This document shows positions 1-33,387 of a stretch of 33,387 bases of DNA, piece by piece; the stretch's first letter is position 1; each line of letters starts with the position of its first letter. The notes below the pieces were generated by a model that saw only the letters and a program-made list of their open reading frames with translations, was not told the origin of the DNA and did no database searches. Made by a program: the position numbers and the translations under genes. The DNA comes from Chitinophagaceae bacterium (GTDB lineage: Bacteria > Bacteroidota > Bacteroidia > Chitinophagales > Chitinophagaceae): positions 1-33,387 of the forward strand of contig JAIXOJ010000146.1 in assembly GCA_027486835.1 (NCBI GenBank), in the 5' to 3' direction.

Positions 1-162
1 CTTCGTTATAGGGCTAAAGCAATAAAAGCACTTTTTTTATTCATAACCTTTCTTTCCTTGAAAGCTAATCCCAATAAGGGTTTCAAGCGAAAACAGCATC
101 ATTTTTGTCCATTATCCCTAAAAGTCGGACTTGCAGTACCGACCAACAAACATTACCCTAAA

Positions 163-195
163 ACAAAAAAGGCCACCAGACGAAACTGATGACCT
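163..195 (-). terminator. Rho-independent terminator after the PID-CTERM gene
   Basis: On the minus strand a 10-bp stem (186-195 with 170-179, two G-U wobbles, 6-nt loop) is followed by a T run at 165-170. It starts 35 bases after the stop codon of the 63-aa gene, so it probably ends that transcript. The rest of 1-162 holds no ORF or RNA that I recognise. Confidence 0.7.
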
Positions 196-229
196 TCCAT
201 TAATCCACCCTTAAACCACAAAGAGTCTT

Positions 230-421
230 CTATTTCTTTTTGTTCTTGTACAGCTTGTTTACGCCGTAAGAAGCTCCTGCTGCTAGCAACAAAGAAATAC
301 CGCCATCAATAGGTGCGGCTTCGCCACCGCCACCGCTGCCAGGAGGAGTTGCGTGGGCAACTGTTGCGGCTAAGAACAATACCATTGTCATTGTAATCAT
401 TTGAACTAATTTCTTTTTCAT
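230..421 (-). CDS. PID-CTERM sorting-domain mini-protein (63 aa)
   Basis: The protein consists of a Sec signal peptide (residues 1-24, cleavage likely after AHA) followed almost directly by a Gly-rich stretch, the motif APIDGG at residues 36-41, a short hydrophobic segment (LLLAAGASYGV) and a basic tail (KLYKNKKK). This tripartite end is what is known in Bacteroidota as a PID-CTERM protein-sorting domain: a recognition motif, a membrane segment and a basic stop. Only about a dozen residues remain between signal peptide and motif, so the mature product is little more than the sorting signal. It lies on the same strand downstream of the large T9SS cargo gene, 132 bp away, and is closed by its own terminator. 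Function is unknown; the family assignment comes from the motif and layout. Confidence 0.8.
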   Translation of the reverse strand: MKKKLVQMITMTMVLFLAATVAHATPPGSGGGGEAAPIDGGISLLLAAGASYGVNKLYKNKKK

Positions 422-498
422 CGTCTTTTTTATTTTTTGCCCACTTTCCCCCGAAAGCGGACGGCTAATTTGAATGTCCTGCTTGGGGTTGCAGGGTT

Positions 499-531
499 AA
501 ACCTATAAGGTTTCAAAAACCTTATAGGTTT
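499..531. repeat. Perfect 15-bp inverted repeat between the cargo gene and the PID-CTERM gene
   Basis: The arms AAACCTATAAGGTTT (499-513) and AAACCTTATAGGTTT (517-531) are exact reverse complements around a 3-nt loop. There is no T run on either side, so it is a poor intrinsic terminator and looks more like a REP-type palindrome. A related palindrome with the core CTTTTATAGG/CCTATAAAAG sits inside the MITE-like element at 21798-21898. Confidence 0.75.
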
Positions 532-553
532 GAAAGAGCTGCTAGTTGGGCTA

Positions 554-3500
554 TTAATGCACGATCACTTTCCCTACAGTTTCACCAGCAATCTTCACCA
601 CATAAGCTGCATTGGTGGATGCACTTACAGGGATGGTTAGGCGAGTTCCGTTCATGGTGGCAATAGCTATTTGCTGGCCCAAGGTATTGTACACTACCAC
701 TTTGGCATTGCTTACCGCAACTGCACTGGTTACTTGGATGGCTTTTTTAGCGGCAAACACTTTGTAGGCATTGTTTGCGGCTGCCACTGCTGCGGCTGGG
801 CGACCAAATACTACACTATAGCGCGTGTTGGTTGTGGTTGCTTCAGTAGCAATCGCTATTTCAGCACCTGCTTTCAACTCCGTTAAGTTGCCTGTTTTGG
901 CATCTTTCAAGTAAGCAGGGATGTTATGATTGAACTCGCCCACTTTTAATAGATACATACCTGCAACTGGCGTACTGATGTTTAACGCCAACTCATCACC
1001 AGCTTTGAAGTCTGCAAGGGCTTCGATAGCTGCTGGTTTGCCTTCATGTACGAATGACAAACTTGCGTTGGTAGCTTCTGCTGGCATCGGTGGTTTTACG
1101 GATGCTACTGGTTGAGCAATCCCCGCTTTGGTGTAAGCTACCACCTCGTCTGTTTCGGATAAGTTGGCTGGGTTAACGAGTTGTAAACGCAACTGTTTGT
1201 GCTGTTGTGTACTAAAGAAAGTAGGACTCAAGTCCGTGGTGCGGATGCTGTTATTGAACGTAAGGTTGGTAGATTGATTCACCAATACAAAGAACGCTTG
1301 GCTGGAAGCAATCACATTGCCTACCCCGTTGGTACCTACTGTACCATTATAGGTTTGCCATTGACCGTTTACGCCCTTGGTGGGTTTCCAGATATAACAA
1401 GCTTGGTCGCCCCAAACCCCAGGGTTTAGGCTGCGCAATGCACTCCAGTTAATAGGTGATGGGTAAGGATTACCTATCAAATTCCAACCACGGGTGGTGG
1501 CGTTGGTGCCAGCAAAAGTTACTGGTACCGTTACAGTTCCGCTTGTTGCTCCCCCAGTACTTACCAGCGTAATTGGTGCTTTGACAAACCAGGCGGATAA
1601 TCCTTTGCCGTTAGCCGTAACCGCATCGCCATTCGTATAGTTGTAATAGCCAGAATCTAAGAGTGCCTTGGTATTGGCCGATTCACGGTATTCCTGCAAA
1701 GTGGCAGGTGTAAAGCCTTTAGTGCCAGAACGCAAACCGTCTTTACCCACGATGTTGAAATACTTACCCCAAGTAGCCACCGTATTGTTGCTTACAGGAC
1801 TGCTAAGGTGGTGATAGCCGGTGCTGCCGCCTACATAACGCTCCATATTGATATTGCCATTAATTGAACCGCCATTTTCTTGTATCAAGGCCGTTTTCGA
1901 AGCTGTTGACTTGAGGGTCAATTTGCCCAATGTGGTGAAAGTGCCAGATTCTACATTCAAGATTCCAGTTACATCTATTTTATCGGCTGTTGTGTTGCCA
2001 ATGCTGTAGTTGCCCGCAATTTTTAGGTTGTTAAACACGCTGCTTCCACTTACGGTGCCCGTAGTTCCGTTTAACACAACAGTTCCAGAGCCGAGGCTCG
2101 GCGTGCCGTTGTTGGTAAAACTACCCGATACATTCAATGTACCAGAAACCGAAAGAGTTGCCCCAGCTTGAATATTTACGCTTTTTACGGAAACAGTTCC
2201 AGTAAGAACTGGATAAACCGACAAACCAGAGGCTATTTGGAAATCAACACTGGTGCTTAACGCACAGCCATCAATGTTAGCGGCATTGCCTAAGTCGTTG
2301 CTGGCATTGCCTGCCCAAATGGCCATATTGGTGGAAGTTATTGTTGCTTTACCTGTCATGGTGTCTTGACAGCTTCCCACCGCAGTTTTTGCCAAAACTC
2401 TATAAGTAGCAGCGGTACGATTGCCAAAGTTGATAGCACTACCTGTACCAGCTATTGGTAAACCTAGTGTAGCCCATTGATTGGGATTTTTAGGACTTGG
2501 AATGAGTAATTGATAATTAACCCCTACCTCAGAAGAAGATAACCCAATTGGCAAGCCACTGCCAGAAGTACAATACACCCCACCGCCCGTAACGCTGAAT
2601 TTGGTAGGCGTTGCACACACAGGAATTTCCACAACCACTATTTTATTACTCTCTGCCGTAGTGCTGGTTACACAAGCAGCATTGCTAGTAATTACACATT
2701 TGATGGTGTCCTCATCTTCTACTGAAGCATTTTGCAAAATGGAATCCGTATCATTCAATTTAAGCGCATTCTTATACCATTCGTAAGTAGTGCCAGTACC
2801 GCCATTTGTTGGTACAGCTGTAAATACCACATTCGTTCCTTTAGCGATAGGCATTGCTGGACTTGAAGTGATGGTAACAGAAGGAGTTACGGATGAATTT
2901 ACAGTTAACACTAAAGTAGCAGTGCTATCACAACCTCCTGCATTGGTTAAGATCGCCTGAAAAGTACCAGCTACAGTAATAGTTTGACCATTCCAAGTGT
3001 AAGGTAGTTGGTTACTGCAAATGGTTTGGTTGGTGGTGGAACTATTGGGCGTACAAACACTCATCTTGAGTTGATTGCTACTTACGTTTGTTTTACTACC
3101 TAACTGCAAATAGCTGGTTACCACGCAGGTTATTACATCCCCGTCGTTTAATGTAGCATCGGTATAAGTATCATCATAACTGACTACATCTCCATTTTTT
3201 AACCAAGTAGTCAATAGATAATCACCTTGATTAGTGATGGCACTTGTGAATACCACCGATTGTCCTTTGATGAGCTTGTTATCTGTAACATTTGCACTGA
3301 TGGTTACTACTGGCTTGCCGATTATAGTAATATTTTTTATGCTACTTACCCCTTCAAAAGGAATAGTATATGTGCCGGGCGTAGCGATAGAAAATGCTTG
3401 CGCTTTGCCAATAACTAACTGGCTTCCAAGAACTTGGCATTTAGATGTTAACAAACTCTCTCTTACATAATAGGCTTGGTTAGCAGTATAACATATTTGA

Positions 3501-5209
3501 CTGGCCGTAGAGGGTAAAATGGCCATTTGTGAAGCATAGTTATTAAATGCAGCAGGGGCTTTACAGCTTGGTGTTCCATTGCCAGTTTGGGTAGGTGATG
3601 ATATGTTAAATATAGTATCGTTCACGTAAAAAACTGTACTATTTTGTCCGCCTTTGGTCAAAAAGTAATTACCATTAGGTCCAATTCCTGTTCCCCAAAA
3701 ATTTGCATTTATTGAATAATCAATTTGATATGGGCTATTTGTTTCACCAACCCAAACACTGTTAGGGCATGCTGGTATTAGTTGTAATTCTAGTCTCATC
3801 AGGCTATCGCAACCTGCCACATTTAAGCTGTCGAAACTATAAGTGCCGCTCTTGGTGTAGGTAGTGCCGTGCCATTTGTAATTGGCTGCCGATGTGGTAA
3901 CCTTTACCGTATCAGTACTACTACACGAAGGGTACAATTTTAGCACTAGCTTTTTTTTGATAGGGCAGCCATTGGCGTTGTTGTAAGTATAATAATAGAT
4001 CCCGCTTTGATGGTAAGTAGTCGCATTCCAAGTGTAACTGCCTATGGCTGTAGCACTATCCACCTTGGCAGTGGTGTCATATACAGTAAGTGATAGGCTA
4101 TTAGTAATACTATTGGGCGATACATCGGTCAGGCTACTACTGAGGGTGCAACTAATAACATCACTTGAAGAGGATAATCCTGGATCTACATACACCTTGC
4201 TATTACTACCCACAATCACCCCATTTTTCTTCCATTGAAAGGTTGGAGCATTGCCTGCATTATTGGTTTGTGCAGTAAAGGTTATTGGCTGCCCAATACA
4301 GGCCGCACTTTTATCTGCTTTAATAACTAAATCAACGGCCGATATTTTTACGATGCTATTTGCTTCGATGTAATATGCATATAAATACCCCTGTGCATCA
4401 AACGCAGTTGCGCCATAACTGATGGAATTAGAACTAAAATTTAATGAACTGTAAAGTGCTTTTAAAGAAAAATTACTATAAGTACTTCCAGCTATGCTTT
4501 TTCCAGATTGTATGATGTTTTGAGCACTGTCAACAGAAAGACCGTAAGAGTCTGGGAAGCTAGTAACAAGACCACTAAGGTGAGGGACGTAACCCAATTT
4601 ACTATTGCTGCGCAAAGCAATTTTATAAATATTCTCATTGCCGAGGTTGTTTAAAGCTGTCGTACTGGCAACATATAAATCATTGTTATTGTCGATGGCT
4701 ATGGCCTTTAAAGTGGTGTTAGCACCAAATGTGCCGTACGCAATGGTACTCACCGCACCCGTTGGGGTTATTTTACTAATCAAGCCTCCTGAATAGTTGG
4801 CTGCATACAAGTTGCCCCAAGTATCAAAAGCCAATCCAATGGGTTGATTCAGTAGCGAATCGGCAAATACGGTGGCTTCACCAATGCTGTTGATTTTGAG
4901 TATTTTATTGCTACCATAGTTGGCGACAAACAAATTATCCGCTTTATCGAAAACAATACCGCGTGGGGAGTTCAACAAAGGGTCGCTACAAAAAGGAGAA
5001 ACTGTGCCATCGGGGGCAATTTTGATAATAGTATTGTTGCCAGTATTGGCCACCACTAAATTGCCCCCTTTGTCGAAAACTAAGCCTTGTGGGTTATTAA
5101 TTCCCTGGGCAGACGTGGCAAAAGTGCTAATTATCGTTTGTGCTTTTACATATACTTCCATGGACAATAGGCAGGCCAATAGGAGTAATAATCGGTACTT
5201 TTTCATCAT
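554..5209 (-). CDS. Large secreted NHL / Ig-like protein with T9SS C-terminal sorting domain (1551 aa)
   Basis: A signal peptide (residues 1-24, MMKKYRLLLLLACLLSMEVYVKA) is followed by NHL-type beta-propeller repeats to about residue 300 (repeated GLVFDKGGNLVVANTGNN-like strings). Then come several Ig-like domains (about 300-395, 635-715, 775-870) separated by short Y-x-W-N-G-x-x-Y/C-D-S modules common in Bacteroidota surface proteins. A repetitive Ser/Thr/Gly beta region (about 960-1130) includes an RYVGG...HHLSSP motif, and an NLIGNPYPSP segment lies near 1245. The last 75 residues (VVVYNTLGQQIA ... GKVIVH) have the form of a type A T9SS sorting domain, so the protein is expected at the cell surface or outside. 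No catalytic domain is visible; adhesion or matrix roles are inferred only. The start is either of two adjacent ATGs. A doubtful 55-aa ORF ends 18 bp upstream. Confidence 0.92.
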   Translation of the reverse strand: MMKKYRLLLLLACLLSMEVYVKAQTIISTFATSAQGINNPQGLVFDKGGNLVVANTGNNTIIKIAPDGTVSPFCSDPLLNSPRGIVFDKADNLFVANYGSNKILKINSIGEATVFADSLLNQPIGLAFDTWGNLYAANYSGGLISKITPTGAVSTIAYGTFGANTTLKAIAIDNNNDLYVASTTALNNLGNENIYKIALRSNSKLGYVPHLSGLVTSFPDSYGLSVDSAQNIIQSGKSIAGSTYSNFSLKALYSSLNFSSNSISYGATAFDAQGYLYAYYIEANSIVKISAVDLVIKADKSAACIGQPITFTAQTNNAGNAPTFQWKKNGVIVGSNSKVYVDPGLSSSSDVISCTLSSSLTDVSPNSITNSLSLTVYDTTAKVDSATAIGSYTWNATTYHQSGIYYYTYNNANGCPIKKKLVLKLYPSCSSTDTVKVTTSAANYKWHGTTYTKSGTYSFDSLNVAGCDSLMRLELQLIPACPNSVWVGETNSPYQIDYSINANFWGTGIGPNGNYFLTKGGQNSTVFYVNDTIFNISSPTQTGNGTPSCKAPAAFNNYASQMAILPSTASQICYTANQAYYVRESLLTSKCQVLGSQLVIGKAQAFSIATPGTYTIPFEGVSSIKNITIIGKPVVTISANVTDNKLIKGQSVVFTSAITNQGDYLLTTWLKNGDVVSYDDTYTDATLNDGDVITCVVTSYLQLGSKTNVSSNQLKMSVCTPNSSTTNQTICSNQLPYTWNGQTITVAGTFQAILTNAGGCDSTATLVLTVNSSVTPSVTITSSPAMPIAKGTNVVFTAVPTNGGTGTTYEWYKNALKLNDTDSILQNASVEDEDTIKCVITSNAACVTSTTAESNKIVVVEIPVCATPTKFSVTGGGVYCTSGSGLPIGLSSSEVGVNYQLLIPSPKNPNQWATLGLPIAGTGSAINFGNRTAATYRVLAKTAVGSCQDTMTGKATITSTNMAIWAGNASNDLGNAANIDGCALSTSVDFQIASGLSVYPVLTGTVSVKSVNIQAGATLSVSGTLNVSGSFTNNGTPSLGSGTVVLNGTTGTVSGSSVFNNLKIAGNYSIGNTTADKIDVTGILNVESGTFTTLGKLTLKSTASKTALIQENGGSINGNINMERYVGGSTGYHHLSSPVSNNTVATWGKYFNIVGKDGLRSGTKGFTPATLQEYRESANTKALLDSGYYNYTNGDAVTANGKGLSAWFVKAPITLVSTGGATSGTVTVPVTFAGTNATTRGWNLIGNPYPSPINWSALRSLNPGVWGDQACYIWKPTKGVNGQWQTYNGTVGTNGVGNVIASSQAFFVLVNQSTNLTFNNSIRTTDLSPTFFSTQQHKQLRLQLVNPANLSETDEVVAYTKAGIAQPVASVKPPMPAEATNASLSFVHEGKPAAIEALADFKAGDELALNISTPVAGMYLLKVGEFNHNIPAYLKDAKTGNLTELKAGAEIAIATEATTTNTRYSVVFGRPAAAVAAANNAYKVFAAKKAIQVTSAVAVSNAKVVVYNTLGQQIAIATMNGTRLTIPVSASTNAAYVVKIAGETVGKVIVH

Positions 5210-5227
5210 AATAGTTGTTGGTTATAT

Positions 5228-5395
5228 TTAATGGTTAAAATTTTTCTGGTAACTACTTTTTTGGGTGGAGGCTTCGCTGTAACCTTGTTGGCTCCATCGC
5301 CATTTGGGGTTTGCGGGTTTGCATAAATTCACTAACAGGGTAAGCAGGTCATCTACCTTTCTGTTGATTTCGTGTAAATAATGATACATAAGCAT
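5228..5395 (-). CDS. Possible small ORF, 55 aa, unknown
   Basis: An ATG-started frame runs for 55 codons and stops 18 bp before the 1551-aa cargo gene. Its first half (HEINRKVDDLLTLLVNL) would form an amphipathic helix; the second half is Gln/Ser-rich. The helix is reminiscent of the N-terminus of small Bacteroidota helix-turn-helix proteins, but no DNA-binding domain follows, so it may be a truncated relic or a chance ORF. No ribosome-binding signal supports it. Confidence 0.25.
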   Translation of the reverse strand: MLMYHYLHEINRKVDDLLTLLVNLCKPANPKWRWSQQGYSEASTQKSSYQKNFNH

Positions 5396-5883
5396 GATGG
5401 GTTTAATTATTTAAATTTTTTAGGTTGATATGCTAATCAATTGATTCAATCCTTACCCCCCAATCCTTTGTCCCCGTCCCCTGCCCCCCATCCCCTAAAG
5501 GAGTGTTGTGGGGCTGAGTGCCGTAGGATGGTGCAGGATGCTGGTGCTCAGACTTTGTACGATTTATACAATTAGTACAAAGGCAGCGCTAAAAAAAGGG
5601 GCTGTAGATATTTATGTAAAAGAACTGTCGTGAAGAGGTGCAAAACTGCTTGTAAACCACCGAAACCACACACCCCAAACATGCCAAAATCACACCCCAA
5701 ACGTGTCAAAATGTTGATTATCAAGGTTTTTTGGCTGGGTGATTCGCCACTGATGCACGAAAAGGGGCTGCCACAAATGCACGAATGATTTACCCCTTCT
5801 TACGTTTTTTGGTTTACCATCTTTATCATACAAGCAAAATGGCTAACCCAAACTTTTCCTAACCAATCAATTTTCAATTTTTG
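5396..5883. other. Non-coding gap with dispersed repeat fragments
   Basis: No gene is supported here. Visible pieces are a C-rich stretch with a CCCC...GGGG hairpin (about 5480-5516), two adjacent 22-bp units beginning ACACCCCAAAC (5670-5691 and 5692-5713), and the 17-mer GCCACAAATGCACGAAT at 5770-5786. The 17-mer recurs inverted at 14316-14332, which marks it as a dispersed repeat. Confidence 0.6.
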
Positions 5884-6352
5884 GCTTCAGCAAAGTTTGC
5901 TGAAGCAATTCTGTTTAACTTTTTTCATCAGCAAACTTTGCGGATTCCACAAAAAAGATTTTTTGGCGTCCGCAAAGTTTGCGGGCTGCTTTTTAACCAA
6001 AAAATGCTCCTAACAAAGCTTGCTAGCCCAATTTTGTTTAACTTTTTGCATCAGCAAACTTTGCGGATTAAACAAGAAAGATTTTTTGGCGTCCGCAAAG
6101 TTTGCGGGCTGCTTTTTAACCAAAAAATGCTCCCAGCAAAGCTTGCTAGCCCAATTTTGTTTAACTTTTTGCATCAGCAAACTTTGCGGATTAAACAAGA
6201 AAAATTTTTTGGCGTCCGCAAAGTTTGCGGAAGAATCTTGTTTAATTTTTGGCATCAGCAAAGTTTGCTACTTCCACAAAAAGCATTTTTTCGCATCAGC
6301 TAGGTTTGCTGCTTCCACATTTCATGAAAAATGCAATTAGCTAGGTTAGCGG
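5884..6352. repeat. Array of twelve 15-bp palindromes at 41-bp spacing within a 123-bp higher-order repeat
   Basis: Palindromes of the type CCGCAAAGTTTGCGG or CAGCAAAGTTTGCTG are centred at 5895, 5936, 5977, 6018, 6059, 6100, 6141, 6182, 6223, 6263, 6304 and 6345. All spacings are 41 bp except one of 40. Three successive variants (A, B, C) make a 123-bp unit that recurs with near identity at 5968, 6091 and 6214, taking the GTCCGC string as the reference point. The intervening 26-bp segments are A/T-rich and conserved between 123-bp units, so this is not a CRISPR array. Palindromes 10-12 are more degenerate. Open frames through the array exist on both strands only because 123 is a multiple of three. 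Adjacent palindromes B and C can also pair with each other as a 14-bp stem. Confidence 0.9.
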
Positions 6353-6494
6353 AACTTCAACGTTTTTGATGGTTCCAAACCTGAGGTTATACAATAGCCT
6401 AGGTCTTGTTTAAAGATTTAGACTTTAACCTCACCCAAACCCCTCTCCGAAGGCTAGGGAACTGGGATGTAAGGTCGAGAATTGGCGGGCGTTT

Positions 6495-6535
6495 CAATTA
6501 CGAATTATCAATTAACAATTACGAATTATCAATTA
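6495..6535. repeat. Two 20-bp direct repeats, period 21 bp, overlapping the HTCS stop codon
   Basis: CAATTACGAATTATCAATTA occurs at 6495-6514 and 6516-6535. The second copy covers the stop codon of the first HTCS gene. Just upstream (about 6421-6463) is an AACCTCACCC...CCCCTCTCC string of the same dispersed family that fills the MITE-like elements near 20900 and 21970. Confidence 0.75.
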
Positions 6536-9500
6536 TTTCTTGTTTTCGCTTCTTGTGGGGTAATGCCGAACATGGTTTTGAACTGTTGGCTAAAATGCTG
6601 CATTTTAATGTAGCCTACTTCGTTCATCACGTCGCTTACTAGCATATTGGGTTGGGTGGTCAATAATTGGTAAGCATGGTGTAGCCGATAGTTACGGATA
6701 TATTTTGCTGGGGGCATGCCTGTTAATGCGGTCATTTTTCGGTAAAACTGGCTGCGGCTCATGAACATCTGCGTGGCGATGCTTTCAAACACCAAATCTT
6801 CTTTTTGAAGGTTGTTCAGAATCAATTGATCTACCGATTGCAGAAATTGGGCATCTAGGGTAGATAACGCAATTGGCTGCATATCTGTGGAAAGCGTAGT
6901 GTCTTCTTCCAGATTGGCCTCAATAACTGCCTCCTCCTCTTCTGTCGTTTCGGTATGGGGTCTTTCCCCTTCTTGTTGAAAGCGTTGCTGCATCCTCCTG
7001 CGGGCATCGAGCAATTGTTGCATCCTTATTTGTAGCTCTTGCGAATGAAAGGGCTTGCTCAAATAGGCATCGGCGCCCGTTTGATAGCCTTTTAGTTTCG
7101 CCTCAAGGCTTTGCTTGGCGGTTAGCAACACAATTGGAATATGGCTGGTGTTGATGTTGTTTTTGAGTTCATGCACCAGTTCGTAGCCATCTTTCAGCGG
7201 CATCATAAGGTCGCTAATAATAATGGTGGGTATTAATTCGATGGCCTTGTCAATCCCTTCTTGCCCATTGGCGGCTTCGTACACAGCATACCCAATTTGC
7301 TGCAAAATCATACTGATAAATACCCGCAGTTCATCATTGTCTTCCACCACTAATACACTTAGCTCCACCTCGTCGGCTGTCTCGTTAGGGTTATTGTTGC
7401 GATTAGCCGAAGCTTGCGTAACAATTTCTGGAGTTGTCCAAATACTTTGTCCGGGCGTATCGGTAATTAAGGAAGGCTTATGGATGTCTGCTGTTTCCTT
7501 CTCCTCCCCCATTGCTTGATGATTTGTTTCGGCAATATTGGGATAGGTAGGAAACTGGAGGGAAAAAAGGGTGCCTTGGCCAGGCTTGCTGCTCACTTTG
7601 ATGCTGCCATTGACCTGATCCACCAATTCTTTTACCAATGCTAACCCGATGCCGGTTCCTTCACCACGCCTAGTGCTGCTGTTGTCCACTTGGTAGAACC
7701 GACTGAATATGGCAGAAAGCTGGTTTTCGGGAATGCCGATGCCGGTGTCTGCCACTTCGAGTGTCCAAAAAGTTGCTCCTTGGGCAGCAATACTTACCGT
7801 GATTGTACCGCCACTTGGGGTAAACTTGATGGCATTGGACAAAAGATTATGGGTTATTTTTTCTAGCATGGGCTTGTCCACACTGGCTATAATGGTATTG
7901 GGAAAAGCATTGAACTGCAACTGTATTTTTTGTTGCTGCGCAGCCACAAAAAATGAGTCCATCACTGCTTTTACCAAGGGTACAATATCGCCTTCGGCAA
8001 AATGAAGGGTCATTTTACCCGCTTCTAGTTTGGAGATGTCGAGTAGGTTGTTGACCAAGCGCAACAAGCGAAGCGAATTATTGAAAATGGCTTGAACAAT
8101 GGGAGAATCTTTTAATTGGTTATCAGCCAATAAGATGCGGGCAGGTTCTACAATGAGGGTGAGAGGCGTGCGGAGTTCGTGGGTAATATTGGTAAAGAAC
8201 CGATTTTTAAATTCGTCTAATTCCAGCAACTGCCTAGCTTCTTTGTCCTTAAAGGCCAATTCATTGGCTTTGAGTGCCAGTTCATTTTTAAGGTTTATCC
8301 GCCTCAATTGAAAATAAAACAAGAGGTATATGGCAAAAACAGCCCCCAAAACATACAAACCATAAGCAAGGGTTGTACGCCACCAAGGGGGTGAAATGAT
8401 AAAAGAGATAGTGGTGACAGCAGGATTCCAATCACCATTTTCATTGGCATTGGTTACCAAGAGGGTGTAGCTACCTGGTGGCAAGTTGGGATAGCTTACT
8501 TCATTTCTTGAATCGGCATATACCCAATCTTTATCTATCCCATCCATACGATAGCGATAAATATTAACGCCCAATTTCTTGAAATTAGTAGCGGCAAAGC
8601 TGAGGTTGATAAAGTTTTGCTTGTAATTAAGGTTTATTGTTTTAGTATATTCTAAGGGTGTATGGAGGATATCATCGTTGCCTTTAAAATCCACCACTTG
8701 GTTATTGATTTTAAGTGAAGTAAAAAAAATAGGGGTGAAGCTGGTATCGAATTGCACCTCCTTTGGCTCAATGATGTTGATGCCGCTTACGCCTCCAAAA
8801 AACAGGCGGCCATCTTTGTGTTTGTAAAAAGAACCCGTGTTAAATTCATTGTCTTGCAAACCATCGGCCTCTGTGAAATTGTGGAAGAACCCTTTTTGGG
8901 GAATAAAGCAAGAAAGCCCATTGTTGGTGCTTAACCACAATCGCCCTAGGTGGTCGCGCAAAACACCATACACCACATTGTTGGGCAACCCTTCTTTGGT
9001 GGTGTAATGGGTGCAATTGCCAGTTGCTATGTCCATCTTTTCTAATCCTCCTCCCCTAGTGCCTAACCATAAGTATTTGTTGGGTTCGCTAGGATCTTCC
9101 ATAACCGACAACACTTGATTAATGCCCAATGACAACGGATTATTCGGCTGGTTTTGGAACAATTGGTGGCCGATGATGCCTTTTTGATTGATGTTGAGGT
9201 GGAGCAACCCCTGCTCGGTGGATAGCCATAAACTGCCATCGCCAGCTTCATATAGTTGCCTGACCAACGCAAAATTAGCCTGTGGCCCGAGTAAGGGAAG
9301 TAGGTTGTAAGTAGTGAAACTATCCTTATCCTTCCATTTGCATACCAACTTACCAATTTCTGGTGTCATCCAAACATTGTCTTTCCTATCAATGAGTATT
9401 TGAATGTCCAGATGATTGAGTTTAAGTGGTACTTGAAATTTTTGCTGCTGAATAGAAGAAAGGTAAATTGTTAAATTATATTTGTTATCGCTATAAAAAA

Positions 9501-10764
9501 AACAATCATGATTTTCTGTGGTCTGTTTCACGGCAAATACCCCTAGCATCTTTGTTTGATTGCCATAACTATAAATTTTCTTTTCGTCAAACTGCCGCAA
9601 AAAAAAAGGCACTTTGAATTGGCTCGTTTGGAAATCAGGGGCTTGGACAAACAGGTTGCCGTTATTCATAGCAGAAAAACGATACGCGCTCAAGTTGCCA
9701 ATTTTTTTAAAAGGAAGCCCACCTTCAATGCAACTAAAAATTCCATACCCGTTCGTCCCCATCCAAACCCTTTTTTGGCTGCCAAAAACGATGTTGCCTA
9801 TTTGTCCTTTCGGGGTTATTGGTTGATATTGGGCAGGCATAATACCCAAATCTTTTTGGCCAATGGCGGCAAACCCTTTGGCATAATTGAAATAGAATAC
9901 ATGGTTTGCATCCCTAAACACGCCTATACATTTTTGATCTCCATTTGGCAATCCTTCAAATTGTAAGACCCTTGAACTCAGTACTTTACCTTCTTTCAAT
10001 TCATAAAGTACACCTTCTTTTAACGACCATATACTTCCCGAAGAGGAATCAGCCCATAAAGGCGTTTCATTGTCGTTGTTTATGGTTAAATAAGCATCTA
10101 AACCCATATCGGTCAATGCTTTTGTGCGGAAATCATACTTTTTTAGCTTGCCATTTCCGTACAATCCAATTGAAAATGGATCTAATTTCAACACCTTTTG
10201 TGTGTAGCCTGGCTTTACCCATGTATTGTGTAATTGGTCAAGCTTGGTTATGGATACTCTGGCAATACTACCCACCTGCGCTGGAAACTCTTGGGGAATA
10301 ACCATTTCGAATAAGTCAGCCTCTTTGGCCAATAAATAACTACCCGATGTGGTTTCAATGATTTTAATAATCCCCAACCCATCAGATACTTGCTTGGGCA
10401 TTTTGGAAGTAATATTAGTAAAATGCCCCGTTCGTTTATCATAACAATTCAGGCCTCCATTATCCACACCAATCCAGATTAAACCTCTATTATCTTCAAA
10501 CAAGGTATTGATGGTGTTACCAGAAATGCTATGGCTATCGGCAGGGTTGTGTCTATAGATTTTAAATTTATACCCATCATATCGGTTCAATCCATCCAAA
10601 GTGCCTACCCAAAGAAAACCTTCTTTGTCTTGTAGCATACACATAATCATGCCTTGCGACAACCCCTCAGAAGTGGAGAGGTGGGCAATATTTAATTGGG
10701 CATTGCCTGGGGATGCAGTGCAAAGCAGCAATAAGCATATTAATGGCAGAATATGACGAACCAT
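6529..10764 (-). CDS. Hybrid two-component system sensor/regulator (HTCS, first copy, 1411 aa)
   Basis: One polypeptide holds an entire phosphorelay. With the start chosen at 10764 there is a clean signal peptide (residues 1-23, ending PGNAQ); an upstream ATG at 10800 would add 12 residues before it. A periplasmic two-propeller sensor of Reg_prop repeats (W-x-G-T-x-x-G-L-x-x motifs) runs to about residue 690. It is followed by a Y_Y_Y domain (about 710-793), one membrane helix (about 797-822), HisKA with the phospho-accepting His862 in THELRTPL, HATPase_c (N box NLLSNAIKF, G boxes DTGIGIPE and GTGIGLALV), a receiver with Asp1185 in ISDLMMP, an acidic linker and a C-terminal AraC-type HTH (about 1312-1410). 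Such proteins usually sense oligosaccharides and activate a neighbouring SusC/D locus; none is present, so the ligand and regulon are unknown. Confidence 0.95.
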   Translation of the reverse strand: MVRHILPLICLLLLCTASPGNAQLNIAHLSTSEGLSQGMIMCMLQDKEGFLWVGTLDGLNRYDGYKFKIYRHNPADSHSISGNTINTLFEDNRGLIWIGVDNGGLNCYDKRTGHFTNITSKMPKQVSDGLGIIKIIETTSGSYLLAKEADLFEMVIPQEFPAQVGSIARVSITKLDQLHNTWVKPGYTQKVLKLDPFSIGLYGNGKLKKYDFRTKALTDMGLDAYLTINNDNETPLWADSSSGSIWSLKEGVLYELKEGKVLSSRVLQFEGLPNGDQKCIGVFRDANHVFYFNYAKGFAAIGQKDLGIMPAQYQPITPKGQIGNIVFGSQKRVWMGTNGYGIFSCIEGGLPFKKIGNLSAYRFSAMNNGNLFVQAPDFQTSQFKVPFFLRQFDEKKIYSYGNQTKMLGVFAVKQTTENHDCFFYSDNKYNLTIYLSSIQQQKFQVPLKLNHLDIQILIDRKDNVWMTPEIGKLVCKWKDKDSFTTYNLLPLLGPQANFALVRQLYEAGDGSLWLSTEQGLLHLNINQKGIIGHQLFQNQPNNPLSLGINQVLSVMEDPSEPNKYLWLGTRGGGLEKMDIATGNCTHYTTKEGLPNNVVYGVLRDHLGRLWLSTNNGLSCFIPQKGFFHNFTEADGLQDNEFNTGSFYKHKDGRLFFGGVSGINIIEPKEVQFDTSFTPIFFTSLKINNQVVDFKGNDDILHTPLEYTKTINLNYKQNFINLSFAATNFKKLGVNIYRYRMDGIDKDWVYADSRNEVSYPNLPPGSYTLLVTNANENGDWNPAVTTISFIISPPWWRTTLAYGLYVLGAVFAIYLLFYFQLRRINLKNELALKANELAFKDKEARQLLELDEFKNRFFTNITHELRTPLTLIVEPARILLADNQLKDSPIVQAIFNNSLRLLRLVNNLLDISKLEAGKMTLHFAEGDIVPLVKAVMDSFFVAAQQQKIQLQFNAFPNTIIASVDKPMLEKITHNLLSNAIKFTPSGGTITVSIAAQGATFWTLEVADTGIGIPENQLSAIFSRFYQVDNSSTRRGEGTGIGLALVKELVDQVNGSIKVSSKPGQGTLFSLQFPTYPNIAETNHQAMGEEKETADIHKPSLITDTPGQSIWTTPEIVTQASANRNNNPNETADEVELSVLVVEDNDELRVFISMILQQIGYAVYEAANGQEGIDKAIELIPTIIISDLMMPLKDGYELVHELKNNINTSHIPIVLLTAKQSLEAKLKGYQTGADAYLSKPFHSQELQIRMQQLLDARRRMQQRFQQEGERPHTETTEEEEAVIEANLEEDTTLSTDMQPIALSTLDAQFLQSVDQLILNNLQKEDLVFESIATQMFMSRSQFYRKMTALTGMPPAKYIRNYRLHHAYQLLTTQPNMLVSDVMNEVGYIKMQHFSQQFKTMFGITPQEAKTRNN

Positions 10765-10800
10765 AGCAAAGAAAAAATGCGGGCGAATATATGGGGGCAA

Positions 10801-11159
10801 ATGAATGGGTGTACTTGTTGTTTAACGGTAAAATGGGACAAAAGATGCAATTGGTATCAATCGTCTGTAAACTTCCTTGATGCTGATAGCTTTCTGGTAA
10901 GTTGATGGAGGATTAATGCCCATTTTAAGGTTAAATCCCGTTGACGTGGTAGCTTATTCAAAAAACATAACCCATAGTCGTATAGTTTTCAATTGCTCCA
11001 TGGGGTTTTAACCTCGTAAAATAATAATTCGAACAATGAAACCAACAGGTTGAAACCCTTTGGAAGTAATACAAAAAACAACCTCAACAACTGCCTCCCA
11101 AAAAAAATCTGTAACCAAAATTGTTGCATCATTGTACTATTGCTTTAATAGTTATTGAT
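10801..11159. other. Divergent intergenic region between the HTCS gene and metF
   Basis: This gap must carry promoters for both divergent genes, but no clear TAnnTTTG element or riboswitch fold stands out. It contains no supported ORF. Confidence 0.4.
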
Positions 11160-12113
11160 ATGAAGATTACACAACACATAGAAAATGCCAAGGATACTCT
11201 CATTTCATTTGAGGTACTCCCACCACTAAAGGGCAAAACCATCACCAGTGTTTTTGACCATTTAGACCCATTGATGGAGTTTAAACCGAGTTGGATAAAC
11301 GTTACCTACCACCGCAGCGAAACCATGTTTAAGAAAAAGGTCGATGGTACTTTTGAGAAGGTGGAAGTACGCAAAAGACCAGGCACCGTGGGCATTTGTG
11401 CGGCTATTATGAATCATTATCAAATTGATGCCGTGCCGCATATCATCTGTGGTGGATTCACCAAAAGAGAAACAGAAGATGCACTTATCGATTTGGATTT
11501 TCTAGGCATAGACAATGTACTGGTACTAAGAGGCGATGCTGCTAAAAACGAAGCCAGCTTTGAACCTGAAATTGGTGGGCACAACTATGGCATCGACTTG
11601 CTGAAACAGGTGATTAATCTGAATCATGGCATTTACATTGACGACGACATTAAAAATGGTGGCAAAACAAAATTTTGTGCAGGTATTGCTGGATACCCAG
11701 AAAAGCATTTTGAGGCGCCCAATTTGGAAATAGATCTAAACAGGCTAAAAGAAAAAGTAGAAGCAGGCGCAGGGTATATTATGACCCAAATGTTTTTTGA
11801 CAATAGTAAGTTTTTTGAGTTTGTAAATAGTTGCAGGGCTATGGGTATCAACATACCCATTATCCCTGGCCTTAAACCCATCACCAACAAAAAACAGTTG
11901 AGTGTACTGCCCAGAATTTTTCATGTGGACATTCCTACTGATTTAAGTAATGCCATCATGAAATGTAAAACCGATGCAGATTGTGAGCAGGTGGGTACAG
12001 AATGGTTAGTGCAACAAAGCAAGGAATTGAAAGCATTTGGTGTGCCTGTGTTGCATTATTATACCTTGGGTAAGCCCAAAGTAATTTGGAATACGGTGAA
12101 AGAATTGGTATAG
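11160..12113 (+). CDS. metF: 5,10-methylenetetrahydrofolate reductase MetF
   Basis: MetF reduces 5,10-methylene-THF to 5-methyl-THF with FAD and NAD(P)H, supplying the methyl group for methionine synthesis in the cytosol. The 317-residue product (ATG at 11160) has the family's TIM-barrel landmarks: SFEVLPP with the catalytic-type Glu18, NVTYHRSE, PHIICGG, VLVLRGD, an FDNSKFFEF segment after MTQMF, and IPGLKPI. The His-containing NVTYHRSE replaces the VTYGA form seen in enterobacteria, as I recall for Bacteroidota homologues. A frame extension to 11121 would add 13 residues unlike MetF, so the internal ATG is preferred. No metH or other methionine gene is adjacent. A strong terminator follows 28 bp after the stop. 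Confidence 0.95.
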   Translation: MKITQHIENAKDTLISFEVLPPLKGKTITSVFDHLDPLMEFKPSWINVTYHRSETMFKKKVDGTFEKVEVRKRPGTVGICAAIMNHYQIDAVPHIICGGFTKRETEDALIDLDFLGIDNVLVLRGDAAKNEASFEPEIGGHNYGIDLLKQVINLNHGIYIDDDIKNGGKTKFCAGIAGYPEKHFEAPNLEIDLNRLKEKVEAGAGYIMTQMFFDNSKFFEFVNSCRAMGINIPIIPGLKPITNKKQLSVLPRIFHVDIPTDLSNAIMKCKTDADCEQVGTEWLVQQSKELKAFGVPVLHYYTLGKPKVIWNTVKELV

Positions 12114-12141
12114 GCAACCGCCTCGCTTATACCAAGCTTAG

Positions 12142-12196
12142 CGGCATAAGCCGGCCAACGCCCCTAAAAAGGTTGGTCTGTCTTATGCCGTTTTTT
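12142..12196 (+). terminator. Rho-independent terminator of metF
   Basis: CGGCATAAG (12142-12150) pairs with CTTATGCCG (12182-12190), an inner CCAAC/GTTGG stem adds to it, and six T residues follow at 12191-12196. Confidence 0.85.
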
Positions 12197-12366
12197 AATG
12201 GAACGAATACCCAAAAGGATAGATTGTAGCGGATGGTTTTTACCCACCAGTGCCTTTAATAGTAGAAAGAAAAAAGGCTTTCAATGAAGAATAGATGCAC
12301 TTCAAGCCGTAATGAGTGCAATTGCACCTATCTTGATAAACCAACCACTTCATAAAGAATAAGTAC

Positions 12367-12819
12367 ATGGAAATAATTGAATTACACTTTAACGATTACA
12401 CCATTACTACAGACAAATTGAAAATGGATATCATTGCCATTCATGACTTCCTGTCCAATCACGCAGGTTGGTGTGATAACATCCCATTTGACTGCGTAAA
12501 AACGGCAATCGACCATTCATTAAATTTTGGACTGTTTCATCAAAGCACACAGATTGGTTTTGCCAGAATAATATCCGATTTTGCTACCATTGCCTATTTA
12601 GGGGACGTGTATGTTTTAGACCAATATCGGGGACAAGGTCTTTCAAGAAAACTAATGGATTGTGTTATGGCACATCCAAATTTGCAAGGATTAAGACGTT
12701 GGATTTTATTGACATCTACGGCAGACTGGTTATATGAAAAGTATGGGTTTAATAGATTGCCCAAGCCCGAGATTTATATGGAAAATTATCATCCTGAAGT
12801 TTACAGTTCAAAGAAGTAA
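12367..12819 (+). CDS. GNAT-family N-acetyltransferase (150 aa)
   Basis: The protein shows the acetyl-CoA binding motif A of GNAT enzymes: VYVLDQYRGQGLSRKLMD (residues 81-98) with the Q-x-x-G-x-G pyrophosphate loop at 86-91. It is preceded by the IGFARIISDFATIAYLGD strand pair and followed by LYEKYGF (122-128), the usual C-terminal alpha-helix and strand. This arrangement matches a small cytosolic GNAT subfamily of about 140-150 residues with unknown acceptor substrates. The gene stands alone behind the metF terminator; a 12-bp palindrome GTGCAATTGCAC lies at 12316-12327, 39 bp before the start codon. Low-complexity or transfer signs are absent. The substrate cannot be predicted. Confidence 0.88.
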   Translation: MEIIELHFNDYTITTDKLKMDIIAIHDFLSNHAGWCDNIPFDCVKTAIDHSLNFGLFHQSTQIGFARIISDFATIAYLGDVYVLDQYRGQGLSRKLMDCVMAHPNLQGLRRWILLTSTADWLYEKYGFNRLPKPEIYMENYHPEVYSSKK

Positions 12820-12840
12820 TCAAGCATATAGTAATAGAGT

Positions 12841-13018
12841 TTCAGAATCTAAATTCAATAAGTATGGATTTATCACAATCGCAATTTTACAGGATGAAAT
12901 AGTAAAACTCGCATCAGTAAGAAGCTTAGAAATTATAGGGGAGGCAACCAAAGAAAATACCCGCCGACTTTAAAACTGATTGGAGTAAAATACAATGGAA
13001 AAGAATGGCAGGCATGAG
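12841..13018 (+). pseudogene. Frameshifted, truncated HepT-like (DUF86) toxin remnant
   Basis: One frame reads ESKFNKYGF...LQDEIVKLASVRSLEIIGEATK and then runs into ENTRRL-stop. The adjacent frame continues KIPADFKTDWSKIQWKRMAGM from the same point. Joining them across a single extra base near 12954 gives the core of a HepT/DUF86 protein (SLEIIGEATKKIP...W..MAGM). The N-terminal helix is degraded, and the catalytic R-x4-6-H-x-Y region that should follow MAGM (normally RDKLIHDYF-like) is missing, so an active RNase is excluded. No MntA antitoxin gene is nearby. The family assignment rests on motif recall. Confidence 0.65.
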
Positions 13019-13077
13019 CAAGATAGCCGCCAAAAAGCAACATGCATCAACGCTGCATAATCTTATCGCCTATAAAT

Positions 13078-13118
13078 AAAAAAAGGCATCCCCAATAAAT
13101 TTGGAGGATGCCTTTTTT
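13078..13118. terminator. Bidirectional terminator between the HepT remnant and the LipL32-like gene
   Basis: The arms GGCATCC and GGATGCC, with an additional CCAA/TTGG inner stem, are flanked by an A run on the left and a T run on the right. It can therefore stop transcription from both sides. It begins 17 bp after the stop of the minus-strand LipL32-like gene. Confidence 0.85.
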
Positions 13119-13135
13119 AGTAAACAAAAAATAGA

Positions 13136-13840
13136 CTATTTCTTTTCGTTGATTTTAGCGATTAAATCTTCAATTTTGGAAGCAATTACAATACCAGGGA
13201 TGCTTACTGGTGCACCTAATTGTGCTAAAAAGCTACCTTTCACTTCACCAGTTTTGTAGGTAGTGAACCCTATACGATACAAGCCAACGGTTAATGCTTT
13301 CATTGGGTTGCTTACTTCGCTAGTGATGCGCATAAGAGAATTGTATTTACTACCACCTGGGTTAGTTGGCATTTCGCCACTATCATCATTCTTGTCAATG
13401 GTGTTCCAAGTAGCACTTTTTGCTTTGCTCTTGATGTCGTCTGCGCTTAAAATGCCAGATGCTTTGTCAAGGGCTATCCAAGTGTCAAAATAATTAGCCT
13501 TGTCAGCAGCATTTTTTTCGTAGTTAGCACTTACAAAATCTGTGGCAGTTGGTTTTTCAGATTCAGGTACTGGAGAAATCATCCGAATGCCTAATTCAGG
13601 TGCAGCCACTGGAATCCATACATACAAGTAGTAGTATTTTTTACCACCTTTTTCTTCATCTGGTTTGCTATCGCTAGCTACATAGCCATAATAGCTAACC
13701 AAAGAAGTGTAAGGGACCCTGATTTCTTTACCCATTATACTTTTCTTGCCCAAATCTGCACCAAACTTGCTCAATTTTTGAGCCTGCGCATTCATACATA
13801 CTGCCGCAATTACCAGCAGAGAAGTTAACTTTTTTACCAT
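13136..13840 (-). CDS. LipL32-family surface protein homologue (234 aa)
   Basis: The sequence matches the architecture of Leptospira LipL32, the most abundant leptospiral outer-surface protein, along its length. Landmarks are SYYGYV (49-54), KKYYYLYVWIP (67-77), ELGIRMISP (82-90), FDTWI (118-122), an Asp-containing loop IDKNDDSGE (148-156) where LipL32 has its acidic calcium-binding run, KYNSLMRI (165-172), GLYRIGFTTYKTGEVKGSF (186-204) and SIPG. The N-terminus is a signal peptide with cleavage after AQA (residue 20). The only cysteine, Cys15, has Val before it and lacks a good lipobox, so unlike LipL32 it is probably not lipidated. The gene is monocistronic, with an upstream 18-bp palindrome and a downstream terminator. 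Function in a non-spirochaete is unknown; a matrix or calcium-binding role is only inference. Confidence 0.88.
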   Translation of the reverse strand: MVKKLTSLLVIAAVCMNAQAQKLSKFGADLGKKSIMGKEIRVPYTSLVSYYGYVASDSKPDEEKGGKKYYYLYVWIPVAAPELGIRMISPVPESEKPTATDFVSANYEKNAADKANYFDTWIALDKASGILSADDIKSKAKSATWNTIDKNDDSGEMPTNPGGSKYNSLMRITSEVSNPMKALTVGLYRIGFTTYKTGEVKGSFLAQLGAPVSIPGIVIASKIEDLIAKINEKK

Positions 13841-13880
13841 TTCTATTTTATTTATCTATTAAATACAGACAAACAACGGG

Positions 13881-13898
13881 CATTTTGTTAACAAAATG
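13881..13898. promoter_or_regulatory. Perfect 18-bp palindrome upstream of the LipL32-like gene
   Basis: CATTTTGTTAACAAAATG is fully self-complementary and lies 40-57 bp before the start codon of the LipL32-like gene, where an operator would be expected. No regulator gene is adjacent, so the role is inferred from position and symmetry only. Confidence 0.4.
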
Positions 13899-14105
13899 AA
13901 AGATTCACTAAACTAAGGGGTGTTAAAATTTGCGCAAACGTCTTACACTGTTAGGTCAAAATAGTAATAAAGAAAAAATTTGCTTCAACTGGTGAGTAAA
14001 TACAACACAAAGAATGCTTTCAGTTGCCAATCCAGAGTAAGGTCGAATTAAAGAGGTGAAAATATTGTTAGAGTGTGATAGGTTTCTAAAAAAATATTTT
14101 CCGCA

Positions 14106-14228
14106 TAGCATTCCCAAAGTAGGAAAAGGGTAAAAATTGATTTTTATAGCATTCCCAAAGTAGGAAAGCAGTAAAAAACGTTTCGCTTAGCTTTCCCAAA
14201 ATAGGAATTGGGTAAAAATTGATTTACT
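14106..14228. repeat. Three-copy 41-bp repeat with a TTCCCAAAGTAGGAA dyad
   Basis: TAGCATTCCCAAAGTAGGAA and variants begin at 14106, 14147 and 14188, a period of exactly 41 bp. Each carries a TTCC...GGAA dyad followed by GGGTAAAAATTGATTT or a variant. The period equals that of the palindrome array at 5884-6352 although the sequence differs. The remainder of 13899-14341 holds no gene; a 17-mer dispersed repeat lies at 14316-14332. Confidence 0.85.
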
Positions 14229-14341
14229 TGGATAATTTCCATGATTGCCACAAACGCATCAAGATGGGCTTCTTCTTTCAGTACCAAGTACATGATTTGA
14301 TAGAATAGCCCCATTATTCGTGCATTTGTGGCTAATTAATT

Positions 14342-14755
14342 TTAGGCTTCATTGCTTTTTTCGGCTTCGCCTTCTACTTCATCAAAGGGTTCCCATAGCT
14401 CTATTTTGTTCCCTTCTGGATCCATGATGTGTACAAATTTTCCGTAGTCAAATGTTTCAATAGCATCTAAAACGGTAACGCCTTCTTGTTTTAATAAGTC
14501 CACTAATAACTCCAAGTTTTCCACTCGATAGTTAATCATAAATTCTTTGGTGGATGGGTCGAAGTATTTGGTTTTTGCGTCAAAGGCATTCCATGCAGTA
14601 GCACCTTTTTTTGTGGGATCATCGGCATGTCGCCACTCAAAACTGGCACCCCATTGGTTGATGTCAATACCAAGGTGGTTTTTATACCATTCATTGGTTT
14701 TCTTGGGGTCTGCACTTTTAAAAAATACGCCTCCGATTCCTGTTACTCTTTTCAT
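14342..14755 (-). CDS. VOC-superfamily (glyoxalase/bleomycin-resistance-like) protein, 137 aa
   Basis: The chain has two beta-alpha-beta-beta-beta units typical of the vicinal oxygen chelate fold. The first opens with GIGGVFFKSADPKKTNEWY, and the second ends with the family signature MDPEGNKIELWEP, whose Glu is the usual metal ligand. A WGASFEWRHADD segment occupies the first-module edge. The acidic C-terminal tail (EVEGEAEKSNEA) is not part of the fold. Members act as lyases, dioxygenases or binding proteins, so the reaction cannot be named. The gene is isolated from its neighbours and no terminator was found after it. Confidence 0.85.
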   Translation of the reverse strand: MKRVTGIGGVFFKSADPKKTNEWYKNHLGIDINQWGASFEWRHADDPTKKGATAWNAFDAKTKYFDPSTKEFMINYRVENLELLVDLLKQEGVTVLDAIETFDYGKFVHIMDPEGNKIELWEPFDEVEGEAEKSNEA

Positions 14756-14980
14756 TTTAATTTAATTATTCCGTGGTGGTGGTTAGGTGAATAAATTATT
14801 AATGAACTCAAAGCAAAATGAAATAACGATACTAACCAAAACAAAATCAAACATCCCTTTAACAAAAAAGATATGTGCTAAGCCCAAAGGCAGATTTTTT
14901 TACACCTACTCGTTTATTCTAAAGTGGGGTTGAACATACATTCTACTATTTGGAGGTTATCATTTGCATGATGCTGCATC

Positions 14981-15021
14981 AAAAAAAACCGCCCATTCAT
15001 ATTTTTTTTGAATGGGCGGTT
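14981..15021 (-). terminator. Terminator of the porW-PBP operon
   Basis: A perfect 13-bp stem AACCGCCCATTCA/TGAATGGGCGGTT (14987-14999 and 15009-15021) is followed on the minus strand by a run of eight T residues. It sits 13 bp after the stop codon of the penicillin-binding protein. Confidence 0.92.
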
Positions 15022-15033
15022 AGCTATATGGTA

Positions 15034-17601
15034 TTAATGTTTTTCGGGGTGGGCAGGATTGGTTTTAGGTAAAGCCTTAGGTAAATTACTAGGGGGTAAG
15101 TGCGCTGGTGGTTTGTTTCCTGCGGGAGGAGAAGTGGGTAATGGTTTTGATTTGGGGTCATGCACCGCTGGGTTTTTAGGGTCTGCCACTTTTTTTGGAT
15201 CAATAGGCTTGGTGGTGGCAGGCTTCGTTTCTGTTGATTTAGGGAAATCAGACTCCGCAGATATATCGGTTGAAGGTTTGATGTCTTTGGGTATGTCTAT
15301 ACTGTAGTCGGAAGAATTGGCTGCCCCATCTTCGCCCTCAGGAGCGGCGGCAGGTAGGGTATTGTTCATCGACTTAAAGGCATCTTCTATCATATCATTA
15401 CCCATCGACTCTGGTTTTACGAAAGTGGAGTTGGGGTCTATACCGTCTAAGTTGTGGTCTTGCAACACCTTCTCGTAGAAATAAGCCCAGATTGGCATCG
15501 CAGCTTGGGAACCTTGTCCCAGCGTGGTGGAGTGAATACGGATAAAGCGATCGTCATTGCCCACCCATACACCACCTAGCAATTGAGGCGTATATCCCAT
15601 AAACCAAGCGTCGCTGTTGTCGTTGGTAGTACCTGTTTTTCCTGCTATTTCGCCTTGTACGTCATATTGCCAAATGCTTCTGCCCGTACCATATTTCATT
15701 ACGCCTTGCATCATTTTAATGATGGAATATGCGGTAATATCGCTAATAACTTCTTTCCGCTGAGGCAAGAAGCTCTCGATAGTATTTCCATTTTTATCTT
15801 CTATTCTAGTGATGAATATGGGCTTTACATTAAATCCTCTTCCTGGCAACATGCTGTACGCCTGCATCATTTCATACAAAGAAATTTCGCAAGCTCCTAA
15901 TGCAATGGATGGATTGGGGTCTATTTTGGTTTGGAGGCCGCATTTGTTGTTTAAGAAATCTACAAAACGTTTGGCGGAATTGTTGCCTACATTATCCAAC
16001 TGTTTTAGGATATAAGCAGTAGCGCAGTTTTTAGATCTTGCCAATGCCTCTGCCATCGGCATAGCAGCACCCGAGCATGACTTTGGTGTTGCTGGCACCA
16101 TGCCAAAAGAACCAAAACTCTGTTGTTGGTCATACACAGTGGTATTGGGGGTAAACCCTGCCTCTTCAATGGCAAGACTATACAACAATGGTTTCATGGT
16201 AGAACCTACCTGACGTTTTGTATTAAAATTTACGTGATCGTACTTAAAGGTTTTAAAATCAATTCCTCCAACCCAAGCTCTTATTTCACCACTTTGTGCA
16301 TCCATAGCCATAAAGCCACTTTCCATCATTTGTCGATGGTATTTGATGGAGTCCATTGGGGTCATGATGGTATCTGTGGAGCGTTGGTTGTTCCAAGCAA
16401 ACACTTTCATGCGAACGGGGATGTAAAAATTTCTGACCACATCTTCGTCTTTCATCCCTTCTTTTTTCAAAGCCCGCCAGCGTTCACTCTGTCTCATGCC
16501 CGCATCTAATACATTCTGATAATCTTTCCAAACACTGCCATCTTTTATGTCAGATTGGGCATTAAGCAGCTTTTGCATGTAACTCATGTGCTTGGCCACT
16601 GCTTCCTCGGCATAAAGTTGCATTCTAGGATTGATGGTAGTGTAAATCTTTAGTCCATCGCGATACAAATCGTAATTGTCACCATTGCTTTTGGGGTGGT
16701 CTTTGCACCATTTTTTCATTTCTTCGCCCAACACCATTCTAAAATAAGGACCAAGACCTGTGGTTTCGTCCAGCTTTTTATAATTAAGTTCAATAGGGCG
16801 GAGCTTTAAGGCACTAGCTTCCACAGCAGTTAAGAAATTGTTTCTCACCATTTGATCCAACACCACATTGCGCCTGTCCAACGATTTTTTAGGATATACC
16901 CGTGGGTTATAGAGATTGGAACCCTTTAGCATTCCAATTAATACAGCCGCTTCTTCTACACTTAAACGGTCGGGTTCTTTTTGAAAAAACGTTTTGGCCG
17001 CATTTCTTATTCCAAATACATTGTCGCCAAAGGGTACGGTGTTTAAATAAAGCGTGAGTATTTCCTCTTTGGTAAAATTCTGTTCTAGTTTAATGGAAAT
17101 GATCGCTTCTTTTAATTTCTGGAGCGAGCGGATTACTTTGTTTCGTTTATAGCGGGTAAACAAATTCTTGGCTGTCTGCATGGTAATGGTACTGGCTCCT
17201 CCTTCTTTCCCTAAGTAAACGAAAGCCCTTGTCAATGCTTTTCCGTCTATACCGCTGTGCCTATAAAAACGTTCGTCTTCTGTGGCAATAAGGGCATTGA
17301 TTACATGCTTACTAATGTCTTTGTATTCCACATTAACCCTGTCTTCCAAATAAAACTTACCCATGAGTGTTCCATCTTGGGCGTACACTTGGGTTGATTG
17401 ATTGGCCGATGGATTTTGGATATCATCAATGGAAGGCATATCTCCCAAAAAGCCGAAGTTGGCCATTAGGATAATGATGATAACCAAACCAAAAAGCCCA
17501 AAAAAGATGCGCCAAAATATCTTAACTGCTGTTGACATGGTACGAGGTTGTTCCTTTTGAAAAGGTGTAGGGTTTACACTATTCTTTCTTTTGTTACTCA
17601 T
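15034..17601 (-). CDS. Class A penicillin-binding protein (transglycosylase/transpeptidase, PBP1A-like, 855 aa)
   Basis: This is a bifunctional peptidoglycan synthase anchored in the inner membrane and acting in the periplasm. A basic N-terminus precedes one membrane helix (about 25-53). The GT51 glycosyltransferase follows (about 70-250), with catalytic Glu108 in ATEDERFYRHSG and the GASTITMQ motif. The transpeptidase domain (about 420-735) has Ser467 in the S-T-M-K tetrad, the SKN triad in ARSKNCATAY, and Lys655 in the KTGTT box. A Pro/Lys/Ser-rich tail of about 110 residues, probably disordered, ends the protein. Its start codon overlaps the stop of the upstream porW/sprE-like gene by one base (TAATG), which implies translational coupling, and a strong terminator follows. 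All active-site residues are present. Confidence 0.95.
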   Translation of the reverse strand: MSNKRKNSVNPTPFQKEQPRTMSTAVKIFWRIFFGLFGLVIIIILMANFGFLGDMPSIDDIQNPSANQSTQVYAQDGTLMGKFYLEDRVNVEYKDISKHVINALIATEDERFYRHSGIDGKALTRAFVYLGKEGGASTITMQTAKNLFTRYKRNKVIRSLQKLKEAIISIKLEQNFTKEEILTLYLNTVPFGDNVFGIRNAAKTFFQKEPDRLSVEEAAVLIGMLKGSNLYNPRVYPKKSLDRRNVVLDQMVRNNFLTAVEASALKLRPIELNYKKLDETTGLGPYFRMVLGEEMKKWCKDHPKSNGDNYDLYRDGLKIYTTINPRMQLYAEEAVAKHMSYMQKLLNAQSDIKDGSVWKDYQNVLDAGMRQSERWRALKKEGMKDEDVVRNFYIPVRMKVFAWNNQRSTDTIMTPMDSIKYHRQMMESGFMAMDAQSGEIRAWVGGIDFKTFKYDHVNFNTKRQVGSTMKPLLYSLAIEEAGFTPNTTVYDQQQSFGSFGMVPATPKSCSGAAMPMAEALARSKNCATAYILKQLDNVGNNSAKRFVDFLNNKCGLQTKIDPNPSIALGACEISLYEMMQAYSMLPGRGFNVKPIFITRIEDKNGNTIESFLPQRKEVISDITAYSIIKMMQGVMKYGTGRSIWQYDVQGEIAGKTGTTNDNSDAWFMGYTPQLLGGVWVGNDDRFIRIHSTTLGQGSQAAMPIWAYFYEKVLQDHNLDGIDPNSTFVKPESMGNDMIEDAFKSMNNTLPAAAPEGEDGAANSSDYSIDIPKDIKPSTDISAESDFPKSTETKPATTKPIDPKKVADPKNPAVHDPKSKPLPTSPPAGNKPPAHLPPSNLPKALPKTNPAHPEKH

Positions 17602-20600
17602 TAAAATTTACCGGGTAGTACTTTCTTTAAAAACTTATTGTATTGAACCACATCTTTTGTCTTTTGAAGTACCAAAAGATTGCTGCCACTGATTATGCTG
17701 AGTTTGAATTTATAACTAGGCAACCAAGGAATGATGGTAGTGCGCATGGATTTTTTGGCTTTATCCAAATAGGCCATTGCATCTGCGGCATTTTCCAAAG
17801 GCCCCAAATACAAGAAAGCATATTGATCGTTGATTTTTTCAGACGCGATATCTATTTGTCGGGACGGATAAGTACTCTTATTGTAAATATCAAACGAATT
17901 GGCCGCTCGATTAATAAATACATTATCCACATCGTCCAGTTGCAAAATGGCATAATGGGGCTCTAGCGGGTCATACATAAATGTGTCTTGTTCCTTAGCA
18001 ACCACACTATCTTTCTTAGGCACTTTTTGGGTGGTGTCTATAGCTGGTTTGAGTACTGGCTGTGCAGGAGGAATGGTAGGCTTTGAAGGTTTTATCACGG
18101 GATTTACTTTCTTTATCAGCGTATCTTTTCCCTTGGTAATGGTATCTTTCAATGGCTTGAGGTGCGCTAAGGAATCAATGGCTGCAATGCTATCCCTTGT
18201 TCTTGCTTCCAAGGAATCTCTTAGGCGTTTAGCCCGCCATCCTCTTTCGCGCAGCAATTCTATCATGCGTATTGCTTTTTCTGTAAGTGGGGTATTCGGA
18301 AATGTATTTACTAACGATTCTAGCCTATCTATTGCGGTTGAATCGTCATTGGCTTTTATATAATAGACCGATTCAATGAACAACAATTGGGGTGTCCAAT
18401 AGCTTTTTCCATATTTCTTATCTGCCTCTGCTTTGGCCACTTTGGCATTTTCAAAATTGCCTTTCACAAATGTATTGTACACGTGCTGATAGGCAACTGT
18501 GGTATCATCTTGTTCGCCGGGCAACTTGGGTTTAGCATCCAGCAATGCGGTGTACTTACCATTGGGAAACTGAGTCCGCAACACTTTGGTAATGGAGTCT
18601 GCTCGCATGGTTAAGCCCAACTGTCGGTAGCAATAAATCAGGTTATAAATACCCTGCTCCACTTTTTCATTTTTGGGAAACTTGTGCAGAAATGGTTCAT
18701 AATGATTGACAGCAGACTGAAAATCTCTCAGGTTATTTTGAAAAACAAGTCCATTGCTAAACAATGCTTTGGCAATGGCACTATCCGATTCAGCCATTTG
18801 ATCTTCCCTTAGGGGCACATCACGCATAAAACCTTCAAAGCTTAAATCTTTGGGTTCTTCGCTTTTAGGAGCACTATTTCTGTTAGGCGGAATTATAGAA
18901 TTAGGTATCGGGTCAATATCGTTGCCTACTTGTAAATTCATATCGCTAGGAGAAGCATCTGGTGTGCTAGGCGGTGGTGATTTTGGTGCACTGGTTTTGG
19001 TTACAGCCGACTGCCTCCGCCAGTTGTCCACATTGGGGCGATTACCCCATTTACTTTTCCATTCTGTGAAACCCACTTGTTTCACGTTAGTATTGTTAAA
19101 GTAAAAATCGTTCTTGCTATTGGCACTGAATAGCTCTGTGGGCTGCGCCGCGCTACCAGCAGAACCTTCAAACGAACTACCCTCGCTGCCAAAGTCAACC
19201 ACATCCGATTCTTTCAAGCCTTCTGCTTTGCGTAGTTTCTTGAGTAATTTTTTAATGTAGATATTGCGTTCTGCTTCGGACATTTTGGCAATTCGTTGCA
19301 GGCTATCTTGGGTTTCTAGGGTGGTGAAATTTTCCGTAATCACCGCCAATGCAGATTTTCTTTCCTCTACTCGCCTTTTGTCCGTTTCGTTCAGTGTATT
19401 GGTTTGTACACTGTCGTAGTAATTGTACGAAGGTTTATACACTTTGGTGTCGAAATAGGTGTCTGCCAGTAGTAGTAATGTTTTTTGTCTTTGCTCAGGA
19501 TTGTCGGAATTATACTTCAAACTTTTTTGCAGGGCTGAAATGCCCCCATTGGTGTTTTTCTGTTTCAACTCTAGCAATGCCGCAGCATAATACAACACAT
19601 CCCGATAGTTATAAAACCGCTCTTTTCTGGCCAACCGATATACTTCATCAATATTATCCTGAGGGGTATACCCTTTTTTGGTGGAGGAAAGGCTCACCAT
19701 GTCCAATCGGGCAAAAGCCTCCATTAGCGGGTCTGTGGCATCTTGGATACTTTTCTCATAAAAATGTCTGGCAAGGGAGTCATTGTTTTTGGTCATGCCA
19801 TACAATTGGGCAATTAGAAACTCCCACCTAGCTTTTTCTCCAATATCGGCTGCTTGGGGCAATGCCCTAGTCAAATGCCAAGCGGCACTGTCGTTCACTT
19901 GTTGTTTGTAATAAGACAGGGCCATTACCTCATGGAAAAAAGGCATCAATCGCTTAGGAAACATTTGGTCAATTCTAAGTAGTCCAATCAAACCATTGGC
20001 ATCGGCCATTCTGTTTTGTTCGAGTAAAACCCTAATTCGCCAGAGAAAGCTTTCGTTGCGGCTGATGGGATTATTGAATATTCTGGCCAACCTCGATTTT
20101 TTTTCAGGAGTAGAAATGCTAAACACACCATTGGGATTGCTGATGTTACTCCCAATAGGCAAGTCATAACCATCCACTTTGGCCGCCCAGGCATAGTTGA
20201 TGTATTGAAAAACATAGCCAGCAGAATCAAGGAATTTTTTATAGAGGTAGGTTCTGCCCATCAGCATGTACATATTGTCCACCCAATCGTCCCTTAAATC
20301 GTGCAATAGGATGGCGGCAGTGCATTTATAAATAACCGAATCAATTTGTTCTTTGTCTAGGGCGGTGTTGTCAAGGGTGTAGTTATAAAAAGGAAGTAGT
20401 TGGGTGTAGTCGTCTTTGTTTAATTTTTTAGCCTTTTCCAGTATTTCGTTCACTTTGTTATTGGCATTAAAGTGGTAGTTGTAATGCGTAAACGTGTTTT
20501 GAAACAGTCTTTTTACCGGCCTAATTTTTCCTTCTCCTGTTTTTTCGGAAAGGAGGAGTCTGTTTTTGTATTTAGCTGGCTTTAATTTATATAAATCGAT

Positions 20601-20687
20601 ACTTGAATTGGGTTGAGCAAAGCAAAACATCACCCATGCAAACAATGTGGTGAACAAAACAAAAGAATACCGGGCACATTTCATCAT
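17601..20687 (-). CDS. PorW/SprE-family T9SS and gliding-motility TPR protein (1028 aa)
   Basis: The order of parts resembles PorW of Porphyromonas and SprE of Flavobacterium, which are needed for type IX secretion and gliding. There is an N-terminal export signal, the conserved FQNTFTHYNYHFNANNKV segment (about 63-80), a long set of TPR-like helices (about 100-480), and a Ser/Pro-rich low-complexity stretch (about 550-620). A second TPR block (about 640-830) follows, then a Lys/Pro-rich linker with repeated KPxxP (about 860-905), and a C-terminal domain ending in FLKKVLPGKF. PorW is a lipoprotein, but here the signal (FAWVMFCFAQ) has Phe before Cys and fits signal peptidase I cleavage better, so lipidation is doubtful. 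The gene starts the operon with the penicillin-binding protein. Family identity is by motif and layout, not alignment. Confidence 0.8.
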   Translation of the reverse strand: MMKCARYSFVLFTTLFAWVMFCFAQPNSSIDLYKLKPAKYKNRLLLSEKTGEGKIRPVKRLFQNTFTHYNYHFNANNKVNEILEKAKKLNKDDYTQLLPFYNYTLDNTALDKEQIDSVIYKCTAAILLHDLRDDWVDNMYMLMGRTYLYKKFLDSAGYVFQYINYAWAAKVDGYDLPIGSNISNPNGVFSISTPEKKSRLARIFNNPISRNESFLWRIRVLLEQNRMADANGLIGLLRIDQMFPKRLMPFFHEVMALSYYKQQVNDSAAWHLTRALPQAADIGEKARWEFLIAQLYGMTKNNDSLARHFYEKSIQDATDPLMEAFARLDMVSLSSTKKGYTPQDNIDEVYRLARKERFYNYRDVLYYAAALLELKQKNTNGGISALQKSLKYNSDNPEQRQKTLLLLADTYFDTKVYKPSYNYYDSVQTNTLNETDKRRVEERKSALAVITENFTTLETQDSLQRIAKMSEAERNIYIKKLLKKLRKAEGLKESDVVDFGSEGSSFEGSAGSAAQPTELFSANSKNDFYFNNTNVKQVGFTEWKSKWGNRPNVDNWRRQSAVTKTSAPKSPPPSTPDASPSDMNLQVGNDIDPIPNSIIPPNRNSAPKSEEPKDLSFEGFMRDVPLREDQMAESDSAIAKALFSNGLVFQNNLRDFQSAVNHYEPFLHKFPKNEKVEQGIYNLIYCYRQLGLTMRADSITKVLRTQFPNGKYTALLDAKPKLPGEQDDTTVAYQHVYNTFVKGNFENAKVAKAEADKKYGKSYWTPQLLFIESVYYIKANDDSTAIDRLESLVNTFPNTPLTEKAIRMIELLRERGWRAKRLRDSLEARTRDSIAAIDSLAHLKPLKDTITKGKDTLIKKVNPVIKPSKPTIPPAQPVLKPAIDTTQKVPKKDSVVAKEQDTFMYDPLEPHYAILQLDDVDNVFINRAANSFDIYNKSTYPSRQIDIASEKINDQYAFLYLGPLENAADAMAYLDKAKKSMRTTIIPWLPSYKFKLSIISGSNLLVLQKTKDVVQYNKFLKKVLPGKF

Positions 20688-20709
20688 TATTACCTATATC
20701 TATGGTTCA

Positions 20710-20717
20710 CAAACATA
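20710..20717 (-). promoter_or_regulatory. Candidate -7 promoter element of the porW-PBP operon
   Basis: Minus-strand TATGTTTG fits the Bacteroidota -7 consensus TAnnTTTG exactly and would start transcription about 15 bp before the ATG. The expected TTTG at -33 is poor, so support is partial. Confidence 0.45.
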
Positions 20718-20875
20718 AATTAATTCGTTTCAGTAAAACGTAATAAAATATTAAATCGTTTTTTGCAAGCCACAGATACAATTCTTGGAAGTCATTTTAG
20801 GCATTTGATTGCTGTCAGCGTAACCAATTTTTAGGTTTTGAAAAAGGGTATAACCCAAAGGCAATCAATATAATT

Positions 20876-20937
20876 GGGTGCATAAATCTTTTTCGCCTCT
20901 ATAATTTAAACCTCGCCCCAACCCCTCTCTGTCAGGG
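20876..20937. mobile_element. Left-end fragment of a MITE-like element
   Basis: The 20-mer GGGTGCATAAATCTTTTTCG at 20876-20895 matches the terminal repeat of the complete element at 21931-22023 with two mismatches. It is followed by the same interior (TTTAAACCTCGCCCCAACCC...). No matching right end follows; the tandem array begins where the right half should be. Confidence 0.7.
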
Positions 20938-20938
20938 A

Positions 20939-21700
20939 ATGTCAATTTCGAGTGTCAAATGCCATTTCCAAGTGTAAAATGTCGTGTTTCATGGCCTAAA
21001 TGTCATCTTTCATGACCCAAATGCAGTCTTTCATGGCCCAAATGTCATCTTTCATGGCCCAAATGTCATCTTTCATGGCCCAAATGCCGTCTTTCATGGC
21101 CCAAATGCAGTCTTTCATGGCCCAAATGCCGTGTTTCATGGCCCAAATGCAGTGTTTCATGGCCCAAATCTGATCTTTCATGGCCCAAATGTCATTTCCG
21201 AGTGCTAAATGTCATTTCCCAGTGCTAAATGCCATTTCCCAGTGCTAAATGTCATTTCCGAGTGCAAAATGTCATTTCCCAGTGCTAAATGTCATTTCCA
21301 AGTGCTAAATGTCATTTTCGAGTGCAAAATGTCATTTCCCAGTGCTAAATGCCATTTCCTAGTGCTAAATGTCATTTCCCAGTACTAAATGTCATTTCCC
21401 AGTGCTAAATGTGATTTCTTAGTGCTAAATGCCATTTCCGAGTGCTAAATGCCATTTCCCAGTGCTAAATGTCATTTTCGAGTGCTAAATGCCATTTCCC
21501 AGTGCTAAATGTCATTTCCTAGTGCTAAATGCCATTTCCTAGTGCTAAATGCCATTTCCTAGTGCTAAATGTCATTTCCCAGTGCTAAATGTCATTTTCC
21601 AGTGCTAAATGTCATTTTCCAGTGCTAAATGTCATTTCCCTGTGCAAAATGTCATTTCCGAGTGCTTAAATGTCATTTCCCTGTGCAAAATGTCATTTTC
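20939..21700. repeat. Tandem array of about 37 units, 20 and 21 bp, with an AAATGYCATTT palindrome
   Basis: The array begins with two 20/21-bp units. Ten 21-bp units of the type TTTCATGGCCCAAATGTCATC then run from about 20980 to 21190, followed by about 25 units of 20 bp (AGTGCTAAATGTCATTTCCC) to 21700. In the 20-bp block the period is exact for over 450 bp, and about 25 units keep AAATG-Y-CATTT, an 11-bp palindrome around one pyrimidine. Variation is confined mainly to the Y and to the base before AGTGC. The frames open through the 21-bp block are a by-product of the multiple-of-three period. Confidence 0.93.
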
Positions 21701-21797
21701 TTGTCTAAAACTTGTGTTTGATTACTCAAATAAGCTGGGTTGGGGCTGAAACAAGGTAATTAATCCTGTATATGCCATCTTCGAAGCCACTGAGATG

Positions 21798-21898
21798 GGG
21801 GGCATAAATGTTTTTCGGTTCTTTCGTAAACTTTTATAGGGTTTGAAATCCTATAAAAGTTAAAACGAAGCTTCAAAGCGAAAAACTTTTTTGCACAC
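21798..21898. mobile_element. Second MITE-like element with a different interior
   Basis: The left end at 21798-21817 and right end at 21879-21898 match the terminal repeats of the complete element with two mismatches each. The interior is an unrelated palindrome, AACTTTTATAGG (21829-21840) and CCTATAAAAGTT (21850-21861). No target duplication is visible. Confidence 0.65.
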
Positions 21899-21930
21899 AA
21901 ATAAATGGTTCATTTCACGTTAATCTCTTA

Positions 21931-22023
21931 GGGTGCATAAAAGTTTTTCGCCGTTATTAGTTAAACCTCACCCCAACCCCTCTCCGAAAGGCGAGGGGCA
22001 AAACGAAAAACTTTTATGCACCC
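21931..22023. mobile_element. MITE-like element, 93 bp, perfect 20-bp inverted ends and 8-bp target duplication
   Basis: GGGTGCATAAAAGTTTTTCG (21931-21950) is exactly reverse-complemented at 22004-22023. The element is bordered by ATCTCTTA on both sides (21923-21930 and 22024-22031), as left by transposition. The interior carries a CCCCTC...GAGGGG hairpin. It encodes no protein and would need a transposase supplied in trans. Confidence 0.85.
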
Positions 22024-22365
22024 ATCTCTTACCCCATAAATCTGATTGATTCTAGCGTAAAACATAAAGTTTGATGTACTAGGTTTTTGCTTATTAATTA
22101 TTATGGCGACCTGTACGCCATGTCAAATTGGTTTGCGAGCGGTTGACAAACATGCTTCCCTGACAGGTTAAAAAAAGTTTTAAAACCATTTGGGGATTAA
22201 CTAAGTGGAATCAGCGCCATTTAAACACAAGCGGGATTTTCTTTTGAAATAACGCAAATGGTTCGCAAAGCCTAAAGCTGTAAAGTCAGCCCAGGAATAG
22301 ATGCCGTTTAGGAGGTTAGTGCAATATGCTTCGCTAAATCTGTTAGTTACGATAAGCTCAACGTA

Positions 22366-22373
22366 TATATTTG
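22366..22373 (+). promoter_or_regulatory. Candidate -7 promoter element of ffh
   Basis: TATATTTG matches the Bacteroidota -7 consensus TAnnTTTG and lies 103 bp before the ffh start. The -33 region is weak. Nothing else is recognised in 22032-22475; in particular no SRP RNA core is present. Confidence 0.45.
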
Positions 22374-22475
22374 CAACCCGTAAGAAATAGCTGTGCTAAC
22401 AAATGGAGTTCATTTTATCCACTTTACGTTACACCAGCATTTAAATAAAATTAGATACTGCACTACAAATAAGAT

Positions 22476-23819
22476 ATGTTTAGTTCATTAAGTGAGAAAT
22501 TAGAATCAGCGTTTAAAAACATGCGCGGCCAAGGCCGCATCAACGATTTAAATGTTGCCAACACCATCAAAGACATCCGCCGTGCATTGATTGATGCCGA
22601 TGTGAACTTTAAAATAGCTAAAGAATTTACCGACAAGGTAAAAGAAAAGGCTACGGGTTCTAAAGTAATCAACGCCATTAGTCCTGGACAGTTGATGGTA
22701 AAGATTGTAAAGGATGAGTTGACAGAATTGATGGGCGGGACAGAATCCCCCTTTAACATCTCGGGCAATCCAGCCGTTATTTTGATAGCAGGTTTACAGG
22801 GTAGCGGTAAAACCACTTTTACGGGTAAGCTCGCTAGCTATCTTAAAAACAAGAAAGGAAAAAGTCCCTTAGTGGTAGCTGCGGATATTTATCGCCCCGC
22901 AGCTATTGATCAGTTAACGGTATTGGCAGGTCAGGTGGGTGTGGAAATTTATGCGGAAAGAGAAAATAAGGATGCAGTTTCCATTGTAGAGAATGCCATT
23001 AAACATGCAAAATCAAGAAACAAAAATGTAGTAATCATAGATACAGCCGGTCGTTTAGCTGTGGACGAAGTGATGATGACCGAAGTAGCTAATATTAAAG
23101 CTGCTGTAAACCCCACAGAAATTTTGTTTGTGGTAGACTCCATGACGGGTCAAGATGCTGTGAACACAGCCAAGGCGTTTAACGACCGATTGGATTTTAG
23201 TGGTGTAGTATTGACTAAACTAGATGGTGACACTAGGGGTGGTGCGGCACTTACCATTAAATACACGGTGAATAAGCCCATCAAGTTTATGAGCAGTGGC
23301 GAGAAAATGGACACACTCGACATTTTCTATCCCGATCGTATGGCTCAGCGTATTTTGGGCATGGGCGACATTACCAGCTTGGTAGAAAAAGCTCAAGAAC
23401 AATACGATGAAGCGCAGGCCAACCGTTTGGAAGCCAAGTTGAGAAAGAACCAATTTGATTTCCAAGATTATCTAGATCATTTGCAGCAAATTAAGAAGAT
23501 GGGCAACCTGAAAGACTTAATGGGCATGATGCCAGGTATGGGAAGCATGATGAAAGACGTAAACATCGACAACAATAGCTTTAAAAAAGTGGAGTGTATT
23601 ATCCACAGCATGACCCCTCAAGAAAGAGCGAATCCTGATTTAGTTAACCAACCAAGCAGAAAGAACAGAATTGCCAAGGGGTCTGGTAAAACGGTGAACG
23701 ACGTAAATATTTTCATCAAACAGTTTGAACAGATGAAAGCAATGGTTTCAGCTATTTCAAAAGGCGGTATCCCCAATATTGCAGGTATGCCCAATTTTCC
23801 GGGTATGAAAAGACGATAA
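22476..23819 (+). CDS. ffh: Signal recognition particle protein Ffh (SRP54)
   Basis: Ffh binds 4.5S RNA and emerging signal sequences and, with FtsY, delivers ribosomes to the membrane by paired GTP hydrolysis. The 447-residue protein has the complete NG and M domains. The N domain is at about 1-90 with the ALIDADVN motif. The GTPase carries a P-loop GLQGSGKT at 106-113, AADIYRPAA, DTAGR at 189-193, TKLDGD and the closing GxGD. A methionine-rich M domain runs from about 330 (MGMMPGM, SRKNRIAKGSG, FEQMKAMV). Length and order are normal. The gene is monocistronic between the MITE-rich region and a strong terminator. Confidence 0.98.
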   Translation: MFSSLSEKLESAFKNMRGQGRINDLNVANTIKDIRRALIDADVNFKIAKEFTDKVKEKATGSKVINAISPGQLMVKIVKDELTELMGGTESPFNISGNPAVILIAGLQGSGKTTFTGKLASYLKNKKGKSPLVVAADIYRPAAIDQLTVLAGQVGVEIYAERENKDAVSIVENAIKHAKSRNKNVVIIDTAGRLAVDEVMMTEVANIKAAVNPTEILFVVDSMTGQDAVNTAKAFNDRLDFSGVVLTKLDGDTRGGAALTIKYTVNKPIKFMSSGEKMDTLDIFYPDRMAQRILGMGDITSLVEKAQEQYDEAQANRLEAKLRKNQFDFQDYLDHLQQIKKMGNLKDLMGMMPGMGSMMKDVNIDNNSFKKVECIIHSMTPQERANPDLVNQPSRKNRIAKGSGKTVNDVNIFIKQFEQMKAMVSAISKGGIPNIAGMPNFPGMKRR

Positions 23820-23836
23820 GTGATGTGAATATTTCT

Positions 23837-23886
23837 AAAAAAGCGACCAATGGATTTGATGACAGATTCGTTGGTCGCTTTTTTTA
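23837..23886. terminator. Terminator of ffh
   Basis: A perfect 10-bp stem AAGCGACCAA (23841-23850) and TTGGTCGCTT (23871-23880), followed by a T run, lies 17 bp after the ffh stop. The A run to its left means it could also act on the minus strand. Confidence 0.9.
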
Positions 23887-23995
23887 TACTGAGCTTATCA
23901 CATTTAATCTTCAAGATTGATATCAAGGGATTTCATTAAAGTTAGTACGCACCTGTAATTTACATTTACAACATGCAGCTGCATTTTGGCTTGTT

Positions 23996-25162
23996 TTAAT
24001 CATCATCCAAACTAAATGTTTTTTTAAGCAAAAGCTTTTGCTCCTTATTTCCAATTTTGTTTTCCAATGTTTTTTGGTTGTTGTGTTTTACCATAATTAA
24101 GATCAAGGGAACAAGTCGATTGGCAACTTTATTTTGCTCTAACTTTTGTATTACTAATGGTATTATTTCTGGTTGAGAAATAACACATCGTGACAGATAA
24201 TCAGCAACAGCGAATGCGGGCATATGGCCCAAATAAATCTCATGAGTTAACTGAATTCCCAAGCTCTGGTTTACTGTGAAAGAATTAAGCAATTCATTTT
24301 CTACATGAATGTTTTTTAATTGCTCAACTATCGGTTCTATTCGTTCGCTTAAAAATTGAATTAATACTTCACGGCTTGGGCTTTGATCTGCATAAAGTGC
24401 AGACCACTCTTTAGTTGCAGCATTAAATGGTTGCAAGACCCCTTTGAGCTGTGTTCTGATCGTTTTTAATTCCAACGCGCCAATACCTCTGATATTAGGT
24501 ATGGAAAAACAATACTGATGAAGCAGGGTTAAACCATCATCTTGAATAATATCTTCTTGTAATGGAGGCGTTTCTTCGCTTGAAATACTTTCTATAACAC
24601 TTTCATAATCCAAAAATTGAACAAGTAAATTACCTTGCTTGAAATTGGTGGGAGAAAAGATAAGTTGATAGTATTGTTCGGCTATGGCCTCTATTTTTCT
24701 CTGTGCCCGAGTTCCTCCAATTACCCCAATCTGGGCAAACTTTTGAACTACTGCCCCATCATTACATAAAAGGGGGGCAAAATGATAGAATCCATATTGC
24801 TTCATGGTTTCAACAAAGTTTTCTGTGGTAATTTCAAATATTCTTGATAAAGATTTTTCTGTTGCAGCCATGATTTGTATAAGCTCTTTATCTGCGAACT
24901 TAATTTGCTGACGAATTTTCAACAATTCTCTCATTTTACTTATCGTGTCTAATGGCTTATCATCATAGTAAGGATCTATTTCCATCCAATCTGCTTTTTG
25001 CTGGATAGTCATCAACTTTAACGTCTTTTCTAGCTGTAACAGGGAAAACAAATCGCCCGCTGCAAATACCTTTTCTGCAAATAGGTAGGTAATTATTAAG
25101 GTTTCTCTACCCATTACCATCTTCTCACCAGTGTTCGCAATGGAAATATTAATCGAGTTCAT
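23996..25162 (-). CDS. Unrecognised 388-aa protein, mostly alpha-helical
   Basis: I do not recognise this family. There is no signal peptide or membrane segment, so it is probably cytosolic. The chain looks largely alpha-helical, is rich in Leu, Ile, Glu and Gln, and contains a possible helix-hairpin-like string NIRGIGALELKTI (about residue 225). It ends in the acidic tag KKTFSLDDD. Met1, Met15 and Met17 are all possible starts; the longest frame is given. Directly upstream on the same strand, the sequence at 25231-25261 encodes a nearly identical C-terminal tag (KKAISLDDD), with matching DNA around it, which suggests a former tandem duplicate. No neighbour suggests a function. Confidence 0.75.
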   Translation of the reverse strand: MNSINISIANTGEKMVMGRETLIITYLFAEKVFAAGDLFSLLQLEKTLKLMTIQQKADWMEIDPYYDDKPLDTISKMRELLKIRQQIKFADKELIQIMAATEKSLSRIFEITTENFVETMKQYGFYHFAPLLCNDGAVVQKFAQIGVIGGTRAQRKIEAIAEQYYQLIFSPTNFKQGNLLVQFLDYESVIESISSEETPPLQEDIIQDDGLTLLHQYCFSIPNIRGIGALELKTIRTQLKGVLQPFNAATKEWSALYADQSPSREVLIQFLSERIEPIVEQLKNIHVENELLNSFTVNQSLGIQLTHEIYLGHMPAFAVADYLSRCVISQPEIIPLVIQKLEQNKVANRLVPLILIMVKHNNQKTLENKIGNKEQKLLLKKTFSLDDD

Positions 25163-25230
25163 ACACTTCTTTTATTAGTAAGTAATTCTTGGTATCTATT
25201 CTTAATGCGTGCTACAAATATTGGATTGGC

Positions 25231-25356
25231 TTAGTCATCATCCAAACTAATCGCTTTTTTTGTAAAGGGGATGCTAGTATTATGATTACCTGTTTCCTCA
25301 TTTTTGATGCATCGTAGAATATTGTTCCTGGCCTGAACCTGACTCTTAAAACAGAA
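25231..25356 (-). pseudogene. Decayed C-terminal tail of a paralogue of the 388-aa gene
   Basis: The minus strand reads ...NHNTSIPFTKKAISLDDD-stop, against LKKTFSLDDD-stop in the intact gene. Both stops are preceded by the common DNA string TCATCATCCAAACTAA (plus-strand reading), and TTGGCTT occurs just beyond each stop. The frame is closed upstream by a stop near 25357 and has no ATG, so it cannot be a gene on its own. An alternative 52-aa ORF in another frame (25212-25370) is less likely. Confidence 0.5.
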
Positions 25357-25762
25357 TTACGAGGATTCATTTCTCAAAAAATGAGACATCCAAAAACAGC
25401 TTTAAAAATGAACTTGGTAACAAACAAGCAAAACTAAACAAACCCGTTCTGGGTGTTGCTACATTTCCTCTGGTATAAATATGGACATTCTTCAGGCACA
25501 TGCTTTTAGTAATTGTACCTCCCATTGACTTTCGATAAAATTGCCCATGTTGCAGGTAGGAAAGGTAATCAGTAATATAGAAATGCCATACTGTGACGTA
25601 TCATGCTAAGCCTCTAGCATAATCTCGTTATTTAGCTTAAATGATCCTCGGCTTGGTTTTTTTGGGGCTTAATTGCTTCCCCAACCGAGTAGTTAATCGA
25701 TAGTGCGCAAAAAAATGGCGACAAAAAAGAAAATTTTTACCCAACCACCACTTAGGTTTGCA
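25357..25762. other. Gap upstream of the second HTCS
   Basis: No gene or RNA is recognised. A 6-bp hairpin ATGCTA...TAGCAT lies near 25603-25621, with no T run after it. Confidence 0.4.
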
Positions 25763-25779
25763 CACTTTTAAGTAAAGTG
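25763..25779. promoter_or_regulatory. Small inverted repeat before the second HTCS
   Basis: CACTTT and AAAGTG, with a 5-nt spacer and two further pairs after one mismatch, lie about 44 bp before the ATG. This is a possible operator; position is the only support. Confidence 0.25.
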
Positions 25780-25822
25780 CGCCATCTTTACCTTCTATAG
25801 TTGAAAACGATTGCATTGTATT

Positions 25823-28800
25823 ATGAAGAGATTAAGCCTTTTGGTATTCCTGCCTTTAGTATGGCTACACATTGCATTAGCTAACGAAAACGATGAAATC
25901 AGTAGTTCATCAGGCAACTTTATTGTGCCTAATTTACTGTTTAAACGGTTTTATAGCTCCAATGGTTTACCCGACGAGCGTATCCGTTCTATTTACCAAG
26001 ACCACAACGGTTACTTATGGATTGGCACCATGAATGGTATTTGTCGTTACGATGGTTATACTTTCAAAAACTTTTTCAAAACAAAAAACGATAAAAGCAT
26101 TGCTGGCAACTGGGCTTACACCATTACCGAAGATGCCAGCTACAACATTTGGATTGGCACCAACGAGGGTTTTAGCAAGTTTGATCAACAAACCGAAACA
26201 TTTGTCAATTATACGCTACCCAATCAAAAGCTTACTCAGCAATCTAAAAGGGTGAATACTTTGCACTTTGATAAACAAGGTAATCTATGGATAGGTGGTA
26301 AACTTGGTCTCACTCAATATAACCCGAAAACCAATCAATTTCAATCGTTCAAAAAGCCTCACCTTAACGTAAATATCTCTAAAATAATTGAGTCAATTAA
26401 TGGCCAACTATGGATTGCTTGCGATGATGGTATCGTTCACTTCAATACGACTACCAGTGCATACGAATTTTTCCAACTTTCCATAAAACCCAATGCCTAT
26501 GGGGACAAAATCTGGAGTTTGTTAGAAGATAAAAAAGACCTCTACATTGCAACTGCAAGTTCAGGATTAGTGCAACTACCACACCTTGCCAATGGGAAAT
26601 ATGGCAGTTTTAAAAGTTTAAACAGTTATGCCACCAGCAATGAAACATTAGAAAATACCCAAGTTTTCGATATTTCCAAATCAGCTACAGGCGACCTATG
26701 GTTGGGCACAGAACGTGGATTAGCTAAAATAGAACACGTTAACCAACCCCAAGCGGCCCTCTTTTATTTTAGAAACAACTCCGTAAATGCGAAAAGCATC
26801 AGCAGCGATCGCGTTTATAGTGTGTTTATAGACAAAACCAACGTGCTTTGGTGTGGTACAGAAGTAGGATTAAATAATCTACACCTTTCTGCCTTGCCCT
26901 TTCATTATTACAGCTTCACAGGTCAAAAATTAACTGATCAAATAAGGGGAGTATTCACAAACGATGGCAAACAAATTTGGCTAGCCACTTATAAATCTGG
27001 CTTTTTCAATTATAACCTCGAAACCAATACCACCACTGCATACAATGTAAAACCAGACAACTCCTCCTTAAACGGCACTCGATCGGTTCTTGCGCAAGAC
27101 AACTCTGTACTAATTGGCTCCCTGAATGGTATCATCAAAATGGCCAACAATGGAAAAAGTGGATACACTAATTTACTAAGTGGCCATGCAGTTTTTGCAT
27201 TGTATAAAGACCATCTGGGCAACATATGGATTGGCACAAACAATGGATTACTAAAAATGACCTCCAATGGTACCATCACCGATTATGCCAGTAAGTTTGC
27301 CAGTGTAAAAGGGTTCACTTCTTCTTTTGTAAGAACCGTATTTGAAGATGCAAATGGCAATATCTGGGTAGGATTTGAAAATGGAGGAGTTGGTGTGATT
27401 GATGCTATATCAGACCTACCAACCGCTTTGCATTTCAATAACAAGCAAGAGGGAATTTTTGGTAGCTCTATTTATAGTATTGCTGAGTATCCAAAAAATA
27501 CCATGTGGATAGGTTCGGAAAGTGGGTTGACAAAATTGCAGTTGACAGATGGTAAAAATAGATTCGACAATATTGCCTTTAAGAATTTTTCCATTCAAAA
27601 CGGACTGCCCGATAAATCGGTAAATGGTATTTTAACTGATGATAGCGGCCATCTTTGGATTAGTACCATCAAGGGATTAGTAAAATTCAATTGTGCTACG
27701 GAAATTTGTCAAAATTACCTGCCCAATATTTATTTTAACCATAGCTGCTGTTTCAAACGCAACAACCACCAATTCTTTTTTGGCACTTCCGATGGGTTTA
27801 TCAGCTTCGATCCTTCTGCTATTGTCGAAGATAAATTCATCCCCGATGTGGTCATTTCCGACATTAAGTTATTTAACCAACCCATTAGCATCAATGATGC
27901 TTTTAATGGACAGGTGGTGCTAAACCAATCTTTATCTAATACCAAAAAACTCGTCTTTAATTACAAGAACAACGTTTTTACCCTCGATTTTGCAGCCCTT
28001 CATTTTGCCAATCCCGACCAAAATAAGTTTGCCTATATGATGGAGGGTTTTGACAAAACCTGGATTCAAACAACTGCGGCCAACAGGAGTGCTACTTATA
28101 CCAATTTAGACCCAGGCACGTATACGTTTAAATTGAAAGCTGCTAATTATTTAGGCACTTGGAATGAGCAAGCAACAGAAATTACCATTGTAATACTCCC
28201 ACCCTTTTGGAAAACATGGTGGGCAATGACCATCTATGGCATTCTCGCAATAGCCTTCCTTTATGTATTTACCAAGTATGTACTTAGCCAAATTAGGCAA
28301 CGGCATAAACTGAGGTACGAGTTAATGGAAAAGAATCAGCTTAAAAAATTAGATGCTATGAAAACCCAGTTTTTCACCGACATCTCCCATGAATTTCGAA
28401 CCCCTTTGTCACTCATTGTTGGGCCCGCCGAAGAAATGCTTACTAATAGCAAGCTGGATGTAGATGCCAAACACAAGGCACAATTAATTCACCGCAACAG
28501 TAAAAAATTATTATACCTAATAGATGAACTCATGACCTTTCAAAAGCTGGACGAAGGTCAATTGCAGTTAAAACCTCAGTTGGTAGAGATGGTCACATTT
28601 GTAGAGGATGTGTTTAAAAACTTTCAACACCTGGCTGAGAAAAAAGCCATCAATTTCACCTTCAATACCGATAATGATCGTTATCTAGCCAATATAGATC
28701 CTGGTAAAATGGAAATGGTGCTCAATAATCTTTTGTTTAATGCTTTTAAATACGCCCCCGAGAAAGGTAGCATACAAATTAATATCCAACAATGTCTCCA

Positions 28801-29980
28801 GAATACTTTACCAACAAAGCCCAGCAGGGAGTCGGAACGTTGGCTACAGGTCTCAGTTGAAGACAATGGAAAGGGCATTTCAGCGTCGGATTTCAGCCAT
28901 CTATTCGAGCGATATTTTCAAAGTAATAATGCCATCAAAGGCACTGGTGTTGGTTTATCGCTTACTAAAAACTTGGTAGAGTTACATGGTGGTGTTATCA
29001 CCGCAAACAGTACCCCAGGAGTTAAAACCAGTTTTGCCTTCTTCCTTCCTATGGGCAATCAAGAAGCAACAGCAGATATTGCTGAAACAAAGAACTATAT
29101 CCTCGATTATAATGTGGATGACTTGGTGGACGACTCTGTACTCACAGCGGATGAACACCTAGGGCGCACCAAATCCAAGCATAATTTATTGTTAGTGGAT
29201 GACAATGTAGAAGTTCTTGACTATCTGGAAATGGTCTTCCAAAATCAATACAATGTGGCTCGTGCAGAAAATGGAGTACTTGCTTTGGAATACCTAAAAG
29301 ACCATGAACCAGATTTAATCATTAGCGATGTGATGATGCCAGAAATGGATGGCATTTCCCTTTGCAAATCCATCAAAAACAATGTGGACATTTCACATAT
29401 CCCTGTTATTTTATTGACGGCCAAAGCCACCATTGAAAATACACTTCAAGGTTTACAATTTGGGGCAGATGATTACATGCCAAAACCTTTTAATCCAGAG
29501 GTTTTAAAGGCAAAAGTGTTCAATTTCATTGAAGCCAAAAAAAGGCTGATTGAGAAATTTACCCAAACAGAGGGCGGCGTAGTCATCCCCAAAAACATTA
29601 CCCATAATCCACTGGACGAAGCCTTCTTGCAAAACGTACTAGAGGCCATTAATGCCAATATGGACAACGAGGAATTTAGTGTGGAAGAGCTTGGCAGCAT
29701 GGTGGCGATGAGCCGCAGTAATTTGTTTAGAAAATTAAAAGCCATTACTGGTCAAACACCTGTAGAGTTTATTTATTTTATTCGGATGAATAAAGCCATG
29801 GAATTATTACTCGAAAGAAAGCACAGTATATCTCAAATTTCATTCGAAGTGGGTTTCAAAAGCCCTTCCTCCTTTACCAAATCGTTCAAGAAGCAATTTG
29901 GTAAAGCCCCTACGGAATTTTTAAACGATGCCATTGCCAAACAAAAAGAAATAGACAAAGAATATGAAGACGAAGAATAG
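25823..29980 (+). CDS. Hybrid two-component system sensor/regulator (HTCS, second copy, 1385 aa)
   Basis: The ATG at 25823 gives a proper signal peptide (MKRLSLLVFLPLVWLHIALA); a TTG four codons earlier is unlikely. The periplasmic part has Reg_prop propeller repeats (YLWIGTMNGICRYDGY and many W-I-G-T-x-x-G-L variants) to about residue 670, then Y_Y_Y (about 713-795) and one membrane helix (about 797-822). The cytosolic part has HisKA with His856 in DISHEFRTPLS, HATPase_c with N box NNLLFNAFKYAP and G boxes EDNGKGIS and GTGVGLSL, a receiver with Asp1169 in ISDVMMPEMDG, and an AraC-type HTH (about 1275-1385) with an acidic end (KEYEDEE). It differs clearly from the first HTCS in sequence, so it is no recent duplicate. 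No SusC/D or enzyme cluster is adjacent. Confidence 0.95.
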   Translation: MKRLSLLVFLPLVWLHIALANENDEISSSSGNFIVPNLLFKRFYSSNGLPDERIRSIYQDHNGYLWIGTMNGICRYDGYTFKNFFKTKNDKSIAGNWAYTITEDASYNIWIGTNEGFSKFDQQTETFVNYTLPNQKLTQQSKRVNTLHFDKQGNLWIGGKLGLTQYNPKTNQFQSFKKPHLNVNISKIIESINGQLWIACDDGIVHFNTTTSAYEFFQLSIKPNAYGDKIWSLLEDKKDLYIATASSGLVQLPHLANGKYGSFKSLNSYATSNETLENTQVFDISKSATGDLWLGTERGLAKIEHVNQPQAALFYFRNNSVNAKSISSDRVYSVFIDKTNVLWCGTEVGLNNLHLSALPFHYYSFTGQKLTDQIRGVFTNDGKQIWLATYKSGFFNYNLETNTTTAYNVKPDNSSLNGTRSVLAQDNSVLIGSLNGIIKMANNGKSGYTNLLSGHAVFALYKDHLGNIWIGTNNGLLKMTSNGTITDYASKFASVKGFTSSFVRTVFEDANGNIWVGFENGGVGVIDAISDLPTALHFNNKQEGIFGSSIYSIAEYPKNTMWIGSESGLTKLQLTDGKNRFDNIAFKNFSIQNGLPDKSVNGILTDDSGHLWISTIKGLVKFNCATEICQNYLPNIYFNHSCCFKRNNHQFFFGTSDGFISFDPSAIVEDKFIPDVVISDIKLFNQPISINDAFNGQVVLNQSLSNTKKLVFNYKNNVFTLDFAALHFANPDQNKFAYMMEGFDKTWIQTTAANRSATYTNLDPGTYTFKLKAANYLGTWNEQATEITIVILPPFWKTWWAMTIYGILAIAFLYVFTKYVLSQIRQRHKLRYELMEKNQLKKLDAMKTQFFTDISHEFRTPLSLIVGPAEEMLTNSKLDVDAKHKAQLIHRNSKKLLYLIDELMTFQKLDEGQLQLKPQLVEMVTFVEDVFKNFQHLAEKKAINFTFNTDNDRYLANIDPGKMEMVLNNLLFNAFKYAPEKGSIQINIQQCLQNTLPTKPSRESERWLQVSVEDNGKGISASDFSHLFERYFQSNNAIKGTGVGLSLTKNLVELHGGVITANSTPGVKTSFAFFLPMGNQEATADIAETKNYILDYNVDDLVDDSVLTADEHLGRTKSKHNLLLVDDNVEVLDYLEMVFQNQYNVARAENGVLALEYLKDHEPDLIISDVMMPEMDGISLCKSIKNNVDISHIPVILLTAKATIENTLQGLQFGADDYMPKPFNPEVLKAKVFNFIEAKKRLIEKFTQTEGGVVIPKNITHNPLDEAFLQNVLEAINANMDNEEFSVEELGSMVAMSRSNLFRKLKAITGQTPVEFIYFIRMNKAMELLLERKHSISQISFEVGFKSPSSFTKSFKKQFGKAPTEFLNDAIAKQKEIDKEYEDEE

Positions 29981-30180
29981 AACAGTTCTAACAAAGCGCT
30001 TAATGGTGTGATTTTCAAGTTTAGAACAGGTTAGTACCTTACCCTGAAAAGCATGACACTGCTTAATGTACATTCACTGTAACTTGCTCTTTACATGTAG
30101 TATCTTCTGGTACACAACAACTAGATGTTCCCTTTTTCCAATAGCGGTTGCATACTAAAGGTGTTTCCACCCTTAATAAA

Positions 30181-30600
30181 CAAGCGGAAAGCTTTGCCAA
30201 ACAGGTGGAAAGTTTTGCCAAACAAGCGGAAAGTTTTGCCAAACAAGCGGAAAGTTTTGCCAAACAGGTGGAAAGTTTTGCCAAACAGGTGGAAAGTTTT
30301 GCCAAACAGGCGGAAAGTTTTGCCAAACAGGTGGAAAGTTTTGCCAAACAGGTGGAAAGCTTTGCCAAACAAGCGGAAAGCTTTGCCAAACAAGCGGAAA
30401 GCTTTGCCAAACAGGCGGAAAGTTTTGCCAAACAAGCGGAAACCTTTTACAGACAAGCGGAAACCTTTTACAGACTAGTGGAAACCTTTTACAGACAAGC
30501 GGAAACCTTTTACAGACTAGTGGAAACCTTTTACAGACAAGTGGAAACCTTTTACAGACAAGTGGAAACCTTTTACAGACTAGTGGAAACCTTTTACAGA
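30181..30600. repeat. Twenty tandem 21-bp units in two blocks
   Basis: Units 1-12 (30181-30432) follow CAAGCGGAAAGTTTTGCCAAA, with transitions at three fixed positions. Units 13-20 (30433-30600) follow CAAGCGGAAACCTTTTACAGA, with CTAGTGG and CAAGTGG variants. The length is exactly 420 bp with no indels. One plus-strand frame, open from a TTG at 30148 to 30699, reads as heptads QAESFAK/QVESFAK and then QAETFYR/LVETFYR, which would make a coiled coil, and most unit differences are silent or Ala/Val there. Other frames on both strands are also open, and there is no ATG, so translation is unproven. Confidence 0.93.
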
Positions 30601-30835
30601 AAGCCCATAGTATTTTCTAAACTTGCTACATCCTCATACAGGCACTTGGCTTTAAAAAATTTTTCAACAAATATTTATCACCTTACAACAAGAGATTAAC
30701 GATTACTTAAAGTACCCCCCAAAAACAATTATGCATTCAGATTCTATAGTAGAGGAACAAGAGCTATCAGCCTTACCATTTACTTGCTCTAGATTTAGAT
30801 ACTTTTCGCTCCTTGTCTTCTTGTAAACGAAACGA

Positions 30836-30870
30836 AAACGGCCATTTGCTTTTAGAGCAAATGGCCGTTT
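30836..30870 (-). terminator. Terminator of the dockerin/cohesin-like T9SS protein gene
   Basis: A perfect 15-bp stem AAACGGCCATTTGCT (30836-30850) and AGCAAATGGCCGTTT (30856-30870) with a 5-nt loop lies 28 bp after the stop. On the minus strand it ends in a T-rich stretch. Between it and the 21-bp array (30601-30835) nothing is recognised. Confidence 0.85.
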
Positions 30871-30898
30871 ATCATTGGTGAACCAATTGTAGGTAAGA

Positions 30899-33387
30899 TT
30901 AATACACTACTATTTGTTTTACTGGTGAGGCTTCAATACCTGATACTTTGAAGTAGTATATTCCTGCTGCAAGTCGCCCTTGTCCATTAAGGTTAAGAGG
31001 CGTTGAACTATTTCCTTTAGCAAGGTTCAGTTTTTGTTTTAGCAAAGCTTTGCCTTCGCCATTAGTAAGCTCAATCTGAACCGATTTTGCAGTTTTCAAG
31101 CTAGCGTTAAAATTCACCTTACCACTTGTAGGGTTGGGCGAAACTTCCCAACGTTCCGTGTTAATAACATTATCTATAGATGCAGGGGCAATTTTTCCAG
31201 CAGTCAACACAATGTTGTGCTTTTTAAAATCCGCATCCCACGCTTCAATTGCGGTAAGGTCTGAACTTAATTTCAAATCTTCTTCTAACAAATCACCCTG
31301 ATGGCTAAACACTAATTCCATTATTACCGTGCTATCGGGTAGTGATTTAGCTTCTACTTTTTCATCAGTCCAAATAAATGAAAGCTTACCCTCTTGGCTA
31401 TGGTTACTACCATAATCGGCATTTAAAAGATTGTTTTCCACTTTCTTCCATTGCAATTTACTGCTATTGAAATTTAAAGTAAACTGCATACCTAGGATTT
31501 GATTAAAGTCTTTAACCCTAATCGGGATTCTAACCTCGCTGCTATTAGCAACCACAACATTGTTATAATACAAAGAAATTGGTTTAGCAGATGTGCTGCC
31601 AGTACCTAAAACGGTATTATCCCAGTTTGTATTCACGTCTCCTAATTTCACTCCAATGAACGTTTGGTTTGCGTAATCTTTAGCAGGATTTGCTATCACG
31701 ATGCTATCCTTGTAAGGGAATGGCTTGGTGGGAACTGGAAAGGTGTAGTTACTGTCAACAAAAGCCCAAAGCCTATTTCCTTTAAAGGAAGTATCAATGC
31801 TTAATACCAATCGCTTGATTAACAAGATGTCGATTGTTGTAACTGCACCATCATTATTTACATCCGCAGCGATTATTTTGTATGGTGTGTTTAGCGGGTT
31901 TTTGTTCAGAATATGTGATTGTATCAAAATGATATCGATAGCTGATACCCCATTTGACTTGTTTACATCATTATTCTTATTCGCCTTCAACACATAGTTA
32001 CCGGTTGACGTAACGTTGTAACTGTATTTTCCAGTTGTTCCAGTAGACAATAGATTGCCGCCGTTTTGACTAACGGTTGCAAAAGGAATTACCACATTAT
32101 TCGGATTCACCACCCTACCACTGATAACAAACTGAGTATTTACAGTCATGGTAATGGTTGATGATGCCACTGTAGAAGCAGTAACACAAGTATTTGATGT
32201 AGTAAGCTGACAACTGATGATATCACCGTTGGTAAGTGTTGTGGTTGTGTAAGTATCACTATTAGCGCCACTTATGTTTGCCCCATTTTTTATCCATTGA
32301 TAGGTGGGCGAAGCTCCACCGTTGGTAATACTAGCGGTGAAGGTTACCGAAGTACCTGCATTTATGGAAGTTGCAGATGCAGTGATGCCAATGGTAGGGG
32401 TAACTTTCGAAATAATTGGTACAACTATACTATAGCCGGGACTGCTTATACTGCCATTGCCCACGTATAATTGTCCATTATAAGTACCTCCTGCAACACT
32501 TGTAGGAACGGCTATTGCAATAGGACTACTGGTGATGGTAGCATTAATTACGTTTGTAAATCCTGCATTAATTGCTGCAGCATCCCAATAAATACTATAA
32601 AAATTCGGACTTCCTTGCAATGAGGTATAGCTAAAGTTAACGAAGCTAGTCCCTTGGCAAACTGACGGAATACTACCCGAAGGGGTTAAAGCATAAGGAT
32701 TATTAACCGTGATTGTAATAGCGGTTGACACTACAGTGGAAGCCGTTACACAAGTATTAGATGAAATAAGCTGGCAACTAATAATGTCGCCATTTACTAA
32801 GGTGGTAGTAGTATAAGTAGCGCTATTCGCACCACTAATATCGACACCATTCTTTTTCCATTGGTAGGTAGGCGAAGCTCCACCATTAGTAATACTAGCG
32901 GTAAAAGTTACCGAAGTACCAACATTGATGGTAGTTGCTGATGCTGTGATGCCAATGGTAGGAGTAACTTTCGAAATAATTGGTACAACAATACTATAGC
33001 CTGGACTGCTTGTACTGCCATTGCCCACGTATAATTGTCCATTATACGTACCTCCTGCAACACTTGTAGGAACGGCTATTGCAATAGGACTACTAGTGAT
33101 GGTAGCATTAATTACGTTTGTAAATCCTGCATTAATTGCCGCAGCATCCCAGTAAATACTGTAAAAATTCGGGCTTCCTTGCAATGAGGTATAGTTAAAG
33201 TTAACGGAACTAGTACCTTGACAAACTGACGGAATACTACCCGAAGGGGTTAAAGCATAAGGATTATTAACCGTCATTGTAATAGTGGTTGACACTATGG
33301 TAGAAGCTGTTACACAAGTATTAGATGAAATAAGCTGGCAACTAATAATGTCGCCATTTACTAAGGTGGTAGTAGTATAAGTAGCGC
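30899..33387 (-). CDS. T9SS cargo protein with tandem Ig-like repeats, dockerin-like and cohesin-like modules (partial, 5' end outside)
   Basis: The frame is open to the window edge, so the N-terminus is missing. From the N-terminal side, two near-identical 188-residue units (564-bp period) each combine a CQGT-containing domain (NPYALTPSGSIPSVCQGT) and an Ig-like domain (PTYQWKKNGVDISGANS). Next is a carboxypeptidase-regulatory-like strand set (ISGRVVNPNNVVIPFATV), which joins a dockerin-type pair of calcium-loop repeats (about 31990-31770: NDVNKSNGVSAIDIILI and DVNNDGAVTTIDILLIKRL). A cohesin-like beta domain follows (about 31590-31200: VRIPIRVKDFNQILGMQFTL ... LSFIWTDE). The C-terminus (WEVSPNPTSGKVNF ... 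GIYYFKVSG) is a type A T9SS sorting domain. It is probably surface-exposed. No enzyme domain is seen. Confidence 0.92.
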   Translation of the reverse strand, partial: ATYTTTTLVNGDIISCQLISSNTCVTASTIVSTTITMTVNNPYALTPSGSIPSVCQGTSSVNFNYTSLQGSPNFYSIYWDAAAINAGFTNVINATITSSPIAIAVPTSVAGGTYNGQLYVGNGSTSSPGYSIVVPIISKVTPTIGITASATTINVGTSVTFTASITNGGASPTYQWKKNGVDISGANSATYTTTTLVNGDIISCQLISSNTCVTASTVVSTAITITVNNPYALTPSGSIPSVCQGTSFVNFSYTSLQGSPNFYSIYWDAAAINAGFTNVINATITSSPIAIAVPTSVAGGTYNGQLYVGNGSISSPGYSIVVPIISKVTPTIGITASATSINAGTSVTFTASITNGGASPTYQWIKNGANISGANSDTYTTTTLTNGDIISCQLTTSNTCVTASTVASSTITMTVNTQFVISGRVVNPNNVVIPFATVSQNGGNLLSTGTTGKYSYNVTSTGNYVLKANKNNDVNKSNGVSAIDIILIQSHILNKNPLNTPYKIIAADVNNDGAVTTIDILLIKRLVLSIDTSFKGNRLWAFVDSNYTFPVPTKPFPYKDSIVIANPAKDYANQTFIGVKLGDVNTNWDNTVLGTGSTSAKPISLYYNNVVVANSSEVRIPIRVKDFNQILGMQFTLNFNSSKLQWKKVENNLLNADYGSNHSQEGKLSFIWTDEKVEAKSLPDSTVIMELVFSHQGDLLEEDLKLSSDLTAIEAWDADFKKHNIVLTAGKIAPASIDNVINTERWEVSPNPTSGKVNFNASLKTAKSVQIELTNGEGKALLKQKLNLAKGNSSTPLNLNGQGRLAAGIYYFKVSGIEASPVKQIVVY

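Follow-up and report, generated by a model that had tools for sequence, protein, structure and literature searches.

A LipL32-family gene in a Chitinophagaceae bacterium, predicted to encode an exported protein without a lipid anchor

Orthologues of LipL32, the major outer-membrane protein of Leptospira, were listed in 2014 by Gardiner et al. from six gammaproteobacteria, from Treponema brennaborense and from four Bacteroidetes, namely Cellulophaga algicola, C. lytica, Formosa agariphila and Ulvibacter sp. SCB49 (PMC4080168, Table 2), and the distribution was already called patchy in that account. An experimental function of the family outside Leptospira comes from the same source and is the attachment of Pseudoalteromonas tunicata to extracellular matrix and to an alga (PMC4080168). 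The Ca2+ ligands of LipL32 have been given as D132, T133, D164, D165 and Y178 (PMC8951592, PMC5566480).

A LipL32-family gene from a Chitinophagaceae bacterium was compared with these proteins. The window, meaning the whole stretch of DNA that was analysed, is 33,387 nucleotides long (contig JAIXOJ010000146.1 of assembly GCA_027486835.1).

Family assignment, predicted fold and calcium site

The LipL32-family ORF is intact, with an ATG start and a TAG stop (Table 1). The 234-aa product matched the Pfam family Lipl32 (PF12103) with 257.7 bits (E 6.1e-77, profile positions 1-179 of 179) against a cut-off of 25, and a sequence search matched it to the LipL32 chains 2zz8, 3frl and 2wfk of the PDB at E ~1e-34, rising to E 1e-51 with a family profile. 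The resemblance to LipL32 is therefore not due to chance, and by its sequence the product is a true relative with strong homology. The original prediction had been of a LipL32 homologue in a Bacteroidota genome, and these scores, which are far from non-significant, bear it out. The gene was the sole LipL32-family match in the source genome. Against the NCBIfam LipL32 equivalog NF038394 the product scored 136.2 bits, short of the cut-off of 300, so that the window copy is not a LipL32 equivalog by NCBI's rule. A carbohydrate-binding module in the PDB (4v17) was also considered as a relative and rejected, its matches (E 0.2 and 0.13) not being significant.

Table 1. Features of the LipL32-family gene in window coordinates
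Feature	Position	Strand	Basis
LipL32-family gene, 234 aa	13136..13840	-	ORF list, Pfam, PDB sequence matches
Lipl32 (PF12103) domain, residues 38-219, full profile 1-179	13184..13729	-	Pfam
Putative Sec signal peptide, residues 1-20, inferred signal-peptidase-I cleavage AQA/Q21 (Gln at +1)	13781..13840	-	by eye and pattern count, no predictor
D119 and T120 codons, aligned with LipL32 Ca2+ ligands D132 and T133	13481..13486	-	alignment
D152 and D153 codons, aligned with Ca2+ ligands D164 and D165	13382..13387	-	alignment
Y166 codon, aligned with Ca2+ ligand Y178	13343..13345	-	alignment
Possible intrinsic terminator, GGCATCC ... GGATGCC then T run, directly 3' of the stop codon	13085..13112	-	by eye

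Part of the hairpin of the possible terminator was also found by a terminator scan, which gave two sites in the region against 1.6 expected, a count that alone is not significant. A Bacteroidota promoter pattern had no match within the 33-kb window.

An AlphaFold2 model was computed from the window protein and 27 relatives. The mean pLDDT was 82.3 and the pTM 0.77, with residues 1-3 and 19-35 below 50. When the model was compared with the PDB by Foldseek, the best eight matches were all LipL32 chains (E 3.9e-18 to 2.0e-14), and the ninth stood at E 4.7e-3. TM-scores to LipL32 were 0.63-0.66 by query length, with rmsd values of 4.4-5.6. The predicted model thus led back to the LipL32 crystal fold and not to an unlike one, which supports a LipL32 jelly-roll fold for the window protein.

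All five published Ca2+ ligand positions of LipL32 are kept in the window protein by alignment, D164 and D165 of LipL32 having been placed by counting from D132 on the aligned PDB fragment. The ligand columns were counted over 79 rows, comprising the window copy, L095 and 77 of the 78 loci found in named genomes (L046 was left out). The D, T, D and D columns were unchanged in every row, and Tyr was present in 78. Seven further spirochaete rows kept the three Asp columns throughout, Thr in five cases and Tyr in six. From these positions we infer that the window protein may bind Ca2+.

In another genome (G810), a very diverged gene of the family (L094; 81.3 bits) directly adjoins a normal copy (L090). 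Two of its calcium-ligand columns are altered, Thr being replaced by Pro and Tyr by Leu.

The acidic loop had been described in the original prediction as much shorter than that of LipL32, which proved incorrect as to length. From the Asp of FDT to the Tyr of YNS, 47 positions were counted in the window protein and 45 in L093, a 272-residue spirochaete copy that resembles Leptospira LipL32; the equivalent segment of LipL32, D132 to Y178, has 46 by published numbering, and the loop is therefore not shorter. Only its Asp content is lower, with NDD in the window protein versus a run of DDDDDGDD in LipL32, and N-D-D was found in 79/79 rows of the ligand alignment. The stretches that are shorter than in LipL32 are the region before GLYRI, where a 12-column insertion is absent, and the C-terminal tail. 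The two proteins are alike in whole-domain homology, in predicted fold, in the five ligand positions and in the GLYRI.FTTYK.GEVKGSF block.

Signal peptide and probable location

A lipobox is absent from the N terminus of the window protein, which reads MVKKLTSLLVIAAVCMNAQA/QK with the slash marking the inferred cleavage. Its one Cys, C15, stands in the context A-A-V-C, and the apparent signal-peptidase-I (SPI) site AQA/Q21 lies downstream of it. The suggestion that the copy lacks a usable lipobox was thus upheld, with an apparent SPI site in its place.

Signal-peptide patterns were then counted over 77 Bacteroidota rows (75 named-genome loci, the window copy and L095), many of which are close Aquimarina or Flavobacterium copies and so not independent. 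An SPI-like site followed by Gln was present in 75 of the 77, the window copy included, the exceptions being L031 and L033; the pattern is permissive, and was also found in both Ignavibacteriota rows and in two of the eight spirochaete rows. Cys preceded by Gly, Ala or Ser ([GAS]Cys) at residues 15-30 occurred in 0/77 Bacteroidota, 0/2 Ignavibacteriota and 5/8 spirochaete rows, L093 among the last. A strict lipobox pattern was found in two of the eight spirochaete rows and in no other row. Given these counts, the missing lipobox characterises the Bacteroidota branch as a whole rather than the window copy in particular. LipL32 of Leptospira differs in this respect, since the window protein has no lipid-anchor Cys and carries the SPI site and Gln instead.

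A Gln directly after the SPI site is the Bacteroidetes Q-rule (Bochtler et al. 2018, PMC5837995), which a 2023 paper ties to protein stability (PMC10653852). By pattern, with no predictor, the window protein has this Gln at +1. The rule is described as restricted to Bacteroidetes and as failing for the FCB group as a whole (PMC5837995), which makes the two Ignavibacteriota-labelled rows with a Gln site an oddity.

No T9SS sorting tail was found in the window protein with Pfam or NCBIfam at E 0.001; two other proteins of the window matched the Pfam T9SS sorting tail, just above the cut-off. The sequence features support a non-lipidated exported form. With no lipid-anchor Cys and no T9SS tail found, the protein is most simply read as soluble in the periplasm, and it is most likely a soluble Ca2+-binding protein of jelly-roll type, periplasmic or secreted. 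That it is a lipoprotein lipidated at Cys-15, a residue that does stand after a hydrophobic stretch, is very unlikely: the preceding residue is Val, not Gly, Ala or Ser, and other Bacteroidota copies with no Cys in the signal peptide (L008 and L013, for example) nevertheless retain AxA/Q.

Distribution, phylogeny and gene neighbourhood

In the named-genome scan, 80 of 120 confirmed relatives were retained, giving 78 loci. By record title these comprised 75 Bacteroidota, two Ignavibacteriae and one Brevinematales, with best-segment identities to the window protein of 50-68%; no gammaproteobacterial and no named Leptospira copy was among the 78 listed. The original prediction had presented the gene as extending the family to a further phylum. 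This could not be maintained in view of that majority and of the four Bacteroidetes published in 2014 (PMC4080168), and the window gene belongs, as an ordinary member, to a family already known and of patchy occurrence.

Among groups of related genomes, each count including the centre genome itself, the family was present in 1/13 genomes of the source genus, 1/59 relatives, 2/396 genomes of the order and 1/395 of the phylum. It was found in 2/19 genomes of the family of a Chitinophagaceae-labelled genome (G796), in 7/247 genomes of the phylum to which the Brevinematales genome G794 belongs, and in none of 14 control genomes. The LipL32 gene is accessory in its genus.

In each of five Aquimarina records a single contig carries two genes of the family, separated by about 10-14 kb (L042/L056, L043/L073, L048/L067, L050/L065 and L055/L062). 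L042 and L056, the only such pair in the tree, fall in two subgroups.

The phylogeny was calculated with and without L094, a very long row; the trees cover no gammaproteobacterial copy. With L094 as its root, the 65-row tree placed the window copy in a group of 24 rows labelled Flavobacterium, Chryseobacterium or Chitinophagaceae (96/88), and the spirochaetes formed two groups off an open fork. In the 64-row tree, lacking L094, the seven spirochaete rows were split from all others by a branch at 99/92. The same 24-row Bacteroidota group, with the window copy inside, was recovered at 85/81. No starred set of half the rows or fewer contained the window copy in this tree. The nearest rows by path were labelled Chitinophagaceae, Flavobacterium and Chryseobacterium, not the marine group. 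Because several long branches meet, the deep branching order is unsure. In a 28-row alignment, identities to the window protein ran from 65% down to 47%, the nearest Bacteroidota copies standing at 62-65%. Identity to the LipL32 fragment was ~46%, and the ranges overlap, with 47% for the Bacteroidota copy L080 and 50% for the Brevinematales copy L041.

These results bear on a recent acquisition from Leptospira or another spirochaete. The patchy presence (one of 13 genus genomes and two of 396 order genomes) would fit such an event; Gardiner et al. hold that the gene was transferred across distant lineages and found that the P. tunicata copy groups with Leptospira (PMC4080168), and another paper, citing Gardiner, says in passing that this copy very likely came from Leptospira (PMC5240218). 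For the window copy, however, the phylogeny called for in the original prediction pointed away from a recent transfer, as the copy groups with Bacteroidota and not with spirochaetes. The separation is clear without L094, and the 24-row group is also held with L094, though the spirochaetes are there in two groups. The higher identity to the nearest Bacteroidota copies than to the LipL32 fragment, overlapping ranges notwithstanding, and the Bacteroidota-type signal peptide argue in the same direction. Tree position, identity and the type of signal peptide thus led us to reject a recent transfer from Leptospira, and recent acquisition from any spirochaete is extremely improbable.

The neighbours of the LipL32 gene encode a GNAT acetyltransferase on one side and a glyoxalase-like protein on the other; nearby are genes for a penicillin-binding protein (PBP) and for the T9SS protein PorW/SprE (17601-20687, above the NCBIfam cut-off). 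PorW/SprE and the two window proteins with a T9SS sorting tail mark the genome as one of Bacteroidota. The PBP was matched in 13/13 genomes of the genus, the glyoxalase in four (two with an internal stop) and LipL32 in one, which marks an accessory spot beside a core gene. The best PBP match was 76-82% identical in 11 of the 12 other genus genomes, and the last of them gave 59% over a fragment; a contaminant contig is unlikely in view of these matches. An empty-site comparison (tblastn, E 1e-5, matches of 35% identity or below dropped) covered 0.3 to 13.8 kb per genome downstream of the PBP, several of these stretches being ended by the contig, and in ten genus relatives it gave no metF, GNAT, LipL32 or glyoxalase match. 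The spot downstream of the PBP is variable. A mobile element was considered and rejected, no LipL32 relative having been found in plasmids, phages or, by pattern-limited scans, viral_contigs. The G+C content of the LipL32 gene was 0.396 versus 0.402 for the window, and its GC3 0.349 versus 0.43-0.44 for the PBP, SprE and ffh genes.

Other features of the window were also recorded. Three imperfect copies of a 41-base repeat lie between the LipL32 and glyoxalase genes (14103-14225). Relatives of it occur on at least three other contigs, C107 (three places), C45 and C67, with 40 of 64 candidates scored, and it therefore has the look of a repeat family scattered over the genome. At 6529-10800 and 25811-29980 the window encodes two large hybrid two-component regulators with propeller, kinase, receiver and AraC-type domains. 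A 388-aa ORF at 23996-25162 had no Pfam or NCBIfam match at E 0.001, and its G+C of 0.353 (GC3 0.316) was the lowest of the ten genes measured.

Over 79 loci, window included, no family-wide gene neighbourhood was found. The largest neighbour cluster covered 22 of the loci, all of the marine group, and the next 18, Flavobacterium and kin; some marine-group clusters span families. Six window neighbours were tested for clustering with genes of the other loci, and a match emerged for the glyoxalase-like gene alone, in L031 (1/78). The neighbourhood gives no clear clue to a partner of the LipL32 protein.

At L031, the glyoxalase-like gene (5858-6232) is 62% identical to that of the window (14342-14755) and likewise adjoins the LipL32 gene, although it is placed downstream there and encoded on the other strand. 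Upstream of the LipL32 gene in L003 and 16 other loci, mostly Flavobacterium, are genes that we take to be gldF-, gldG- and dnaN-like, and in 18 loci a presumably mnmE-like gene lies downstream. A gene that reads from its sequence as a response regulator lies within 5 kb of the LipL32 gene in nine marine-group loci of several families (L053, L059, L064, L069, L074, L075, L076, L079 and L080).

Proposed role and significance

The window protein resembles the LipL32-like proteins of Flavobacterium, Aquimarina and other Bacteroidota, with which it shares family, similar length, the SPI site with Gln and the calcium ligand positions; no notable difference from them was seen. The Cellulophaga, Formosa and Ulvibacter copies of Gardiner et al. 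2014 were likened by description, and Formosa algae (L074) by sequence. PtlL32 of P. tunicata belongs to the same family by the published account (PMC4080168) and was compared by description only.

We consider it probable that the gene encodes a Bacteroidota-branch LipL32 protein that is Sec-exported, SPI-cut and folded as a Ca2+ jelly roll, and that serves as an accessory envelope binding protein, probably soluble in the periplasm. After export by Sec, signal peptidase I would cleave the protein behind residue 20 (AQA) and expose Gln-21, which would probably be cyclised to pyroglutamate in keeping with the Bacteroidetes Q-rule. The mature protein would adopt the jelly-roll fold of LipL32, built around a single Ca2+. 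Since it has neither a lipid-anchor Cys nor a detected T9SS tail, it would most likely stay soluble in the periplasm or leave by another route. There it may serve the envelope as an accessory binding protein stabilised by Ca2+, for which any ligand is a guess.

The main rival is a surface or released adhesin for eukaryotic or organic surfaces. Several of the 78 record titles name genera (Aquimarina, Winogradskyella and Formosa, for example) known from algae, sponges or seawater. The model for such a role is PtlL32, as deletion of ptlL32 in P. tunicata markedly affected extracellular-matrix binding and cut algal colonisation (PMC4080168), and a review places LipL32 under cell adhesion (PMC7857515). 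Without a lipobox or a detected T9SS sorting tail, however, it is not evident how the window protein would reach the surface; in Leptospira, LipL32 has been reported as mostly or wholly sub-surface (PMC3544172), and the rows nearest to the window copy are not those of the marine group. We therefore regard an adhesin as unlikely here, and a Ca2+-stabilised soluble envelope binding protein is favoured.

For the family, a wider reading is put forward tentatively, as a possibility we hold to be somewhat doubtful. Bacteroidota and Ignavibacteriota may hold a large unlipidated, secreted LipL32 branch, with a Gln-type signal peptide and an intact calcium site, and the lipid anchor, the long Asp run and the extra C-terminal segments may be later additions on the spirochaete side. 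If this is true, the older role of the family would be a soluble calcium-dependent envelope function and not host adhesion. The literature searched, which is thin in subscription papers, yielded no published account of Bacteroidota LipL32 signal peptides, and the shared non-lipoprotein signal peptide of the Bacteroidota copies is a modest addition to the distribution of 2014. The unlipidated Bacteroidota version would offer a tractable setting in which to study the work of the LipL32 fold without infection.
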